From contig NZ_JAACJR010000003.1 of assembly GCF_009939225.1 (NCBI RefSeq), positions 248,001-312,000 on the forward strand: a stretch of DNA of 64,000 bases, in the 5' to 3' direction. This document shows, in pieces, positions 1 to 64,000 of the stretch. Origin of the DNA: Sediminibacterium soli. GTDB taxonomy: Bacteria; Bacteroidota; Bacteroidia; Chitinophagales; Chitinophagaceae. Both the position numbers and the translations under genes were made by a program. A model generated the notes under the pieces. It saw nothing but the letters and a program-made list of their open reading frames with translations, was not told the origin of the DNA and made no database searches. Numbering within the stretch: position 1 is the stretch's first letter; each line of letters begins with the position of its first letter.

Positions 1-45
1 GTTTTTTCAGCATCTTATCCGAACTTTCGGTACAAATGCACGCAT

Positions 46-786
46 ATGAAACACATCCGCTGGTACCGCTGGGTATTGATTGGCATGCTTTCTATGGCTG
101 CCGGCCCGGCTTTCCCCCAGGCCATACAGCCTTTGCGATACATCTACCTCAGTTTTGACGACGGCCCTCTGGAGGGAAGCGAGAACATAGACAGCGTGGT
201 ACTTGCCGAGAAACTGAACATCAGTGTTTTTCTTGTTGGCGAACATGCCGTCAGAAGCAGGCAACTGGGACTGTACTATAAAATGTACGAGCAGAACCCC
301 TTTGTGGAATCATATAACCACAGCTTTACACACGCACACGACAGGTACAGGGCTTTTTACAGCAATCCCCGGCAGGTGGTAGCCGATATAGAGATGAACG
401 AACAGGTGCTGAAACTCAGGTACCGCATTGTTCGCCTGCCCGGACGCAATATGTGGCGCGTAGGCAATCGCAAACGGGATGATCTTGCCAGCGGATCAGT
501 GGCCGCGGATATGCTGGCGCAAAAAGGATTCCGGTTATATGGCTGGGATATTGAATGGGCTCATCATCCCAAAGACGGGTCGCCGGTTCAGTCGGCAGAC
601 GAAATGGCCAGGGAAATCGAAACCAGACTGGAACAGGGAAAGACATTCACAAGGGATCATATCGTTGTGCTTATCCACGACGAAATGTTCCGGAAAAAAT
701 GGGAACAAAGCGCGCTGAAGCAACTTATTGATAAACTCCGGTCAAAACCCAATTACCGTTTTGCCCATATCCGTAATTACCCCTGA
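46..786 (+). CDS. Exported polysaccharide deacetylase (NodB-like)
   Basis: A 246-residue protein with an N-terminal signal peptide (hydrophobic stretch at about residues 9-24, ending near FPQA). The segment YLSFDDGPLEG at about residues 34-44 is the NodB first motif (FDDGP; the Asp pair supplies the base and a metal ligand), and NHSFTHAH at about 91-98 is the metal-binding HxxxH motif. A late IHDE near residue 212 fits the last conserved motif. Family members remove acetyl groups from N- or O-acetylated polysaccharides; the substrate cannot be read from sequence. The ATG at 46 is close to the left edge, so any upstream partner is not visible. The next gene lies about 150 bp downstream on the same strand and is functionally unrelated as far as can be seen. 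Confidence 0.85.
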   Translation: MKHIRWYRWVLIGMLSMAAGPAFPQAIQPLRYIYLSFDDGPLEGSENIDSVVLAEKLNISVFLVGEHAVRSRQLGLYYKMYEQNPFVESYNHSFTHAHDRYRAFYSNPRQVVADIEMNEQVLKLRYRIVRLPGRNMWRVGNRKRDDLASGSVAADMLAQKGFRLYGWDIEWAHHPKDGSPVQSADEMAREIETRLEQGKTFTRDHIVVLIHDEMFRKKWEQSALKQLIDKLRSKPNYRFAHIRNYP

Positions 787-934
787 TGCCTTGCGGATAG
801 CTTGCAAGGTTTGCAAAACCTTCCTTTTCTTTTCTCTGCAAACGCCTTTTTGGCTGTTATGGGGCAAATTTTTACCAATCCTCAGACCGGCGGGTGTTGG
901 TACGATTATTTAACCGTATCCGGAAACAGATGTT

Positions 935-1183
935 ATGAAATTCACATTGGGTCTTTTATTGGGCGCAGCAGTGGGAGGTATCATAGTGCATTACCTCGAT
1001 TCTGTAGAAGGGTACGCACTGCGGCGCCGGATCAGCAAAGACGTAAACGATTTGTCAGACAGCTTTTCCGAAATGGCCGATACCGTCACCGAAAAAGCGA
1101 AATCGCTCATCGGTAAGAAAGAAGCCATGCCGGAAGAGGAAAGGATCATGATCGTTGGAATAACGGAAGAACCGCTTCCCTAG
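935..1183 (+). CDS. Small YtxH-like membrane-anchored protein
   Basis: An 82-residue protein. The first 20 residues form a glycine-rich hydrophobic segment (LGLLLGAAVGGIIVHYL) followed by a charged amphipathic stretch (about residues 30-62) that would form a coiled-coil-like helix. This layout is that of YtxH-type envelope or stress proteins of unknown role. The acidic tail (residues 64-82) is extra. A second, shorter protein of the same design starts 27 bp after its stop, with a shared VNDLSD motif, so the two are likely co-transcribed paralogues. Function is not known; the family assignment rests on layout rather than on catalytic residues. Confidence 0.6.
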   Translation: MKFTLGLLLGAAVGGIIVHYLDSVEGYALRRRISKDVNDLSDSFSEMADTVTEKAKSLIGKKEAMPEEERIMIVGITEEPLP

Positions 1184-1210
1184 AATTGTCAACAACGTAA
1201 AATACATCAT

Positions 1211-1381
1211 ATGAAATGGTTATTAGGAATTGCGGCCGGTGTTACAGTCGTATACCTGCTCAGAACAGATAAAGGCAAGAAAATGTTAACCGATCTCAAA
1301 ACCCAGGTCAATGACCTGAGCGATACGATCTGCAATGCCACGGGCGATCTGTTTAAAAAGGCAAAATCAGCGGTTTCCTGA
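1211..1381 (+). CDS. Very small YtxH-like protein
   Basis: A 56-residue protein starting at the ATG at 1211. It has one N-terminal hydrophobic segment (LLGIAAGVTVVYLL), then DKGKKMLTDLKTQVNDLSDT and a lysine-rich amphipathic tail. It shares the VNDLSD core and the overall plan with the gene directly upstream, so it looks like a tandem paralogue. A strong rho-independent terminator follows 25 bp after the stop and closes the pair. Short size makes the call modest, but a real gene is supported by the conserved design, spacing and terminator. Confidence 0.6.
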   Translation: MKWLLGIAAGVTVVYLLRTDKGKKMLTDLKTQVNDLSDTICNATGDLFKKAKSAVS

Positions 1382-1406
1382 ATCAATACCCCCGGTTATA
1401 TACACG

Positions 1407-1438
1407 CGCAACAGCATCGCTGTTGCGTTTTTTTTTTT
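1407..1438 (+). terminator. Rho-independent terminator of the YtxH-like pair
   Basis: A perfect 9-bp stem (CGCAACAGC, loop ATC, GCTGTTGCG at 1407-1427) is followed by an 11-T run (1428-1438). It ends transcription from the upstream + strand pair before the sulfatase gene. Confidence 0.9.
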
Positions 1439-1518
1439 GGATAACTTGCCCACCTTATCCGCAAAACGGCAGACCATTATCGCGTAATAACGTAATTTGA
1501 CAACCTGAATTACCTGCC

Positions 1519-2937
1519 ATGAAATACCTGTCCGGCCTGCTGTTGTCTGCTGTTGCCCTCACTGTCTCTGTTTTTGCCGGCGCACAGCGGAGCCGTCCCA
1601 ATCTCATTTTTATCCTGGCCGATGACCTGGGCTATTCGGATATCGGCTGTTATGGTCAGCAAAAGATCAAAACACCGAATATCGATGCCCTGGCCAGACA
1701 GGGAACACGCTTTACCCAATATTATTCCGGGAGCACGGTATGCGCTCCGGCACGTTCTGCGTTCCTGACCGGATTACATACCGGGCATACACCCATAAGA
1801 GGCAACAGGGAATTGCCGCCCGAAGGGCAATACCCGCTGCCTGATTCAAGCATCAGTTTCCCGATGCTGTTACAGCAGAGCGGTTACTATACCGCGGCAT
1901 TCGGCAAATGGTCGATGGGTTTTATCGGGTCAAGCGGCGATCCGCAGAAAAAAGGGTTTGATGATTTCTTCGGATACAATTGCCAGCGGCTGGCACACAA
2001 ATATTATCCCGATCATCTCTGGTTCAATCATACAAAGATCGACTACCCGGGCAACCCGTATCTCCACAGCGATTATTCAGCGGATATCATTCACGCAAAA
2101 GCGCTGGAAACGCTGCAAAAACAGGATGGCAGCCGCCCCTTCTTTTTATACCTGCCGTATACCTTACCGCATTTTGATCTGACCGTACCGCACGACAGTC
2201 TGTATCAACATTATGTAAAGCTGTTTAACGAACCGCCTAAAACCATTGTGGCCAAAAACGATACAACAGGCAAACCTTTCGAGCCCTACCCGCATGCGGC
2301 ATTTGCGGCCATGGTGAGCCGGCTCGATCAATATGTGGGCGAAGTGGTGGCACTGGTGAAGAAGAAAGGACTCGATAAGAATACGCTGATCATTTTCACC
2401 AGCGACAATGGCCCGCACAAAGAAGGTGGCGGCGATCCCGAATTTTTTCAGAATACAGCCAGTCTGCGCGGCATCAAACGCGATCTGTACGAAGGTGGTA
2501 TACGAGACCCCATGATCATGGCGTGGCCGGGTCATATCAGGGCCGGCGCTGCCAGTGATCACCCGTTTGCGCTATGGGATTTTCACGATACCTTCCTGGA
2601 ACTTGCCGGTATACGCGGCGCCAAACCAACAGACGGCGTATCTATGGTGCCCCTGCTTGCAGGTAAAAAACAAAAGCACCATGACTACCTGTACTGGGAA
2701 CTTCCCGAAGCCGGCGGCAAGCAGGCGCTGCGATGGGGTAAGTGGAAAGCCGTGAAAAACGGTACGCTGGCAGATGCCGGTGCACCTGTTGAATTATACG
2801 ACCTGAAAATCGATCCCTTCGAAAAAAACAACCTGGCCAGGCAGCATCCTGAGATCGTTGCACAGATGGCCGGGATGATGAAAGAGGCGCACCATCCCAA
2901 CAAAGACTGGCCCCTGTTTGCATCGGAAAAACAGTAA
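1519..2937 (+). CDS. Secreted sulfatase (arylsulfatase family)
   Basis: A 472-residue protein with a signal peptide (residues 1-22, ending FAGAQ). The alkaline-phosphatase-fold start LIFILADDLGYSD at 29-41 supplies the metal-binding Asp pair (D35, D36). STVCAPARSAFLTG at 72-85 holds the C-x-P-x-R signature; Cys75 would be converted to formylglycine, the sulfate-ester nucleophile. A later FTSDNGPHKEGG carries further metal ligands. Full length for the family and periplasmic or secreted. The enzyme needs a formylglycine-generating enzyme, which is not in this window. It stands alone, with a terminator before it and an opposite-strand gene after it, so no polysaccharide-utilisation partners are visible. 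The natural substrate cannot be assigned. Confidence 0.93.
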   Translation: MKYLSGLLLSAVALTVSVFAGAQRSRPNLIFILADDLGYSDIGCYGQQKIKTPNIDALARQGTRFTQYYSGSTVCAPARSAFLTGLHTGHTPIRGNRELPPEGQYPLPDSSISFPMLLQQSGYYTAAFGKWSMGFIGSSGDPQKKGFDDFFGYNCQRLAHKYYPDHLWFNHTKIDYPGNPYLHSDYSADIIHAKALETLQKQDGSRPFFLYLPYTLPHFDLTVPHDSLYQHYVKLFNEPPKTIVAKNDTTGKPFEPYPHAAFAAMVSRLDQYVGEVVALVKKKGLDKNTLIIFTSDNGPHKEGGGDPEFFQNTASLRGIKRDLYEGGIRDPMIMAWPGHIRAGAASDHPFALWDFHDTFLELAGIRGAKPTDGVSMVPLLAGKKQKHHDYLYWELPEAGGKQALRWGKWKAVKNGTLADAGAPVELYDLKIDPFEKNNLARQHPEIVAQMAGMMKEAHHPNKDWPLFASEKQ

Positions 2938-3059
2938 AAGAAACGGTAAATAGGGAGCAACAGAAATTAAAAAGGCAAGGCGGCGCATCCCCTTATGGCC
3001 GGCCTTGCGTTGGAAATGGATGTTAAATGGCCCGAGGGCCTATCATTGACAACAAACGA

Positions 3060-4157
3060 TCAGCTTACTCTTTGCACTCCGTATGAATAATTGCCTGCAT
3101 TCAGCAGCGATAACACGATCTTGTACCTGCCGGCCACGGGGATGGAAATAGCCGGCGCATTGTAGGCAACGCTGCCGGTGGCATCTGCCTCGTTATGCCC
3201 GAGTGCGATCTTATCGGCATGATTGGCACGGAATATAAAATTGCCCACAGCAAAATTTCCCGTAAGGCTCCAGGTCCGCGTTGCCGCATCGAAATCCATC
3301 TCCGCATCGCCGTTGCCGGCAGCGGAACCGGTTACGCTCCAGTTGTAGATACGTGTGCAGGTCCATTTATTGGTATTGGTGCTTGCATTGCATTTGTAAA
3401 TACCGGCACCTTCCCATACCGCGAACATTTTTCCGTTAAAGCCGAACTTGCCAGCGCCGATATCGGTAAACGTGTACCCGTCTTCCCAGGTGGTTACGCT
3501 TTTCACCAGCAGAAACTGTGCGTAGGCATTGCTGAAATTCACGTAGCCCTCATATTCCCTGTCTGCTTTGGCAGATACCATCATCGGCGCCTGGCTCACT
3601 TTCCAGCTTTGGTAATTGCCGGGGATACGGATGATGTTTTTACCTTCAAAATCCTGGAAAGGCTGGTAGGTGGTTACCTCCATCGCCACCGGATACGAAT
3701 ACATAGCGGCATTTGATTTGGTATTCAGACGCACCCTGAAATCAACCCGTGCCTCCGCACCGGTGATCAAGATAGAACGCAAACGATCATTGAGTTCTTC
3801 AACAGAAACCGATACGCTTTCGCCTTCGGCACAGTTGGCAACGGCAACGCTGTTGGTAAAAGCATTGCCCGATACACAGGCTTCGATCGTATACGACATG
3901 ATCACATTATCAGGACAGGCAAATTTTGACCAGTTGAACCTCGCCGCCATGTTTTTGGCATTACCCTGCAGCAGCGCGATGCGTGATGCGGATGCGATTA
4001 ATTGCGGAGAACCAACGGCGGCCGGCATTTCGGGCTTCACTGCCTGCGCGGGCATAACCAGGTCTGCATTTTTGCTGCAGCCCATCAGCACATATAGCAT
4101 AGCCACAAGAGAGATGACAATTGCCTTTCTGCCGGTAGTTTTGGTTCCTTTCTGCAT
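3060..4157 (-). CDS. SusE-like outer-membrane lipoprotein
   Basis: A 365-residue protein. The N-terminus has a lipoprotein signal ending LMGCSKN, so it is lipidated at Cys27. Residues of about 50-165 resemble a SusE N-terminal domain, and about 175-360 resemble SusE/SusF starch-binding modules (for example NYQSWKVSQAP, NFIFRANHADKIALGHN and the ISIPVAGRYKIVLSLLNAGNYSYG tail pattern). In this family such proteins sit on the cell surface and hold glycans for a SusC/SusD pair. Here neither susC nor susD is adjacent; the only SusC-like gene in the window is 57 kb away. It is convergent with the sulfatase. Family call is good; ligand unknown. Confidence 0.75.
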   Translation of the reverse strand: MQKGTKTTGRKAIVISLVAMLYVLMGCSKNADLVMPAQAVKPEMPAAVGSPQLIASASRIALLQGNAKNMAARFNWSKFACPDNVIMSYTIEACVSGNAFTNSVAVANCAEGESVSVSVEELNDRLRSILITGAEARVDFRVRLNTKSNAAMYSYPVAMEVTTYQPFQDFEGKNIIRIPGNYQSWKVSQAPMMVSAKADREYEGYVNFSNAYAQFLLVKSVTTWEDGYTFTDIGAGKFGFNGKMFAVWEGAGIYKCNASTNTNKWTCTRIYNWSVTGSAAGNGDAEMDFDAATRTWSLTGNFAVGNFIFRANHADKIALGHNEADATGSVAYNAPAISIPVAGRYKIVLSLLNAGNYSYGVQRVS

Positions 4158-4607
4158 AAGCCTTTATTTCTTTCATAAAGTGACTGAAACAGCGGCGGCC
4201 TGCAAATAGTGTATCTACCATTTGCCTGTAATAACGATAAACCCAAAAACGTGATAAAGCTGCATGCAGATTGTCTACAAAATGAAACTGCCTGTAGTGA
4301 AAAACTGACGCAAAAAGTTCAGGCTTTTTGACGCTTCCGAGAGGTCCTCACCCTGGTCTGTCGTCTTACCGGAAGACTTTTTGTAAACGGATTGCGACAC
4401 GATGCTGGTAATGTCTATCCATCGGCATAAGAACGCACGGTAAATTTGTCGTAATACCACGACCTGCACTTTACAAAACAGGATGGGGTGCCTGGGCGGC
4501 TATCCCGAAAACAGTCGTTGGTATTTTTACAAATGGCGTTCTGCACAGGGCCGATCAGGTGTTTGCCGTAACGACCGTCTTACCGAACTTTGCAGCAAAC
4601 AGCGACT
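4158..4607. other. Intergenic region between divergent genes
   Basis: About 450 bp between the start of the SusE-like gene (-) and the flavin-dependent oxidoreductase (+). It must contain both promoters. I see no convincing gene in it; a 64-codon reading frame on the minus strand (4275-4469) has no recognisable features. No clear operator or riboswitch stood out. Confidence 0.5.
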
Positions 4608-5660
4608 ATGGAACTGGGCATCATGAGTTTTGCGGATATGCAACCCGAAACAGAAAAAGGGAAAGGCAGTAACGGGCGGCAGCGTATCCAGGACCTGCTC
4701 GAGGAGATCCGTCTTGCCGACCAGTTGGGACTGGATGTGTTTGGCATTGGGGAACATCACCGCGAAGATTACGCCGTGTCATCACCTGCCGTGGTACTGG
4801 CGGCGGCGGCAGCCATTACAAAGAATATCCGGTTATCGAGTGCGGTAACGGTATTGAGCTCCGACGATCCCGTTCGGGTATACCAGCAATTTGCCACGGT
4901 TGATCTTCTCTCCGGCGGCAGGGCCGAGATCATGGCAGGTCGCGGCTCTTTTATTGAATCTTATCCCTTATTCGGCTACGACCTGGAAGATTATGATGAG
5001 CTGTTCAGCGAAAAACTGACGTTATTGCTGCAGCTGAACAAAAATGAGCCTGTCAGCTGGCAGGGCAGGCACCGCCCTGCTATCCGCGGGTTACAGGTAT
5101 ATCCGCATCCTTTCGGCGCATCGATGCCCGTATGGATTGCCGCGGGCGGTACACCCGCATCCGCCGTGCGCGCTGCCAACCTGGGTTTGCCGCTGATGTT
5201 GGCCATCATCGGCGGCCAGCCGCAGCAGTTCAGGGGTTTTATCGATCTCTATAAACAAACAGCACTTCGCGCGGGCAGGCAATTGTCTGAGCTGCAGTTT
5301 GGCGTGAACAACCATGTATTTATCGGGAAAGACTCGCAGAAAGCAGCCGATGATTTCTTCCCTTATTATGCTGCGCAGATGAACCGTGTGGGCCGCGACC
5401 GTGGCTGGCCTCCGCTGAGCAGGCAGCAATACGAATTTGCCAGGTCGCCCCAGGGTGCACTGATGGTGGGCAGCCCGCAGCAGGTCATCGATAAGATACT
5501 GCACCAGTACGAACTCTTCGGCAACACCCGTTTTCTTGCACAGGACAGCGTAGGCCCCGTACCCCACCATCTAACCATGGAATCCATCCGGCTGTTTGGG
5601 GAAATAGTGGTGCCCGCCGTCAGAAAGGCAGTGCGAACAGAGGAGAAGGGGAACAGATGA
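4608..5660 (+). CDS. LLM-class flavin-dependent oxidoreductase
   Basis: A 350-residue bacterial-luciferase-like protein. I start it at the ATG at 4608 (MELGIMSFADMQPE); an upstream TTG at 4590 is open but would add only six residues. Signatures are IRLADQLGLDVFGIGEHHR, the conserved HHR region that packs against FMN, the beta strand NIRLSSAVTVLSSDDPVRVYQ, and GGRAEIMAGRGSFIESYPLFG. This family of FMN (or F420)-dependent monooxygenases acts on varied small molecules. The length is normal and no flavin reductase is adjacent. A separate exported protein follows about 170 bp later. The substrate cannot be told from sequence. Confidence 0.88.
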   Translation: MELGIMSFADMQPETEKGKGSNGRQRIQDLLEEIRLADQLGLDVFGIGEHHREDYAVSSPAVVLAAAAAITKNIRLSSAVTVLSSDDPVRVYQQFATVDLLSGGRAEIMAGRGSFIESYPLFGYDLEDYDELFSEKLTLLLQLNKNEPVSWQGRHRPAIRGLQVYPHPFGASMPVWIAAGGTPASAVRAANLGLPLMLAIIGGQPQQFRGFIDLYKQTALRAGRQLSELQFGVNNHVFIGKDSQKAADDFFPYYAAQMNRVGRDRGWPPLSRQQYEFARSPQGALMVGSPQQVIDKILHQYELFGNTRFLAQDSVGPVPHHLTMESIRLFGEIVVPAVRKAVRTEEKGNR

Positions 5661-5834
5661 AGAAGGAACAAGGAACAGATGAACAAGGAACGGAGCGGCG
5701 GCTGAGCATGGGTCGGGCAGCGGTTTTCCCGATCATCCGTTCCCATCACGGGCCGAGATTTAAGCTTTATTTCACCTGTTGGTACATATGCATTTTTTTT
5801 CTCCTCCCGGGTTTTCTCTATTTTCGGGCCCGAA

Positions 5835-6218
5835 ATGAAGGCAACCGCATTCTTTGTATTCCTGATACTACTGCTCAGTGGTGGCAATTATGCTGCCGCA
5901 ATGCCGGTATTTTCGGGGAACGCGGTAACTGCCCTTCAGGCTCCCGCTGCACAGACGGCGGGCATAGCGCAGGACCAGACCCTGCTCAAATCCATCTATC
6001 TCGATACCAAGGCCGAATACCTGGTTGCCGACAACTTTGAAGACGAAGAAGACAATAATGATACCGTTGCACGCAAACTCAGGTCCCTGCTCAGGGCTTC
6101 GCTCACGTCATCGTACCTGTTTGCGCTAAGCCGTCTTTATAACTGCCGGGCATTTTATAAGCCTATGGGCGGTTTGTCATCCGACAAATACCTTGTTCAG
6201 CGGGTACTGCGCATCTGA
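5835..6218 (+). CDS. Small exported protein of unknown function
   Basis: A 127-residue protein with a clear signal peptide (about residues 1-22, ending YAAA). The mature part has an acidic stretch (NFEDEEDNNDTVARKLR) in the middle and a C-terminal segment rich in Leu, Tyr and Arg. I recognise no family. It lies 174 bp after the LLM gene and 99 bp before the RND efflux operon, on the same strand. A -7-like TATTTTCG occurs just before the start. The signal peptide, plausible codon use and position support a real gene; function is unknown. Confidence 0.55.
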   Translation: MKATAFFVFLILLLSGGNYAAAMPVFSGNAVTALQAPAAQTAGIAQDQTLLKSIYLDTKAEYLVADNFEDEEDNNDTVARKLRSLLRASLTSSYLFALSRLYNCRAFYKPMGGLSSDKYLVQRVLRI

Positions 6219-6317
6219 TCCCACACCTTATTCTATCCATTACACCCCGATTGCGTAAGCCATGAACTGAATTGCCCGCACCGGGCATAGCATCGCTTAT
6301 TATTTATTACAACTGTC

Positions 6318-7400
6318 ATGAAAAAAATGATCTTGCTCGCAGGCCTTGTGGCGCTGCTGGGCCAAACAGGCTGTAAACAGGCCAGGGAACAAAAAGAAGA
6401 ACCCGAAAAGTACATTGCCACTACCCCTGTTCGGATGGATACTTCTTTTGTAAAACAATATGTGTCGCAGATACGCTCTGTGCGCAATATCGAAATACGA
6501 GCACAGGAAAAAGGTTACCTGGAAGCCATTTATGTTGATGAAGGCCGCTTTGTAAAAGCCGGCCAGTTACTGTTTCGTATCATGCCCAAAATTTATGAGG
6601 CAGAGCTGCAGAAAGCAGAGGCCGAAGTAAAAGTGGCCGAAATAGAACTCGATAATACCCGCGCACTGGTGCAGAAAAACGTGGTGTCAAAAAATGAACA
6701 GGCCATGGCACAGGCAAAACTGGACCAGGCCAAAGCGCAGATGACGCTTGCCAAACTGCATCTTTCCTTTACAGAGATCAGGGCACCGTTCGACGGCACG
6801 ATTGACCGTATCCCCAAAAAACTGGGAAGCCTGATCGATGAAGGGGAGTTGCTGACCAGTCTTTCGGATAACAGCCAGATGTTTGCCTACTTCAACGTGT
6901 CCGAACCCGAATACCTCGATTACCAGACCAACACAAAGAACCGGGGAAACAGCAAAGTGAGCCTGCTGCTGGCAAACAACAAACCGCTGGCCTACAAAGG
7001 CGATGTGGAAACCATTGAAAGCGAATTCGACAGCGAAACGGGCAATATCGCTTTCCGCGCCAGGTTCCCGAACCCGGAGCGATTGCTGAAGAACGGAGAA
7101 ACCGGTAAGGTAATGATGACCGTTCCGTTCCGCGGCGCGCTGATCATTCCACAAAAAGCCACTTACGAGATACAGGATAAGATCTATGTATTTGTGATCG
7201 ATAACAACCATGTGGTGCATTCGAGGAATATCACCATCGCAGGCAGGCTCCCGGATCTGTATGTGGTGGAAAAAGGTCTTGAAACAAATGACAAAATATT
7301 GCTTGAAGGCGTACAGAAAGTAAAAGACGATGATAAGGTTGCATTCGAGTTCAAAAAACCGGAAGAAGTGCTCTCACGTCTTCGTTTGAAAGCGGAATAA
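6318..7400 (+). CDS. RND efflux periplasmic adaptor (membrane fusion protein)
   Basis: A 360-residue lipoprotein (lipobox LGQTGCKQ, Cys20). It has the adaptor plan: a first biotinyl-lipoyl half near residues 55-90 (EIRAQEKGYLEAIYVDEGRFVKAGQLLF pattern), an alpha-helical hairpin at about 95-150 rich in Ala, Glu and Lys, the second lipoyl half (FTEIRAPFDGTIDRI), then beta-barrel and membrane-proximal domains. It links the inner-membrane pump encoded 46 bp downstream to the outer-membrane channel encoded third. The three genes form one operon for drug or toxic-compound export. No dedicated repressor gene is adjacent. Confidence 0.93.
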   Translation: MKKMILLAGLVALLGQTGCKQAREQKEEPEKYIATTPVRMDTSFVKQYVSQIRSVRNIEIRAQEKGYLEAIYVDEGRFVKAGQLLFRIMPKIYEAELQKAEAEVKVAEIELDNTRALVQKNVVSKNEQAMAQAKLDQAKAQMTLAKLHLSFTEIRAPFDGTIDRIPKKLGSLIDEGELLTSLSDNSQMFAYFNVSEPEYLDYQTNTKNRGNSKVSLLLANNKPLAYKGDVETIESEFDSETGNIAFRARFPNPERLLKNGETGKVMMTVPFRGALIIPQKATYEIQDKIYVFVIDNNHVVHSRNITIAGRLPDLYVVEKGLETNDKILLEGVQKVKDDDKVAFEFKKPEEVLSRLRLKAE

Positions 7401-7446
7401 TCATTATCGATGAAACAGCACTGTAGTCCCTTAACCGTAAAATTCC

Positions 7447-10400
7447 ATGTTCAATAAATTTATACAAAGACCGGTACTCTCGATCGTTATCTCACTCATT
7501 ATCGTATTCCTGGGTGTGCTGGCGATCGTGCAACTGCCGGTAACGCAGTTTCCTTCGATTTCTCCTCCCAAAGTGAGTGTGATCGCAGAATACCCCGGCG
7601 CCAACAATGAACTGCTGATCAAATCCGTGGTGATCCCTCTCGAAAGAGCGATCAACGGCGTACCCGGCATGAAATACATCGCATCCGACGCCGGTAATGA
7701 CGGCGAGGCAAATATCCAGGTCGTATTTAACCTGGGCACCGATCCCAACCAGGCATCGCTTAACGTGCAGAACCGCGTGGCTTCTGTTGTAAACAAACTG
7801 CCGCCATTGGTTGTACGCGAAGGTGTGAAGATCACGCGCGAAGAATCGAATATGCTGATGTACATCAACCTGTACAGCGATGACCCGAATGCCGACCAGA
7901 AATTCCTGTTCAATTTTGCCGATATCAATATCCTTTCCGAGATCAAACGCGTGGATGGTGTTGGTTTTGCAGACATCCTCGGTAACCGCGAATATGCCAT
8001 GCGTATCTGGCTCAAACCCGATCGCATGCTGGCATACAAGATATCTGCCGATGAAGTGATGAAAGCGCTCGACGAACAAAGCCTTGAAGCCTCGCCCGGA
8101 AAAACCGGTGAAAGCTCGGGTAAGCGGTCCCAGTCTTTTGAATACGTATTGAAATACCCCGGCCGTTTTACCACCAAGGAAGGTTACGAAAACGTGGTGG
8201 TACGGTCCAGCGCCAACGGCGAACTGCTGCGGCTGAAAGATGTGGCAGAGGTGGAATTCGGCAGTTCGATGTACGATATCTACTCCACGCTCAACGGCAA
8301 GCCTTCGGCGGCCATCGTACTGAAACAATCCTACGGCAGCAACGCCAGCCAGGTGATCAAAAACGTGAAGAAAAAACTTGCCGAGATAAAAGCCGCTTCC
8401 TTCCCCAAGGGAATGAACTATGAGATCAGCTACGATGTATCCAAATTCCTGGATGCCTCCATAGAAAAAGTGGTGCACACACTGATGGAAGCCTTTATAC
8501 TGGTGGGACTGGTGGTATTCCTGTTCCTCGGCGACTGGCGTTCTACCATTATCCCTGCCATGGCGGTGCCTGTTTCGCTGATCGGCACGTTTGTGTTTAT
8601 GCAGTTCTTCGGTATTACGCTGAACCTGATCACCCTGTTTGCGCTGGTGCTGGCGATCGGTATCGTGGTAGATGATGCCATCGTGGTGATAGAGGCCGTG
8701 CATGCAAAAATGGAGAAAGAACATCTCTCACCGCTGAAGGCCACCCGCAAGGCGATACACGAAATCGCCGGCGCGGTGATCGCCATTACCTTTCTGATGG
8801 CTGCGGTGTTCATACCCGTGGCGTTTATGTCGGGGCCTGTCGGTATCTTTTACCGCCAGTTCTCCATCACCATGGCCACGGCGATCATTCTCTCGGGTAT
8901 CGTAGCGCTTACACTTACCCCGGCACTCTGCGCCATGATCCTGAAGAACACACATGGCAAGCCCAAAAGAAAAACACCGGTCAACCTGTTCCTCGACAGC
9001 TTCAACCGCAGGTTTGAGAGAACAGCCGACCGTTACCAGGGTCTGCTTGGCAGGATCATCACCCGCAGACTGGTAACCTTCGGGGTGCTGGTGGCATTCT
9101 GTTTGGGTGTATGGTATCTCAACGGCAAAGTGCCTTCGGGTTTTATACCGAACGAAGACCAGGGTATGTTCTACGCCATTATTCAAACACCCCCGGGTTC
9201 CTCGCTCGAGAGAACCAACGAGATAGCCGAACGTTTGCAGAAAGTGGCGGAAGGTATCGAAGGTGTGAGTTCGGTTTCTTCTCTGGCGGGTTACGAGATT
9301 TTGACAGAAGGCACCGGTTCTAACTCGGGTACCTGTCTGATCAACCTCAAGTCATGGGAAGAACGCAGGCATTCGGTGCAGGAGATCATTCTTGAACTCG
9401 AAGAGAAATCAAAAGACATTACAGGCGCCACCATCGAATACTTTCAGCCGCCGGCCGTACCCGGGTACGGTGCAGCGGGCGGTTTTGAACTGCGTTTGCT
9501 GGATAAAGCGGGTTCGGGCGATTACAAGAAGATGGAAACCGTAAGCAACGAGTTTGTAAAGGAACTGGGCAAACGCAAAGAACTGTCTTCCGTATTCAGT
9601 TTCTACAGCGCCAGCTTTCCGCAGTACATGCTCCGTATCGATAATGATATTGCGCAGCAGAAAGGGGTGAGTATCGATAATGCCATGAGTACCATGTCTA
9701 CGATGGTAGGCAGTAACTACGAGATCAGCTTTATCAAATTCGACAGGCAGTATAAAGTGATCATACAGGCATCGCCTGAATACAGGGCCCTGCCGGAAGA
9801 CATTCTCAAACTGTACGTAAAGAACGATAAAAACGAAATGGTGCCGTTCTCCGCCTTTATGAAAATGGAGAAGGTATACGGGCTTTCAGAGATCACCCGG
9901 CACAATATGTACAATGCCTCGGAGATCAGTGGCGCGGCCGCACCGGGATACAGCAGCGGCGAAGCGATACGCGTGATCAATGAAGTGGCGCAGAAAACAT
10001 TGCCGAGAGGTTTTGGCATCGACTGGGCGGGTATCTCCAAAGACGAAGTGGCGCAGGGTAACCAGGCTATATGGATCTTCCTGATCTGTTTGGGATTTGT
10101 ATACCTGATCCTTTCCGCACAATACGAAAGTTTCATTCTACCGCTGTCTGTGATCCTCTCTTTGCCCGCGGGTATCTTCGGCGCATTCCTGCTACTGAAA
10201 TTACTGGGACTGGAAAACAATATCTATGCACAGGTGGCCATGGTGATGCTGATCGGTCTGCTGGGTAAGAACGCGGTACTGATCGTGGAGTTTGCGGTGC
10301 AGCGTCATCGTGCCGGTGCAACGGTGCTGCAGGCCGCCATGGAAGGGTCGAGAGCGAGGTTCCGTCCCATTTTGATGACGTCCTTCGCCTTTATCGCCGG

Positions 10401-10614
10401 ACTGATACCGCTGGTGGTGGCAACAGGCCCGGGCCGGATCGGTAACAGAACCATCGGTACCGCCGCGGCAGGCGGTATGCTGCTGGGAACAGTGTTTGGC
10501 GTGATCGTGATACCGGGACTGTATTTCATTTTCGGCAAGATTGCAGAGAAAAGAATACTGATAAAAGACGAGGAAGAAAATCCATTAACCGAAGAAATCG
10601 ATAACAATGTATAG
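7447..10614 (+). CDS. RND multidrug efflux pump (HAE1/AcrB-like inner-membrane subunit)
   Basis: A 1,055-residue pump with 12 predicted membrane helices and two large periplasmic loops. The N-terminus (FIQRPVLSIVISLIIVFLGV) is the first helix. IGIVVDDAIVVIEAV in helix 4 holds the paired Asp of the proton relay, and LLGKNAVLIVEFA in helix 10 holds the partner Lys. The length and motifs match the hydrophobe/amphiphile exporter branch, not the heavy-metal branch. It exchanges protons for drug export with the adaptor encoded upstream and the channel encoded downstream. Its stop overlaps the start of the channel gene by 8 bp, indicating translational coupling. Substrates cannot be predicted. Confidence 0.95.
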   Translation: MFNKFIQRPVLSIVISLIIVFLGVLAIVQLPVTQFPSISPPKVSVIAEYPGANNELLIKSVVIPLERAINGVPGMKYIASDAGNDGEANIQVVFNLGTDPNQASLNVQNRVASVVNKLPPLVVREGVKITREESNMLMYINLYSDDPNADQKFLFNFADINILSEIKRVDGVGFADILGNREYAMRIWLKPDRMLAYKISADEVMKALDEQSLEASPGKTGESSGKRSQSFEYVLKYPGRFTTKEGYENVVVRSSANGELLRLKDVAEVEFGSSMYDIYSTLNGKPSAAIVLKQSYGSNASQVIKNVKKKLAEIKAASFPKGMNYEISYDVSKFLDASIEKVVHTLMEAFILVGLVVFLFLGDWRSTIIPAMAVPVSLIGTFVFMQFFGITLNLITLFALVLAIGIVVDDAIVVIEAVHAKMEKEHLSPLKATRKAIHEIAGAVIAITFLMAAVFIPVAFMSGPVGIFYRQFSITMATAIILSGIVALTLTPALCAMILKNTHGKPKRKTPVNLFLDSFNRRFERTADRYQGLLGRIITRRLVTFGVLVAFCLGVWYLNGKVPSGFIPNEDQGMFYAIIQTPPGSSLERTNEIAERLQKVAEGIEGVSSVSSLAGYEILTEGTGSNSGTCLINLKSWEERRHSVQEIILELEEKSKDITGATIEYFQPPAVPGYGAAGGFELRLLDKAGSGDYKKMETVSNEFVKELGKRKELSSVFSFYSASFPQYMLRIDNDIAQQKGVSIDNAMSTMSTMVGSNYEISFIKFDRQYKVIIQASPEYRALPEDILKLYVKNDKNEMVPFSAFMKMEKVYGLSEITRHNMYNASEISGAAAPGYSSGEAIRVINEVAQKTLPRGFGIDWAGISKDEVAQGNQAIWIFLICLGFVYLILSAQYESFILPLSVILSLPAGIFGAFLLLKLLGLENNIYAQVAMVMLIGLLGKNAVLIVEFAVQRHRAGATVLQAAMEGSRARFRPILMTSFAFIAGLIPLVVATGPGRIGNRTIGTAAAGGMLLGTVFGVIVIPGLYFIFGKIAEKRILIKDEEENPLTEEIDNNV

Positions 10615-12034
10615 ACCGAAAATAGGGATGGGTATACTGGCTGTTTGCCTGGTGGCAGTCAGCTGCAAAGTACCGGCGATCGTTGAACAGTCGGAAAACA
10701 GATCGGTACCCACGGCATATGCAGGCAGCAGCGATAGCGCCAACAGCGCGGCTGTGCAGTGGCGTAATTTCTTTACCGATGCCCATCTGGTAAACCTGAT
10801 CGATACGGCGCTGAAGAATAACCAGGAGCTCAGGATCACTTTACAGGAAATAGAAATCGCCAGGAATGATATCCGCAGTAAACAGGGCGCATTATTGCCT
10901 TCTGTTGGTGTAAGAACAGGTATCGGCGTAGAGAAAGTGGGGCGGTACACCAGTCAGGGTGCGGGCGACGCATCTGCAGAGATCGTACCGGGCAAACTGG
11001 TGCCGGAAGTGCTGATGGACTGGGGAGCCGCCGCCTATGCCAACTGGGAAGTGGATATCTGGAAAAAACTCCGCAATGCCAAAAAAGCGGCCATCGCCCG
11101 TTACCTGGCCACGGTGGAAGGGAAAAATTTCGTACTCACCGGTCTTGTTTCGGAAGTGGCGGGTTCTTATTACGAACTGCTGGCGCTGGACAGTCAGCTC
11201 GATATTGTAAAACAAACCATCAAACTGCAGCAGGATGCACTGGGTATCGTAAAAGTGCAGAAAGATGCGGCAAGGGCAACCGAGCTGGCCGTGCAAAAAT
11301 TTGAAGCAGAGGTGCTGAAATCACAAAGCCTCGAATACGATATACTGCAGCAGATCAGGGAAACAGAGAACAGGATCAACCTGCTGCTCGGCCGTTTTCC
11401 GCAGGAGATTGCAAGAACCAGGGGTAATATACTGGCACTGTCGCCGGCAGCGGTACAGTCGGGTATTCCCTCGCAGCTGCTGGTAAACCGGCCCGATATC
11501 AAACAGGCGGAACTGGAACTGGCTGCGGCAAAACTGGATATCAAAGTGGCGCGTGCGGAGTTCTATCCCTCGTTCGGTATTTCGGCAGCCCTGGGTTTTC
11601 AGGCGTTCAAGCCGAGTTACCTGGTGAAATTTCCAGAGTCACTGCTGTTTTCGCTGGCGGGCGACCTGGCAGGGCCATTGATCAACAGGAACGCCATCAA
11701 AGCGGAATTCTACAATGCCAATGCAAAGCAGCTGCAGGCCATCTACAACTATGAACGTACGATCCTGAATGCGTACATAGAAGTGTCCACACAGCTGTCC
11801 GGCATCGGCAACCTGCAGAAGAGTTACGAGCTCAAATCAAAACAGGTGGATGCACTAACACGTTCCATCGATATCTCTAATGACCTGTTCAAATCCGCCA
11901 GGGCTGATTATTTAGAAGTACTGATGACGCAACGCGATGCACTGGAGGCGAAACTCGAACTGATCGAAACAAAAAAACAACAGCTGGCTGCGGTCGTGGG
12001 CGTATACCGCGATCTTGGCGGCGGTTGGCGATGA
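10607..12034 (+). CDS. Outer-membrane efflux channel lipoprotein (TolC/NodT type)
   Basis: A 475-residue protein with a lipoprotein signal (LVAVSCKVP, Cys23) and two internally similar halves, each with long helices of the TolC/OprM type. Examples are LIDTALKNNQELRITLQEI in the first half and NRPDIKQAELELAAAKLDI, a hallmark of the NodT subgroup, in the second. It forms the trimeric outer-membrane exit duct of the tripartite pump. The ATG at 10607 lies inside the last codons of the pump gene. The operon ends with a clear hairpin terminator at 12066-12095. Confidence 0.93.
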   Translation: MYRPKIGMGILAVCLVAVSCKVPAIVEQSENRSVPTAYAGSSDSANSAAVQWRNFFTDAHLVNLIDTALKNNQELRITLQEIEIARNDIRSKQGALLPSVGVRTGIGVEKVGRYTSQGAGDASAEIVPGKLVPEVLMDWGAAAYANWEVDIWKKLRNAKKAAIARYLATVEGKNFVLTGLVSEVAGSYYELLALDSQLDIVKQTIKLQQDALGIVKVQKDAARATELAVQKFEAEVLKSQSLEYDILQQIRETENRINLLLGRFPQEIARTRGNILALSPAAVQSGIPSQLLVNRPDIKQAELELAAAKLDIKVARAEFYPSFGISAALGFQAFKPSYLVKFPESLLFSLAGDLAGPLINRNAIKAEFYNANAKQLQAIYNYERTILNAYIEVSTQLSGIGNLQKSYELKSKQVDALTRSIDISNDLFKSARADYLEVLMTQRDALEAKLELIETKKQQLAAVVGVYRDLGGGWR

Positions 12035-12065
12035 TACGGTTTTGGATAGATATAGTGTAGTTTGG

Positions 12066-12095
12066 AGCCGGCTTCAAGGGGAGGCCGGCTTTTTT
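12066..12095 (+). terminator. Terminator of the RND efflux operon
   Basis: A 7-bp G+C-rich stem AGCCGGC (12066-12072) pairs with GCCGGCT (12084-12090) and is followed by a T run to 12095. Confidence 0.88.
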
Positions 12096-12156
12096 ATTGC
12101 CTGCTGCAGACGCTGTCTGTTTTCGGCAAGAGCGCGGCTGGCAGAAAACCGCCCGG

Positions 12157-12567
12157 TCACTGATCCACCAGTCTTTTTACTTCTGCAATGATCTGTTGTA
12201 TATCGTCTCTTTTTACCGGCTTCACATAAAAATTGGCAACGCAGTTGTACTGCTGTATCCTGTCATGATCCAGGGGGTCGATGGAAGAACTGACGATATA
12301 GATGCATACCCGCTTGCTGAGCCGGAGCTCCGCGAACTGATCCAGGAATTGCCAACCGTCGAGCACCGGCATATTCAGATCGAGCAGGATAAGCGAAGGA
12401 AGCTCCCCGGCGTTGCCGCTGTTGGATTGCAGGGCATCGATGGCCTGCTGCCCGTTACCAAAAGTCTCCAGCTTGCCGCAGCAATCCAGTTGCTGCAGCT
12501 GTCTGGTCATGACATAGGTATATATTTTGTCGTCGTCAACCAGCCAGGCCAGGTCAATATTTTTCAT
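12157..12567 (-). CDS. Single-domain response regulator (CheY/Rcp1-like receiver)
   Basis: A 136-residue receiver domain without an output domain. I start it at the ATG at 12567 (MKNIDLAWLVDDD); this overlaps the kinase stop by 14 bp. The acidic pocket is VDDD at 10-13, the phosphorylation site is Asp63 in LILLDLNMPVLDGW, the conserved Ser/Thr is in YIVSSSIDP and the Lys is in FYVKPVKRDD. Its position directly behind a PAS histidine kinase, with overlapping reading frames, makes the kinase its likely partner. Such stand-alone receivers pass phosphate on or act by protein binding. The output of the pathway is not visible. Confidence 0.9.
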   Translation of the reverse strand: MKNIDLAWLVDDDKIYTYVMTRQLQQLDCCGKLETFGNGQQAIDALQSNSGNAGELPSLILLDLNMPVLDGWQFLDQFAELRLSKRVCIYIVSSSIDPLDHDRIQQYNCVANFYVKPVKRDDIQQIIAEVKRLVDQ

Positions 12568-14002
12568 GCCGTGGTTTTGGAATATCAATGGTAAAGATGG
12601 TGCCTGTATTTACAACGCTCTCGGCCGTAACGGAACCGCCCATGGCTTCTGCCTGGCTTCGCACCATAAACAGTCCCAGGCCCCTCGAGTCGGGATGCCC
12701 GTGAAAAGTTTTGTACATACCGAAAAGTTTGCTGCCATACAGTTTCATATCGAATCCGCGTCCGTTATCGGACACTTTTACCTGGATGCTGTCGCCGGTT
12801 TCCGTGGCAGTGATATCGATCACCGGATGGCGTTCGGGATGGCGGTAGCGCAGGCTGTTGCTGACCAGGTTCACAAAAATACTTTCAAGGTAGGCGGGGT
12901 TGAACAGCACCTGTATCGTGGCAGGCAGCTGGTTGCGCAACTCGGCCTGCTCCTGCAGCAGGGAGGCATAGAGAATGGTACGCACACGCTCCACCATTTC
13001 AGACAGCACCAGCCATTGTTTTTCAACGGAAGTTTTTTCCTGTATCACCACCACATTGTTCAGGTCGCTGATGGTTTCGAGCAGACTGTCGGCACTGTCT
13101 GACAATAATCTCATCAGGTGGCTGGCTTCCGCAGGGTTGGCTTCGCGCAGCACCAGATCGGTCAGCGCTTTGATATTGCCCGTATGCGATCGGAGGTTAT
13201 GTGAAACAATGTGCGCAAAATTGAGCAACCTGTCGTTTTGCGCCCGGATGGTTTCGGCATTTCTTTTTTGTTCGGTGATATCCTTGATCTGCGATACAAA
13301 ATACAGGGGTTCGCCGCTGCTGCTTTTAACCAGCGAAACATTCAGCAGGGCCCAGATAAGGTTGCCGTTGCGATGGAGATAGCGTTTCTCCATACTGTAG
13401 GATTTGATCCTGCCCGCCAGCAGCTGTGTTACATAACCGAGGTCGATTTCAAGATCGGCGTGATAGGTAAAATCCTGGAAAGTGTGTTTGAGGAATTCGT
13501 CTTCGGGATATCCCATCATTTCGCAGAGACTGGCGTTCACTTTTATCCAGCTGCCGGACAGTCCTACCAGCGCCATACCGATCGGTGCATTGTTGAAAGC
13601 CTGCGAAAACCGCTGTTCCCTTTCTTCCAGTAAACGCTGCAGGGTTTCTTCAACGGTCACATCTTCGAGCGTGCCGTACAGAAACCGGCACATACCCTGT
13701 TCGTAGCTGCCCTGTATCCGCAGCTTCACCCATTTCCGCTGGCCCGTAATGGTGATCAGCCGGGTGGTTATCATGCAGGGACTGGCTGTGCGGGTTACCT
13801 CGCCGGTAAGACTGCGGATGGTGGAAGCATCTTCAAAAAAGCCGAGAAATGCATCCGGCGAAGGTTGCTGCGTTCCGGGCAGCTCAACAATATTGCGGAC
13901 AATATCGTTGATATAGACCTGGCCGTTCTCAAGATTGTACTCCCAGATACCGAGTCCGGCAAGCTGGGATGCCAATTGGTAAAGTCCGGGTCTGGTCTGC
14001 AT
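12554..14002 (-). CDS. PAS-domain sensor histidine kinase (cytoplasmic)
   Basis: A 482-residue kinase from the ATG at 14002 (a TTG five codons upstream is possible). There are no membrane segments. Two PAS domains occupy about residues 10-125 and 128-245; the second ends with the PAC motif FVSQIKDITEQKR. The phospho-acceptor is about His268 in HIVSHNLRSHTGN. The ATPase domain shows the N box (NLVSNSLRYRHP), the G1 box (VSDNGRGFD) and the G2 box (DSRGLGLFMV). It phosphorylates itself in response to an intracellular signal sensed by the PAS domains and should pass phosphate to the receiver protein encoded by the overlapping downstream gene. The ligand or cofactor of the PAS domains is unknown. 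Confidence 0.93.
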   Translation of the reverse strand: MQTRPGLYQLASQLAGLGIWEYNLENGQVYINDIVRNIVELPGTQQPSPDAFLGFFEDASTIRSLTGEVTRTASPCMITTRLITITGQRKWVKLRIQGSYEQGMCRFLYGTLEDVTVEETLQRLLEEREQRFSQAFNNAPIGMALVGLSGSWIKVNASLCEMMGYPEDEFLKHTFQDFTYHADLEIDLGYVTQLLAGRIKSYSMEKRYLHRNGNLIWALLNVSLVKSSSGEPLYFVSQIKDITEQKRNAETIRAQNDRLLNFAHIVSHNLRSHTGNIKALTDLVLREANPAEASHLMRLLSDSADSLLETISDLNNVVVIQEKTSVEKQWLVLSEMVERVRTILYASLLQEQAELRNQLPATIQVLFNPAYLESIFVNLVSNSLRYRHPERHPVIDITATETGDSIQVKVSDNGRGFDMKLYGSKLFGMYKTFHGHPDSRGLGLFMVRSQAEAMGGSVTAESVVNTGTIFTIDIPKPRHEKY

Positions 14003-14102
14003 CGGTTGAAGGTACAACTATCGGCAGGATAATAACCGCGTTTTACGGGGCGCCCGATGCAGATCCGGATGAAAATTTGTTTAAAGAATAACCGGTGCCG
14101 GT

Positions 14103-14930
14103 CTATAGTCTTACCCCCGCACTTACGGTAACATAGAACATATTTCTGCCTCGCTCCGACAGGTCGGGTCTTCCTGCAACGGTTACCAGGTTTTGCGGCA
14201 GCACGTAGGCCGGTGTTACCGACGCATTGAACTTACCCGCCACAAAAACAAAGGGTATGGAAGCCTCGTAGGAAAGTATGTTGAATTTTGTTACCTCCCG
14301 CGAACTGGTTTGTGTGAAGGGGAACAGGGGCAGGCCGGCTTTTTCAAAGTAGCGCTGCGTAAATTTCTGCGTGCCCGCGTACAGGTAAAACGACGGATCT
14401 ATGGCAAATGCCGTTTGGTGTTGCCCCCTGAAGAGAAAAAGATGGTCAACACCCGCTGTTACGCCGAAATCTGTCTGGCTGCTGAATTTTGCATCCGCGC
14501 CGGCGGTAATGTTCAGCACGGGGTTGTTGTACTGGATATTGAACCCGGCCTGCGAGTTTAGCGCAGACTGAACCAGGGTGGTTTTGTCGCGGTACAGAAA
14601 ATGCGTGTAAAAAATATTGCCGCTCCAGCCACCGCGCTGTGGAAAACGGTACCCCGCCTCGATCGTGGTGCCTGTGTAGGCGAGCGGGGTGGCTTTGTTT
14701 TGCGTGAAAATGAAATTCCCCTGCGCATACAAACCGGTTTTTGACTGAAAACCGATGGAAGGAAACAGACCGCTGCTTTTAAGGCTGTCTGTTCTGCCAA
14801 AATAATGCAGTGCCGACTGGTAATTTGCCGACAGGTTGAACCGATCGGTCTGTGTGGAATCCTGCGCCTGTAAGAGACCGGGAATGCAGCAGCAAGCCAG
14901 CAGCAGAAACCTGGGTAAACAATCTTTCAT
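14103..14930 (-). CDS. Predicted outer-membrane beta-barrel protein
   Basis: A 275-residue protein with a signal peptide (residues 1-22, ending LLQAQ). The mature part is built of alternating hydrophobic/polar strands with many aromatic residues (for example GLYAQGNFIFTQNK, TIEAGYRFPQRGGWSGNIFY) and ends with the barrel-type strand NMFYVTVSAGVRL, whose last residue follows the outer-membrane pattern. I recognise no specific family, and a transport or structural role is only a guess. It lies 100 bp from the kinase gene on the same strand and may be transcribed before it. A strong inverted repeat lies upstream, between it and the Ala-rich gene. Confidence 0.65.
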   Translation of the reverse strand: MKDCLPRFLLLACCCIPGLLQAQDSTQTDRFNLSANYQSALHYFGRTDSLKSSGLFPSIGFQSKTGLYAQGNFIFTQNKATPLAYTGTTIEAGYRFPQRGGWSGNIFYTHFLYRDKTTLVQSALNSQAGFNIQYNNPVLNITAGADAKFSSQTDFGVTAGVDHLFLFRGQHQTAFAIDPSFYLYAGTQKFTQRYFEKAGLPLFPFTQTSSREVTKFNILSYEASIPFVFVAGKFNASVTPAYVLPQNLVTVAGRPDLSERGRNMFYVTVSAGVRL

Positions 14931-14949
14931 ATACCTGCTTTTTACCGAA

Positions 14950-14979
14950 CGATGCCCGGACCATATCAGCCGGGCATCG
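14950..14979 (-). terminator. Hairpin downstream of the Ala-rich gene
   Basis: A perfect 10-bp inverted repeat (CGATGCCCGG at 14950-14959 and CCGGGCATCG at 14970-14979, loop of 10). It sits just after the stop of the Ala-rich gene read on the minus strand. The T run behind it is weak, so termination is probable rather than certain. Confidence 0.6.
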
Positions 14980-15001
14980 AAATGTATGTATTTACGAGAA
15001 A

Positions 15002-15568
15002 TTACCGGTTGCCGGTTTTAACGGCTGTTTTTGCTTTCACCTCGCCTTCTGCTTTAATGGAAGGTTCTGCGGTTTTCAGTTTGTCTTTTGTTTTTGCTTC
15101 TGTGGATGCAGCCGCTTGTTTCGTTTTTTCTCCTGTGGCTTTTGCCTTGCCCGCTGCAGACTTAGCGTCGTTTTTGATCTCGCTCTTCAGTGTGGCTCCG
15201 TCAACATTGGCATCTGTTTGCGAAGAAGCGCCGATGCTGGCATTACCCGAACCCGATTGTGTACCGGCAGCCGCAGCGGCGTTACCGCTTGTGGAAACAT
15301 TTGCGTTGACACTGCCGGCTGCATGGTTGCCGGTCTGAACTGCGGCCGAACCGGCTTTTTTAGTGGCCGATACGCCTGTTGAAACCGCTTTAGACGTGGC
15401 AACCTGGGCCTTACCTGCGGCGTTTACAGCGGCATTGGTGGCGCGTGTGGTGTTGATGGTGGCGTTGGTGGTGGCACCGGCGGCCGTTTTCAGACTGAGC
15501 TGTGCCTGTACAGACTGGATACCGAACAAAGCAGCCACTGCCAGTGAAGACCTGATAAGCATTTTCAT
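15002..15568 (-). CDS. Alanine-rich low-complexity exported protein
   Basis: A 188-residue protein with a signal peptide (about residues 1-22, ending SVQAQ). The mature chain is dominated by Ala, Thr, Lys, Ser and Gly (for example GNAAAAAGTQSGSGNAS and repeated KAK/KTK patterns near the C-terminus) and has almost no aromatic residues. It is likely to be disordered or helical and extended in the periplasm. I recognise no family and no catalytic residues. The reverse strand is also open in two frames, but the signal peptide and the hairpin after the stop favour this frame. It is divergent from the MazG gene. Confidence 0.6.
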   Translation of the reverse strand: MKMLIRSSLAVAALFGIQSVQAQLSLKTAAGATTNATINTTRATNAAVNAAGKAQVATSKAVSTGVSATKKAGSAAVQTGNHAAGSVNANVSTSGNAAAAAGTQSGSGNASIGASSQTDANVDGATLKSEIKNDAKSAAGKAKATGEKTKQAAASTEAKTKDKLKTAEPSIKAEGEVKAKTAVKTGNR

Positions 15569-15758
15569 AGGGATAAATTGTTTAAGGTTTAAAACTTGGA
15601 TAACAGTACCCTGAATTCAATTACTGTGCCAATCGGGTGCCAGAAGTTAAAAAAAACGCAATAAAATGTTAAGGCACCAAGCAGCGAAAATGATCCGCTT
15701 CGTATCGGCGGCAGGCGAAAGGATACTGGTTGTATTGCAAAATCTGTATCTTGTTAGG

Positions 15759-16088
15759 ATGACAGACATACAGGATATCGCCCAGGCGTTAAGGGAGTTC
15801 TCCAATGCAAGAGACTGGGATCAGTTTCATAACCCCAAGGACCTGGCATTGGCAATTTCCATAGAAGCGGGCGAACTGCTGGAGCAGTTTCTGTGGAAGG
15901 ATCCCGCAGATGCCGATCCTGACAGGATAAAGCAGGAGCTTGCCGACGTGTTTTCATTTGCCATTCTTCTGGCAAACAAATATAACTGGGATGTAAAGAA
16001 GATCGTGTTAGATAAGTTGCAGGAAACTGAACTAAAGTATCCTGTGGAAAAAGCGAAGGGAACGGCAAAAAAATACAACGAGCTATGA
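15759..16088 (+). CDS. MazG-like nucleotide pyrophosphohydrolase
   Basis: A 109-residue single-domain MazG-type enzyme, started at the ATG at 15759; the frame is open further upstream from 15666, but those residues do not resemble the family. The metal-binding helices are visible: SIEAGELLEQF (Glu36, Glu39) and KQELADVFSFA (Glu60, Asp63), the ExxE...ExxD pattern that binds Mg2+ and cleaves (d)NTPs to (d)NMP plus pyrophosphate. Its stop overlaps the next start in an ATGA, so the two products are very likely made together. Housecleaning MazG proteins are normally longer or stand alone; pairing with a nuclease-helicase suggests a role in nucleic-acid defence or stress. That role is inference. 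Confidence 0.88.
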   Translation: MTDIQDIAQALREFSNARDWDQFHNPKDLALAISIEAGELLEQFLWKDPADADPDRIKQELADVFSFAILLANKYNWDVKKIVLDKLQETELKYPVEKAKGTAKKYNEL

Positions 16089-17947
16089 TCGTGTACCAGG
16101 CCACAAAGGAAAAATTTCTGGATGACGTGTTTTCAAACGATATCGAGAATATCGTCCTTGCAAATGTAAAACGGAAACTTCAGACAGGTGTCGGTGTCAG
16201 CGAAATCAGGTCCTGGGCCCATTCGCTGGTATATATGGACCGCGTTATGCGGGATCCGATGATACCGAAAGATTGCGGCATTGCCATTGAATACCGGATA
16301 CCGCAGACAAGCAAGCGAATTGACTTTATTATTACAGGACAGAACGAGTGGCAGCAACCCTGTGTCGTTCTCGTCGAATTAAAACAATGGTCGCAGGCAA
16401 CACTGACAGGCAAAGATGCCGTCGTAAATACTTTTGTAGGTAACCGGGTGGGTGAACATCCCCATCCCTCGTACCAGGCATGGTCTTATGCCACGTTATT
16501 GCAGGGATTCAATGAAGTGGTGTACAATGAAAAGATCCCGCTTCATCCCTGTGCTTACCTCCACAATTATGTTGAAGACGATGTGATCAGGAACCCGACG
16601 TTTGCGGAGTATATCGAAAAAGCTCCGGTGTTTCTGAAAAGCGATGCGGTACAACTGCGTGATTTTATCCGTAAGCATGTAAAGACAGGGGATAAAACCA
16701 ACCTTATGTATCGCATTGATGAAGGAAGGATCAGGCCTTCAAAAATGCTGGCCGACAGCGTTGGCAGAATGCTAAAGGGTAACCGCGAGTTTGTTATGAT
16801 CGACGATCAGAAGATTGTATTTGAAAATGCAATGGCGCTGGCAAAAAAAGCGTCTGAAAAAAACAAACAGGTGCTGATTGTTGAAGGCGGCCCGGGTACG
16901 GGAAAATCGGTTGTAGCCATTAACCTTCTTGCCGAACTTACAAAATCAGGAATGTTGGCGCAATACGTCTCAAAAAATGCGGCACCAAGGGCAGTGTACG
17001 AGGCAAAACTTACGGGTACTGTAAAACCGACAGTGATACGCAATCTCTTCCGCGGTTCGGGTGCATTCGTAGAAACCGCGCAGAACGAGTTTGATGCATT
17101 GATCGTTGATGAGGCACACCGCTTAAACCGCTTCAGTGGGCTATATAGCAACCAGGGAGAAAACCAGGTAAAGGAAATTATTGCAGCCGCTAAATTCAGT
17201 GTTTTTTTTATCGACGAAGATCAGCGGGTCACCCTGAAAGACATCGGTACCAAGCGGGAGATTGAAATATGGGCGCATAAAGCGGGAGCCAGTGTGACGG
17301 AACTGCAACTCAGCTCTCAGTTCCGGTGCAATGGCTCCGATGGCTACCTGGCCTGGCTGGATAATTTTTTACAGATACGCGAGACAGCCAATGAGGATAT
17401 TTCTGATATTGCCTATGATTTCAGGGTCATGGATTCTCCTTCGCAATTAAGGGATCTCATCTATGAAAAGAATATCGCCGGTAACCGTGCACGCATGGTT
17501 GCCGGGTATTGCTGGAAATGGAAAAGCAAAAAAGATACAGATGCTTTTGATATCGTTTTTCCGGAATTCGATTTCGCAGCCAAATGGAATCTGACAGAAG
17601 ACGGCAGTAAATGGATCATCAGCCCCAATTCGGTCTCGGAGATTGGCTGCATCCATACCTGCCAGGGTCTTGAATTGGATTATGTGGGCGTGATCGTTGG
17701 CGCTGACCTGGTAGTGCGGAATGGACAGGTCGTTACCGATACAGCACAACGGGCATCATCGGATACCTCGGTCAAAGGGTATAAAAATCTTTTCGTCAGA
17801 AATCCGGCACTCGCAAAGGAAACCCTTGACAGGATCGTCAAAAACACCTACCGCACACTGATGACCAGGGGCATGCGCGGCTGTTATGTATATTTCGCTG
17901 ATGCGGAAACCCGGCAGTATTTTGCAAAAATCGCCGGAGGAAGGTAG
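16085..17947 (+). CDS. PD-(D/E)XK nuclease fused to SF1-type helicase (DUF2075-like)
   Basis: A 620-residue two-part protein. Residues 1-130 carry a PD-(D/E)XK-like nuclease core: Asp80 in RIDFIITG followed by Glu98-Leu-Lys100 in VLVELKQWSQ. Residues 260-610 form a superfamily 1 helicase-like ATPase: Walker A GGPGTGKS (268-275), Walker B LIVDEAHR (339-346), motif III FFIDEDQR (374-381), motif IV LSSQFRCNG (409-417), motif V GCIHTCQGLELDYVG (521-535) and motif VI YRTLMTRGMRG. This layout matches DUF2075 proteins, related to the helicase part of Schlafen-type proteins. All key residues are present, so the protein looks active. It overlaps the MazG gene by 4 bp. Likely a DNA- or RNA-processing effector; target unknown. 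Confidence 0.85.
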   Translation: MIVYQATKEKFLDDVFSNDIENIVLANVKRKLQTGVGVSEIRSWAHSLVYMDRVMRDPMIPKDCGIAIEYRIPQTSKRIDFIITGQNEWQQPCVVLVELKQWSQATLTGKDAVVNTFVGNRVGEHPHPSYQAWSYATLLQGFNEVVYNEKIPLHPCAYLHNYVEDDVIRNPTFAEYIEKAPVFLKSDAVQLRDFIRKHVKTGDKTNLMYRIDEGRIRPSKMLADSVGRMLKGNREFVMIDDQKIVFENAMALAKKASEKNKQVLIVEGGPGTGKSVVAINLLAELTKSGMLAQYVSKNAAPRAVYEAKLTGTVKPTVIRNLFRGSGAFVETAQNEFDALIVDEAHRLNRFSGLYSNQGENQVKEIIAAAKFSVFFIDEDQRVTLKDIGTKREIEIWAHKAGASVTELQLSSQFRCNGSDGYLAWLDNFLQIRETANEDISDIAYDFRVMDSPSQLRDLIYEKNIAGNRARMVAGYCWKWKSKKDTDAFDIVFPEFDFAAKWNLTEDGSKWIISPNSVSEIGCIHTCQGLELDYVGVIVGADLVVRNGQVVTDTAQRASSDTSVKGYKNLFVRNPALAKETLDRIVKNTYRTLMTRGMRGCYVYFADAETRQYFAKIAGGR

Positions 17948-18045
17948 TTTTCGCCTTCAATTCTTTTTTTCGGGAGGAACCTCAGAGTAATTGGTTTTCG
18001 ATAAGGTCAGCTTCCATGACCTGATTGTGGCGACAAAAAACCGAT

Positions 18046-18106
18046 AAAATCGATTATAAACGACATTTTGGAAATAACGACAGTATTAAAGACAAAATCG
18101 ATTATA
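18046..18106. promoter_or_regulatory. Paired 13-bp direct repeat, operator-like
   Basis: The sequence AAAATCGATTATA occurs at 18046-18058 and again at 18094-18106, 48 bp apart. Each copy has a palindromic AATCGATT core. The pair lies 92-152 bp upstream of the DoxX-like/ECF sigma gene pair and downstream of the nuclease-helicase gene. The spacing (close to 4.5 helical turns) and symmetry suggest a protein-binding site controlling the sigma operon; this is inference. Confidence 0.45.
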
Positions 18107-18197
18107 GCTGGTCGAGGAAAATACCGTGTTATCGGTTCCAGAGTACGGCTGTTGTAACCTTTTCCTTCCCCGCCTACTCCAATCAATAAAAGGCAAA

Positions 18198-18578
18198 ATG
18201 GAAAACACAACCACACTGAAGCAAACAGTCAACCTGCTGAAGTACACATTCGTTATCGTACCGATCGTTGCAGGCGCAGACAAGTTCACCAACCTGCTCA
18301 CGCACTGGGAGCAATACCTCAATCCCACACTGGCGGGTAGCTTACCTTTTTCTGCAGCTTCGTTTATGATGATCGTTGGCGTGATAGAGATAGCCGCAGG
18401 GATCATTGTTCTGAAAAAGCCAGCCATTGGCGGTTATATTGTGGCGGCCTGGCTTACGGTTATCGCCTTAACTTTGCTGCTTGGTTTTATGTATGCAGAC
18501 GTAGCCGTACGCGACCTCGTGATGGCCATCGCCGCGTTCTCAATGGCAAGACTGTCTAAACTTGTAGCAAACCCGTAG
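18198..18578 (+). CDS. DoxX-like four-helix membrane protein
   Basis: A 126-residue membrane protein started at the ATG at 18198. It has four hydrophobic segments (about 15-30, 52-72, 80-100 and 105-120) and the DoxX-like features FVIVPIVAGADKFTNLL and MIVGVIEIAAGIIVL. DoxX-family proteins are small inner-membrane proteins, some linked to redox or thiol stress; the function here is unknown. The ECF sigma gene starts 10 bp after its stop, so the two form an operon, and this protein could be a target or a membrane partner of the sigma factor. No conventional anti-sigma gene follows. Confidence 0.7.
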   Translation: MENTTTLKQTVNLLKYTFVIVPIVAGADKFTNLLTHWEQYLNPTLAGSLPFSAASFMMIVGVIEIAAGIIVLKKPAIGGYIVAAWLTVIALTLLLGFMYADVAVRDLVMAIAAFSMARLSKLVANP

Positions 18579-18587
18579 CAAATCCGT

Positions 18588-19238
18588 ATGGAACAGTTTG
18601 AACAACTTTCGGAAACGGAGATTATCAGGCGCATACTGTGCGGCGAGAAACCGCTTTATGAAATCATTGTAAGACGGTTCAATCCTTACCTGTACAAGGT
18701 GGGCAGGTCGTACAACTATAACCACGAGGATACGCAGGATCTGATGCAGGATACCTATATCGATGCATTCCGAAACCTGGCCCGTTTCGAGGGGCGGTCG
18801 GGTTTCAGAACCTGGCTTATCCGCATCATGCTCAACAACTGCTACCGGAAGAAAGAGAAACAGGGTTTTAAAAATGAATACGCGGCCGAAAGCGCCGGAG
18901 AAAATGCAGTACCCATGTATGCCAATTCCAACAACGATGCCCACAGGCAGATGCATAACCGCGAGCTGGGACATATCATAGAGGAGTCGCTTGCCGGTAT
19001 CCCGGAAGCCTATCGCATGGTGTTTTCCCTTCGGGAAGTGACGGGGCTGAATGTGTCAGAAACGGCGGGCCTGCTCGATATCAGTGAGGCCAATGTAAAA
19101 GTCAGGCTGAACAGGGCAAAAGCGATGTTACGGAACGAAATCGAGAAATCGTATTCCGCAGCCGAACTGTTCGAATTCAACCTTATCTATTGCGATGCGC
19201 TGACGGAAAGGGTGATGAAAAGGATCCATGCGTTGTAA
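18588..19238 (+). CDS. ECF-type RNA polymerase sigma factor
   Basis: A 216-residue sigma-70 family factor. Region 2 includes YEIIVRRFNPYLYKVGRSY and the core-binding DLMQDTYIDAFRNL with WLIRIMLNNCYRK (promoter melting), and region 4 spans about residues 125-185 with the helix-turn-helix VSETAGLLDISEANVKVRLNRAKAML. The C-terminal 30 residues (after RNEIEKSYSAAELFEFN) are an extension ending in CDALTERVMKRIHAL. It is co-transcribed with the DoxX-like gene. No anti-sigma factor is adjacent on either side, which is unusual; control may be by the paired repeat upstream or by the DoxX-like partner. Confidence 0.9.
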   Translation: MEQFEQLSETEIIRRILCGEKPLYEIIVRRFNPYLYKVGRSYNYNHEDTQDLMQDTYIDAFRNLARFEGRSGFRTWLIRIMLNNCYRKKEKQGFKNEYAAESAGENAVPMYANSNNDAHRQMHNRELGHIIEESLAGIPEAYRMVFSLREVTGLNVSETAGLLDISEANVKVRLNRAKAMLRNEIEKSYSAAELFEFNLIYCDALTERVMKRIHAL

Positions 19239-19291
19239 AGCTGCCTTGTTCGTCAGGGGTTAGAGCTTTATTGCAACAGCATCTTTTAATG

Positions 19292-19317
19292 TGTAATAGT
19301 TAGTAGTTGATCTGACA
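19292..19317 (+). repeat. Diverged copy of the 26-bp terminal-repeat sequence
   Basis: These 26 bp match the left arm of the inverted-repeat element at 20889-20914 at 22 of 26 positions, including an unbroken AGTTGATCTGACA. It is in the same orientation as 20889-20914 and inverted relative to 20961-20986, so 19292 and 20986 could be the two ends of one 1.7-kb element. Confidence 0.6.
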
Positions 19318-19425
19318 GTTTAGGATTTTTCTTTTTTGGTTTTTATAGGATATTGATAAAAAAAGTTAGGCTGCAGGACTTCATTCTCCGCAGGGTGTCC
19401 AACACATTACAACCATTGCGGTTCT

Positions 19426-19455
19426 CCGCAGGGTCTCTCGCAGAGGACCCTGCGG
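19426..19455. repeat. REP-type hairpin, left of the RAYT gene
   Basis: An imperfect palindrome: CCGCAGGGTC (19426-19435), a bulged T, CTC, loop GCA, GAG and GACCCTGCGG (19446-19455). The outer 10-bp stem is perfect. Its near-complement occurs at 20169-20198, so two REP units face each other around the transposase gene. A further half unit (TCTCCGCAGGGT) lies about 40 bp to the left. Confidence 0.8.
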
Positions 19456-19491
19456 TGCTGCGCATAGGTCAACTGGCTCAAAGACGGCCAT

Positions 19492-20076
19492 TCAGCACGG
19501 AGATGAAGTTAAATCAATTTCCTGTAATTGCATGTACGTAATCACCGGATACGTGTCTTGGTTACCAGTAAAATAATATTTAGCTGAGCTAGGCATATAG
19601 TCCTCCGGCAAGCACACAAGACCGTCCTTACATGGATTCTGGTGCATATAACTCGTCTTTTGTTCCATAAACTTGATGCTGAAACATTCTTTCCTGTCAA
19701 ACGACGGTTCAAACATTTCGTGCCTCTGGTTTTTTAATTGGTCAGTTTTGTTTACCCATCCAGCCATCTGGCCCAGAGTTTCTGTTTTGTTTTGCTGTGC
19801 GAGTCGTTTTACCAGATCATATGCCATAAAACGTTTGCCATTGGCAATAATGGTATTAATAGATGTGCTGCTCTCCTTAAACGCTATCATTGCATGCACA
19901 TGGCTTGGCATGATTACATAGCCCACGATATGATGTCCGGCCCTTTTCAGGCAATCAAACCATTTATACACAGAATCGTAACCATTCGCCATCTCAAATA
20001 ATGGCAACCACCTGGCACATGTGAAAGTGATAAAGAAAACACCATTGGTTTCATGAATTTTCCGCCTTACGCTCAC
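19492..20076 (-). CDS. REP-associated tyrosine transposase (RAYT, Y1/HUH family)
   Basis: A 194-residue transposase of the IS200-like Y1 family, with a GTG start at 20076. The HUH metal site is PSHVHAMI (His-x-His) and the catalytic Tyr is in KTSYMHQNPC, the Y-x-H-x-N-P pattern typical of REP-associated transposases. Between them lies INTIIANGKRFMAYDLVKRL, the usual linker helix. Such proteins cut single-stranded REP hairpins and are thought to spread them. Two inverted REP hairpins bracket this gene (19426-19455 and 20169-20198), supporting the assignment. The gene is intact. It sits in an AT-rich accessory stretch that also holds copies of a 26-bp repeat. Confidence 0.9.
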   Translation of the reverse strand: MSVRRKIHETNGVFFITFTCARWLPLFEMANGYDSVYKWFDCLKRAGHHIVGYVIMPSHVHAMIAFKESSTSINTIIANGKRFMAYDLVKRLAQQNKTETLGQMAGWVNKTDQLKNQRHEMFEPSFDRKECFSIKFMEQKTSYMHQNPCKDGLVCLPEDYMPSSAKYYFTGNQDTYPVITYMQLQEIDLTSSPC

Positions 20077-20168
20077 AATACTTTTTGAAAAGCAAGTTAT
20101 CTCCTAGAGCAAAATAAATTATTTCGGCTTATACCCGTGTTTTACAGCATGCAGGGTTGCTGTGTGTG

Positions 20169-20198
20169 CGCCGCAGGGTCCTCTTCGAGAGACCCCGC
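20169..20198. repeat. REP-type hairpin, right of the RAYT gene
   Basis: A hairpin with stem CCGCAGGGTC/GACCCCGCGG (one mismatch), inner CTC/GAG pair, loop TTC and a bulged A. It is the reverse-complement form of the hairpin at 19426-19455, including the bulge position, and makes the inverted REP pair around the transposase gene. Confidence 0.8.
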
Positions 20199-20256
20199 GG
20201 AGACTCCCGCTTTTTAGGTGGCTTAAGTACACCCTGAGGAGAAGGGAATTCACAAT

Positions 20257-20766
20257 GTGAAAAAATCTATATCAGATAAGCGCATTTTTCGAGGAGAAGA
20301 GATTTCGGAAGGCGCAAAATTTATTGGAAATCCATCTGACTTATTAAGTTTCTACAATCGTACTCCTTCCAATGCATTTACATTATCATTAACAGTTGAC
20401 GAATCTGGCCATTACAAACTCCAAGATATAGGGCGAGGTTATATTGCTTTAAGCAGTATTGATACTATATCTCTAAAAAAAATAGTAGGAGAAGACACAT
20501 TTTCGGTTCGGAGTTCTATTATACTCTCATTTGCACAAAGAGGTGGCAATAGCCTTCATTATTCACCAACTTATTCTTCGTCCGGTACGATCAAGAAAAA
20601 AAATAACTCTATTGAAATATCTCTTACCGAATCGTCAAACAGAAAGCAAACGCTAATGGAGCAGATTACTTCGTCAAATACCTTCTACGATAAAAAGCCT
20701 GGAACATACAAATTCAAATCGCAAACTCTTGATCTTAAGGTAGATATTTTCATTTATGATGTATAG
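20257..20766 (+). CDS. Orphan AT-rich gene of unknown function
   Basis: A 169-residue protein with a GTG start at 20257; an in-frame stop at 20224-20226 rules out a much longer form. It has no signal peptide or membrane segment. The sequence is rich in Ser, Thr and Lys with an even spread of hydrophobic residues, consistent with a small beta-rich soluble protein (SIILSFAQRGGNS, YKFKSQTLDLKVDIFIYDV). I recognise no family. It is clearly more AT-rich than the genes outside the accessory region and lies between the RAYT/REP block and the 98-bp inverted-repeat element, so it looks acquired. Confidence 0.5.
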   Translation: MKKSISDKRIFRGEEISEGAKFIGNPSDLLSFYNRTPSNAFTLSLTVDESGHYKLQDIGRGYIALSSIDTISLKKIVGEDTFSVRSSIILSFAQRGGNSLHYSPTYSSSGTIKKKNNSIEISLTESSNRKQTLMEQITSSNTFYDKKPGTYKFKSQTLDLKVDIFIYDV

Positions 20767-20888
20767 GGACAATATTGCTACAGCAAGATTACGGGCATGG
20801 CTGAGGTTACAAAGAATATTATTGATTTTTATGGTGAGGGAATAGATTGGCAAATCTCCTATTAAACTATTTCGGTATAAAATTAATA

Positions 20889-20986
20889 TGTAGAAGTTAA
20901 GAGTTGATCTGACAATTGGGATTAAATTTAAGTAACGACACTTATTTAATAACCCCAAAATGTCAGATCAACTCTTAACTTCTACA
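20889..20986. mobile_element. 98-bp inverted-repeat element (MITE-like or IS remnant)
   Basis: A perfect 26-bp inverted repeat (20889-20914 against 20961-20986; both arms contain AGTTGATCTGACA or its complement) flanks a 46-bp AT-rich centre that encodes nothing. The inner edges (TTGGGATTAAAT and ATTTAATAACCCCAA) are also partly complementary. A diverged third copy of the arm lies at 19292-19317. The layout is that of insertion-sequence ends or a miniature inverted-repeat element; no matching DDE transposase is in the window. As RNA it would form a very strong hairpin after the orphan gene. Confidence 0.65.
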
Positions 20987-21106
20987 ATTTACATAAATTA
21001 TAAAGGCACGTCGCATAACCTTGCAACTAATATAATAGTAACTTTTACAATGAACACCGTTTAAATTGAGGCGAAAGGCTTAAAATCTCTCCAACGAACC
21101 CCTTCG

Positions 21107-21114
21107 TACCTTTG
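21107..21114 (+). promoter_or_regulatory. Bacteroidota -7 box upstream of the deiminase gene
   Basis: TACCTTTG at 21107-21114 matches TAnnTTTG exactly and ends 21 bp before the ATG at 21136. Because it covers the TTG at 21112, that codon is more likely promoter than start. I see no good TTG -33 element at the usual distance. Confidence 0.5.
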
Positions 21115-21135
21115 CGTCACAAATTTTCATTGCAA

Positions 21136-22131
21136 ATGGTCTACACAGACTATTCGGACGTTCAGAATCTTATTCTTGCCTATCCTGAGCGTTTCTACAA
21201 CGAATATGAATCACTGACACCCTTCTATGACTCGCTAATTGACCTAATACCAAATAACATCCAATTGTGGCTGGTAACGAACAATAAGGCTACCTGTCAA
21301 AAACTGGATAGTAGGTATCAGTACAAGAAGGTGAATACCATCGGAATCAAGCACTGGGACGAAATCTGGCTGCGAGATTGTATAGGAATAAATACCAGCG
21401 AATCGGTAGTTAAACCGTTCTATCACCCCCAATACTGCACCCACTACCGACATAAGGATTATTTCGAACATCTCAATAAGCAATCGAGGCTAATCGTAAA
21501 AGAGTGCCTACAGAAGAAAATATCTCATCTGCCTTTAATAATGGATGGAGGTAATTTTTCCAATAACTCGACAACCGTATTTCTTACCAACAGAATATTG
21601 GAAGATAATCGTGAACTATCCAAATCGGAAATCGTGAATATGTTGCAGGATTTTACTTCCCTGCGGCCTGAAATCATTGAAAGAAGCAAGACAGATACAA
21701 TTGGTCATACTGATGGGTTTATCAGTTTCCTCTCTGAAAAGCAAGTATTGCTTTCAAACTATCCCTCGTTGCCATTTTTAAAAGCTGATATTGAATTTAT
21801 CTATGAGGTCAGAAAGAGGCTTGAAGACGAGAAATTCGAGGTGATAGACTTCTATGATCGGCCTATTGACGAAATAGTACCATGTGAGTGTTATCGTAAT
21901 AAGAAAAAAGCATGCCTTTATTCTGCAAGAGGTAATTACATTAATTTTCTGCGGCTGAACAACACCGTTATTCTACCAGAATACAATCTGCCAACTGCCA
22001 AGGAGACAAAGTATTATAACACGCGGAATGCAGAAATATTATCCAACTTGGGATTTGAGATAAAAACGATTAATTGCGATCAGTTGGCAAAAATGGGCGG
22101 CTCATTGCATTGCCTTAGTTATACTTTTTAA
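21136..22131 (+). CDS. Agmatine/peptidyl-arginine deiminase family protein
   Basis: A 331-residue protein from the ATG at 21136. It shows the conserved order of the guanidino-group-modifying fold: HWDEIWLRDCIGI (substrate-binding Asp), LIMDGGNFSNN (GGN), IGHTDGFISF (the GH-x-D catalytic pair) and MGGSLHCLSY with the nucleophilic Cys near the C-terminus. Family members hydrolyse agmatine to N-carbamoylputrescine, or arginine residues to citrulline. The sequence is divergent, for instance RDCIGI in place of the usual RDxGP, so the substrate may differ. It is AT-rich, has its own -7 box and lies in the island next to tRNA-Arg. No putrescine-pathway genes are adjacent. Confidence 0.82.
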   Translation: MVYTDYSDVQNLILAYPERFYNEYESLTPFYDSLIDLIPNNIQLWLVTNNKATCQKLDSRYQYKKVNTIGIKHWDEIWLRDCIGINTSESVVKPFYHPQYCTHYRHKDYFEHLNKQSRLIVKECLQKKISHLPLIMDGGNFSNNSTTVFLTNRILEDNRELSKSEIVNMLQDFTSLRPEIIERSKTDTIGHTDGFISFLSEKQVLLSNYPSLPFLKADIEFIYEVRKRLEDEKFEVIDFYDRPIDEIVPCECYRNKKKACLYSARGNYINFLRLNNTVILPEYNLPTAKETKYYNTRNAEILSNLGFEIKTINCDQLAKMGGSLHCLSYTF

Positions 22132-22371
22132 CTTCAATGGAGAAGATTCTAAAATTTCTGGAAGGTGAATGGACTTTGCGGCTGGCTTAGCGTGTAATCT
22201 GATAATCCTATTTATTTAATATTGGTTTTAGATCGACCTGTATGTTTTATAGTAGATTAAGGAAGCCTGTAGTTGCGTATATGCTTCCTGTGGAGGGTGG
22301 ATTTGCGCAAGTTGATTTTAACGGGGTGTCGTATATTTGAGAGTTAGCAGTAACCCATCTAAACTTGAAAA

Positions 22372-23019
22372 TTGAATTTATATTTTATAAGTGGATTAGG
22401 AGCAGATGAAAGAGTATTTCAACGCCTGGAGCTTCCTGATAGTATAAAAGTTCATCATGTCGCGTGGCCGAAAATCTTGCCTAATGAAACAATTGTTTCT
22501 TATCGAGATAAGATTATTTCAGTTATTGATACATCTCAAGAATTTGGCTTAGTAGGATTGTCATTTGGTGGTATTCTTGCGACAGAAGTAGCCAAGATCT
22601 TGGAACCCCAAATAACCATATTACTTTCAAGTATTAGCAACATCAGCGAAATTCCGTGGTATTATAAGGTTCTTGCCAAATCAAGATTTAATAGAATTGT
22701 ACCGGAATTCCTTTTGAACAAGATTTATCCCTTTACAAATTGGTACTTTGGTATTTCTGAATCTTCAGACAAAAGATTGCTTAAATCAATTATTCATTCG
22801 ACCTCTGCATCTTTCATTAAATGGGCTGTAAATGAAATTATTAATTGGAAAAATATAGATAGACCAGAAAGTATCTACCATATTCACGGTGATAGTGACA
22901 GATTATTTCCAATAAGTCTCGTTAACGCGGACAAGATTATAAAAAATGCCGGGCATTTAATGGTGTATACTCACGCGAAATTGGTCAGCCAGGTTATTCG
23001 AGATCGATTGGGCAACTAA
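22372..23019 (+). CDS. Small alpha/beta hydrolase
   Basis: A 215-residue alpha/beta-fold hydrolase. An in-frame TGA lies directly upstream (22366-22368), so translation must begin at the TTG at 22372 or later; MNLYFISGLGADERVF is the normal first strand of the fold, which supports the TTG. The triad is visible: Ser64 in VGLSFGG, Asp176 in HGDSDRLFP and His195 in NAGHLMV. No lid domain is obvious, and the substrate (ester, thioester or other) is unknown. The gene is AT-rich and lies between the deiminase gene and tRNA-Arg, probably part of the same acquired segment. Confidence 0.78.
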   Translation: MNLYFISGLGADERVFQRLELPDSIKVHHVAWPKILPNETIVSYRDKIISVIDTSQEFGLVGLSFGGILATEVAKILEPQITILLSSISNISEIPWYYKVLAKSRFNRIVPEFLLNKIYPFTNWYFGISESSDKRLLKSIIHSTSASFIKWAVNEIINWKNIDRPESIYHIHGDSDRLFPISLVNADKIIKNAGHLMVYTHAKLVSQVIRDRLGN

Positions 23020-23132
23020 CACGAGCTTGCAAAAGGTGGGCTGAAAAATATGGTCAATTAGAGAATATTAATATTGTAATTTTTTATTTTATTATTTCAA
23101 CCAATATCTCAACCATACCCCTAAAAACGAAA

Positions 23133-23156
23133 AAAGCGCCGATTTTACGGCGCTTT
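23133..23156 (-). terminator. Terminator of tRNA-Arg
   Basis: A perfect 9-bp stem AAAGCGCCG/CGGCGCTTT with a 6-nt loop. Read on the minus strand it is followed by a T run, so it ends the tRNA transcript 14 bp past the tRNA 3' end. Confidence 0.85.
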
Positions 23157-23169
23157 CGCGAAAAAAATG

Positions 23170-23241
23170 TAGTCCCGACAAGAATCGAACTTGTATCTAA
23201 AGTTTAGGAAACTTCTATTCTATCCATTGAACTACGGGACC
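23170..23241 (-). tRNA. tRNA-Arg (anticodon CCU)
   Basis: A 72-nt tRNA on the minus strand. The acceptor stem is GGTCCCG pairing with CGGGACT (one G-U), the discriminator is A, and the anticodon arm is GAAGT-TTCCTAA-ACTTT with CCT at positions 34-36 after the invariant T33. The T arm is ACAAG-TTCGATT-CTTGT. The 3' CCA is not encoded. A terminator lies just downstream. The AT-rich accessory genes begin on the 3' side of this tRNA, the usual side for island insertion. Confidence 0.92.
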
Positions 23242-23257
23242 AGGTTTGTTGTTAAAA

Positions 23258-23323
23258 GAACTTGTATCAAAGTTTAGTCCCCACAGTACTGTGGGGATAT
23301 GCTATCCATTGAACTACGGAACC
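23258..23323 (-). pseudogene. Broken tRNA-Arg copy carrying a palindromic insertion
   Basis: Sixteen bp upstream (5' side) of the intact tRNA-Arg lies a partial copy. It keeps GAACTTGTATC/AAAGTTTA (T arm and variable region) and CTATCCATTGAACTACGG (D arm and 5' acceptor strand), as read on the plus strand. The anticodon arm is replaced by a block containing a perfect 20-bp palindrome, and the 3' acceptor strand is absent. It cannot fold as a tRNA. It could be a recombination remnant or the footprint of an element that entered the anticodon arm. Confidence 0.75.
23278..23297. repeat. Perfect 20-bp palindrome inside the tRNA remnant
   Basis: TCCCCACAGTACTGTGGGGA reads the same on both strands. 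A related imperfect form (TCCACAGCACTGCGGGGA) occurs at 42691-42708 next to the cassette in the respiratory operon, so this is probably a dispersed repeat family. Confidence 0.7.
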
Positions 23324-23459
23324 GGCTTATCAATTAATAATTTCGCAGTCAAAAATTGATAATCGGGTGGCAAAAATAGCGGTTAGGAAGGAGTTGAACA
23401 AGAAAAACCGGTGCGGTAAAGCCTGCTTAAATCGGTATATTCGGTGCTCAATTACCGCT

Positions 23460-23906
23460 ATGAAACAGCTGCTGCTCCTTTTTCTCTTGTCTTTTGGCGC
23501 CAAAGCCGCCTTTTCGCAGGATAACAAAGCGCATATCAACCATGTTGCCGTATTCGTGGTGAGCCTGCAGAAATCGGTGGATTTCTATACGAATGTTATG
23601 GGACTGGATACCATTCCCGAACCCTTTCACGATAACAAACATGCCTGGTACCGCATTGGGCCGGGCGCGGCGCTGCATGTGATCGAGGGCGCTAAAGAAC
23701 CCAAAGAATATTTCCTCAACAACCATATGTGTTTTTCCGTTGCGTCTGTGGACGGCTTTGTGGAGAAACTGAAAAAACACCAGATCGGCTGGGTCAACGC
23801 CAAAGGCGAAAAAATGCTGGTCACTACCAGGGTGGATGGGGTAAAACAAATCTGGATCAACGACCCCGACGGGTACTGGCTGGAGATCAATGATGCGAAG
23901 GATTAG
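23460..23906 (+). CDS. Exported VOC-family (glyoxalase-like) protein
   Basis: A 148-residue protein started at the ATG at 23460, which gives a good signal peptide (MKQLLLLFLLSFGAKAAFSQ). The mature part is one vicinal-oxygen-chelate unit: INHVAVFVVSLQKSVDFYTNVMGL, then ALHVIEG, HMCFSVASVDGFVEKL and the C-terminal WINDPDGYWLEI with the metal-ligand Glu. His near residue 27 and the final Glu are standard VOC metal ligands. These proteins include glyoxalase I and dioxygenases; the exact reaction is unknown. Periplasmic location is unusual for glyoxalase I, so a different substrate is likely. Confidence 0.85.
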   Translation: MKQLLLLFLLSFGAKAAFSQDNKAHINHVAVFVVSLQKSVDFYTNVMGLDTIPEPFHDNKHAWYRIGPGAALHVIEGAKEPKEYFLNNHMCFSVASVDGFVEKLKKHQIGWVNAKGEKMLVTTRVDGVKQIWINDPDGYWLEINDAKD

Positions 23907-24007
23907 TTTGGTTTGTGATTGACTGCCTGCTTTCAGTGGTTCCTATCAGAGGAATAACCAAACTGCAGACCACAAACCACAAACCAAATCCAACCACCCA
24001 AAACCCC

Positions 24008-24015
24008 TATTTTTG
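24008..24015 (+). promoter_or_regulatory. Bacteroidota -7 box before the TPR gene
   Basis: TATTTTTG fits TAnnTTTG and lies 19 bp before the ATG at 24035. No convincing -33 element is visible. Confidence 0.4.
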
Positions 24016-24034
24016 CAGCCGAAAATTCGCCTGC

Positions 24035-24688
24035 ATGAAGTTTTACAACCTACTTATACGTTACCGTTTCTGGCTTAGCCTGGTGCTGATCGCCGGCGCC
24101 GTGGTATTGAACCTGACGGGTACCGGTTTCTGGCCCAGTTTCCCCCTGTATTTTGTTGGGGTGATCGGGTTGGCCAGCCATTTTTTCATCGGACCGCTGC
24201 GCCTGATCCAGGAACCGATGGAACAGGGTAATGTGGATGCGGTGGAGAAGATCCTGGATACGATCTGGTTTCCCGGCCTGCTGTTCAAACCCGTGCGCTC
24301 TACCTACTATACCATCAAAGGCAACCTGGCCATGATGAAACAGGATTTCACCACGGCAGAAAAACACCTGAAAAAAAGCACCGATCTCGGCTCCCCCATG
24401 CCCGAAGCCGAAGGCGCCAACAAACTGCAGCTGGGTATGATGGCCATGCAGCGCGGCGACCTGAAACAAGGTGAGTCCTATATCCGTGCCGCCATCCGCG
24501 CCGGTATCCCCGATAAAGAAAGCGAGGCCGTTGCCTACCTCAGCATGTGCCAGATCTTCATGAACAAACGCGAGTTCCGCGCCGCCAAGGAATTCTTCCG
24601 CAAAGCCAAAGCCTGCAAACCCAAAACCCAGCAGGTAGTCGACCAGATAAAGGAGATCGAGAAATACATTTCAAGAATGCCGGGGTAG
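24035..24688 (+). CDS. Membrane-anchored TPR protein
   Basis: A 217-residue protein started at the ATG at 24035. Two membrane helices at about 10-30 and 37-55 (WLSLVLIAGAVVLNLTG, LYFVGVIGLASHFFIGPL) are followed by a cytoplasmic part with three or so tetratricopeptide-like repeats: YYTIKGNLAMMKQDFTTAEK, LGMMAMQRGDLKQGESYIR and LSMCQIFMNKREFRAAKEFF. TPR units bind other proteins; the partner is unknown. It has its own -7 box and a terminator-like hairpin follows it, so it is probably a single-gene unit. Confidence 0.75.
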   Translation: MKFYNLLIRYRFWLSLVLIAGAVVLNLTGTGFWPSFPLYFVGVIGLASHFFIGPLRLIQEPMEQGNVDAVEKILDTIWFPGLLFKPVRSTYYTIKGNLAMMKQDFTTAEKHLKKSTDLGSPMPEAEGANKLQLGMMAMQRGDLKQGESYIRAAIRAGIPDKESEAVAYLSMCQIFMNKREFRAAKEFFRKAKACKPKTQQVVDQIKEIEKYISRMPG

Positions 24689-24821
24689 GATGGGGAATAA
24701 GGAACAGGGAATAAGGATTAAAGAACAGAAGAGCAAGGAAGGGGAGAATGGGGGTGAACGGGGAGGAGGAATCGTAAGTTATAGATTTACAGATGGTTAG
24801 ATAGATGGTGCCAACCGCTGG

Positions 24822-24864
24822 AAAGGCCGGAAGATGAAGAAAAGATCATCTTTCCGGCCTTTTT
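24822..24864 (+). terminator. Hairpin terminator between the TPR gene and the giant repeat gene
   Basis: A 16-bp stem beginning AAAGGCCGGAAGATGA, with a single bulged T in the right arm, is followed by a short T run. It separates two + strand genes. Confidence 0.8.
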
Positions 24865-24990
24865 GGTTTTGGGGACGGCCGTGTTTTACAAACCAGTATT
24901 TTTGTGATCCAATATCCCCCGAAAGACTACAGCGCGGCACATTATTTACTACAGGATAAGAAAGGCGTTCATATACCATGCATCCTGGAG

Positions 24991-27900
24991 ATGAAAACTG
25001 ATATCCTAAAACGATCCAAATATCAACTGATATCCTTATGGGCCGTCTTTGCCGGGCAGAGATGGTTCCGCATGATTATGCTGGCAGCGCTGCTGGGTCT
25101 GGGTACACCTTCCTTATCACAGGTAACCATCAATCTTGATCTTTCCGCAAACAAGGACACGACCGTTGTTATCGATGATATAGCCCGTAATGGCAACGCC
25201 TGTTCCGGCAGTAACTGTATCGTGTTCAATATCAAATTAAACAGCGGATCCGATCGGGTTAGCCTTGACGTACTGAAACCGGCGCCGACAGGTGCATCTA
25301 CTTATTACCAGGTAAACTGCGGCACAGTTACTTCACTGGCAACGCCGGTCTGTATCTCAGGATTATCAACCGTGTCGATTTCATTCTGTAAGACCGGTAA
25401 TGATAAGCCCACCTACACAATCAGTGCTTCTTCACTCGTAAAAGCTTCTGACGACATCACCCTGCGCCAGGGCTGTTCGGGAACGATGAGTGTAACGGGG
25501 TTGAGTGCGGCCTCGGTTACCTGGACCTCGATTACCGGTACCCCCGGTCAATACAACAGTTACCTGAGCTGCACCAGCGGATGCACCAGCACTACGGTTA
25601 CACCGCCGGTGGGTGCACCGGCCTATATCGATTACCGGGTCAGCGGTTCTACCACCGCCTGCGCCGGAGCACGGGCAGATACCGTCAGGGTGTATACCAC
25701 GCCGCCACTCAGCGTGGCCATCACACCCGCCAATCCCGCCATCTGTTCGGGTGCCAGCACCACTTTAACGGCCACCGCCTCCGGCGGAAATGCACCTTAT
25801 GCTTTTTCCTGGAGTTCGGGTCAGACAGCCTCTTCCATCACTACCGCTACACCGGCAACCTATACCGTTTCAGTGTCGGATAATACCACCGGTTGCGGAC
25901 CCATTACACAAACAGCTACCGTAACCGCAGCGCCAACGCCCACAGCACCCACGGTAAGCGGGGTCACCATCTGCGCAGGCAGCACCGCAACGCTGTCGGC
26001 CACCGCACCGGGTGGCACCTATAGCTGGTTCGATGCGCCTTCGGGCGGCAACCTGCTGGCAACAGGCAGTTCCTTTACCACCCCCGCACTCTCGGCCAGC
26101 ACCACCTATTATGTGCAGACACTGGTATCTAACTGCAGCAGCAGCCGCACAGCGGTTACCGTTACCGTTAACCCCATACCCAGTAACCCAACGGTAAACA
26201 ACGCCACGATCTGCGCGGGCAGTGCCGCCTCGCTGAATGCTACAGCACCAGGCGGAACCTACCAATGGTACGATGCAGCCACCGCCGGTAACCTGGTATT
26301 CACCGGGAGCAGTTTTACCACACCCGCATTAAATGCCAGCACGAATTATTATGTTTCCAGCACCCTGTCGGGCTGTACCAGCGGCAGGTCAACCGCAGCG
26401 GTAACCGTCAACGCCATACCGGCAGCGCCCACGGCTTCTTCGGCCACCATCTGCACCAATACCAGCGCTTCGTTGCAGGCCACGGCTCCGGGCGGTGTCT
26501 ACGAATGGTATAACCAGGCTTCGGCAGGTACATTGCTGGCTACCGGGACGGGATATACCACACCCGCGCTTACCAGCAATACCACCTATTATGTACAGTC
26601 CACAATATCCGGCTGTACCGGACCCAGGGCGGCTGTTTCGGTCACCATCACCAATAGTCCCGCCCCTCCCACCGCGGCAGGAGCAGCCATCTGTGTTGGC
26701 AACAGCACAACACTTACCGCCACCGCTCCCGGCGGACCTTACGAATGGTATGGCGTGTCCAGCGGCGGTACAGCCCTCTATACCGGTGCTTCCTATGCCA
26801 CACCCGTGCTGACTGCCGATGCCACCTATTATGTTCAGGCCGGTGTGGCCGGTTGCATGAGCAGCCGCACAACGGTTAGGGTTACCGTCAGTTCAATACC
26901 CTCGGCACCCGTGGCAAACAATGCCAGCATATGCGCGGGCAGCACCGTTACACTTACCGCCACCGGCGCGGGCACCAATCAATGGTATGATGCCGCTTCG
27001 GGTGGTAACCTGCTTACATCAGGTAACAGCTATCTTACGGCCGCCCTGAACAGCAGCGCGGATTATTATGTTCAGACAGTGGTAAACGGATGTGCGGGTC
27101 CGAGGAAAACAGTATCCGTAACGGTCAATGCCATTCCCTCCGCACCGGTGGCCGCTGCAGTAACCATCTGTACCGGCACAAAAGCAAACCTGCAGGCAAC
27201 TTCTCCCGGCGGTTCGTATGGATGGTACGGATCCCCATCGGGCGGAACACAGCTGGCAACAACGGCCAGTTACCAGACGCCGGCGCTGACAGCCTCCGCC
27301 AGTTATTATGTACAAACCTCCATTAATGGTTGCACCAGCGACAGGACCGCGGTGCCGGTAACGGTATCTGCCTTACCATCCGCACCCACCGCGTTGCCGA
27401 TGACGATCTGCGCAGGCAATACCTCCACCTTAACGGCCAGTGCACCAGGTGGTAGCTATGAATGGTACGATGCTTCTTCGGGCGGTAACCTGTTATCGGT
27501 TGGCGTTTCATACACCACCGCCACGCTAACCGCCGGCAAAACCGTGTATGTGCAGACAACCGTGGGAGGCTGCACCGGCCCGCGGGCGGCTGTGAGCACA
27601 ACGGTGATCGCCCTGCCTGCCGCGCCTTCGGTTACGCCGGGCGCTGTCTGCGGGGGTAATACGGTAACGCTTACCGCCACAGCGCCCGGCGGCACTTATC
27701 AATGGTATGATGCGCCTTCGGGCGGAACATTACTGGGCGGCGGTACCAGTTATACCTCGGGTGTGCTTGCCGGTAATTCCATGTTCTATGTAAGTGCAAC
27801 CATTTCGGGATGTACGGGCAGCAGAACAGCCGTTCCGGTTACCGTTACGCCTATCCCGGCGGCACCGGTTGTTTCGGGTACCACCATCTGCGCGGGCAAT

Positions 27901-30900
27901 ACAACAGATCTTTCAGCGGCTTCATCGGGCAGCAGTGTTGAATGGTACGATGCCGCTGCCGCAGGTAATCTTCTGTTTACCGGCAATACCTTCCGTACCG
28001 CCACGCTCAGCGCCAACGCTTTTTATTATGCGCAGGCCGTCGTATCCGGCTGCACCAGTGCAAGAACCGGTGTGGCGGTAACAGTAACACCATTACCCGC
28101 TGCGCCCACGGTGGCGGATAAGACCGTTTGCCAGGGTAATGCAGCATTGTTTTCAGCCACCGCGCCGGGCGGTGTATACCATTGGTATTCACTGGCAGGC
28201 GGCGGCACCCCGCTGTTCACCGGCGCCAATTATGCAACGGGCGTATTATCGGCCACAACACGGTATTATGTAAGCGCTTTTGTTTCGGGTTGTGAAGGAC
28301 CCATGGCCATGGTAACGGCAAATGTGATTGCCACACCCGCCGCACCCAACGCCGCCGGAACCGCTATTTGCCAGGGCACGGGTACCACCGTTACCGCCAC
28401 CGCGCCGGGCGGTGTATACGAGTGGTACGATATGTCTGCTTCCGGGGTATTGTTATCAACCGGTGCCGCTTTTAACACACCGGTTCTCAATGCAAACACC
28501 ACTTATTACGTACAATCCGTAAGCGCCGGTTGCATTGGTCCCAGAACAGCCGTAACCGTTACGGTAATACCCAAACTCAGCCCCTCTTTTCAATACGCTT
28601 CGGGAACTTTCTGCCTGTCGGGCACCAACCCCCTGCCAACGATCGCCGGCGGGTTATCGGGTCTGTTCAGTGTGGCGCCGGCAGGACTGGTATTCAGCAA
28701 TACTGCCACCGGCGAGATCAACCTGGCGGCCAGTACGCCCGGCAGTTATGTACTGAGTTTTGTAACCAGCGGCGCCTGCGTGTACAGCAGCTCGTCCAGG
28801 ATCATGATAACCAATACGCCCAATGCCGCGTTCTCCTATGCGGGTCCTGTTTGCCAGCAGCAGCAGTCCATCCAACCGGTTTTTGCCAGCGGCGCCAGCG
28901 CCGGGGTATTCTCGGCAAATGCTGCAGGTCTTGTGTTTGCCGATGCAAGCACGGGTGAGATAGACCTGTCGCGGTCTGCCGCGGGTACCTATACCATTAC
29001 CAATGGCATTGCTGCTGCCGGAGGGTGTGCGGCTACATCGGCATCGAATACGCTTACCGTTAATCCCGCCGCCACCGCCCGTGCCGGTGTTTCGCAAACG
29101 ATCTGCGCGGGCAACCCGGTGCAGCTTAACGGATCGATGGGCGGATCGGCAACCGGCATCACCTGGTCGGGAGGGAAGGGTGTGTTCTCCAATGCCAGCC
29201 AGCTCAGCACCGGCTATACCCCCGCGCCGAACGAAACGATTGCCAAACTGTTTCTTATCACCGATGACCCGGCCGGTCCCTGTGCCGCTGCGGTCGACAG
29301 CCTGCTTGTTTTCATCACACCCAAACCGGCAAACCCTGTGGTATCGGGCGCAGAAGCCTGTACCGGCGCCAGCGCCACCATTATTGCCACTTCACCCGGC
29401 GGTGTGTACGAATGGTACGATGCCGCTTCGGGAGGAACCCTGCTGGCATCGGCCGCATCTTATACCACGCCTGTTTTAACGGCCAATACCACCTACTATG
29501 TACGGTCCGTTATCAGCAATTGCGCCGGTGATCGCGCACCGGTGACCGTAAAAGTTGCGCCTCCGCCCAGGATCAACAGTCCCGGCGCCGCTATGGTCTG
29601 TACCGGTTACCCCATGCTGTACGAGATCAGCAGCGACCAGGCGGGGGTGTCGTACCGGTGGTCGAGAAATACGATCGCGGGCATCAGCAATGCAGCCGCA
29701 TCCGGTTTTACCAGTACCTCTATCAGCGAGGTGCTGAACAATACCGGCAGCACGCCGGTTGCCGTTACGTATTCCATCGTTCCGGATAACGGCAGTTGCA
29801 CGGGCGTGCCATTTTCTCTGGTATTAACGGTAAACCCCACGCCGGCGGCGCCCGGTGTTACGGCAAGCTCTCCTGTTTGCGTGGGCAGTACCCTGTCTTT
29901 ATCAACCGCTTCTGTTACCGGCGCCAGCTATGCCTGGACAGGGCCCGATAATTTCAGTTCTTCGCAGCGCAACCCCGTGCTGCCGAATGTTACGCTTAAG
30001 TCGGCCGGCGTATATGCCGTAACGCTTACCGTGAACGGTTGTACCAGCCAGGCGGGCAGTATCAATGTTTTTCCGGTGATTGCGGCACCCACCGCCACCA
30101 ATAACGGCCCTGTATGCGAAGGCAGCAGCATACAGCTGACGGCCGGTACGCTTGCCAATGCCACCTACCGGTGGACGGGCCCTTACGGGTTCAGCTCGGC
30201 GCTGCGAACGCCGGTGATACCCTCCGGCACCAAACTGCATGCAGGCATGTACTACCTGGCCGCATCCATCGCCGGTTGCCCGGGACTGACGGATTCAACA
30301 AGGGTAACGGTGAACCTGCCTCCGACAAAACCACAGGTCCGCAGCAATGCGCCCATCTGCTCCAGCGACTCACTGGTATTTGCGGTTGACAATATCCAGG
30401 ATGCATCATATAAATGGACCGGTCCGAATGGGTTTTCAACAACAACACAAAACCCGGTGATACGCAATACCACCGCTCAATACAGCGGAACGTATACTGT
30501 AGTGGCAAACACACCGGGCTGTGCCATCACTTCCAATGCATCCGTTCCTGTTACAGTAAAACCTACACCCGGTGTACCTACGCCCGCCAGTAACAGTCCT
30601 GTATGTGCGGGCGGCACACTGTTTTTGTTTGCCACATCGGCCAGCGGCGCCAATTTCCAGTGGCTGGGAAAATCGGGATTCAGCACCACCCAGCAAAATC
30701 CTTCGTTAACGAATATCAGCCTGGCGGATTCCGGCACTTACCGCGTGGTGGCTTCCCTCAGCGGTTGTTATAGCGATACGGCGCTGACCAAAGTGGCGGT
30801 GGTGGCACCTGCACAGGCCATGGCAGGCAGCGACCAGTCCGTGTGCGCCAACAATGCCGTGGTTCAGTTGCAGGGTGTTATACAGGGCGATGATACCCGT

Positions 30901-31851
30901 ACAGGAATATGGGCCAGCTCGGGATCGGGTGTGTTTCTTCCGTCGACCACCAGTCTTTTGGCTAGGTATATTCCCAGCAGCGGCGATACGGCAGCCGGCA
31001 GCGTAAAGCTGACACTTGTCACTACCAATAACAAGGTCTGTCCCGTTTCCGGCATGTCGGTCAACATCCTTATTACAGATGCGCCCGTTGCTGATGCCGG
31101 CGCCGATGTGGCGATCTGCTCCAACGATTCGCTGATCAGCCTGAAAGGAAAGGTCATCAATGCCGGCGGTGCACAATGGTATTCGCAGGGAACCGGTTAT
31201 TTCAACAGATCGGGCAACGGCGATCTGCAGCCGGTATACGTGCCGTCTGCACGCGATATCAGAACCGGCAAAGTAAATTTCTACCTTGTTACAACCGGTA
31301 ACGGAAGCTGCCTGGCTGCTGCCGATACATTAAGCGCCGTTATCAACGCTGCGCCGAAAGTGAACGCGGGTGCCGACAGGATGATCTTTCTCGATGATAA
31401 AGTGGTATTGAGCCCTTCCATAACCGGCAACGTGGTTCGCTATGAATGGTCGCCCAACAGCAACCTCAGCAGTAACCAGGTGCCGAATGCGGTGCTTACC
31501 GGCAAGGAGAGCACCACCTATACGCTGCGGGTTACGGACGACAAATCCTGCACAGCTTCCGATGATGTATTTATCAAGGTGCTGAAGCCGATAGCCATAC
31601 CCAATGTGTTTTCACCCAACGGTGATGGCATTCATGATACCTGGGAAATACCCGAACTCAACAATTACCCCGGCGCCACCGTTGAAATATTCGGCAGGAG
31701 CGGGATGCGGCTTTACTATTCCGTGGGCTACAGCAAACCCTGGAACGGAACCTACGAGGGCAAGCCCGTTCCGGTTGCCACTTACTACTACATCATCCAC
31801 ACCAATTTCAACAACAAAATGTTTGCAGGATCGGTAACGGTTCTCCGGTAA
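24991..31851 (+). CDS. Giant Ig-like repeat surface protein with type IX secretion C-terminal domain
   Basis: A 2,286-residue secreted protein. I choose the ATG at 24991, preceded by GGAG, over the GTG at 24904. A long signal sequence ends near residue 44 (LGTPSLSQ). Residues of about 314-1195 are 11 tandem Ig-like repeats of about 80 residues with conserved TICAG, TAPGG, EWYDA, GG-LL, YYVQ and SGCTGPR motifs; a twelfth copy lies at about 1445-1525. The remaining middle part is diverged Ig/PKD-like units. The last 85 residues (NVFSPNGDGIHDTWEIP to the end) are the gliding-motility-associated C-terminal domain that directs type IX secretion (type B). Likely an adhesin or surface filament; the ligand is unknown. 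It is followed by a bidirectional terminator. Confidence 0.9.
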   Translation: MKTDILKRSKYQLISLWAVFAGQRWFRMIMLAALLGLGTPSLSQVTINLDLSANKDTTVVIDDIARNGNACSGSNCIVFNIKLNSGSDRVSLDVLKPAPTGASTYYQVNCGTVTSLATPVCISGLSTVSISFCKTGNDKPTYTISASSLVKASDDITLRQGCSGTMSVTGLSAASVTWTSITGTPGQYNSYLSCTSGCTSTTVTPPVGAPAYIDYRVSGSTTACAGARADTVRVYTTPPLSVAITPANPAICSGASTTLTATASGGNAPYAFSWSSGQTASSITTATPATYTVSVSDNTTGCGPITQTATVTAAPTPTAPTVSGVTICAGSTATLSATAPGGTYSWFDAPSGGNLLATGSSFTTPALSASTTYYVQTLVSNCSSSRTAVTVTVNPIPSNPTVNNATICAGSAASLNATAPGGTYQWYDAATAGNLVFTGSSFTTPALNASTNYYVSSTLSGCTSGRSTAAVTVNAIPAAPTASSATICTNTSASLQATAPGGVYEWYNQASAGTLLATGTGYTTPALTSNTTYYVQSTISGCTGPRAAVSVTITNSPAPPTAAGAAICVGNSTTLTATAPGGPYEWYGVSSGGTALYTGASYATPVLTADATYYVQAGVAGCMSSRTTVRVTVSSIPSAPVANNASICAGSTVTLTATGAGTNQWYDAASGGNLLTSGNSYLTAALNSSADYYVQTVVNGCAGPRKTVSVTVNAIPSAPVAAAVTICTGTKANLQATSPGGSYGWYGSPSGGTQLATTASYQTPALTASASYYVQTSINGCTSDRTAVPVTVSALPSAPTALPMTICAGNTSTLTASAPGGSYEWYDASSGGNLLSVGVSYTTATLTAGKTVYVQTTVGGCTGPRAAVSTTVIALPAAPSVTPGAVCGGNTVTLTATAPGGTYQWYDAPSGGTLLGGGTSYTSGVLAGNSMFYVSATISGCTGSRTAVPVTVTPIPAAPVVSGTTICAGNTTDLSAASSGSSVEWYDAAAAGNLLFTGNTFRTATLSANAFYYAQAVVSGCTSARTGVAVTVTPLPAAPTVADKTVCQGNAALFSATAPGGVYHWYSLAGGGTPLFTGANYATGVLSATTRYYVSAFVSGCEGPMAMVTANVIATPAAPNAAGTAICQGTGTTVTATAPGGVYEWYDMSASGVLLSTGAAFNTPVLNANTTYYVQSVSAGCIGPRTAVTVTVIPKLSPSFQYASGTFCLSGTNPLPTIAGGLSGLFSVAPAGLVFSNTATGEINLAASTPGSYVLSFVTSGACVYSSSSRIMITNTPNAAFSYAGPVCQQQQSIQPVFASGASAGVFSANAAGLVFADASTGEIDLSRSAAGTYTITNGIAAAGGCAATSASNTLTVNPAATARAGVSQTICAGNPVQLNGSMGGSATGITWSGGKGVFSNASQLSTGYTPAPNETIAKLFLITDDPAGPCAAAVDSLLVFITPKPANPVVSGAEACTGASATIIATSPGGVYEWYDAASGGTLLASAASYTTPVLTANTTYYVRSVISNCAGDRAPVTVKVAPPPRINSPGAAMVCTGYPMLYEISSDQAGVSYRWSRNTIAGISNAAASGFTSTSISEVLNNTGSTPVAVTYSIVPDNGSCTGVPFSLVLTVNPTPAAPGVTASSPVCVGSTLSLSTASVTGASYAWTGPDNFSSSQRNPVLPNVTLKSAGVYAVTLTVNGCTSQAGSINVFPVIAAPTATNNGPVCEGSSIQLTAGTLANATYRWTGPYGFSSALRTPVIPSGTKLHAGMYYLAASIAGCPGLTDSTRVTVNLPPTKPQVRSNAPICSSDSLVFAVDNIQDASYKWTGPNGFSTTTQNPVIRNTTAQYSGTYTVVANTPGCAITSNASVPVTVKPTPGVPTPASNSPVCAGGTLFLFATSASGANFQWLGKSGFSTTQQNPSLTNISLADSGTYRVVASLSGCYSDTALTKVAVVAPAQAMAGSDQSVCANNAVVQLQGVIQGDDTRTGIWASSGSGVFLPSTTSLLARYIPSSGDTAAGSVKLTLVTTNNKVCPVSGMSVNILITDAPVADAGADVAICSNDSLISLKGKVINAGGAQWYSQGTGYFNRSGNGDLQPVYVPSARDIRTGKVNFYLVTTGNGSCLAAADTLSAVINAAPKVNAGADRMIFLDDKVVLSPSITGNVVRYEWSPNSNLSSNQVPNAVLTGKESTTYTLRVTDDKSCTASDDVFIKVLKPIAIPNVFSPNGDGIHDTWEIPELNNYPGATVEIFGRSGMRLYYSVGYSKPWNGTYEGKPVPVATYYYIIHTNFNNKMFAGSVTVLR
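25930..28575 (+). repeat. Tandem array of 11 coding repeats of about 240 bp
   Basis: Eleven consecutive units encode the Ig-like modules of the giant protein. The average period is about 240 bp. Units differ at many positions but keep blocks coding for APGG and EWYD. A separate twelfth unit lies near 29324-29565. The array is prone to unequal recombination and to assembly error. Confidence 0.88.
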
Positions 31852-31889
31852 AAAAATAACAGGGCCGGTGCCGGTATGCTGTTATTTTT
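31852..31889. terminator. Bidirectional terminator between convergent genes
   Basis: A perfect 11-bp inverted repeat, AAAAATAACAG (31852-31862) and CTGTTATTTTT (31879-31889). The A/T-rich outer arms give a T run in both directions. It serves the giant repeat gene (+) and the beta-lactamase-family gene (-), whose stop codon lies inside it. Confidence 0.88.
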
Positions 31890-33171
31890 CCAATGCCTGG
31901 TATACCGCCACTTTGAATTTTTCTGCGATATCGCCATGGCTCATGGGGTACTGCTGTAAAACGAATTGCGCAACGATCTTATTCCTGGGGTCGATCCAGT
32001 AAGATGAAGCAAACATGCCTCCCCAGCTAAACGTTCCCAGCGGTGAATTGCTGCGGGCCTCGTCGGCTTCCGTCACCACCTGGAAGCCCAGGCCGAACTT
32101 GGCCGCCCTGCCCATATTGATATCGCCGATCTGGTTAATCGTCATCAGGTGCAGGGTGTTGGGGCTTAACAGTCGCTTTCCGTTGTAATCGCCGCCATTC
32201 AGCAGCATTTGCATGAATACCGCGTAATCATAGGCGGTGGATACCAGTCCGCCGCCACCGGAATAAAAACTTCCGTCTGCAAGCGCAGGATAATCACGGA
32301 TGAACACGCCGTTCAGGTACATTTTTTCAGGTGCGTTGATCACTTTTTTATTTGCGTCTTCGCTGTGCAGCATGGCAAGACGGGCTTGCTTGTCTTTGGG
32401 CAGATAGAAATAGGTGTCTTTCATGCCCAGCGGCTCAAATATTTTTTTGCGGAAGTAATCATCAAGGCTCATACCGCTGATCACTTCGATTACGTAACCC
32501 AGTACATCGGTATTGAGACCGTAGGTATATTTTTCGCCGGGCTGGTGAACAAGCGGCAGCGATGCCAGTCTGTTGATATTGTCGGCGAGCCTGCTTCCGC
32601 CCATAAGACCGATACCGCCCACAACGCCGTGTTTGTAGTAGATGGCATTCATCTGCTGGCTTCCGATCTGTGCATAACCGATGCCCGATGTATGGGTGAG
32701 CAGGTCCCGGATAGTGATCTCTCTTTTGGCCGGAACGGTGGTGTAGCTGGTATCCGCGGCATTGAATTTATCGAGCACCTGCGGTTTGCGGAACCCGGAA
32801 ATGTATTTTGAAACGGGTTCGTCGAGCAGTAAGCGGCCGTCTTCGTAGAGCATCATAATGCCCACGCTGGTGATGGCTTTTGTCTGGGATGCAATGCGGA
32901 AGATGGCATCTTTCTGCAGCGTGTTGTTTTTTACCGCGTCGTCGATGCCGATGCCCTTGTGGTAAACGATATTGCCATCTCTCGCAACAATGGCTATGGC
33001 ACCTGAAATCCAGTTACTGTCTATATAGGACTTCACCAGCCTGTCGATCCGCTGCAGGCGCTCCGCAGAAAATCCTGCTTTAGCCGGTGCTGCCGGAACC
33101 AGTGTTCGCGACTGCGCAATAATAACCGATGCAAATAACAGCGTAAACGCCGTACCGATAATTCTTCTCAT
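31882..33171 (-). CDS. Exported serine hydrolase, class C beta-lactamase/DD-peptidase family
   Basis: A 429-residue protein with a signal peptide (residues 1-20, ending VIIAQ). The nucleophile is Ser95 in the SxxK motif IASQTKAITS. A YGLN segment (KYTYGLNTDVLGYVIE) stands at the YxN position, and DLLTHTSGIGY is the usual landmark between them. The family includes AmpC-like beta-lactamases, DD-carboxypeptidases and esterases; most environmental members are esterases or peptidases, so antibiotic resistance should not be assumed. It is convergent with the giant repeat gene and shares its terminator. Confidence 0.9.
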   Translation of the reverse strand: MRRIIGTAFTLLFASVIIAQSRTLVPAAPAKAGFSAERLQRIDRLVKSYIDSNWISGAIAIVARDGNIVYHKGIGIDDAVKNNTLQKDAIFRIASQTKAITSVGIMMLYEDGRLLLDEPVSKYISGFRKPQVLDKFNAADTSYTTVPAKREITIRDLLTHTSGIGYAQIGSQQMNAIYYKHGVVGGIGLMGGSRLADNINRLASLPLVHQPGEKYTYGLNTDVLGYVIEVISGMSLDDYFRKKIFEPLGMKDTYFYLPKDKQARLAMLHSEDANKKVINAPEKMYLNGVFIRDYPALADGSFYSGGGGLVSTAYDYAVFMQMLLNGGDYNGKRLLSPNTLHLMTINQIGDINMGRAAKFGLGFQVVTEADEARSNSPLGTFSWGGMFASSYWIDPRNKIVAQFVLQQYPMSHGDIAEKFKVAVYQALEK

Positions 33172-33220
33172 GGCAAATCAATTTGCCTCAAATTAATCAA
33201 TCAGAACGAGAGATATTCCC

Positions 33221-33664
33221 TCAGTCTCCCCAAACCTTTGGGTGCTCGGCAAAATAGGGGATGGCGAATGCGCCCATCAGGCCGGTGATGAGTTCCACGC
33301 CGAGGGTAAGACCGCGCGCGCTTTCGGGCATCGGCTCGCCGGTGGGGAGCATGTAGGGGCCGAGGGGGATAAACGCCACCACAGCCGTCAGCACCAGGCA
33401 TAGGCCGATGTAAACGACCAGTCCGGGTTTGATGAACTGCAGGATCAGCGAGTACACAATACCGCCCAGCACCAGCGTTGGAATGGTGAAGAAAATAATG
33501 GTGTTGATGTTGATGAATTCGGCGAATTCATACCCGGTGATCTTCCGGTACACAAAGTCGAAGATCAGGTTGATAACGGTTGCACCAATACCAACGAACA
33601 ATCCGCCCAGTATACCCCGGGCAGAAATATTGTAGTGGTAGGCACTTGAAGATTCGGTCAGCAT
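33221..33664 (-). CDS. Four-helix membrane protein of unknown function
   Basis: A 147-residue protein with four hydrophobic segments (about 17-35, 53-72, 78-98 and 118-138). A polar start (MLTESSSAYHYNISARG) faces one side and the tail ends EHPKVWGD. The layout resembles small Bacteroidota membrane proteins without assigned function. It lies 50 bp from the start of the beta-lactamase-family gene on the same strand and could be co-transcribed with it. A long inverted repeat separates it from the methyltransferase gene upstream. Confidence 0.6.
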   Translation of the reverse strand: MLTESSSAYHYNISARGILGGLFVGIGATVINLIFDFVYRKITGYEFAEFININTIIFFTIPTLVLGGIVYSLILQFIKPGLVVYIGLCLVLTAVVAFIPLGPYMLPTGEPMPESARGLTLGVELITGLMGAFAIPYFAEHPKVWGD

Positions 33665-33810
33665 ACAGTAGCGTTTTCGTGTAACAAATAAGGTTTACCA
33701 AAAAACAGTCAGTTGCGTATGTCCGAGGCTATGGGTAAGAGCTGGTATAAAGTTCCGAAGAATTTGGGATTTCAGGAGGAAAATTTGCGGGACTGAAAAG
33801 CGGAATGGTC

Positions 33811-33880
33811 AAAAGGTTGGATGGCTACATTGTTTTATTGTTGCCAATAGCCATTCAACAATGTAGCCATCCAACCTTTT
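33811..33880 (-). terminator. Long perfect hairpin after the methyltransferase gene
   Basis: A perfect 24-bp inverted repeat (33811-33834 and 33857-33880) with a 22-nt loop starts 3 bp after the stop of the TylF-like gene. The outer ends are AAAA and TTTT, so it can work as a terminator in either direction. It is longer than needed for termination. Confidence 0.7.
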
Positions 33881-33882
33881 AA

Positions 33883-34614
33883 CTATATAACCACCACCGC
33901 CACCTGGTAATAATTATTCACCGCGCCCACCAGCTCCGTTTGTACATAGAAGGCTTCGGTGAAGATCCGGAGGGCCTGGAACTCGTGGTTGGGTACGTTG
34001 AATTCGTCGAAGAAAAGAATATCTCCTTTTTTCAGGTATGGGTACAGCGTGGATAAGGCAAACAGGGTGGAAGAAAACAGGTCTGCATCGAGGTGAATGA
34101 TTTTCCTGCGGTTATTGTGCATCGGGTGCTCCTGTAAAAAAGGCACCAGCGTATCCTGGAAAAGTCCTTTTACAAATTTGGCGCGGTGATCGGAGAGACT
34201 GGGCACATCGGCATACATATCGCCCTTGCCAAAGAATACGCCCCATTTTTCGGGCAGGCCTTCAAAAGTGTCGAACCCGTAAAAACGGGAATCGCTGTTG
34301 GTATTGGCTTTCACCCACCATTCGAACGATCTGCCGCCGAATACGCCGAACTCCAGGTAATCTGCCGGTATATCGAGCAGGGAATACTGGCCGGCAACAT
34401 ACCGGTACAGATCGTATCGTTTATTGTAGTTGCGTTTCAGAACGGGGAAATCGTTGAACTCCGTTTTTGGCTGCCTGGCTATCCAGCGCGATAAGGCCAG
34501 CGTATTGGAAAAGAACAGCAGCGGGTTGCGCAGAAATCCCAGCCAGGCATGCGGGCGCAGCAGCAGGATCAGGTGTTTACAAAAAGCATTCAGGGCGATC
34601 AGTGTTCTTTTCAT
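33883..34614 (-). CDS. TylF/MycF-like class I methyltransferase
   Basis: A 243-residue protein with a class I S-adenosylmethionine fold. LEFGVFGGRSFEWW at about 88-101 is the cofactor-binding loop; RFYGFDTFEGLPEKWG carries the acidic residue that holds the ribose; IHLDADLFSSTLFAL and KKGDILFFDEF provide the Asp residues that bind the catalytic metal in the TylF family. Known members O-methylate sugars of macrolides, but many bacterial homologues sit in surface-glycan loci. No glycan genes flank it here. It lies 38 bp downstream of the PurN fusion gene on the same strand, so the two may share a transcript. Confidence 0.8.
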   Translation of the reverse strand: MKRTLIALNAFCKHLILLLRPHAWLGFLRNPLLFFSNTLALSRWIARQPKTEFNDFPVLKRNYNKRYDLYRYVAGQYSLLDIPADYLEFGVFGGRSFEWWVKANTNSDSRFYGFDTFEGLPEKWGVFFGKGDMYADVPSLSDHRAKFVKGLFQDTLVPFLQEHPMHNNRRKIIHLDADLFSSTLFALSTLYPYLKKGDILFFDEFNVPNHEFQALRIFTEAFYVQTELVGAVNNYYQVAVVVI

Positions 34615-34651
34615 AGGTTCAGGCGAAAATAAAGCTGTAACCCGCCGGCAG

Positions 34652-35641
34652 TTACTGCTGCGGTCTCTGTAAAATAAGTTTTTCGATAACGATCGGAAAA
34701 TGCAGGTGTTCCAGGGCGTGGATCTTCTGCGCCAGCAACTCGGGTGTGTCTGCCTCCGCTATGGCACAGCTGGCCTGGAAAATAGCTTCGCCCTCGTCAA
34801 AATGTTCGTTCACATAATGAATGGTGATCCCGCTTTCTTTCTCTTTGGCTGCTATCACGGCTTCGTGTACGTTCATGCCGTACATTCCCTTGCCGCCGTA
34901 TTTGGGTAACAGTGCGGGGTGTAGGTTGATGATCTTACGCGGGTAAGCCGCGATCAGCGAACCCGGTATTTTCCAGAGAAAACCGGCCAGCACAACAAAG
35001 CCGATACCCCTTGCTGTCAGCTCCGGCACATAGGCATCGCCCCTGAAAAAACGTTCTTTCTCGATCAGCAGGGTCTCGATCCCATGGTCTGCGGCGATCT
35101 GCAATACCCCCGCTCCCGGTTTGTTGCAAACGATCAGTCCAACCCGGATCGAATCCTTTCCCGCGAAATGCGCAATGATCCTTTCCGCATTCGACCCGGC
35201 CCCCGATGCAAAAATGGCGATATGAATCCCGGATGACGGATGGGTTTCTCCTTCCGCCGTTTTACTTTCTTCCGCAGGCCTCGGGGTTGAGGTTGCAGAC
35301 TTATTCACCGCCTCATGAATAAACAGTTTCGCCTCCTTTCTCTTTTTGTGTCTTCCCGGTATCCCCAGCTTCTCCAGCAGCTTCCGCTCGTATTTCCAGA
35401 AAAAAGCCCATTGTCCGAGTAACGCTCCGTAAAACAATAAGAGTAGCTGGTAGCCTACCAGCAGCATCGCCAGCCGGAGCAGCAGTTTCCAGGCCCAGTG
35501 CGTATATGCATCAAACCCGAGCCAGCCGGTGATATAGCGGGTAAGGATAGCAGCGGTGGTGCCGGTAAGACCGAAGGCAATAAAGATGATCCAGAACTGG
35601 CGGGTGCTTACCCCCCATTTCTGCTGCAGTCGTTTGAACAT
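34652..35641 (-). CDS. purN: Membrane-anchored glycinamide ribonucleotide transformylase (DUF6787-like/PurN fusion)
   Basis: A 329-residue fusion. Residues 1-92 form an N-terminal module with two membrane helices (RQFWIIFIAFGLTGTTAAIL and LLRLAMLLVGYQLLLLFYG) ending FFWKYERKLLEKLG; it resembles DUF6787. A charged linker (93-137) leads to a complete PurN domain (138-325): SGAGSN (146-151), the catalytic Asn239 and His241 in NLHPALLPKYGG, and Asp282 in HFDEGEAI. PurN transfers a formyl group from 10-formyl-tetrahydrofolate to glycinamide ribonucleotide in purine synthesis, normally as a soluble enzyme of about 200 residues. Fusion to a membrane module suggests tethering at the inner membrane. 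All catalytic residues are intact. Confidence 0.88.
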   Translation of the reverse strand: MFKRLQQKWGVSTRQFWIIFIAFGLTGTTAAILTRYITGWLGFDAYTHWAWKLLLRLAMLLVGYQLLLLFYGALLGQWAFFWKYERKLLEKLGIPGRHKKRKEAKLFIHEAVNKSATSTPRPAEESKTAEGETHPSSGIHIAIFASGAGSNAERIIAHFAGKDSIRVGLIVCNKPGAGVLQIAADHGIETLLIEKERFFRGDAYVPELTARGIGFVVLAGFLWKIPGSLIAAYPRKIINLHPALLPKYGGKGMYGMNVHEAVIAAKEKESGITIHYVNEHFDEGEAIFQASCAIAEADTPELLAQKIHALEHLHFPIVIEKLILQRPQQ

Positions 35642-35923
35642 GGGGGCAAAAATAGTTGATAGGTTGATAGGTTGAAGAGAGAAGCCCGGTTGGGAACGGT
35701 TATATTGTTTAATTGTTTAATAGCTGCGTTGCTGCCGGCATACCACCAGCGGGAATCTGCCATTTAATTTACCATTCATCAATAAAGCCATACAGCCATT
35801 CAGCAATTAAACCATGCAGCGGCTCAACTATTCTTCCGCTCCATTCCATGACAATTTGCACATCTTTCCCTCGGTAATCCGCTGAAATGCAGGCTGGATA
35901 AGGGTAAAAAAATTTTAAGGAGG

Positions 35924-35956
35924 TTTGGTTTTTGTCAGCTTCCTGTCATATTTTTG
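35924..35956 (+). promoter_or_regulatory. Predicted promoter of the act/cox respiratory cluster
   Basis: TTTG (35924-35927) and TATTTTTG (35949-35956) match the Bacteroidota -33 and -7 elements with 21 bp between them. The ATG of actA is 50 bp downstream. The remaining intergenic stretch (35642-35923) shows nothing else I can name. Confidence 0.6.
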
Positions 35957-36005
35957 CCCCCGTTCACGGATATTTTTCCACACCAAGAATCACCCGTTTG
36001 TGAAT

Positions 36006-37256
36006 ATGATATCTTTTAGACGTTTAGCCAAGACAACGATAACCGGAACAATCCTCTTATTCGGCACTTTATCAGTAAATGCACAAGACGGTAAGACATT
36101 ATTTCAGACAAATTGCGCCTCCTGTCACGCGGTTCACAAAAAACTGACGGGTCCGGCGCTGGCTGGCGTGGAAGACCGTTGGCCCGATAAAACCAAGCTG
36201 CATGCCTGGGTGCATAACCCCGCGGGTTTTGCCAAAACCGATGCCTATGCAGCCGGTCTGATCAAAGAATATGCGCCTACGCTGATGACTGGCTTTCCCC
36301 AGCTGAGCGAGAAAGATATCGACGCGATCGTTGACTATATTAAAACTGTTCCCGATCCTTCCAAAGCGGGTCCTGCTGCCGGCCCTGTTGCGGAAAAAGG
36401 CGAGGAAAGCGATAACAGCCTGTTATTCGGTATCCTTACCCTGATCCTGGCAGTGGTTGCGCTTACTTTATTACAGGTAAATGCCAACCTGAAAAAACTG
36501 GCCGACGAAAAAGAAGGTCATGGCGGTGTTGAACCCGTGCCTTTCTGGAGAAACAAGAGCTATATCGCCATGATCACGATCGTACTGTTCGTTATCGGCG
36601 GATACCTTACGGCCAAGGGCGCCATGGCGCTGGGCCGCTCAAAAGACTACGAGCCCACGCAACCCATTTTCTACTCTCATAAAGTGCATGCCGGCATCAA
36701 CCAGATCAATTGCCAGTACTGCCATATTGGTGTATACCAGGGCAAACAGGCCACCATTCCTTCGGTGAATATCTGTATGAACTGCCATGCCGCCATTACG
36801 GAATACAACGGCGAAAAACTGTACAATGCAGAAGGCGAAGAGGTGAATGGTACCGCGGAGATCCAGAAACTGCACAAATACGCCGGTTTTGAAACCAGTA
36901 AAACCTGGGCCAACTGGGATCCGTCCAACGCAAAACCGGTTGAATGGGTTCGCATCCATAACCTGCCCGACCATGTTTACTTCAACCACTCACAGCACGT
37001 AAAAGCCGGCCAGGTGGCCTGCCAGACCTGCCATGGTGAGATCCAGAAAATGGACGAAGTAAAACAGTTTGCAGACCTGAGCATGGGCTGGTGTATCAAC
37101 TGTCACCGCGAAACAAAAGTTCAGTTTAAAGACAACGGATTTTACAGCATTTACGAGAAATACCACGAAGACCTGAAAAACGGAAAGATCGACAGTGCCA
37201 AAGGCATTACGGTTGAAAAGATCGGTGGTACGGAATGCCAGAAATGTCACTATTAA
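36006..37256 (+). CDS. actA: Alternative complex III subunit A, multiheme cytochrome c
   Basis: A 416-residue protein from the ATG at 36006. A signal peptide ends near SVNAQ (residue 27). There are six CxxCH heme sites: CASCH (37-41) in an N-terminal monoheme domain, then CQYCH (about 236), CMNCH (257), CQTCH (339), CINCH (363) and CQKCH (411). Two membrane helices (about 139-157 and 182-200) separate the two cytochrome parts. In alternative complex III this subunit carries electrons from the iron-sulfur protein ActB towards the oxidase. The family core is pentaheme, so the N-terminal domain is a sixth site. First gene of the cluster, behind a predicted promoter. Confidence 0.93.
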   Translation: MISFRRLAKTTITGTILLFGTLSVNAQDGKTLFQTNCASCHAVHKKLTGPALAGVEDRWPDKTKLHAWVHNPAGFAKTDAYAAGLIKEYAPTLMTGFPQLSEKDIDAIVDYIKTVPDPSKAGPAAGPVAEKGEESDNSLLFGILTLILAVVALTLLQVNANLKKLADEKEGHGGVEPVPFWRNKSYIAMITIVLFVIGGYLTAKGAMALGRSKDYEPTQPIFYSHKVHAGINQINCQYCHIGVYQGKQATIPSVNICMNCHAAITEYNGEKLYNAEGEEVNGTAEIQKLHKYAGFETSKTWANWDPSNAKPVEWVRIHNLPDHVYFNHSQHVKAGQVACQTCHGEIQKMDEVKQFADLSMGWCINCHRETKVQFKDNGFYSIYEKYHEDLKNGKIDSAKGITVEKIGGTECQKCHY

Positions 37257-37401
37257 GCAATTTGACAATTTAAAGATTTGAAAATTGTCGGTTTTGGATT
37301 GCCTGATTTCAATGCGAAGTACAACAGAAATTTAGAATAAAGAAAGCGGGAATTGAAAATATGCTTCAATGCATGTTCAAATTTTCAAATTCTCAAACCC
37401 G

Positions 37402-37417
37402 CCTGCCGGGTGGCAGG
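37402..37417. repeat. Intergenic palindrome between actA and actB
   Basis: CCTGCC (37402-37407) and GGCAGG (37412-37417) with a GGGT spacer. It is a diverged member of the palindrome family also found at 44269, 46873 and 50031. Confidence 0.6.
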
Positions 37418-37433
37418 TTTTCAAAATAATACG

Positions 37434-40400
37434 ATGGAAAAAAAGCACTGGCAAAGTTTTGGAGAGCTGAATCAGTCTGATGCATATCAGAAAGATACCA
37501 GGGACGAATTCAGGGACGAGCTTCCTTTTGTGGGCGATGAGAGCAAAAGCTTCCTGGCCGCCAAAGCGCCGCGCAGGGATTTCCTGAAATACCTTGGCTT
37601 CAGCACTGCCGCTGCAGCCGTTGCCGCAAGCTGTGAGATGCCCGTAAAAAAGGCGATCCCCTTTGCCAACAAACCCGAAGACATCGTTCCCGGCGTTGCC
37701 AAGTATTACGCCACCACCTATGTGCAGGATGGCGATGTGCTGAGCATTCTTGCCAAAGTGCGCGATGGCCGCCCGATCAAAATAGAAGGTAATGAACTGG
37801 ATCCGTTCAACGGCGGTGGCACCTCCGCCCGTGTTCAGGCTTCCGTTCTTGACCTGTACGATACCGCCCGTCTCCGTTTTCCTACGATTGACGGCAAGGA
37901 AGTGACTTTTGAAGCGATCGACAAATCCATCGCCGGCGCTATGGCAGGTCCGGTGGTGATCCTCACAAGCTCTGTCACTTCTCCCACAACCAAAGCGATC
38001 ATTGCCGAATTCATTGCCAAATACCCCGGAAGCCGCCATGTAACTTACGATGCGGTTTCTTACAGCGGTATGCTGCTGGCCAATGAAGCCACCTACGGTA
38101 AAAAAGCCATTCCTTCCTATCATTTCGAAACTGCCAAAGCCATTGTGAGCATCGGCGCCGATTTTCTCGGTACCTGGCTCAGCCCGGTGGAGTTTGGCAA
38201 ACAATACGCCACCGGCAAGAAGCTGAACGAGAAAGCGCCCGAGATGAGCAGGCATATCCATTTCGAAGCAGTGGCCAGCCTCACCGGCGCCAATGCGGAT
38301 GAAAAATTCCTGCACCGTCCTTCCGAAACAGGCGCCATACTGACCGCGCTGTTATCGGCCGTGAACGGACAGGGCGTAACCGGCATCAGCGATGCCAAAC
38401 TGAAAGCGGGCATCGAAAAAGCCGCCAAAGCGCTTACCGAAAACAAAGGCGCCGCCCTTGTGGTTTGCGGAAGCAACGATGTGAATGCGCAGATCGTCAC
38501 CAATGCCATCAACGAAGCCGTTGACGCCAATGGTAAAACGATCGACTGGACCGCAACCGTGAATAGCCGCCAGGGTGTGGATGCTGATTTTGTGAAACTG
38601 GTGGAAGACATGAATGCCGGAACCGTGGGAACCATCCTTGTCCACGGCGCCAATCCTGCCTATACCTGGTACGATGCGGAGAAATTCAAAGCCGGACTGA
38701 AGAAAGTAAGAACAACGATTTCATTTGGTGCAAAAGCGGACGAGACAACAGAGCTCTGCCGTTATGTACTGCCCGATAGCCATTTCCTGGAGAGCTGGGG
38801 TGATGCCGAGCCAAAAGCCGGTCATTATTCCTTTATGCAGCCGACCATCTTCCCGCTGTTCAAAACACGCCAGTGGCAGGACAGCCTGCTGAAATGGTCA
38901 GGAAATACAAACGATTACCTCGCCTACCTCAAGAATTACTGGGGAACACAGGCTGGTGGTGAAGCAGGCTGGGATAAAGCATTGCGCGATGGCGTGATCA
39001 ATCCTGCCACACCGGTTGCCGTTTCGGCCGCTGCATTCAACGGCGCTTCGGTTGCCACTGCGCTGACGGCCCTGGCTTCGGGTAAGAAAGGCGGTAAGAC
39101 CGAACTGGTGATATACGAGAAAGTGGCCATCGGTGCCACCGGCGCTGCCAACCCATGGCTGCAGGAAATGCCCGATCCGGTTACCCGTGCCACATGGGAT
39201 AACTACGTGATCGTTTCTCCTGCGCTGGCCCGCACACTGCTCAGCATTGATCTGAACCATAACGGCCAGGCCGATGACTACGAGGTAAACCCTCCGAAAC
39301 CCGTTGTTAAAGTAACCGTAGGCGGCAAGACCATCGAACTGCCGGCACTGATCATACCAGGCACACATCCCGATACCATCGGTATTGCATTGGGATACGG
39401 CCGCAGCGAAAAAATGGGTAAATCAGTGGTTGGGTCAGGTAAGAGTGCCTTCCCGCTGCTGAGTTTTAACGGCACCACCGTGAGCAACACCAATGTGGAT
39501 GTTACCATCACGGCCACGGGCGAAAAATACCCGGTGGCCCTTGTTCAGACACATAACCGTTACGACACCACACAGGGTGAGCGTACCGAAGTGGTGAAAG
39601 AACTCACGCTGGCAGAATACAAAGAACATCCCACCGAAATACTCGAAGAACGTGAAGAAGAACTGAAACCATGGGGTGGTCTTGAAAAATTTGAAGGCAA
39701 AGGAACCTTATATCCTGTATACGACAGACCCGGTATCAAATGGGGTATGAGCATAGACCTCAACAGCTGTAACGGTTGCGGTGCCTGCGTGGTGGCCTGT
39801 AACGTGGAGAACAATATTGCTGTTGTGGGTAAACCCGAAGTGCTCCGCGGCCACGAAATGCACTGGCTCCGTATCGACCGCTACTACAGCGGTGATATGG
39901 ACAACCCGAACACCGTATTCCAGCCGATGCTTTGCCAGCACTGCGATAACGCTCCCTGTGAGAACGTTTGTCCGGTGGCGGCAACCAACCACAGCAGCGA
40001 AGGCCTGAACCAGATGGCCTATAACCGCTGTATCGGTACCCGTTACTGCTCAAACAACTGTCCGTTTAAAGTGCGCCGCTTCAACTGGGCCGATTATATG
40101 GGTGCCGACAGCTTCCCGCATAACCAGGATATACTGAGCGATGTGGTGCTGAACATGAACGACGATCTTACCCGTATGGTGCTGAACCCGGATGTAACCG
40201 TACGTTCACGTGGTGTGATCGAAAAATGTTCATTCTGTGTACAGCGTCTGCAGGAAGGTAAACTGGAAGCAAAACGGAACAGCCGTCCGCTCGAAGATAA
40301 AGATGTGAAGACAGCCTGTCAGCAGGCCTGCGCCAGCGGTTGTATCACTTTCGGTAACCTGAACAACCCCAACAGCGAGGTGTCCAAACTGAGAAAAGAC

Positions 40401-40529
40401 AACCCGAACCGTTCCTTCCATGTGCTGGAGCAGCTGCATGTACTGCCAAGTATTTCTTACCTGGCAAAAGTGAGGAACTCGGAAGAAGCGCATGGTAAAG
40501 CGGAAGAGAAGAAAGAAGCGCATTCATAG
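37434..40529 (+). CDS. actB: Alternative complex III subunit B, molybdopterin-like iron-sulfur protein
   Basis: A 1,031-residue protein from the ATG at 37434. A variant twin-arginine motif (APRRDFLKYLGFS) is followed by an Ala-rich stretch, marking export or membrane attachment of the folded protein. The first three quarters resemble molybdopterin oxidoreductases but in this complex hold no molybdenum. From about residue 770 a ferredoxin-like domain has the Cys clusters CNGCGACVVACN, CQHCDNAPCENVCP, CIGTRYCSNNCP and CSFCVQ...CQQACASGC, enough for four Fe-S clusters. It passes electrons from menaquinol to ActA. An inserted cassette separates it from actC, which is normally the next gene. Confidence 0.95.
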   Translation: MEKKHWQSFGELNQSDAYQKDTRDEFRDELPFVGDESKSFLAAKAPRRDFLKYLGFSTAAAAVAASCEMPVKKAIPFANKPEDIVPGVAKYYATTYVQDGDVLSILAKVRDGRPIKIEGNELDPFNGGGTSARVQASVLDLYDTARLRFPTIDGKEVTFEAIDKSIAGAMAGPVVILTSSVTSPTTKAIIAEFIAKYPGSRHVTYDAVSYSGMLLANEATYGKKAIPSYHFETAKAIVSIGADFLGTWLSPVEFGKQYATGKKLNEKAPEMSRHIHFEAVASLTGANADEKFLHRPSETGAILTALLSAVNGQGVTGISDAKLKAGIEKAAKALTENKGAALVVCGSNDVNAQIVTNAINEAVDANGKTIDWTATVNSRQGVDADFVKLVEDMNAGTVGTILVHGANPAYTWYDAEKFKAGLKKVRTTISFGAKADETTELCRYVLPDSHFLESWGDAEPKAGHYSFMQPTIFPLFKTRQWQDSLLKWSGNTNDYLAYLKNYWGTQAGGEAGWDKALRDGVINPATPVAVSAAAFNGASVATALTALASGKKGGKTELVIYEKVAIGATGAANPWLQEMPDPVTRATWDNYVIVSPALARTLLSIDLNHNGQADDYEVNPPKPVVKVTVGGKTIELPALIIPGTHPDTIGIALGYGRSEKMGKSVVGSGKSAFPLLSFNGTTVSNTNVDVTITATGEKYPVALVQTHNRYDTTQGERTEVVKELTLAEYKEHPTEILEEREEELKPWGGLEKFEGKGTLYPVYDRPGIKWGMSIDLNSCNGCGACVVACNVENNIAVVGKPEVLRGHEMHWLRIDRYYSGDMDNPNTVFQPMLCQHCDNAPCENVCPVAATNHSSEGLNQMAYNRCIGTRYCSNNCPFKVRRFNWADYMGADSFPHNQDILSDVVLNMNDDLTRMVLNPDVTVRSRGVIEKCSFCVQRLQEGKLEAKRNSRPLEDKDVKTACQQACASGCITFGNLNNPNSEVSKLRKDNPNRSFHVLEQLHVLPSISYLAKVRNSEEAHGKAEEKKEAHS

Positions 40530-40559
40530 TCAAACGTGAAAGACAAATCCCCTTTCACC

Positions 40560-40596
40560 TTTGACAAAAAGAAGTTGATTCAATAAAAATAGCTAT
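40560..40596 (+). repeat. Left direct repeat flanking the inserted cassette
   Basis: A 37-bp sequence (core GAAGTTGATTCAATAAAAAT) starting 31 bp after the actB stop. It recurs at 42652-42689 with one extra G and one G-to-A change. Both copies are in the same orientation on either side of the two-gene AT-rich cassette. Confidence 0.88.
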
Positions 40597-40631
40597 AGCC
40601 TATTAACTATGGCTTAAGTAAGTAAACAGTA

Positions 40632-42110
40632 ATGCTACACAAGTTGCATATGAACACAATAATCAAAGCGGTGAAAATGCTACTGGGTTTTTTAGTAGTG
40701 GCATGCTGCATGTTGTTCTCATGTAACAAAAGTGTTGTAGGGGTTTCTTCTATAGAAAAAACCGAGTTACAAACTTGGCTAAGAGAAAATGGGTTGAATT
40801 TTTCCTCAGGAACTCTTTATGTAAAAAACAATTCCGGTGGTCAGGACGAAAAAAAAATAGACTGGGATAGAATAAGCAGTTTCAAATCAGGAGCATTTCA
40901 CTTTTTTGATGTTCCATATAGCTCTTCCCAAGAAAGTAGCGCAGATTTTTTTTTAGTTTTTCAAAAAAATGAATATGGCCAAATTGAAGCACGAATAAAA
41001 ATTGTTTTTAAAAGAGATCCCTCAGTGCCGATTTCTAAGGGGGACACATATTATGCAGCTTCATTTTTTGATAGATTAGATGGCAGTCGGGAAGCGAATT
41101 TTATTTGGAAAGACGTTAGTGCTAAAATGCCAATTAGAGTTTATCGCAAGCCTCAGACCGCTTATTCCGTTCTTTCGCAAAATTCAAGAAAACAATTTTA
41201 TGTCCCCGACGATTGTGCCAGTTATTTGATTCCAAATCGAGAATATATTTGTCGATTTGTAGGCATTTCAGAATCGCAGTCTTATAATATGGAGTGCGGT
41301 TATGAAACCATCGGTTATACCACGTTTACAGTTTGTTTGCCACAATCAGGAGGAGGAGGAGGGGTTTCGTCGGAGACTTTTTATTATCCAGGGTATTATC
41401 ATTCAGGAACCAACGGACTGACAAATTTACCTAACAAAAGGATAATAGACTCCTTGGACGGATACCCCTGTGCCCAAAATGCGATGGCGAATTCTATTTT
41501 TAATTATAATGGAATTTGCGACGAAATATATTCGTTACTAATGGGAACCTTTAATGTATCGAGTTCAGTCGACCTCATTTACAAGGTGGACAATAGTTTA
41601 ACAATGAGCGACCTGCTGAACGGTTATGCAGACTCTATACATTTTCTTAACGATCCATTTACTTATAGCGAAAGAGTTTATTTGAATCCATGGGTGTTAA
41701 AGAATTCGAGTCAGGAATTTACGGTGTCTGTATTAATACACGAAGGGATGCACGCAGTTATTGATTATTGGCGAAAGCAACAAAGGTATGGATACATTGA
41801 TTCGGTTCAATTTAAAAATATGTTTCCTATTTTCTGGGACTATAACAGAGTAAGAACGGGCACAGAGTTGTCTCAGCATAGTCAAATGGCAGAAGGGTAT
41901 ATTGGCCAATTCAAGCATTTTTTGAGTGGGTTTAATAGTAACATTAGTGATAGCATGGCGACAGCTTTAGCTTGGATGGGATTACAAGAAACTACAGCGT
42001 GGAAAGCGAGATCGGATACTAATGAATTGAAAATATTACAGCATATAGCTCGAAGGGATAATAGCGATTCTACGAGATATTCAACTTATTTATTAAAGAA
42101 ATGCCCATAA
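40632..42110 (+). CDS. Secreted lipoprotein with HExxH zinc-protease motif
   Basis: A 492-residue protein (an ATG six codons later is an alternative start). A lipoprotein signal ends CCMLFSCNK, with Cys31 as lipidation site. The N-terminal 220 residues look beta-rich with no family I can name. A Gly run (about 239-243) links to a C-terminal domain with a conserved-looking DGYPCAQNAM segment and the metalloprotease motif LIHEGMHAVIDYW (His370, Glu371, His374). A Glu in HSQMAEGYIGQF about 45 residues later could be the third zinc ligand. It is clearly more AT-rich than the flanking act genes. It overlaps the next gene by 10 bp. A cell-envelope peptidase is plausible; the substrate is unknown. 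Confidence 0.7.
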   Translation: MLHKLHMNTIIKAVKMLLGFLVVACCMLFSCNKSVVGVSSIEKTELQTWLRENGLNFSSGTLYVKNNSGGQDEKKIDWDRISSFKSGAFHFFDVPYSSSQESSADFFLVFQKNEYGQIEARIKIVFKRDPSVPISKGDTYYAASFFDRLDGSREANFIWKDVSAKMPIRVYRKPQTAYSVLSQNSRKQFYVPDDCASYLIPNREYICRFVGISESQSYNMECGYETIGYTTFTVCLPQSGGGGGVSSETFYYPGYYHSGTNGLTNLPNKRIIDSLDGYPCAQNAMANSIFNYNGICDEIYSLLMGTFNVSSSVDLIYKVDNSLTMSDLLNGYADSIHFLNDPFTYSERVYLNPWVLKNSSQEFTVSVLIHEGMHAVIDYWRKQQRYGYIDSVQFKNMFPIFWDYNRVRTGTELSQHSQMAEGYIGQFKHFLSGFNSNISDSMATALAWMGLQETTAWKARSDTNELKILQHIARRDNSDSTRYSTYLLKKCP

Positions 42111-42601
42111 AAATTAAAACGATATTGTTTTTATGTAGCATTTTTGCTTTTCAATTTTCGAAAGCACAAAATTCTTTTGCAGAAAGTCTTCGCAGGCTAA
42201 TTGGCAGAAGCATGGTTGAAAAAAGGAATGTCTATAATGAGTTTAGCGAGATTGTTTTTATTGAGTATAAGCTGAAGGGCAGAAAAATTGAAGTTAGAAA
42301 GTCTGGAAATAGTATATATGTAAAAGCAATAGAAGAAATAATAAGCAACAAACGTATTTCGCAATTTATAAAAGATTCGGCCAAAGTGAATTTCTTGTTG
42401 CCAGTTTATTTTTCGGTTGACCATGATGAGAAAGATTGGAAGTGGGGAGATGATGCTTTGTTATTTTCGCGGAGTGGGGTAAAAGGGATATTTGCTCTGT
42501 TATCGGAAGCAAATAAGGGGATTAAAGAGATTTTTGAGCCGCTTATCGTAGCACCTACTTTCAATGGAAGAAAGACGCAGATCGAAGCGGACAATGAATG
42601 A
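42101..42601 (+). CDS. Small exported partner of the HExxH lipoprotein
   Basis: A 166-residue protein with a signal peptide (IKTILFLCSIFAFQFSKAQ). The mature part is mixed alpha/beta with a basic N-terminal half and a central DHDEKDWKWGDD acidic patch; there are no Cys residues. I recognise no family. Its start overlaps the HExxH gene by 10 bp, so the two are translated together, and both are AT-rich and enclosed by direct repeats. A role as inhibitor, chaperone or immunity protein for the putative peptidase is a reasonable guess from the pairing, but nothing in the sequence proves it. Confidence 0.6.
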   Translation: MPIKIKTILFLCSIFAFQFSKAQNSFAESLRRLIGRSMVEKRNVYNEFSEIVFIEYKLKGRKIEVRKSGNSIYVKAIEEIISNKRISQFIKDSAKVNFLLPVYFSVDHDEKDWKWGDDALLFSRSGVKGIFALLSEANKGIKEIFEPLIVAPTFNGRKTQIEADNE

Positions 42602-42651
42602 GAGTAGAAGGACAAGGAAAAGTGAAGGGGCATTTTCTTTAATATCTAACT

Positions 42652-42689
42652 TTTGACAAAAAGGAAGTTGATTCAATAAAAATAACTAT
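42652..42689 (+). repeat. Right direct repeat flanking the inserted cassette
   Basis: A 38-bp near-copy of 40560-40596. It ends 37 bp before actC and is followed directly by TCCACAGCACTGCGGGGA (42691-42708), a relative of the 20-bp palindrome in the tRNA remnant at 23278. Confidence 0.88.
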
Positions 42690-42726
42690 CTCCACAGCAC
42701 TGCGGGGATGAACTAAACAAGACCAG

Positions 42727-44169
42727 ATGCATTTAAAGTACGAATCACAGCTGAGGGAACCGCTGGTGTATGGCGACAAAACCTATCACCAGGTAACGGA
42801 AGATATCGTTAGACCCATTGAGGCGAAACCATCCAGGCTTTGGTATATCGGTTTCTTTACGGCCGTTGCCCTGCTGATGTTTGGTGTGTACAGTGTGTAC
42901 AGGGAGGTTACCTACGGTATCGGTCAGTGGAACCTGAACAAGACCGTAGGATGGGGTTGGGATATCACCAACTTCGTATGGTGGGTGGGTATCGGTCACG
43001 CGGGTACGCTGATCTCTGCGATCCTGCTGCTGTTCCGCCAGGGATGGAGAACCGGTGTGAACCGTGCGGCGGAAGCCATGACCATCTTTGCGGTAATGTG
43101 CGCCGGTCAGTTCCCTATCTTCCACATGGGTCGTGTTTGGATGGCCTTCTTCGTACTGCCTTATCCCAACACACGCGGTCCGCTCTGGGTGAACTTTAAC
43201 TCACCGCTGTTATGGGATGTGTTCGCGATCTCCACCTATTTTACCGTATCACTTTTATTCTGGTATTCAGGTCTGATCCCCGATTTTGCCACCGTACGCG
43301 ACCGCGCTTTCACCAAACTGCGTAAGCGTTTGTATGGTATTGCATCATTCGGCTGGACAGGCTCCACCAAACACTGGCAGCGTCATGAAAGTCTTTCGCT
43401 GGTACTCGCCGGTCTGAGTACGCCGCTGGTACTGTCGGTACACACAATCGTATCCTTTGACTTCGCCACTTCGGTGATTCCCGGATGGCATACCACCATC
43501 TTTCCACCGTACTTCGTTGCCGGTGCCATCTTCTCGGGGTTTGCGATGACGCAGACACTGCTGCTGGTGGTACGTAAGGTATTCGGTCTGCAGGATTACA
43601 TCACCATGGGTCACGTGGAAGCGATGAACAAGGTGATCGTACTTACAGGTTCCATCGTAGGTATTGCCTATCTGACCGAACTGTTCATGGGCTGGTACAG
43701 CCAGAACAAATACGAAGGATACACTTTCTGGTACAGCCGTGCCTACCTGTTCAGTCCCTATGGCTGGAGCTACTGGGGCATGATGGCATGTAACGTGCTG
43801 AGCCCGCAGATATTCTGGTTCCGGAAAATGAGAAGGAACCTGTTCGTAACCTTCTTTATGAGCATCATCGTGAACACGGGTATGTGGTTCGAGCGTTTTG
43901 TGATCATCGTTACCTCGCTGTACCGCGATTATCTTCCGTCAAGCTGGTCTGTGTACTATCATCCGACCATCTGGGAGATCGGTTTTTACATGGGAACATT
44001 CGGCCTGTTCTTTACCTGCTTCTTCCTGTTCGCGAAGTATTTCCCGACGATCGCGATCGCAGAGATCAAGTATGTACTGAAAACAACAGGTGAATCCTAT
44101 AAAGACAAAATGGGCGTTTACGAAGCACAGCCGCTTGAGCAGTTTGCGCATGACCAGACGCACCATTGA
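42727..44169 (+). CDS. actC: Alternative complex III subunit C, NrfD-like membrane protein
   Basis: A 480-residue protein with about ten membrane helices of the NrfD/PsrC type (for example LWYIGFFTAVALLMFGVYSVY, WWVGIGHAGTLISAILLLF, FPIFHMGRVWMAFFVLPYP). In alternative complex III it forms, with ActB, the menaquinol oxidation site. Length and motifs are normal for the family. It would normally follow actB by a short gap; here the inserted cassette and repeat lie between. It is followed after 147 bp by actD. Confidence 0.95.
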   Translation: MHLKYESQLREPLVYGDKTYHQVTEDIVRPIEAKPSRLWYIGFFTAVALLMFGVYSVYREVTYGIGQWNLNKTVGWGWDITNFVWWVGIGHAGTLISAILLLFRQGWRTGVNRAAEAMTIFAVMCAGQFPIFHMGRVWMAFFVLPYPNTRGPLWVNFNSPLLWDVFAISTYFTVSLLFWYSGLIPDFATVRDRAFTKLRKRLYGIASFGWTGSTKHWQRHESLSLVLAGLSTPLVLSVHTIVSFDFATSVIPGWHTTIFPPYFVAGAIFSGFAMTQTLLLVVRKVFGLQDYITMGHVEAMNKVIVLTGSIVGIAYLTELFMGWYSQNKYEGYTFWYSRAYLFSPYGWSYWGMMACNVLSPQIFWFRKMRRNLFVTFFMSIIVNTGMWFERFVIIVTSLYRDYLPSSWSVYYHPTIWEIGFYMGTFGLFFTCFFLFAKYFPTIAIAEIKYVLKTTGESYKDKMGVYEAQPLEQFAHDQTHH

Positions 44170-44268
44170 TAATTTGAGAATGAGATAGTTTGAAAATTTG
44201 AAAATGCTGATTTGTTTGATCTGAAAATTCGCAATGAATATAAAACCTGTTCATTGTCAAATTTTCAA

Positions 44269-44290
44269 ACCTGCCTGCCGGCAGGCAGGT
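44269..44290. repeat. Intergenic palindrome between actC and actD
   Basis: A perfect 22-bp palindrome with each half reading ACCTGCCTGCC or its complement. It is the fullest member of the family seen in this cluster. Confidence 0.75.
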
Positions 44291-44315
44291 CGCCGAATCT
44301 TCAAATTGAACCAAT

Positions 44316-44903
44316 ATGGCTAAAAAGAAATTCGTAGTAGGCTGTTTCGATGATGAAGCGGTGCTGTTTCCGGCGGTGAAGAAAGTACGTACCGCGGGTT
44401 ACAAGATCCACGATGTGTACACACCTTTTGCCGTGCACGGTCTTGACCATGCGATAGGCGAGCGGGAAACCAGTCTGCATACTGCCGGTTTTATCTACGG
44501 CATCACCGGCACCGCCACCGCATTGAGCGGCATAGGCTGGATCTTTACGCGCGACTGGCCGCTGAACATCGGCGGTAAACCGCATTTTGCGCTGCCGGCG
44601 TGGATACCGATCATGTTCGAGCTGACCGTATTGTTCTCGGCTGTGGGAATGGTACTCACTTTCTGCTATCTCTGCCAGCTGGCACCTTTTGTTAAGAAAC
44701 ATCATTTCCATCCCCGCGCAACAGACGATCTGTTTGTGATGGTGATCGAATGCACCGATAAGACCAATGTAGACGACCTGAAAGGATTTTTGTCGAGCAA
44801 CGGCGCAAAAGAGATCGATGTACAGGTGGCTGAGACAGGCTGGTGGCTGGGTAGCTACGACAAGAACGAAGTATTATTTGAGAACAGAACCGTTGCCGCA
44901 TAA
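44316..44903 (+). CDS. actD: Alternative complex III subunit D (DUF3341)
   Basis: A 195-residue DUF3341 protein. The N-terminal part begins KKKFVVGCFDDEAVLFPAVK and contains YKIHDVYTPFAVHGLDHAIG; two membrane helices follow (about 55-75 and 95-120, FELTVLFSAVGMVLTFCYL), then a small soluble tail. It is a structural subunit without cofactors that sits with ActC and ActF in the membrane. It is spaced 17 bp from actE, in the same transcript. Confidence 0.95.
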   Translation: MAKKKFVVGCFDDEAVLFPAVKKVRTAGYKIHDVYTPFAVHGLDHAIGERETSLHTAGFIYGITGTATALSGIGWIFTRDWPLNIGGKPHFALPAWIPIMFELTVLFSAVGMVLTFCYLCQLAPFVKKHHFHPRATDDLFVMVIECTDKTNVDDLKGFLSSNGAKEIDVQVAETGWWLGSYDKNEVLFENRTVAA

Positions 44904-44920
44904 TCAAGAACAGAAAGCAA

Positions 44921-45562
44921 ATGAAAAAATCATCGATCATAACCGTTTTAGCTGCCGCAGTAGTGATTGTTAGCTGCGGTGGTAAGAATAGTCCCGGGGT
45001 AGCCTATATGCCGGATATGATGAACAGCCGCGCCTACGAAACCTATGCGGACCACAGCAACCTGGCTGAGAAGAATATCAACTATACCAGTGTGCCTGTT
45101 CCCGGAACCATCTCGCGCGAGGAGGAAATGCCTTTCCATATCGCCAAAGACCAGGGCACGGATTCATCACATTATGTGGCATCCAGGGCCGTTCCCAATC
45201 CCATCGATTCACTGAGTGAAACCGATACAAAAGAGGCGGAGCGCCTGTATATGATCAACTGCGGTATCTGTCATGGTGCCAAAATGGACGGTAACGGTCC
45301 TTTGTACAACGGCGGCTCGGGTCCTTACCCCGCTGCGCCAAAGAACCTGATCGGCGATGCCACGGTATCTGCCATGCCCGACGGACAGATGTTCTATTCG
45401 GTGACCTATGGCAAGAACCTGATGGGCTCTTACGCGTCGCAGATGAGCCGTAAGCAGCGCTGGATGGTGATTAAATACATCAAGACAAAACAGGCGGAAG
45501 CCAAAGCGAAAACGGCACCGGCAGCAACAGTCGCTGCACCCGCTGCCGCAACAGCAAAATAG
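44921..45562 (+). CDS. actE: Alternative complex III subunit E, monoheme cytochrome c lipoprotein
   Basis: A 213-residue lipoprotein (lipobox VIVSCGGK, Cys19). A single heme site, CGICH at about residues 114-118, is followed by GAKMDGNGPLYNGG and the Met-bearing AMPDGQMFYSVTYG loop. The C-terminal 30 residues are an Ala/Lys-rich tail. ActE takes electrons from ActA and is the likely donor to the CuA site of the adjacent oxidase, because CoxB here has no heme domain of its own. Confidence 0.94.
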   Translation: MKKSSIITVLAAAVVIVSCGGKNSPGVAYMPDMMNSRAYETYADHSNLAEKNINYTSVPVPGTISREEEMPFHIAKDQGTDSSHYVASRAVPNPIDSLSETDTKEAERLYMINCGICHGAKMDGNGPLYNGGSGPYPAAPKNLIGDATVSAMPDGQMFYSVTYGKNLMGSYASQMSRKQRWMVIKYIKTKQAEAKAKTAPAATVAAPAAATAK

Positions 45563-45619
45563 AAAGAACTAATTATAAAGTGCGGACACAGAGCTCGCAG
45601 CTAACTAAACTTGAATACG

Positions 45620-46849
45620 ATGGCATCTTTCAGAGAGCAATTTGAGATCCCCGGGAAAATGAAGACCTGGTCATGGGCCCTGATCGGTATCGGCGCGGTG
45701 GCGCTGATAGTGGGGCTGGTGACAAAAGGCATGAGTTCCGATGAACATGAGCAGGCCGTTTTTATCGGCACGCTGATGTACAATACGATCTTCTGGACCC
45801 TGGTATGTAATGCTGCTATGTTCTTTATCTGCGCCACCACACTGGCAATGGGCGGATGGCAGCTGTCTTTCCGCCGCGTAAGCGAAGCCATCTCCGCCAT
45901 GGTGCCGATTTTCGGCGGCATCACCATGGTTATCCTGTTCTATGTGATCTTCTCACATAACCACCATATTTACCACTGGCTGGATAAGGATGCTGTTGAG
46001 AACGACCCGCTGCTGAAAGGCAAGGCAGGCTTCCTGAACCCGGCTTTCTTCCTGATCTGGACAACGCTCACCATCGGTCTGTGGAGCATTCTGGGCTGGA
46101 GGATCCGCCAGCTCAGCCGCGAGTCTGACGAGAGCCCGATGGACAACCAGACCGGCACCAGCTTTATTTTCCGTAACACGGTTCGCGCGGCCCTGTTCAT
46201 CGTATGGTTTGCGCTGACAGTGGGCTCTACCGTGCCCTGGCTGTGGATGATGAGCATCGATGCACACTGGTATTCTACCATGTACAGCTGGTATACATTT
46301 GCCAGCACATTTGTATCGGGTATGTCCCTGATAGCGCTTTGGGTGATCTACCTGAAAAACAAAGGCTACCTGGAACTGACCAACCAGGAGCACCTGCACG
46401 ACCTGGGTAAATTCATGTTCGCCTTCTCGATCTTCTGGACCTATCTCTGGTTCTCACAGTTTATGCTGATCTGGTACGCCAATATTCCTGAAGAAACCGT
46501 TTATTTCAAGCATAGGGTGCAGGGACCTTACAAAGGCCTGTTTTACCTGAACCTGATCATCAATTTCGTTTGCCCGATCCTGATCCTGATGAAACGTTCG
46601 GCCAAACGTAACTATACGCTGATGACGTTTATGTCGGTGCTGATCCTTTTCGGCCACTGGATCGATTTCTACCAGATGGTGATAGGCAGCCTGTCGAAAG
46701 AACATGTAACGCTGGGCTGGCTCGATTTCGGTATACTCAGCCTGTTCGTGGGTATCATGATCCTGGGTGTGGCAAAATCACTGGCAAGCAGACCGCTGAT
46801 CGCAAAGTATCATCCGTTCCTGAAAGAAAGCGTGATACACCAGGTGTAG
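45620..46849 (+). CDS. actF: Alternative complex III subunit F, membrane protein
   Basis: A 409-residue protein from the ATG at 45620 (a TTG three codons earlier is less likely). About ten membrane helices, among them WSWALIGIGAVALIVGLVT and MVPIFGGITMVILFYVIFSH, make it an NrfD-like partner of ActC. In the complex it forms the second large membrane subunit, proposed to help proton movement. It ends the act genes; a 204-bp gap with a palindrome precedes coxB. Confidence 0.94.
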   Translation: MASFREQFEIPGKMKTWSWALIGIGAVALIVGLVTKGMSSDEHEQAVFIGTLMYNTIFWTLVCNAAMFFICATTLAMGGWQLSFRRVSEAISAMVPIFGGITMVILFYVIFSHNHHIYHWLDKDAVENDPLLKGKAGFLNPAFFLIWTTLTIGLWSILGWRIRQLSRESDESPMDNQTGTSFIFRNTVRAALFIVWFALTVGSTVPWLWMMSIDAHWYSTMYSWYTFASTFVSGMSLIALWVIYLKNKGYLELTNQEHLHDLGKFMFAFSIFWTYLWFSQFMLIWYANIPEETVYFKHRVQGPYKGLFYLNLIINFVCPILILMKRSAKRNYTLMTFMSVLILFGHWIDFYQMVIGSLSKEHVTLGWLDFGILSLFVGIMILGVAKSLASRPLIAKYHPFLKESVIHQV

Positions 46850-46872
46850 TAATTGGAAAATGGGGCAACCTG

Positions 46873-46884
46873 CCTGCCGGCAGG
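46873..46884. repeat. Intergenic palindrome between actF and coxB
   Basis: CCTGCCGGCAGG, preceded by ACCTG as in the 22-bp copy at 44269. The surrounding AT-rich text repeats short AATTTGAAAATTTG-like motifs, also seen in the other gaps of this cluster. Confidence 0.65.
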
Positions 46885-47053
46885 TTTGAAAATTTGAACA
46901 TGGATAATCAATGTTTCAAATGCCTAAAAGATATAAGCAGGTATAATAGTTAGAAAATGAAAAAATTCGGAGAATCAGCAATTTGAATGAGGAACGGCGA
47001 AGCGCGGCTCATTTTCAAATTCTCAAGTCTTCAGATTTTCAAATCAAAGTAGT

Positions 47054-48136
47054 ATGACAATGTTTTTAACCATAGCTGTGATTGTGCTGATCTTTGTTGT
47101 GATCTTCCAGATCGCCAAAGCCAGTGAATACGTATCAGTGCTGAAGGGAGAGGAAATTGCCCGCAAGCAGAACAACAAGATCAATGCATTCCTGATGGTT
47201 GCATTTCTGGTGCTTGGTATGATCGGCGTATGGTACTGCAATAAGGTATTGTATCATAAGACCCTGCTCCCGCACGGCTCGGCAAGTGTTGAGGGCGAAA
47301 GGGTGGATTCCATGTTATGGGTTACGCTGGCGGTAACCGGAATCGTGTTTATACTGACACAGGCGGTCCTTTTCTGGTTTTCGTACAAATACCAGGAGAG
47401 CGACAAGCGCAAAGTGTATTTCTTCCCGCACAACAACAAACTGGAAATTATCTGGACCGTTATTCCCGCCATCGTTCTGACGGTGCTGGTGATCATCGGT
47501 CTGCGTAACTGGTTCCTGTTCACCGGCGAGCCACCAGCCAATTCGATGGTGGTGGAAGTGACCGGCAAACAGTTCAACTGGATTTTCCGCTATCCCGGAA
47601 AAGACGGGGTGCTGGGTAAGAAATATTACAAAAATATCGATGATGCCAACAACAATGCCCTTGGCCAGTTGTGGGACGACAAACTCGGTCACGATGACGT
47701 GGTAAGCCAGGGTACCGTGTACCTGGTAAAAGGCAAACCGGTAAAACTGATCATCGGCTCCAGGGATGTGATCCATGATGTGGGTCTGCCCCATTTCCGT
47801 ATGAAGATGGATGCGGTTCCGGGAATACCCACCACCCTGTGGTTTACCCCGAAATATACCACCAAGGAAATGAAGGAAATCACCGGAAACCCGAACTTTG
47901 TATATGAATTGAGCTGCGACCAGATGTGCGGAAACAGCCACTATTCGATGAGAGCGGTGATAGAGGTGGTAGACCAGGAAGAATTCGATGTATGGATGGT
48001 TAAACAGAAGCCCCAGTACCTGGTGGCAAATCCCGACAAAGATCCGGCCAACGCAACACCGGCAACACCTGCGGATTCCACTAAAACGGCTGCAAAGATG
48101 GCCGCGGCAGAAACAAAGCCGGTAGCAAAATTGTAA
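47054..48136 (+). CDS. coxB: Cytochrome c oxidase subunit II
   Basis: A 360-residue protein. Three hydrophobic N-terminal segments (about 3-20, 45-62 and 84-107) and a helix at about 136-155 precede the CuA domain. CuA ligands are visible: the His in RDVIHDVGLPHFR and Cys-x3-Cys with His and Met in SCDQMCGNSHYSM. The Ala/Thr/Lys-rich tail has no CxxCH, so this is an aa3-type subunit rather than a caa3 fusion. It accepts electrons from ActE and passes them to CoxA. It is followed after 59 bp by coxA. Confidence 0.96.
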   Translation: MTMFLTIAVIVLIFVVIFQIAKASEYVSVLKGEEIARKQNNKINAFLMVAFLVLGMIGVWYCNKVLYHKTLLPHGSASVEGERVDSMLWVTLAVTGIVFILTQAVLFWFSYKYQESDKRKVYFFPHNNKLEIIWTVIPAIVLTVLVIIGLRNWFLFTGEPPANSMVVEVTGKQFNWIFRYPGKDGVLGKKYYKNIDDANNNALGQLWDDKLGHDDVVSQGTVYLVKGKPVKLIIGSRDVIHDVGLPHFRMKMDAVPGIPTTLWFTPKYTTKEMKEITGNPNFVYELSCDQMCGNSHYSMRAVIEVVDQEEFDVWMVKQKPQYLVANPDKDPANATPATPADSTKTAAKMAAAETKPVAKL

Positions 48137-48195
48137 ACAATGATTCCCGCTTCGGCGGGATGACGCATAGAACTTAATTAAAGGAGACAAAGAGT

Positions 48196-50007
48196 ATGAG
48201 CAACGAAGCTGTATTGCATACACACCACGACACAGCGCATGGCGTGCATGACGATCATCATGAGCATCATCATCATGAGACGTTCATTTCGAAGTACGTT
48301 TTCAGCATGGACCACAAAATGATCGCGAAGCAGTTCCTGATCACAGGTATGGTATGGGCGGTACTCGGTGGTTTGATGAGCGTACTGTTCCGTCTGGAAC
48401 TGGGTTATCCCGAGTCTAATTTTCCCTGGCTGAACACCCTGCTGGGTAAATGGGCCGAGAATGGCCATATCAAACCGGAGGCATATTATGCACTGGTAAC
48501 CACACACGGTACCGTGCTCGTGTTTTTTGTACTGACAGCCGGTCTTAGCGGTACGTTCGCCAACTTCCTGATCCCGCTGCAGGTGGGCGCCAGGGATATG
48601 GCTTCTCCTTTCATGAACATGCTCAGCTACTGGTTCTTCTTTGCTGCCAGCGTGATTATGTTATCTTCCCTGTTTGTAAGCACCGGGCCTTTCAGCGGTG
48701 GCTGGACGGCGTATCCGCCGCTAAGTGCACTTGCCGCGGCTTCGCCGGGTTCGGGTACGGGTATGGATCTCTGGCTGATATCGATGGCATTGTTCGTGGT
48801 ATCCTCCCTGCTGGGCGGTCTGAACTATATCGCAACGATCCTGAACATGCGTACCAAAGGCATGAGCATGACGCGTATGCCGCTCACCATCTGGGCGCTG
48901 TTCTTTACCGCCGTGCTTGGTGTACTTTCTTTCCCTGTATTGTTCTCAGGATTTATCCTGCTGATATTCGACAGGAATTTCGGAACGAGTTTTTACCTGT
49001 CAGATATCTTTATCGCAGGCGTTGGCGCATTGCCGAACGAAGGTGGCAGCGCCATCCTTTACCAGCACCTGTTCTGGTTCCTGGGTCACCCCGAAGTATA
49101 CATTATCCTGCTGCCTGCCATGGGTATGGTATCCGAGATATTGGCCGTTAACTCGCGTAAACCGATATTCGGCTACCTCGCAATGGTGGGTTCGCTGTTC
49201 GCAATCACCGTGCTGGCCTTCCTGGTATGGGCGCACCATATGTTTGTAACAGGTCTGAATCCGTTCCTTGGATCGATATTCGTATTGCTGACGCTGCTGA
49301 TCGCGGTGCCATCCGCCATCAAAGTGTTTAACTGGCTTACCACGCTGTGGCGCGGTAATATCCGCTTTACCCCGGGTATGCTGTTTGCGATCGGTTTTGT
49401 GAGCCTGTTCATCTCCGGTGGTCTTACCGGTATCTGGCTGGGTAACTCGGCGCTGGATATTCACCTGCACGATACCTATTTCGTGATCGCTCACTTCCAT
49501 ATCGTAATGGGTGTGGCTTCCATGTTCGGTATGTTTGCCGGTATCTACCACTGGTTCCCGAAAATGTATGGCCGGTACCTGAACAATACATTGGGTTATA
49601 TCCATTTCTGGGTAACCATCGTAGGCGCTTACCTGATCTTCTGGCCCATGCACTACGAAGGCCTGGCCGGTATGCCGCGTCGTTACTACGATTACGGAAC
49701 CTGGGAGAGCTTTAAACAGTTCCTCGAACTGAACCGCTTTATCAGCACCGTGGCCATGATCGTATTTGCCACACAGATACTGTTCCTGTTCAATTTCTTC
49801 TATTCCATATTCAAAGGCAGGAAAGTGACATCGTTGAATCCGTATGGTTCAAATACACTGGAGTGGACAACGCCATTGCGTCCCGGTCACGGCAACTGGC
49901 CCGGTGAAATACCCGAGGTACACCGTTGGGCATACGATTATGGTAAGGACGGAAAAGAATTCATTCCGCAGACCACACCGGTGGGCGCAGATGAAAGTCA
50001 TCATTAG
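48196..50007 (+). CDS. coxA: Cytochrome c oxidase subunit I
   Basis: A 603-residue heme-copper oxidase core with 12 or more helices. A His-rich N-terminal leader (HDDHHEHHHHETF) precedes the first helix. The low-spin heme ligand is in VTTHGTVLVFF; the CuB site has the His-Tyr pair in LGHPEVYIILLP and the two His in WAHHMF; the heme a3 region is HDTYFVIAHFHIVMG. It reduces oxygen to water and pumps protons. The His-rich leader might bind metal. A GGAG ribosome-binding site lies before the start. It is followed by a palindrome and a terminator. Confidence 0.97.
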   Translation: MSNEAVLHTHHDTAHGVHDDHHEHHHHETFISKYVFSMDHKMIAKQFLITGMVWAVLGGLMSVLFRLELGYPESNFPWLNTLLGKWAENGHIKPEAYYALVTTHGTVLVFFVLTAGLSGTFANFLIPLQVGARDMASPFMNMLSYWFFFAASVIMLSSLFVSTGPFSGGWTAYPPLSALAAASPGSGTGMDLWLISMALFVVSSLLGGLNYIATILNMRTKGMSMTRMPLTIWALFFTAVLGVLSFPVLFSGFILLIFDRNFGTSFYLSDIFIAGVGALPNEGGSAILYQHLFWFLGHPEVYIILLPAMGMVSEILAVNSRKPIFGYLAMVGSLFAITVLAFLVWAHHMFVTGLNPFLGSIFVLLTLLIAVPSAIKVFNWLTTLWRGNIRFTPGMLFAIGFVSLFISGGLTGIWLGNSALDIHLHDTYFVIAHFHIVMGVASMFGMFAGIYHWFPKMYGRYLNNTLGYIHFWVTIVGAYLIFWPMHYEGLAGMPRRYYDYGTWESFKQFLELNRFISTVAMIVFATQILFLFNFFYSIFKGRKVTSLNPYGSNTLEWTTPLRPGHGNWPGEIPEVHRWAYDYGKDGKEFIPQTTPVGADESHH

Positions 50008-50030
50008 GAGGATTTTGGAATTTTGAACCT

Positions 50031-50044
50031 GCCTGCCGGCAGGC
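50031..50044. repeat. Intergenic palindrome after coxA
   Basis: GCCTGCCGGCAGGC, a 14-bp perfect palindrome of the same family, 23 bp after the coxA stop. Confidence 0.7.
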
Positions 50045-50129
50045 AAGATTGGGAAATTTTGGAATTGAAAAACAGATCAAATCGATTTCAAAATTTCCCA
50101 GTTCCCAATTTCAAAATGATAACTGACTT

Positions 50130-50165
50130 AATGCTCCTGGTCCCGGATCGGGAGCATTGTTTTTA
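50130..50165 (+). terminator. Terminator between coxA and heme O synthase
   Basis: AATGCTCC (50130-50137) pairs with GGAGCATT (50151-50158), followed by GTTTTT. It closes the act-coxBA transcript. Confidence 0.82.
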
Positions 50166-50212
50166 AAATACACTCTGCGGCTGAACAGCAGGGTTTGCAG
50201 AGCGGGAGAAGC

Positions 50213-51172
50213 ATGGTAAACACAGCAGAGACATCCACATCGTTTTCGATAGCTTCTAAAGTGAAGGATTATTTTCAACTGATCAAATTCACTTTAAGCT
50301 TCACCGTGGTGTTTTCCTGTGTGGTGTGCTACCTGTTGGCGCCGAATGTGATCGGCTTCGACTGGTGGATGATAACAGTTCTTTTTATTGCGGGTATGCT
50401 GGTAACAGGCAGCGCCAATGCCATTAACCAGGCGGTGGAAAAAGACACCGATGCCATGATGAAGCGCACGGCCAAGCGGCCCGTTGCCAGCGGCAGAATG
50501 AGTCAGGCAGAAGCCTATGCATTCGCAGCCATAGCCGGTACCGTGGGTGTGCTGATGATGGGTTGGTTTTTCCGTTCCTCGGAAAACGGGTTCAACTGGA
50601 ACGCGGCATTGCTGTCTGCCTTCAGCCTGTTCCTGTATGCGTTCATCTACACGCCGCTGAAGAAGATCAATTCGATAGCGGTGCTGATCGGTGCATTTCC
50701 CGGCGCGTTGCCCTGCCTGATAGGCTGGGTGGCCGCCACCAATATGATCGATCCTTTCGGTACATTATTGGTGAACGGGAGAGAATACCTGAACGTGGGC
50801 GGCTGGGTGTTATTCGCCATACAGTTTCTCTGGCAGTTCCCCCATTTCTGGGCAATTGCCTGGGTGGCGCATGGCGATTACAGCAGGGCGGGTTTCAAAT
50901 TGCTGCCGGCCGACAAAGGACCCACGCGGTTTACGGCCATTCAGGCGGTAATGTATTCGGTGCTGATGATACCGGTGGGAATACTGCCCTATTATTTTGG
51001 AATGAGCGGACAGGTAAGCATGTTTATCGTACTGGCGGCAAACCTGTTCATGGTAGTGCAAAGTTTACGCCTGTACCGATCGATGGATGTGAAAGCGGCC
51101 AGAAGGGTTATGTTCAGCAGCTATATCTACCTGCCGATCGTATTGCTGGCATTGCTGGCGGATAAAGCATGA
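50213..51172 (+). CDS. cyoE: Protoheme IX farnesyltransferase (heme O synthase)
   Basis: A 319-residue UbiA-family enzyme started at the ATG at 50213, which has a GGGAG ribosome-binding site; a TTG at 50195 is less likely. The first Asp-rich motif is NAINQAVEKDTDAMMKRT and the second region is DYSRAGFKLLPADKGP; about nine membrane helices are present. It adds a farnesyl group to heme B, the first step towards the heme A of CoxA. The gene sits between coxA and the subunit III genes, as expected for this phylum. Confidence 0.95.
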   Translation: MVNTAETSTSFSIASKVKDYFQLIKFTLSFTVVFSCVVCYLLAPNVIGFDWWMITVLFIAGMLVTGSANAINQAVEKDTDAMMKRTAKRPVASGRMSQAEAYAFAAIAGTVGVLMMGWFFRSSENGFNWNAALLSAFSLFLYAFIYTPLKKINSIAVLIGAFPGALPCLIGWVAATNMIDPFGTLLVNGREYLNVGGWVLFAIQFLWQFPHFWAIAWVAHGDYSRAGFKLLPADKGPTRFTAIQAVMYSVLMIPVGILPYYFGMSGQVSMFIVLAANLFMVVQSLRLYRSMDVKAARRVMFSSYIYLPIVLLALLADKA

Positions 51173-51284
51173 GTTGATATGCGTTTTGCGGAACATGGAA
51201 GGATACATATCAAATCTGAAAGGTAAAAGAGGTTGACGCTATGGAGATTCAAGTTCTGATTTCTTAATTACTAATTAAACAAAA

Positions 51285-51857
51285 ATGATCGCTGTGCAAA
51301 CGGAGAGAAACAGGATCCACCCGCACAAGTTCACTTTGTGGGTGGCGATGGGAAGCATCATTATGATGTTTGCAGGGCTTACCAGTGCCTATATCGTAAA
51401 GAAGAACCAGGCCAACTGGCTGGAGTTCAGTCTGCCCGGTATTTTCTGGTATTCAACGCTGGTGATACTGCTGAGCAGCGTTACCATGCATCTTTCGGTA
51501 AAATCGTTCAAAGCCCGCGAACTGGGCCGGTATAAGGCGCTGATTACGCTTACGGCCCTGCTTGGCCTGGTGTTTATCATCATGCAGTACCTGGGCTTTA
51601 CAGAACTTGAATCACGCAATATTGCATTAACGGGTGCCAGGAGCAATTCATCCGCTTCTTTCCTGTTTGTGATAACCGGTCTGCATATGCTGCATGTGCT
51701 GGGTGGCGTGATCGCATTGCTGGTGGTGTTCACCAGGGCATTTGCTGCCAAACAAAGACATTACAGCGCCGTTCCGGTTGAAATAACGGCCACTTACTGG
51801 CATTTTGTAGACGTACTCTGGATATACCTTTTTGTATTTTATAACTGGATCAGCTAA
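51285..51857 (+). CDS. Cytochrome c oxidase subunit III-like protein (short form)
   Basis: A 190-residue protein with five membrane helices of the subunit III fold (KFTLWVAMGSIIMMFAGLTSAY, FVITGLHMLHVLGGVIALLVV). The C-terminal YWHFVDVLWIYLFVFYNW is the family signature. It is the first of two subunit III genes in tandem, both usual in Bacteroidota oxidase clusters. A terminator follows 10 bp after the stop, separating it from the second copy. Confidence 0.9.
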   Translation: MIAVQTERNRIHPHKFTLWVAMGSIIMMFAGLTSAYIVKKNQANWLEFSLPGIFWYSTLVILLSSVTMHLSVKSFKARELGRYKALITLTALLGLVFIIMQYLGFTELESRNIALTGARSNSSASFLFVITGLHMLHVLGGVIALLVVFTRAFAAKQRHYSAVPVEITATYWHFVDVLWIYLFVFYNWIS

Positions 51858-51866
51858 CCAAGAAAA

Positions 51867-51890
51867 AGTTGCCCGGCGGGCAGCTTTTTT
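51867..51890 (+). terminator. Terminator between the two subunit III genes
   Basis: AGTTGCCC (51867-51874) pairs with GGGCAGCT (51878-51885; one G-U pair) and a T run follows to 51890. Confidence 0.82.
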
Positions 51891-51903
51891 GGACGGCAGC
51901 CAA

Positions 51904-51911
51904 TATTTTTG
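51904..51911 (+). promoter_or_regulatory. Bacteroidota -7 box before the second subunit III gene
   Basis: TATTTTTG matches TAnnTTTG and lies between the terminator and the ATG at 51935, so the second subunit III gene probably has its own promoter. A -33 element at the standard distance is not clear. Confidence 0.45.
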
Positions 51912-51934
51912 TAACGAAATTTTAGAACTGAATC

Positions 51935-52612
51935 ATGTCAAGTACAACAGTTACACCAACCAAATTGTGGAGCGGCGGAAAAAGCCCTTTCAATGTTGAA
52001 TATGGTAAATTGATGATGTGGTACTTTTTGATGAGTGATGCCTTTACTTTCGGCGCATTCCTGATCTCTTATGGTACCATCCGTTTCTCTACCAATGGCT
52101 GGCCCGACCCCAACGCCGTATTCCGTAGTTTCCCCTTTGCACCCGAAGGCGTACACGCGCCCCTGGTGTTTGTGAGTGTGATGACGTTTATCCTGATCAT
52201 CAGTTCCGTTACCATGGTATTGGCGGTGCATGCCGGTCATAACATGGATAAGAAAGGAGTGGTAAAGAACCTGATCTGGACCATCATCGGCGGTATTGCG
52301 TTTTTGAGCTGCCAGGCATGGGAGTGGACACACCTGTACCACGAAGGCGCCTGGTGGGGTCACAATCCTTTCCTTAACCATGACGGAACGGCATCTTCCA
52401 CCAATTTCACCAACTACTTCTTTACCATTACAGGATTCCACGGATTCCACGTATTCTCGGGCGTGATCATCAACATTGTGATGCTGATCATGACACTGAC
52501 CGATAAATTCGAGAAAAGAGGACACTACCTGATGATCGAGAAAGCCGGTCTGTACTGGCACTTTGTAGACCTGGTATGGGTATTCGTATTCACCTGTTTC
52601 TATCTTATCTAA
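51935..52612 (+). CDS. Cytochrome c oxidase subunit III
   Basis: A 225-residue subunit III with five to seven helices (KLMMWYFLMSDAFTFGAFLISYG, PLVFVSVMTFILIISSVTMVL, ITGFHGFHVFSGVIINIVML) and the C-terminal signature GLYWHFVDLVWVFVFTCFYLI. It stabilises the CoxA core. It follows its own -7 box and is 28 bp from the subunit IV gene. Confidence 0.94.
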   Translation: MSSTTVTPTKLWSGGKSPFNVEYGKLMMWYFLMSDAFTFGAFLISYGTIRFSTNGWPDPNAVFRSFPFAPEGVHAPLVFVSVMTFILIISSVTMVLAVHAGHNMDKKGVVKNLIWTIIGGIAFLSCQAWEWTHLYHEGAWWGHNPFLNHDGTASSTNFTNYFFTITGFHGFHVFSGVIINIVMLIMTLTDKFEKRGHYLMIEKAGLYWHFVDLVWVFVFTCFYLI

Positions 52613-52640
52613 CCATTACTAAACGCATCAAGCAAATTAT

Positions 52641-53135
52641 ATGGAACACACTACAGCACACGAAGAGCACGGACACGGTGGCGGAGGTACCAAAGAGATC
52701 GTTCGTGTAACGATCATCCTTTCGGTACTTACGGTTATTGAACTGGCACTGGGTTTCTGGATGATCAGTATGCCGCTCGAAAGCAGTCTTCGCCTCGCGG
52801 TGAAGGGCGCGATCATCATACTGATGCTGGCCAAAGCATTCTATATCGTTGGTTATTTCATGCACCTGAAACACGAAGTCAAGAACCTGATCATGACCAT
52901 CGTAGTGCCACTGGCATTGTTTATCTGGTTCATTATCGCCTTTTTGAGCGATGGTAACTCTTTCCGTAACCTGCGTAATACCTATGATCCTTATTTCAAG
53001 GAGAAAAGCACGATCAAGGTAGCGCCGGCCGAAGAACATGGCGGCGCACACGGCGAGGCGAAACACGAAGAAAAAAAGGCTGAGGAAAAACACGAAGAAG
53101 CCAAACCCGAACAGAAGGAAGCGGCACATCACTAG
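52641..53135 (+). CDS. Cytochrome c oxidase subunit IV family protein
   Basis: A 164-residue protein with three membrane helices (about 15-35, 47-67 and 75-97; TIILSVLTVIELALGFWMI, IMTIVVPLALFIWFIIAFL), a His/Glu start and a long highly charged tail rich in Lys, Glu, Ala and His (about 125-164). It is a small accessory subunit of the bacterial oxidase. The tail is disordered by composition. A terminator follows 33 bp after the stop. Confidence 0.88.
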   Translation: MEHTTAHEEHGHGGGGTKEIVRVTIILSVLTVIELALGFWMISMPLESSLRLAVKGAIIILMLAKAFYIVGYFMHLKHEVKNLIMTIVVPLALFIWFIIAFLSDGNSFRNLRNTYDPYFKEKSTIKVAPAEEHGGAHGEAKHEEKKAEEKHEEAKPEQKEAAHH

Positions 53136-53167
53136 TACAGGCCTTAACCGGAATACATCATATGAAA

Positions 53168-53196
53168 ACCATCGCCTGTATGCCGATGGTTTTTTT
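53168..53196 (+). terminator. Terminator after subunit IV
   Basis: ACCATCG (53168-53174) pairs with CGATGGT (53184-53190), followed by a T run. It lies 13 bp before the ATG of the SCO gene, so it could also act as an attenuator for that gene. Confidence 0.82.
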
Positions 53197-53208
53197 ATAC
53201 CAAATAGT

Positions 53209-54015
53209 ATGAACAAAAAAGCATTGTTGGGATTGGCTATTGCGTTGCTCCTGCCCGTTGTCTGCTATGTGATACTGAAATATGCCAGCGATGATGCGGT
53301 TGATATTCCCCGGCATTATTTCTATGATACGGTAACAACGCGAACGGTAAACGGCCGCCTGGAGGAAGACACCGCCTGGCATGTAACCAGGAATATCCGC
53401 CTCGTAAACCAGCTTGGCGATACGGTGAGCCTGTATGATAAACCCGGCAAAATCATTGTTGCGGATTTTTTCTTTACCCATTGCGGAGGCATCTGCCCGC
53501 AGCTCACGCATAATATGTCGCGGCTGCAGCAATCGTTCAAACGCGGCGGAAATCCAAGACAGAAGCTCGATACATCCGTTGTGCAGTTCCTGTCTTTCTC
53601 GATAGACCCCGAACACGACAGTGTGCACGTGCTTAAAGACTATGCAGACAAATTCGGCGTGCTGCACGATAACTGGTGGCTGCTGACCGGTAACAGGGAT
53701 TCGATATACCGGTTCGTATTCGAGGAAATGAAAGTGGACAAGTACAGCGAAGCGCCCATCAGCCCGGATTTTATTCATACCAACCGTTTTGTGTTGCTCG
53801 ACAGGGAATACCGGGTACGCGGTTACTATAACGGGCTTGATACCGTATCGCTTGGCAAACTGGCCCGCGATATCGGCGTGCTGATGCTGGAAAAAGACGA
53901 TCGGAAAAAAAGCACCGTATTTCAGCAGATCGTAGACCTGAGCTGGCTGTGGCTGGTGGTTGTTTGTCTTGTGATATTCTTTCTTTTGTACCTGCGCAGC
54001 CGGAGAAAGGAGTAA
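53209..54015 (+). CDS. SCO1/SenC copper chaperone
   Basis: A 268-residue protein started at the ATG at 53209. An N-terminal anchor (LLGLAIALLLPVVCYVILK), a thioredoxin-fold domain with the copper site FFFTHCGGICPQL (Cys-x3-Cys) and a His in DFIHTNRFVLLDR give the SCO ligand set. A second membrane helix at the C-terminus (LSWLWLVVVCLVIFFLLYLR) is an addition to the usual single anchor. It delivers copper to the CuA site of CoxB. It is the penultimate gene of the cluster. Confidence 0.92.
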   Translation: MNKKALLGLAIALLLPVVCYVILKYASDDAVDIPRHYFYDTVTTRTVNGRLEEDTAWHVTRNIRLVNQLGDTVSLYDKPGKIIVADFFFTHCGGICPQLTHNMSRLQQSFKRGGNPRQKLDTSVVQFLSFSIDPEHDSVHVLKDYADKFGVLHDNWWLLTGNRDSIYRFVFEEMKVDKYSEAPISPDFIHTNRFVLLDREYRVRGYYNGLDTVSLGKLARDIGVLMLEKDDRKKSTVFQQIVDLSWLWLVVVCLVIFFLLYLRSRRKE

Positions 54016-54080
54016 TGGTTTGATACGCCGAAATGCCCTCAACTGTTAAACTATTCAACAACCAACAATTAACCATTGCC

Positions 54081-54665
54081 ATGCTTCCTCCTACCATTGA
54101 TAAGAACGATAAACAGGCCTTCTGGCTGATCGGTGTATTTTCCATCATTGTTTTTGGGGTTATCGTACTGCTGGGTCGTTATAAGCTCGAGGTAGACCTG
54201 AGCTTTGACGTGCATATTTTCGCACTTGTCAACGCCATCCTGAATTCGGTTACCGCACTGTTGCTGGCAGCGGCTTTATGGGCGGTGAAATCGGGGAAAT
54301 ATATACTGCATAAACAGTTAATGATGACAGCGCTCTTACTGTCGGTATTCTTTCTGCTGTCCTATATCACACACCACCTGCTGGCGGGAGATGCAAGATT
54401 CGGCGATGCCAATCACGACGGCAATGTATCACCCGAAGAGCTGGCCGTGGTTGGAAGGATGCGCACCGTTTATTTTTTCATTCTTGGAACGCATATCGTG
54501 CTGGCGGCGCTGATCCTGCCTTTTATCCTTTATACAGCCTACCGCGCGCTTACGGCGGAATTCGATAAACACAAAAAGCTGGCAAGAATCACCTGGCCCC
54601 TGTGGTTTTATGTGGCCGTCACCGGGCCGGTTGTTTATCTGATGATCAGTCCTTATTACAGGTGA
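54081..54665 (+). CDS. DUF420 membrane protein with an EF-hand-like loop
   Basis: A 194-residue membrane protein from the ATG at 54081; an ATG at 54033 is in frame, but the added residues look non-coding. It has five helices, with SFDVHIFALVNAILNSVTALLL and LLLSVFFLLSYITHHLL typical of DUF420, the CtaM-like group next to oxidase genes that is thought to help heme-copper oxidase assembly. Between helices 3 and 4 lies GDANHDGNVSPEELAVVG: residues 109-120 (DANHDGNVSPEE) fit the 12-residue EF-hand calcium loop at D1, N3, D5, N7, S9 and E12. This insertion suggests calcium binding. Last gene of the block. Confidence 0.85.
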   Translation: MLPPTIDKNDKQAFWLIGVFSIIVFGVIVLLGRYKLEVDLSFDVHIFALVNAILNSVTALLLAAALWAVKSGKYILHKQLMMTALLLSVFFLLSYITHHLLAGDARFGDANHDGNVSPEELAVVGRMRTVYFFILGTHIVLAALILPFILYTAYRALTAEFDKHKKLARITWPLWFYVAVTGPVVYLMISPYYR

Positions 54666-54847
54666 TATCCGGCAATTCCTCCGCAACCCTCCGTGTATTC
54701 TAAGTTCTTTATTTAACCAAATATCTTTTACTAAGGTGCCATTGGATTGGTTGGTGTTTATGCAGGCCATCGGGGGTCTTGGCTTCAGCGATGCGCGGTG
54801 ATAGCAAAGCTTGCGTTTCGTATCGCCCCGTGTTCCTCCGTGCCCCT

Positions 54848-54929
54848 GTGGCTCTGTGTTGAAACTGTGTTTCGGCTACCTCCCGGTTCAATAACCTGAT
54901 GGTCAGGATTTTTTTCAACACAGAGCCAC
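54848..54929. repeat. Inverted repeat in the gap before the alkyltransferase-like gene
   Basis: GTGGCTCTGTGTTGAA (54848-54863) and TTCAACACAGAGCCAC (54914-54929) are perfect complements with a 50-bp spacer. The flanks repeat CTCCGTG/CACGGAG/CACAGAG words. No gene is visible in 54666-54998; the stretch looks like a dispersed repeat built of CACAGAG-type words. Confidence 0.7.
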
Positions 54930-54998
54930 GGAGTTGCACAGAGATTTTTATCCGTGTTCCTCTGCATCTTTGTGTATAGTAATCGCCAATACGCCATT

Positions 54999-55391
54999 TC
55001 ACCAACCCCCCAACTCAACAGCCGGATCCCAGAATTTTTTTTCGAAGTCAACGATCGTATCGTCTTTTACTTTGATCTTTTCTTTCGCCAGCAATTCTTC
55101 CATCTGCGTGGGTGTGGCAAAATGCGCTTTGCCGCTGAGCATGCCGTTCCGGTTTACCACACGGTGTGCAGGTACCTTTGGTTTTGCGTGGAAGGAACCG
55201 TTCATCGCCCAGCCCACCATCCTAGCGCTGAGTTTGGCGCCCAGATAAGCGGCTATGGCGCCGTAGGAAGTAACGCGGCCACGGGGTATCTGTCTCGCCA
55301 CATCGTATACCTGTTCAAAAAACGAACTGTCTTTTTTCCCGCTCGGCAGAACGGTCTTCAGTTTTCCGGTGGTTTTTTTGGAGGCGGACAT
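54999..55391 (-). CDS. Alkyltransferase-like (ATL/MGMT-family) DNA-binding protein
   Basis: A 130-residue protein started at the ATG at 55391. The DNA-binding domain of O6-methylguanine methyltransferases is present: FFEQVYDVARQIPRGRVTSYGAIAAYLG, the Arg-finger region ARMVGWAMNGS, and PAHRVVNRNG, where the acceptor Cys of PCHRV is replaced by Ala. Loss of that Cys defines alkyltransferase-like proteins, which bind O6-alkylguanine and hand the lesion to nucleotide excision repair instead of repairing it. The C-terminal third (KAHFATPTQMEELLAKEKI) is normal for the group. Confidence 0.92.
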   Translation of the reverse strand: MSASKKTTGKLKTVLPSGKKDSSFFEQVYDVARQIPRGRVTSYGAIAAYLGAKLSARMVGWAMNGSFHAKPKVPAHRVVNRNGMLSGKAHFATPTQMEELLAKEKIKVKDDTIVDFEKKFWDPAVELGGW

Positions 55392-55486
55392 GGCGGAGAT
55401 TGTAAGGCAATTTACACATGGCGGGGCGTAAATAAAAATAGCCAGACCCGCCTGCATAAGCCCGACTGATCACCGCAGAAAGACTG

Positions 55487-56581
55487 CTACGAACCGGTAT
55501 GCCGTATGCGTTGCTGACGAAAGCGGTTAACCGGGTTTACCACGTAACGGTTAATCAACGCCGATAACAACAAAGTGATCCCGATGGTAAGCATAGTCAC
55601 AGGCAGGGATCTCAGCGTGGCGGTTTGACTGTTGGTCATGCTGACCGTTTGCAACACCAGCATATGCGACAGGTATACGGGATAGGATAGCTCACCGAGA
55701 TAGTTATCAAAAGGAATCTGTTTGGCCAGGTTGATCAGGAAGGGAATGGCGAGAAAGACAAGCGAAAGATAGCCGGTTTTTTTACCCGCCAGCTCGGGAA
55801 TGGTGCTGTAGAGAACGGTGACACCGGTCAGCAATACAAATATTGCCAGGCTGAGCGGATACGAAGGCGGTTTTGCTTTCAAAAACCGGTAGAACCTGTA
55901 GGCAATATTGCCTGCGAGGAAAAGCAGCAGCTGCGAAGGGAGGAACCGGAATACCCAGGGATCGTAGCTCAGGTGCAGCGAATGGACCAGATATCGTCTT
56001 AGGAGATAGCTTGCCAGCATACACAACGCAATCACATACCATTTACGTTTTAGCAGCAAAGGAGCAAGCAGATAAAATACCAGTTCTATACCCAGCGACC
56101 AGCCCTGCGGTATCACCAGGAAATTGAACAGGAAAGGATAGGTCTTCATAAAATCTGCGGTAAAGAACAGATCACCCGTTGCTTTGTTCAGCCCGAAAAA
56201 AGAAACGATATCCTGTCCGAGTATGGCCAGGTTGCTGAAACCCAGGAACGCGATCCCCGGCCAGTTCATATTGAAATGAACAATATGGTAAAACACCAGG
56301 ATCGGGGAACCGGTAACAAACCAGAAAAACAACTGCATCAGCACCGCAAGCAATAGCACCGTCCAGTAGGCAGGGTATAGTTTCAATAAACGGTTGCTGA
56401 TAAATAATGCATACCCTCCGTTGACACCGGTATATTTTGTGTCGAGGATCAGCGACATATAAAAACCGGAGATGATAAAAAACGCTTCCACGGCCACACC
56501 GCCGCCCACGAACTGGTACCCTTCGGGGTTGGCATGAAACAGAACAACAGAAATGGCTAACAGCAACCGGAGTAATCCCAT
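55487..56581 (-). CDS. Acyltransferase family 3 membrane protein (OafA-like)
   Basis: A 364-residue protein with ten or so membrane helices. The N-terminus has LLLAISVVLFHANPEGYQFVGGGVAVEAFFIISGFY, whose catalytic His (VVLFH) and GG-V-FF-SGF pattern define acyltransferase family 3. These enzymes move acetyl or other acyl groups onto surface sugars or lipids from the cytoplasmic side. No glycan cluster is adjacent, so the acceptor is unknown. A hairpin lies between it and the DUF5522 gene upstream. Confidence 0.88.
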   Translation of the reverse strand: MGLLRLLLAISVVLFHANPEGYQFVGGGVAVEAFFIISGFYMSLILDTKYTGVNGGYALFISNRLLKLYPAYWTVLLLAVLMQLFFWFVTGSPILVFYHIVHFNMNWPGIAFLGFSNLAILGQDIVSFFGLNKATGDLFFTADFMKTYPFLFNFLVIPQGWSLGIELVFYLLAPLLLKRKWYVIALCMLASYLLRRYLVHSLHLSYDPWVFRFLPSQLLLFLAGNIAYRFYRFLKAKPPSYPLSLAIFVLLTGVTVLYSTIPELAGKKTGYLSLVFLAIPFLINLAKQIPFDNYLGELSYPVYLSHMLVLQTVSMTNSQTATLRSLPVTMLTIGITLLLSALINRYVVNPVNRFRQQRIRHTGS

Positions 56582-56620
56582 TGTTGGTTATGGATTAGTG
56601 GATTATGGATTAGCGCATTT

Positions 56621-56672
56621 GCGGATTAGTGGATTTTCGTTGGTTCTTTAATCCGCCAATCCACTAATCCGC
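56621..56672 (-). terminator. Hairpin after DUF5522
   Basis: A perfect 15-bp inverted repeat, GCGGATTAGTGGATT (56621-56635) and AATCCACTAATCCGC (56658-56672), touching the DUF5522 stop. The left flank repeats GGATTAG several times. It probably ends the trmB-DUF5522 transcript. Confidence 0.65.
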
Positions 56673-56863
56673 TAATCCGGAATATTGTTCTTGGCAGCCA
56701 GCAACTCGCTTCTCCTCGGCTCCGGCACGGCCTCATAGTCATAAGGACAATGTTTGCATCCGTTGCCGCAGCAAAACCCTTTTTCGAGATGGAACTTTTC
56801 TGTCAGCACCATAAAGCCCTGCTCGTTATAGTAAAAATCGATTCCCTCAATCAGCTTGCTCAC
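56672..56863 (-). CDS. Small Cys-rich DUF5522 protein
   Basis: A 63-residue protein with a GTG start at 56863, overlapping the trmB stop by 17 bp. The pattern FYYNEQGFMVLTEKFHLEKG then CCGNGCKHCPYDY is that of DUF5522; the four Cys (CC-x3-C-x2-C) with a His suggest a zinc or iron-sulfur site. The function is unknown. The overlap with trmB points to a link with tRNA modification or RNA metabolism, which is inference. Confidence 0.85.
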   Translation of the reverse strand: MSKLIEGIDFYYNEQGFMVLTEKFHLEKGFCCGNGCKHCPYDYEAVPEPRRSELLAAKNNIPD

Positions 56864-57548
56864 GGAACATTTGTTTTAACACCTCGTCTTTTTCAACAGG
56901 AAGATCCCTGTTGATCCGGAACCGGAGGTAGTGGATGCGGTTGCTCTGCGCAATATCAAGACCTTCGTAATGCGTTTTGATGGACAGTTCCTGGCTGATA
57001 TCGTCCTGTGCATATACATTGTATGACTGTATAACGATCTCCAGGTTGAACAGATCAATCACGGCCAGGGTAAAATGGTACAGATCAGGACTGTCTGTTT
57101 TCAGGTGCACCAGGCCGTCTTTTGCCAGCACTTTTTGGTACAGACGCAGGAAACGCGGATGGGTAAGCCGTTTCTTTGCTCGGGAGCCGCGCAATTGCGG
57201 GTCGGGAAAAGTGATCCATATTTCGGATACCTCCGCCGGTTCAAAATAATCGGTGAGTTTATCGATATGCGACCGGATAAAAGCCACATTGCGCAAATCT
57301 TCCTCAAGCGCTGTTTTGGCGCCGCGCCAGATACGGTTGCCTTTGATATCGATGCCGATAAAATTCCGCTGCGGGTATAATCTGCCCAACCCAACCGCAT
57401 ATTCCCCTTTGCCGCAGGCCAGTTCCAGTGTAAGGGGAAAGTTGTTTTGAAAGAAAGCCTGCCATTTTCCTTTCATGTTCTGCGGGTATTCCAGCACATT
57501 CGCAAAATGCCTGATGGCTTCAAACCGGATCAGTTTTTTTTGTCCCAT
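56847..57548 (-). CDS. trmB: tRNA (guanine-N7-)-methyltransferase
   Basis: A 233-residue enzyme started at the ATG at 57548 (MGQKKLIRFEAIRHF). TrmB hallmarks are the SAM-binding LTLELACGKGEYAVGL, NFIGIDIKGNRIWRGAKTA, IWITFPDPQLRGSRAKKRLTHP with the PDP motif, and the C-terminal THYEGLD. It methylates N7 of G46 in the variable loop of tRNAs. It overlaps the DUF5522 gene, which follows in the same transcript. Confidence 0.95.
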   Translation of the reverse strand: MGQKKLIRFEAIRHFANVLEYPQNMKGKWQAFFQNNFPLTLELACGKGEYAVGLGRLYPQRNFIGIDIKGNRIWRGAKTALEEDLRNVAFIRSHIDKLTDYFEPAEVSEIWITFPDPQLRGSRAKKRLTHPRFLRLYQKVLAKDGLVHLKTDSPDLYHFTLAVIDLFNLEIVIQSYNVYAQDDISQELSIKTHYEGLDIAQSNRIHYLRFRINRDLPVEKDEVLKQMFREQAD

Positions 57549-57637
57549 CCTGCAAAAATAAAGTTTCGCAACCAAGCAAACGTTGCGATCCGCGGCAGGC
57601 AGCCGATAAGATGCGTTTAGTATGCCGAAGGGGTTAT

Positions 57638-57943
57638 TCAGCTGCCTTTTCCCGCCAGCGCTTTCAGCACGATCTGCTTGGGAGGCAGGGAAAGCAGGGT
57701 GGCGGCTTCAGTAACCAGTTCCTTGCAGCCGTCCATCGTAAGCGATATGGCATGCGATTCCTCCGAATCCCATAGCTCGGTCACCCAGATACAGTCCTCA
57801 TCCGTTGCATGAACGTTAATGATATACAGCTTGCAGCCCGATGCGGTGGAAACGATATCGTTCGCTTTTTTCAACAGCGTTACCAGGTCTGTCCCTTTAC
57901 CCGGATGTGTAATAAACTGGGTGTACAATGCATGATGTGCCAT
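57638..57943 (-). CDS. Antibiotic-biosynthesis-monooxygenase (ABM) domain protein
   Basis: A 101-residue single ABM domain started at the ATG at 57943; the frame is open to 58117 but those residues do not fit. The ferredoxin-like dimer fold shows in ALYTQFITHPGKGTDLVTLLKKA, CKLYIINVHATDEDCIWVTELWDSEESHAISL. Members include quinol monooxygenases (YgiN-like), heme-degrading enzymes and unknowns; the His and Trp here do not settle which. It is divergent from a small exported basic protein. Confidence 0.8.
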   Translation of the reverse strand: MAHHALYTQFITHPGKGTDLVTLLKKANDIVSTASGCKLYIINVHATDEDCIWVTELWDSEESHAISLTMDGCKELVTEAATLLSLPPKQIVLKALAGKGS

Positions 57944-58043
57944 AAAAACCGGTTGTTTCTCAGAGCAGCAAATAATGTGCCCGCAGCCTGCCGATCCGCC
58001 TGGCGGTGCGGGCATGGGAATTGTTTGTTCATTCAAAAAACGG

Positions 58044-58340
58044 ATGAAAAAAAAGGTATCACTGGTGGTTGTTTTTTTGTGCTGGTGTGGCGCTGCGCTG
58101 CCGGCGCAGAAGAACAAAACCGCCTATAACGAACACAAAGAACATATCCGGAACGAATACCGGCAGCAGATGCTGTCGATCGCAAAGAATAAAAAGCTTA
58201 CAAACGAGGAAAGAAAATACCGGCGCGATGCGGCCATCGATCAATACCTTACCGATAAAAAAGCAAATCGTATTGCCCATCGCCGAAAGATCAGCCATGC
58301 GGAAAACCCGCTGCTGAACCGCAAGAGACCTAGAGAATAA
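58044..58340 (+). CDS. Small basic exported protein of unknown function
   Basis: A 98-residue protein started at the ATG at 58044. A signal peptide (KKVSLVVVFLCWCGAALPAQ) is followed by a very basic, charged helical chain (EHIRNEYRQQMLSIAKNKKL, NEERKYRRDAAIDQYL) ending RKRPRE. It could bind an acidic partner in the periplasm. I recognise no family. A hairpin follows 25 bp after the stop. Confidence 0.6.
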   Translation: MKKKVSLVVVFLCWCGAALPAQKNKTAYNEHKEHIRNEYRQQMLSIAKNKKLTNEERKYRRDAAIDQYLTDKKANRIAHRRKISHAENPLLNRKRPRE

Positions 58341-58364
58341 ACGACTGCGCACCGGTGAAAAACA

Positions 58365-58387
58365 AAGCCACGCGTAAGGCGTGGCTT
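58365..58387 (+). terminator. Hairpin after the small basic exported protein
   Basis: AAGCCACGC (58365-58373) pairs with GCGTGGCTT (58379-58387). It lacks a T run, so termination is likely but not certain. Confidence 0.55.
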
Positions 58388-58544
58388 GCTGCTGCCGGGG
58401 GGAGCAGCTTTATATGCTCATGTGTCAAAATCGGTATTGTCGAAACCGGTACGCAAAATAACCCCTGCCCGGTGAGGATGTCCCTAATCATTTACGGGAT
58501 GCTGTTGTACCCGGTTGGTTGCAGGCTGTAGTCTGCCGACTACA

Positions 58545-59180
58545 TCAGATGCTCTGGAACAGGTTGTGCTCGATGGCATACCGCACCAGGTCTGCGTTGT
58601 TCTGCAGGGCGAGTTTTTGCAGCAGCCGCGTACGGTACGTGCTGATGGTGTGTACGCTCAGCGAAAGTGTTTCGGCGATCTCTGAAACACTGCTGCCATG
58701 CGACAGGTATTTGAACACTTCGTATTCTCTTTCCGAGAGCTGTTCGTGCAGGGGCCGGTCATCGTGAACCGACAGGGAGCTGGCCAGTATATCCGCCACT
58801 TCGGGGGTGATGTATTTTTTGCCGCTTAGCAGGCTCTCAACCGCCTTGATCAGTTCTTCGGTGGATGCCTGTTTGGTGAGGTAACCGGATGCGCCCATCT
58901 TGAGCGTGCGCAGCGCATATTGTTCGGCAGGATAGGAGCTTAACATAAGGATGGGTACGCCGGGCACCAGTTGGTATAGTTCCTTTACCAGTTCGGCGCC
59001 GGTTCGTCCGGGCATCGAAATATCAGAAATGATCAGGTCCCAGGTGCCGCGCACCGCTTCGCGCAGCAGTTCGGCGCCGTCCGACACCTCGGTGACAGTT
59101 GCATGCGGATAGTGGTTTTTCAGCAACAGGGCAATGCCGCTTCTCATTACCTGGTGGTCATCAGCTAATAAAAACTTCAC
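58545..59180 (-). CDS. NarL/LuxR-type response regulator (orphan)
   Basis: A 211-residue two-domain regulator. The receiver (1-120) has ADDHQVM, the phospho-site Asp53 in LIISDISMPGRTG and the Lys in YLTKQAS. The output domain (about 145-211) is a LuxR-type helix-turn-helix: LSEREYEVFKYLSHGSSVSE, then LSLSVHTISTYRTRLLQKL. It activates or represses transcription when phosphorylated. No histidine kinase is adjacent, so its partner is elsewhere. Confidence 0.93.
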   Translation of the reverse strand: MKFLLADDHQVMRSGIALLLKNHYPHATVTEVSDGAELLREAVRGTWDLIISDISMPGRTGAELVKELYQLVPGVPILMLSSYPAEQYALRTLKMGASGYLTKQASTEELIKAVESLLSGKKYITPEVADILASSLSVHDDRPLHEQLSEREYEVFKYLSHGSSVSEIAETLSLSVHTISTYRTRLLQKLALQNNADLVRYAIEHNLFQSI

Positions 59181-59588
59181 TTTCGTATCGTTTTTGAAAA
59201 GTTATGCCATTGGATTATCTCCACCGGGGGAATTGGATACCTGCAATGTACAAAATAAGGTCTTCGAAAAAAGGCAGCCGGGCTGGCAATTCCGCTGCTT
59301 CTTTGCGCCTTTCTGCACCCGCGTTCCGCACCCGGTTCCTCTTTTTGCGGACCCCGGAACAAACCTGCCGGTATAACCATCGTTATTTCTTTTATATGTT
59401 TTCTGATGATAACTCATTGATAATAAGCAACATTTCGATTTTGTCGGATGTATCTAAAAACAATTCTGCGGCAGATGTTGGGTAGTCGTATTGCTGTATT
59501 TGCAAAAGTTGCCTGTCAACCTCTTTGTATTCAGTAGATGATTGAAACGATCAGCCTGCTCTACCCATGGCCATAAGCCTGCTTCTGG
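59181..59588. other. Intergenic region without a clear gene
   Basis: About 400 bp between the start of the response regulator and the end of the Met/His-rich protein gene (both minus strand). A 93-codon + frame is open in part of it but has no signal peptide, family or codon bias that I trust. It must hold the regulator promoter. Confidence 0.45.
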
Positions 59589-61043
59589 CTATTTCATCGC
59601 TGCGGGGTATATGCGCAGGTATACCTGGCCGGCCATGGGCGCGCTGCCATACAGTGGCGCCAGCCTGTTGTCGGGAAAATAGACACTCAGTTGCCCGCCC
59701 AGGGCAAATTTTGTCTTGCCATGCTGGAATATATCGTAAGCCGCGCCTGCCGTTACAGCATGAATGGGGTACAATACATTTTCACCAAAACGCGCAGGAC
59801 TCAGGTTTAGCTCTTCCGTGGATTTTTGTACCCACTCATAACGTGCGTACAGATTTGTTTTGTCTACGGTATGCGTGCCTTCCATCAGTATGGCGTTCTC
59901 TTCCCTGTGACCAACCGGTTTGTTCATACCCCATAAAGCGGTGATATTCGTCATTGAATTACGGTTGCCTTTTGCACTGAAACTGGCAGAAGCTGTTGTA
60001 CGGTTGATGTCTTCCTCCGGATGCAGCGCTTCGGGCGACCTGATAAAACCATGCGACACCTGTAGTGCCCATTTGGCATTGGGGTTGTACGACACACGCC
60101 CGCTCCAGCTGTCTAAACGCGGCCGGTCAAAACCCCAGCGGTGTTCATCGGGCTCCCTGCCGGTAAAAGAAGAACCTTCTATTTTCCAGTTTTGATAGCG
60201 GAACCCAAGCGTTGCCACGCCAAACGTAATATGCGTGGCATCCACCCAGTGATGGGTAAGCGGCGCGTCGGGATTAAAGAACCCCGATGGTCTGTGCACA
60301 TAGGCGGAGGGCCCCATCGCCGGCTCGCCGGGATAACCTGCATACACGAACAGATCTGACCGGGGCGAAAGCGCATATGCATAGCTGACCGACAACTCCG
60401 AAAACAGGTCGTGCGGATGCTGCCGGTCTACCAATGGCTGCCCGCGATAGGTTTCACCCGTCTGGAATAACAGCGGATAACCGCTGGCGCCAACCGTCAG
60501 CGGGTCCAGCGAGAACATAGTACTGAAATGAAACAGGCCCCTGCTGCCCACATTTCTTTGTCCCATCAGCATTGCCATATTGGGTGCATCGAACTGGTTG
60601 CCGCCGCGGGAACTGGTTTTGCCGAACAGATCCTGCTTATTGTAGCGGAGATAGGCTTCGCCATGCAGCATATACATCCATTCGCCGGAATGGAACATAT
60701 AGGCATACACCGGCGAATTATCGGGCAGCCAGGAAGTGCCGGAGCCGTTTCTTGTCATGGGCAGGTTGCGGGAAAACGCATGAGACATGCCCATACCCCT
60801 ATGCCCTTCCATCGGCATGTTCCTGTGCTGCATTTGGGTGTGCTGTTCGTGTTGCATCGCATTCTTCCCGGGAGCCGCCGCAGGTTTATCCATGGTTCTG
60901 TGCCGCGGCATTTTTGCCGGCGCGTGTTGCACGGAATCCTTCTTCGGCGTGGCCGCAGGCTTGGCCGGCGTATGATGCATATGCTGCGAAAGGGCGGGTA
61001 AGGCAAAAGCCGGCAGCAGTAAAACAAACAGGAAACGTAGCAT
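59589..61043 (-). CDS. Met/His-rich exported outer-membrane protein, possibly copper-linked
   Basis: A 484-residue protein started at the ATG at 61043, which gives a signal peptide (LRFLFVLLLPAFALPALSQ). The next 90 residues are rich in Met, His, Lys, Pro and Ala (for example SQHMHHTPAKP, MQHEQHTQMQHRNMPMEGH), a typical copper- or silver-binding composition. The rest is beta-strand-rich with many aromatic residues and ends GQVYLRIYPAAMK, like an outer-membrane barrel. It contains HGEAYLRYNKQDLFGKTSSRGG and DRQHPHDLFSELSVSYAY. A metal-resistance role is inferred from composition; no copper pump or multicopper oxidase gene is adjacent. Confidence 0.7.
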   Translation of the reverse strand: MLRFLFVLLLPAFALPALSQHMHHTPAKPAATPKKDSVQHAPAKMPRHRTMDKPAAAPGKNAMQHEQHTQMQHRNMPMEGHRGMGMSHAFSRNLPMTRNGSGTSWLPDNSPVYAYMFHSGEWMYMLHGEAYLRYNKQDLFGKTSSRGGNQFDAPNMAMLMGQRNVGSRGLFHFSTMFSLDPLTVGASGYPLLFQTGETYRGQPLVDRQHPHDLFSELSVSYAYALSPRSDLFVYAGYPGEPAMGPSAYVHRPSGFFNPDAPLTHHWVDATHITFGVATLGFRYQNWKIEGSSFTGREPDEHRWGFDRPRLDSWSGRVSYNPNAKWALQVSHGFIRSPEALHPEEDINRTTASASFSAKGNRNSMTNITALWGMNKPVGHREENAILMEGTHTVDKTNLYARYEWVQKSTEELNLSPARFGENVLYPIHAVTAGAAYDIFQHGKTKFALGGQLSVYFPDNRLAPLYGSAPMAGQVYLRIYPAAMK

Positions 61044-61663
61044 GGCGGTTGGTTGATGGATAATAAATCGGGGCATTGACAACCACCACGCGCCCGGTAT
61101 TTTACCGGTCAGGCTTTGTTTGGGAGCGATAAAAGCATCCCGCAATACCCTGGTATGGCGTATTTGTCAAGCAGGTAAGGCGCAGATGGTACCGCTAACC
61201 GGACACCAAAACTATGCCAGCCGGCAGGCAGTTATTGTTCCTTCTCCTCCGGAGGCGGGATGAATTTTGAAAAGAACCCCTGCTGCGGTATACCTGGTTT
61301 TTACAGCCACCCCGGCCCGGGGCATGACAGGACAGGATAGTGCGGCTGTACGAATTTTTAAATTGTTGTGCAATAGATTGCTTGACCATAATCTGAATGC
61401 CCCCGCCCCCGCACTCCCGGCGGCGCCATGCGTTGAAATTACCGTCAAACAATCTTCCTGTTATTCTTAGAGCTTGTTTAGAAATGTTCCGGGCTACAAA
61501 GCCTGCGCTGGCAGCACAGCGTCATCCTTTTAAACAGTCCTTGGTGAATTTTTCAGGTGTGTTGCCTGAAATCCGTCCTGTTAAAAAAAGGGCCGACCGC
61601 AGACATGAATTGCGTTTCTGGCTGGCCCGGTAAAAAATCTTCAATTTCAAAACCAACTGCCGT
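61044..61663. other. Divergent promoter region
   Basis: About 620 bp between the Met/His-rich gene (-) and the SusC-like gene (+). It contains short G+C-rich palindromes (for example CCTCCGGAGG at 61246-61255) and no gene I can support. For SusC genes a regulator often lies upstream; none is seen here. Confidence 0.45.
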
Positions 61664-64000
61664 ATGAAAAAAAGGTGTCCATTGCCTCAGCGTATGTTCT
61701 TCGCATGCGTTTTCCTCCTGACCATTTCCCAACTGAGCCTTTACGCACAGAAACCCGCATCCCGTATTGTTGACGGTGTGGTTTCGAACGAAAAAGGCGA
61801 AGCATTGCAGGGAGTGGTGGTAGAAGTTAAAAATTCAAACACAAGAACGCTTACCGACCGCGCGGGAAAATTCAGTATCGCCGTTGCAGGCGGAAAAAAT
61901 GCAGAGCTGGTGTTAACCTACACAGGCTATGCAGACAAAGAAGTAAAACTTACCGAGTCTTCCAGTAACCTCAACCTGGTGTTATCGCCGGATACCAAGG
62001 CGCTTGATGATATCGTGGTGGTGGGTTATGCCGCCGTTAAAAAAAAGGATGTTACGGGTTCTGTTGCCGGTATCAGCCAGACCGATATCAGGTCGCGTCC
62101 TGTTGCCAATGCCCTGCAGGCCATGCAGGGTAAGGTGGCCGGGGTGGATATTACCTCTAACGAACGTCCCGGACAGGTGGGCAGCATCACCATCCGCGGT
62201 GTGCGCTCGTTAACGGCTTCCAATTCGCCGCTGTTTGTGGTGGACGGTATTCCGCTGATGACGGGTGGCATCGACAATATCAACCCCAACGATATCGAAT
62301 CGATCGATATATTGAAAGACGCGTCAGCCACTGCCATCTATGGCTCCAGGGGCGCAAACGGCGTGGTCATCGTGTCAACAAAACAGGGAAAAGCAGGCAA
62401 AGCGGTGCTGAGCCTGAACAGTTCGGTTACCATGGAGAACCTGCGGGATAAAGCGCCGATCATGAATGCCTCGGACTATATCACTTTCCGTCGCTGGGCG
62501 TATTATTACTCCAACCCGGCATTGTACCCGAGAGGAGATCAGCCCAATATCACCAACGACCAGAAAATATTTCTGGCCACCAGCGATCCTTCTGCCTGGT
62601 CCAATATTGCCAGGGGCTGGGCCGGTGGTACCTGGGACGGATCAAAAGTGATGACAACCGACTGGGGTGCCATGGTAAAACAAACAGGCATCACCACCGA
62701 CCAGACGATCAGCGTAAGCGGCGGGTCTGACAAGATCAAAGCCTATGCCTCTTTTGGTTACCTGAATAACAAGGGCACGGCGCACGGACAGCAATTCACC
62801 AGGTATTCTGCTAAATCAAGCGTTGATATTAACCCCACCAACTGGTTCTCCATGGGAAGCAATATCAATGTGTCTTACAGCGTGCAGGAATTTGGCCAGT
62901 CTACCACCGGCGCCACCACGGTTTCTTCCAGTTCGGGTATCTATGAATCATCGAGGGCGCTTTTCAGGTATGCCGTGCCGTATGATTCTCTGGGTAACAG
63001 GATCCAGTATCCCGGCGGCGATGTGGCTTTTAAAACGGTTGCCGACGAATGGAATTTTACACAGGATCAGCGTGTAACACTCCGCGCTTTCGGAAGCCTG
63101 TATGCACAGGTAAACCTCGGCTCCCTCATACCGGCGCTGAAAGGCCTCAGGTACCGCCTGAATTTTGGTCCGGATTTCTCTTATTTCCGCGACGGTATTT
63201 ATGTAGACGGACAATCGGTGATCAGCAGCGGCGCCAATTTTGCTTCCTTAAGCAAGAACCAGACTTTCTCTTATACGCTGGACAATCTGTTGTATTACGA
63301 CAGGGTATTTAACAAACACAGCGTAGGTCTTACCCTTCTGCAAAGCGTTACCAAATATAATTTCGAGGCGAGCGCCATTGCAGCAAACGGTATTCCTTTC
63401 TCTTCGCAGAAATGGAATGCGCTCACACAGGCCAATATTCCTTCCGCCAGTCTTTCCAGCTACAGTTCCTCGTTAACCGAGAAACAATTGCTGTCGTATA
63501 TGGCCAGGCTGAATTACGGGTTTACGGATAAATACCTGTTGACCGTATCTGCGCGTCTCGACGGTGCTTCGCAGCTGGCCGAGGGACATAAATATTCGCT
63601 CTTCCCTTCAGCCGCCCTGGCCTGGCGTGTGAACCGCGAGAATTTTATGCGGCAGGTTTCCTGGATCAACGACCTGAAACTGCGTCTGGGTGCGGGTGTC
63701 ACAGGCAACTCTGCCATCGATCCCTATGCAACCAAAGGTGCGGTTACGCCTTTGTTCTATCCTTTCGTGACCAATATTACGTCCGGCTCGCTTCCCTCTT
63801 CGGTACTGGCCAACCAGTCGCTGGGATGGGAAAAGACCACACAGTATAACCTCGGTATCGATTTCAGTCTTTTCAACAGGCGTGTAAGCGGTACCATCGA
63901 TGCCTATACTTCCGATACCAAAGAGCTGCTGATGCAGCGTTCCATTCCTACAGTGACAGGGTACAGCACTACGTATGCCAACATCGGTCAAACAGCCAAC
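61664..64000 (+). CDS. SusC/RagA-family TonB-dependent receptor (3' end outside window)
   Basis: The first 779 codons of a SusC-like receptor; the reading frame is open to the last base, so the end is missing. A signal peptide (FFACVFLLTISQLSLYAQ) precedes a carboxypeptidase-like regulatory domain (about 34-105; VDGVVSNEKGEALQGVVVEV, FSIAV). The TonB-linked DDIVVVGYAAVKKKDVTGSV leads into the plug domain, with IRGVRSLTASNSPLFVVDGIPL and ILKDASATAIYGSRGANGVV, both SusC/RagA signatures. The rest is barrel. It imports glycans or peptides across the outer membrane with a SusD-like lipoprotein, expected just beyond the window. Confidence 0.95.
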   Translation, partial: MKKRCPLPQRMFFACVFLLTISQLSLYAQKPASRIVDGVVSNEKGEALQGVVVEVKNSNTRTLTDRAGKFSIAVAGGKNAELVLTYTGYADKEVKLTESSSNLNLVLSPDTKALDDIVVVGYAAVKKKDVTGSVAGISQTDIRSRPVANALQAMQGKVAGVDITSNERPGQVGSITIRGVRSLTASNSPLFVVDGIPLMTGGIDNINPNDIESIDILKDASATAIYGSRGANGVVIVSTKQGKAGKAVLSLNSSVTMENLRDKAPIMNASDYITFRRWAYYYSNPALYPRGDQPNITNDQKIFLATSDPSAWSNIARGWAGGTWDGSKVMTTDWGAMVKQTGITTDQTISVSGGSDKIKAYASFGYLNNKGTAHGQQFTRYSAKSSVDINPTNWFSMGSNINVSYSVQEFGQSTTGATTVSSSSGIYESSRALFRYAVPYDSLGNRIQYPGGDVAFKTVADEWNFTQDQRVTLRAFGSLYAQVNLGSLIPALKGLRYRLNFGPDFSYFRDGIYVDGQSVISSGANFASLSKNQTFSYTLDNLLYYDRVFNKHSVGLTLLQSVTKYNFEASAIAANGIPFSSQKWNALTQANIPSASLSSYSSSLTEKQLLSYMARLNYGFTDKYLLTVSARLDGASQLAEGHKYSLFPSAALAWRVNRENFMRQVSWINDLKLRLGAGVTGNSAIDPYATKGAVTPLFYPFVTNITSGSLPSSVLANQSLGWEKTTQYNLGIDFSLFNRRVSGTIDAYTSDTKELLMQRSIPTVTGYSTTYANIGQTAN

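What the first reader, a model, noticed from the sequence alone, without database searches (positions are those of the whole stretch)
40560..42689. Direct-repeat-flanked secreted HExxH cassette inserted inside the alternative complex III operon
Seen: actB and actC, normally adjacent, are split by two AT-rich genes overlapping by 10 bp. A 37-bp sequence just after actB recurs as 38 bp just before actC (one indel, one substitution), same orientation. The first protein is a lipoprotein with LIHEGMHAVIDYW; the second is a 166-residue exported protein. Inference: a mobile two-gene module, perhaps peptidase plus inhibitor or immunity partner, that entered a core respiratory operon without breaking the flanking genes.
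Basis: partly seen in the sequence, partly recalled or inferred. Interest (0 to 1): 0.75.

Follow-up and report, generated by a model that had tools for sequence, protein, structure and literature searches.

The report
Polymorphic toxin-immunity pair inside respiratory operon
Between two genes of a core respiratory complex, this freshwater bacterium carries what looks like a membrane-anchored protease toxin plus its antidote, assembled from parts found elsewhere in its relatives, and unrelated versions of the same kind of gene pair have landed in that very gap at least three separate times.

Summary
Two AT-rich genes (492 and 166 aa, 10-bp overlap) separate actB from actC, flanked by a near-identical direct repeat (40/41 bp at full length) found twice in the genome. 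The gap is empty in nearly all relatives: 143 of 147 surveyed Chitinophagaceae genomes have no insert over 1 kb.

The repeats are not mobile-element ends. Copy 2 is the native actC leader (conserved motif plus hairpin) seen in empty gaps of relatives. Copy 1 is a duplicate of it. Five other inserts at this site lack repeats.

The genes are best read as a polymorphic toxin-immunity pair. The lipoprotein's C-terminal SprT-like metallopeptidase tip is 63% identical to one in another Sediminibacterium at a different locus, on an unrelated N-terminus; the partners there are 45% identical. The window's N-terminal half instead matches a third genome. A related N-terminal class also carries other tips, including Pfam's Tox-MPTase3. 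All 45 intact relatives with readable downstream sequence are followed by a small exported protein, against 18/75 control genes.

Four highly divergent pairs of this kind occupy actB-actC, needing at least three independent arrivals. No other act/cox junction held an insert. Toxicity, immunity, delivery and read-through are inferred, not shown.

The parts
37431..40529 (+). actB (ACIII Fe-S/molybdopterin-like subunit), upstream flank, intact
   Evidence: ORF and tblastn to relatives
40557..40596 (+). Direct repeat copy 1 (40 bp): duplicated actB-actC intergenic leader motif
   Evidence: alignment; two copies only in the genome
40591..40614 (+). Hairpin after repeat copy 1, corresponding to the hairpin of native actC leaders
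40632..42110 (+). Lipoprotein, 492 aa: lipobox Cys31, N-terminal half, Gly linker, C-terminal SprT-like metallopeptidase tip (predicted toxin)
41349..41363 (+). Gly5 linker (residues 240-244) between N-terminal module and tip
41421..42107 (+). Exchangeable C-terminal tip (residues 264-492)
   Evidence: 63% identity to L151 tip, no N-terminal similarity
41739..41753 (+). HEGMH zinc-binding motif (residues 370-374)
   Evidence: invariant H370, E371, H374 in 13 members
41877..41879 (+). His416, invariant third candidate zinc ligand
42101..42601 (+). Exported partner, 166 aa, signal peptide (predicted immunity or inhibitor protein)
42649..42689 (+). Direct repeat copy 2 (41 bp): native actC leader motif
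   Evidence: aligned with empty gaps of relatives
42687..42710 (+). Hairpin of the native actC leader
42727..44169 (+). actC (NrfD-like membrane subunit), downstream flank, intact
   Evidence: 90-96% identical to relatives

Best explanation
This is a lipoprotein-type polymorphic toxin-immunity pair that was inserted between actB and actC and rides on the alternative complex III operon. Shown by sequence: gene 1 is a lipoprotein built of an N-terminal module, a Gly linker and an exchangeable C-terminal SprT-like zinc-peptidase tip with HExxH and a third invariant His; gene 2 encodes a small exported partner that follows the tip class in the best-resolved comparisons; the pair sits in a junction that is empty in relatives, with a duplicated actC leader in front of gene 1. 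Inferred: the tip cleaves an envelope or periplasmic target in competing cells, the exported partner neutralises it in the producer's own periplasm, and both genes are transcribed with actB-actC because no terminator-like site intervenes. The leader probably duplicated during the insertion event (recombination), rather than as the target site of a transposon. How the toxin reaches a target cell is unknown.
For: Tip swapping: the window tip is 63% identical over 230 aa to the tip of L151 (another Sediminibacterium, another locus), while the N-termini show only noise (16 bits) and the partners are 45% identical, E 4e-41. The window protein matches L184 (same genus, third locus) at 33% over its full length, including the N-terminus, but the partner there is only 19% identical, E 0.005. 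So the partner goes with the tip. Reverse swap: the N-terminal class shared by L025, L151 and L153 carries divergent tips and, in six more Sediminibacterium proteins, tips that the SprT-tip profile does not detect. One of these is Tox-MPTase3, 44.1 bits against a cut-off of 25. Pairing: all 45 intact relatives with readable downstream sequence have an exported ORF next, against 18/75 control genes, Fisher P about 1e-18. Partner arrays, orphan tips and broken tips occur in relatives. Fold: SprT-like Pfam hits in 7 of 8 members, best 3e-7; the model's nearest solved folds are Spartan, Z 7.1, and selecase, Z 6.8, followed by other zinc peptidases. Insertion: empty site in relatives. Recurrence: four such pairs in this gap (window, L025, G193, G448), at least three independent arrivals on the tip tree; no inserts over 400 bp in six other act/cox junctions, 437 observations.
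Against: No toxicity, protease activity or immunity has been tested. The window tip is below Pfam's SprT-like cut-off (17.9 against 25.6 bits), and Z 7.1 is within the range the tool warns about. Across all 29 pairs, tip and partner similarity do not correlate significantly (Mantel r 0.03); partners are mostly too divergent to compare, so 'partner follows tip' rests on the close pairs. One close tip pair (L025-L101) has unrelated partners. The Tox-MPTase3 carrier belongs to the N-terminal class of L151, not to the window's own N-terminal class. Partner-gene duplication and orphan tips are seen only in relatives, not in the window. No delivery system is identified; TssC (T6SS) was not found in the genome.
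Confidence: 0.74

Rival explanations
1. A secreted metallopeptidase with its own inhibitor or chaperone, used for nutrition or envelope maintenance rather than antagonism; the partner keeps the enzyme inactive until it reaches the cell surface.
For: Peptidase fold and exported partner fit any protease-inhibitor pair.
Against: N-terminal modules of the family are shared with proteins carrying other tips, including a curated toxin domain. Sporadic distribution (43 of 396 genomes), extreme divergence, duplicated partners and broken tips are typical of conflict systems.
Confidence: 0.15
2. A transposon-like mobile element whose ends are the 40/41-bp direct repeats (target-site duplication or attachment sites).
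For: Repeats lie just outside the two genes, same orientation, about 93% identical; the site is empty in relatives.
Against: The repeat is the native actC leader of the family. Five other inserts in the gap have none. There is no recombinase gene, no further copy in the genome, and the related pairs at other loci (L151, L206) show no such repeat.
Confidence: 0.06
3. The actB-actC toxin locus is ancestral to Chitinophagaceae and was lost in most lineages, with tips exchanged in place.
For: The same gap holds pairs in Sediminibacterium (twice) and two other genera.
Against: Only 3 of 147 surveyed genomes have a pair there (4 have any insert over 1 kb). act-located tips do not group: 4 changes, at least 3 forced by starred branches. 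The nearest relatives of the window tip, of its N-terminus and of the L025 tip lie at other loci.
Confidence: 0.12

Closest known systems
SitA/SitI lipoprotein toxins of Myxococcus (PMC5562445, PMC8546572)
   Same: Toxin is itself a lipoprotein with exchangeable C-terminal domain and an adjacent cognate immunity gene.
   Different: Different phylum. Whether the N-terminus is related to SitA, and whether TraA/B exchange machinery exists here, was not tested. The SitA1-3 tips are nucleases toxic in the cytoplasm; here the tip is a predicted zinc peptidase and the partner is exported, implying a periplasmic or surface target.
Tox-MPTase1-5 polymorphic metallopeptidase toxins (PMC3482391)
   Same: HExxH zincin domain as the C-terminal tip of a polymorphic secreted protein. 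Tox-MPTase3 occurs on one N-terminal class of this family.
   Different: The window tip does not match any Tox-MPTase model; its only profile match is SprT-like, below cut-off. The paper describes the Tox-MPTases as typically associated with RHS repeats, not with short lipoproteins.
TANFOR/BaCT polymorphic toxins of Bacteroidetes (PMC7073777)
   Same: Bacteroidota carrier with variable tips and downstream immunity genes.
   Different: No TANFOR or other NCBIfam hit; carriers there are large proteins proposed to use T9SS, and the tip characterised there (BaCT) is a DNase.
SprT-like/Spartan and minigluzincin (selecase) peptidases
   Same: Predicted fold of the tip, HExxH helix, distal third His.
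   Different: Spartan is an intracellular DNA-repair protease and selecase an archaeal enzyme; this one is a domain of a secreted lipoprotein with a partner gene, and the window protein is below the Pfam cut-off.

Membership tests
Polymorphic toxin-immunity systems | N-terminal export signal on the toxin | tested here: met
   Lipoprotein signal with Cys31, Cys nearly invariant in 13 members
Polymorphic toxin-immunity systems | Same N-terminal carrier with different C-terminal domains, and same tip on different carriers | tested here: met
Polymorphic toxin-immunity systems | Cognate small gene directly downstream | tested here: met
   45/45 against 18/75 controls; partner follows tip in close pairs
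Polymorphic toxin-immunity systems | Orphan tips and immunity-gene arrays | tested here: met
   Met in relatives, e.g. L117, L138, L152, L159; not in the window itself
Polymorphic toxin-immunity systems | Tip is toxic and partner neutralises it | not testable with these tools
   Needs expression experiments
SprT-like peptidase family (PF10263) | Score above Pfam gathering cut-off | tested here: not met
   Window protein 17.9 bits against 25.6; relatives match down to E 3.3e-7
SprT-like peptidase family (PF10263) | HExxH plus distal His and SprT/minigluzincin fold | tested here: inconclusive
   Motif residues invariant; model nearest Spartan, Z 7.1, within the range the tool warns about
Tox-MPTase1-5 | Match to the Tox-MPTase profiles | tested here: not met
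   No hit for the window protein; Tox-MPTase3 hit on a related carrier only
TANFOR polymorphic toxins | N-terminal TANFOR domain (TIGR02542) | tested here: not met
   No NCBIfam hit up to E 10
SitA lipoprotein toxins | Homologous N-terminus and TraA-dependent outer-membrane exchange | not tested
   TraA/B and SitA were not searched for
Transposon or integrative element | Recombinase gene or paired ends shared by copies at other sites | tested here: not met
   No such gene among the insert's ORFs; repeat unique to this gap in the genome and absent beside related pairs

The most novel reading that the evidence does not exclude
Bacteroidota possess a widespread class of lipoprotein polymorphic toxins with exported immunity proteins, including SprT-like peptidase tips, and the actB-actC junction of the respiratory alternative complex III operon is a preferred landing site where such pairs and other surface lipoproteins are repeatedly captured to be co-expressed with aerobic respiration.
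Probability: 0.4. Interest if true: 0.75.

Novelty: new variant of a known kind. Interest (0 to 1): 0.6.

Why it matters
[quoted passage not shown] A lipoprotein carrier class with exchangeable tips and exported partners in Bacteroidota would extend that principle to another phylum and raises the question of how such toxins cross between cells. The recurrent, independent capture of unrelated pairs in one gap of a core respiratory operon suggests that being wired into that operon is useful (for example steady expression, or a hard-to-lose location), which can be tested directly by RNA-seq and by deletion in cultured species.

Tried and rejected
The repeats as a transposon signature: tested by genome-wide search and by comparing other inserts; rejected. 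Single-sequence searches with the window lipoprotein found nothing in 60 relatives, plasmids or viral contigs; homologs appeared only after profiles were built from L025 and later members. PADLOC gave no hits. A global Mantel test of tip against partner similarity was not significant, so only the close pairs are used. Foldseek gave no significant PDB match for the whole model, probably because the N-terminal half is modelled at low confidence; VIA-align on the confident tip was informative. The partner model is poor (mean pLDDT 55.8); a faint TonB C-terminal-domain match (Z 2.6) is not used. A REP-like motif (CAAGTGWGYGACRCAACG) seen in many relatives' gaps was considered as the recombination site; it is absent from the window.

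Full report
OBSERVATION. actB (to 40529) and actC (from 42727) are split by ORFs 40632-42110 (492 aa) and 42101-42601 (166 aa), overlapping by 10 bp. The insert has 33-40% GC against 50-55% in the flanking genes. The direct repeat is real, 40 bp against 41 bp with one indel and two substitutions; its score of 65 compares with a maximum of 35 in shuffles. It occurs twice in the genome. The closest named relatives are Sediminibacterium species.

EMPTY SITE. In the 80 nearest loci the actB-actC gap has a median of 74 bp. In two further sets of Chitinophagaceae (80 and 67 genomes) the match-to-match distance has medians of 138 and 170 bp, and only four genomes exceed 1 kb: this one, G193, G200 and G448. 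Among the 80 loci, L025 (1911 bp) and L057 (863 bp) also carry genes in the gap. Across six other junctions of the act/cox operon in the same loci (437 observations) no gap exceeded 400 bp.

THE REPEAT IS A DUPLICATED LEADER. Aligned with empty gaps, copy 2 plus the following hairpin and AAACAAGACCAG is the ordinary actC leader of many relatives (consensus AAAAGTTGATTCAATAAAAA-AACTAT, then hairpin, then AAACAAGACCAG and ATG). Copy 1 also carries a hairpin and AAACA before the first inserted gene. Each copy thus looks like a leader in front of a gene. The five other inserts show no repeat above chance. The repeats therefore record how this one insertion happened, probably by recombination that duplicated the leader (inference); they are not the ends of an element.

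WHAT GENE 1 IS. Its C-terminal half matches SprT-like peptidases weakly (17.9 bits, below cut-off), but seven of eight family members match, best 3.3e-7. H370, E371, H374 and H416 are invariant in 13 members. The tip is modelled at moderate to high confidence, mostly pLDDT 62-94 over residues 271-492, while most of the N-terminal half is poor. The nearest solved folds are Spartan (Z 7.1, 3.3 A over 110 residues) and selecase (Z 6.8), and the rows that follow in the top twenty are, by their titles, also zinc metallopeptidases; Z below 8 calls for caution. The family is found in 43 of 396 Chitinophagaceae genomes, in 13 of 121 genomes of the genus at a looser cut-off and in 28 of 345 Bacteroidota genomes.

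WHY A POLYMORPHIC TOXIN. (a) Same tip, different carrier: window residues 264-492 are 63% identical to the tip of L151 in another Sediminibacterium at an unrelated locus, with no N-terminal similarity, and the partners are 45% identical. (c) The N-terminal class of L025, L151 and L153 is also found on six proteins whose tips the SprT-tip profile misses; one is Tox-MPTase3 above the curated cut-off, and two others show HNHP or HTH motifs reminiscent of JAB peptidases (from sequence only, no Pfam hit). (d) All 45 intact relatives with readable downstream sequence have a small exported protein next, against 18 of 75 control genes. (e) Relatives show duplicated partners (L117, L152, L159, L160), orphan tips (L138, L128) and broken tips (L125, L137). 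A global Mantel test of tip against partner was not significant: most partners are too divergent to compare, and the link rests on the close pairs (five partner pairs of 84 bits or more, all with tips of 166 bits or more).

RECURRENT CAPTURE. Four lipoprotein-peptidase plus exported-partner pairs lie in actB-actC, always in operon orientation: the window, L025 (same locus as G814), G193 (with two partners) and G448. On the tip tree they need four changes, at least three forced by starred branches; the nearest tips of the window and of L025 lie at other loci. Two further inserts are a TIG/NHL lipoprotein (G200) and a 237-aa lipoprotein (L057). Three of the roughly 45 tip loci in 396 genomes were found in this one gap; with some 3000 intergenic gaps per genome (assumed) about 0.015 would be expected.

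MECHANISM. Shown: lipoprotein architecture, metallopeptidase motif, modular swapping, partner linkage in close pairs, insertion with leader duplication, recurrence. Inferred: the tip is a protease toxin acting in the envelope of other cells; the exported partner is the immunity protein; the pair is co-transcribed with the act operon (no terminator-like site between actB and actC). Delivery is unknown; TssC was not detected in the genome.

KNOWN KIN. SitA/SitI lipoprotein toxins of Myxococcus (PMC5562445) work most similarly but were reported from another phylum; homology was not tested. Tox-MPTases (PMC3482391) and TANFOR toxins (PMC7073777) share the general scheme. Searches of the held library found no description of SprT-like lipoprotein toxins or of act-operon insertions; most subscription journals are not in it.

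Noticed in passing
L020, actB-actC gap (5829-6000): Public scaffold NZ_KI866530.1 (S. salmoneum) has a loxP-like 34-mer, an N run and a duplicated gap end there: probably a mate-pair library linker left in the assembly.
   Followed up: no
L041:5904, L048:5889, L053:4283, L079:5065 and variants in other gaps: A REP-like motif (CAAGTGWGYGACRCAAC) recurs in actB-actC gaps of many Chitinophagaceae but is absent from the window; RAYT-like transposase ORFs lie near the toxin loci L127 and L155.
   Followed up: partly
L107:5794-6717: A SprT-like tip fused to a 4Fe-4S ferredoxin-like N-terminus instead of the usual lipoprotein carrier, still followed by an exported partner.
   Followed up: no
L169 and L172: Carriers of the L025/L151 N-terminal class with HNHP or HTH motifs in the tip, reminiscent of JAB-type peptidases; no Pfam match.
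   Followed up: no
L099:1264-2397: A 377-aa lipoprotein with TIG and NHL repeats occupies the same actB-actC gap in G200.
   Followed up: partly
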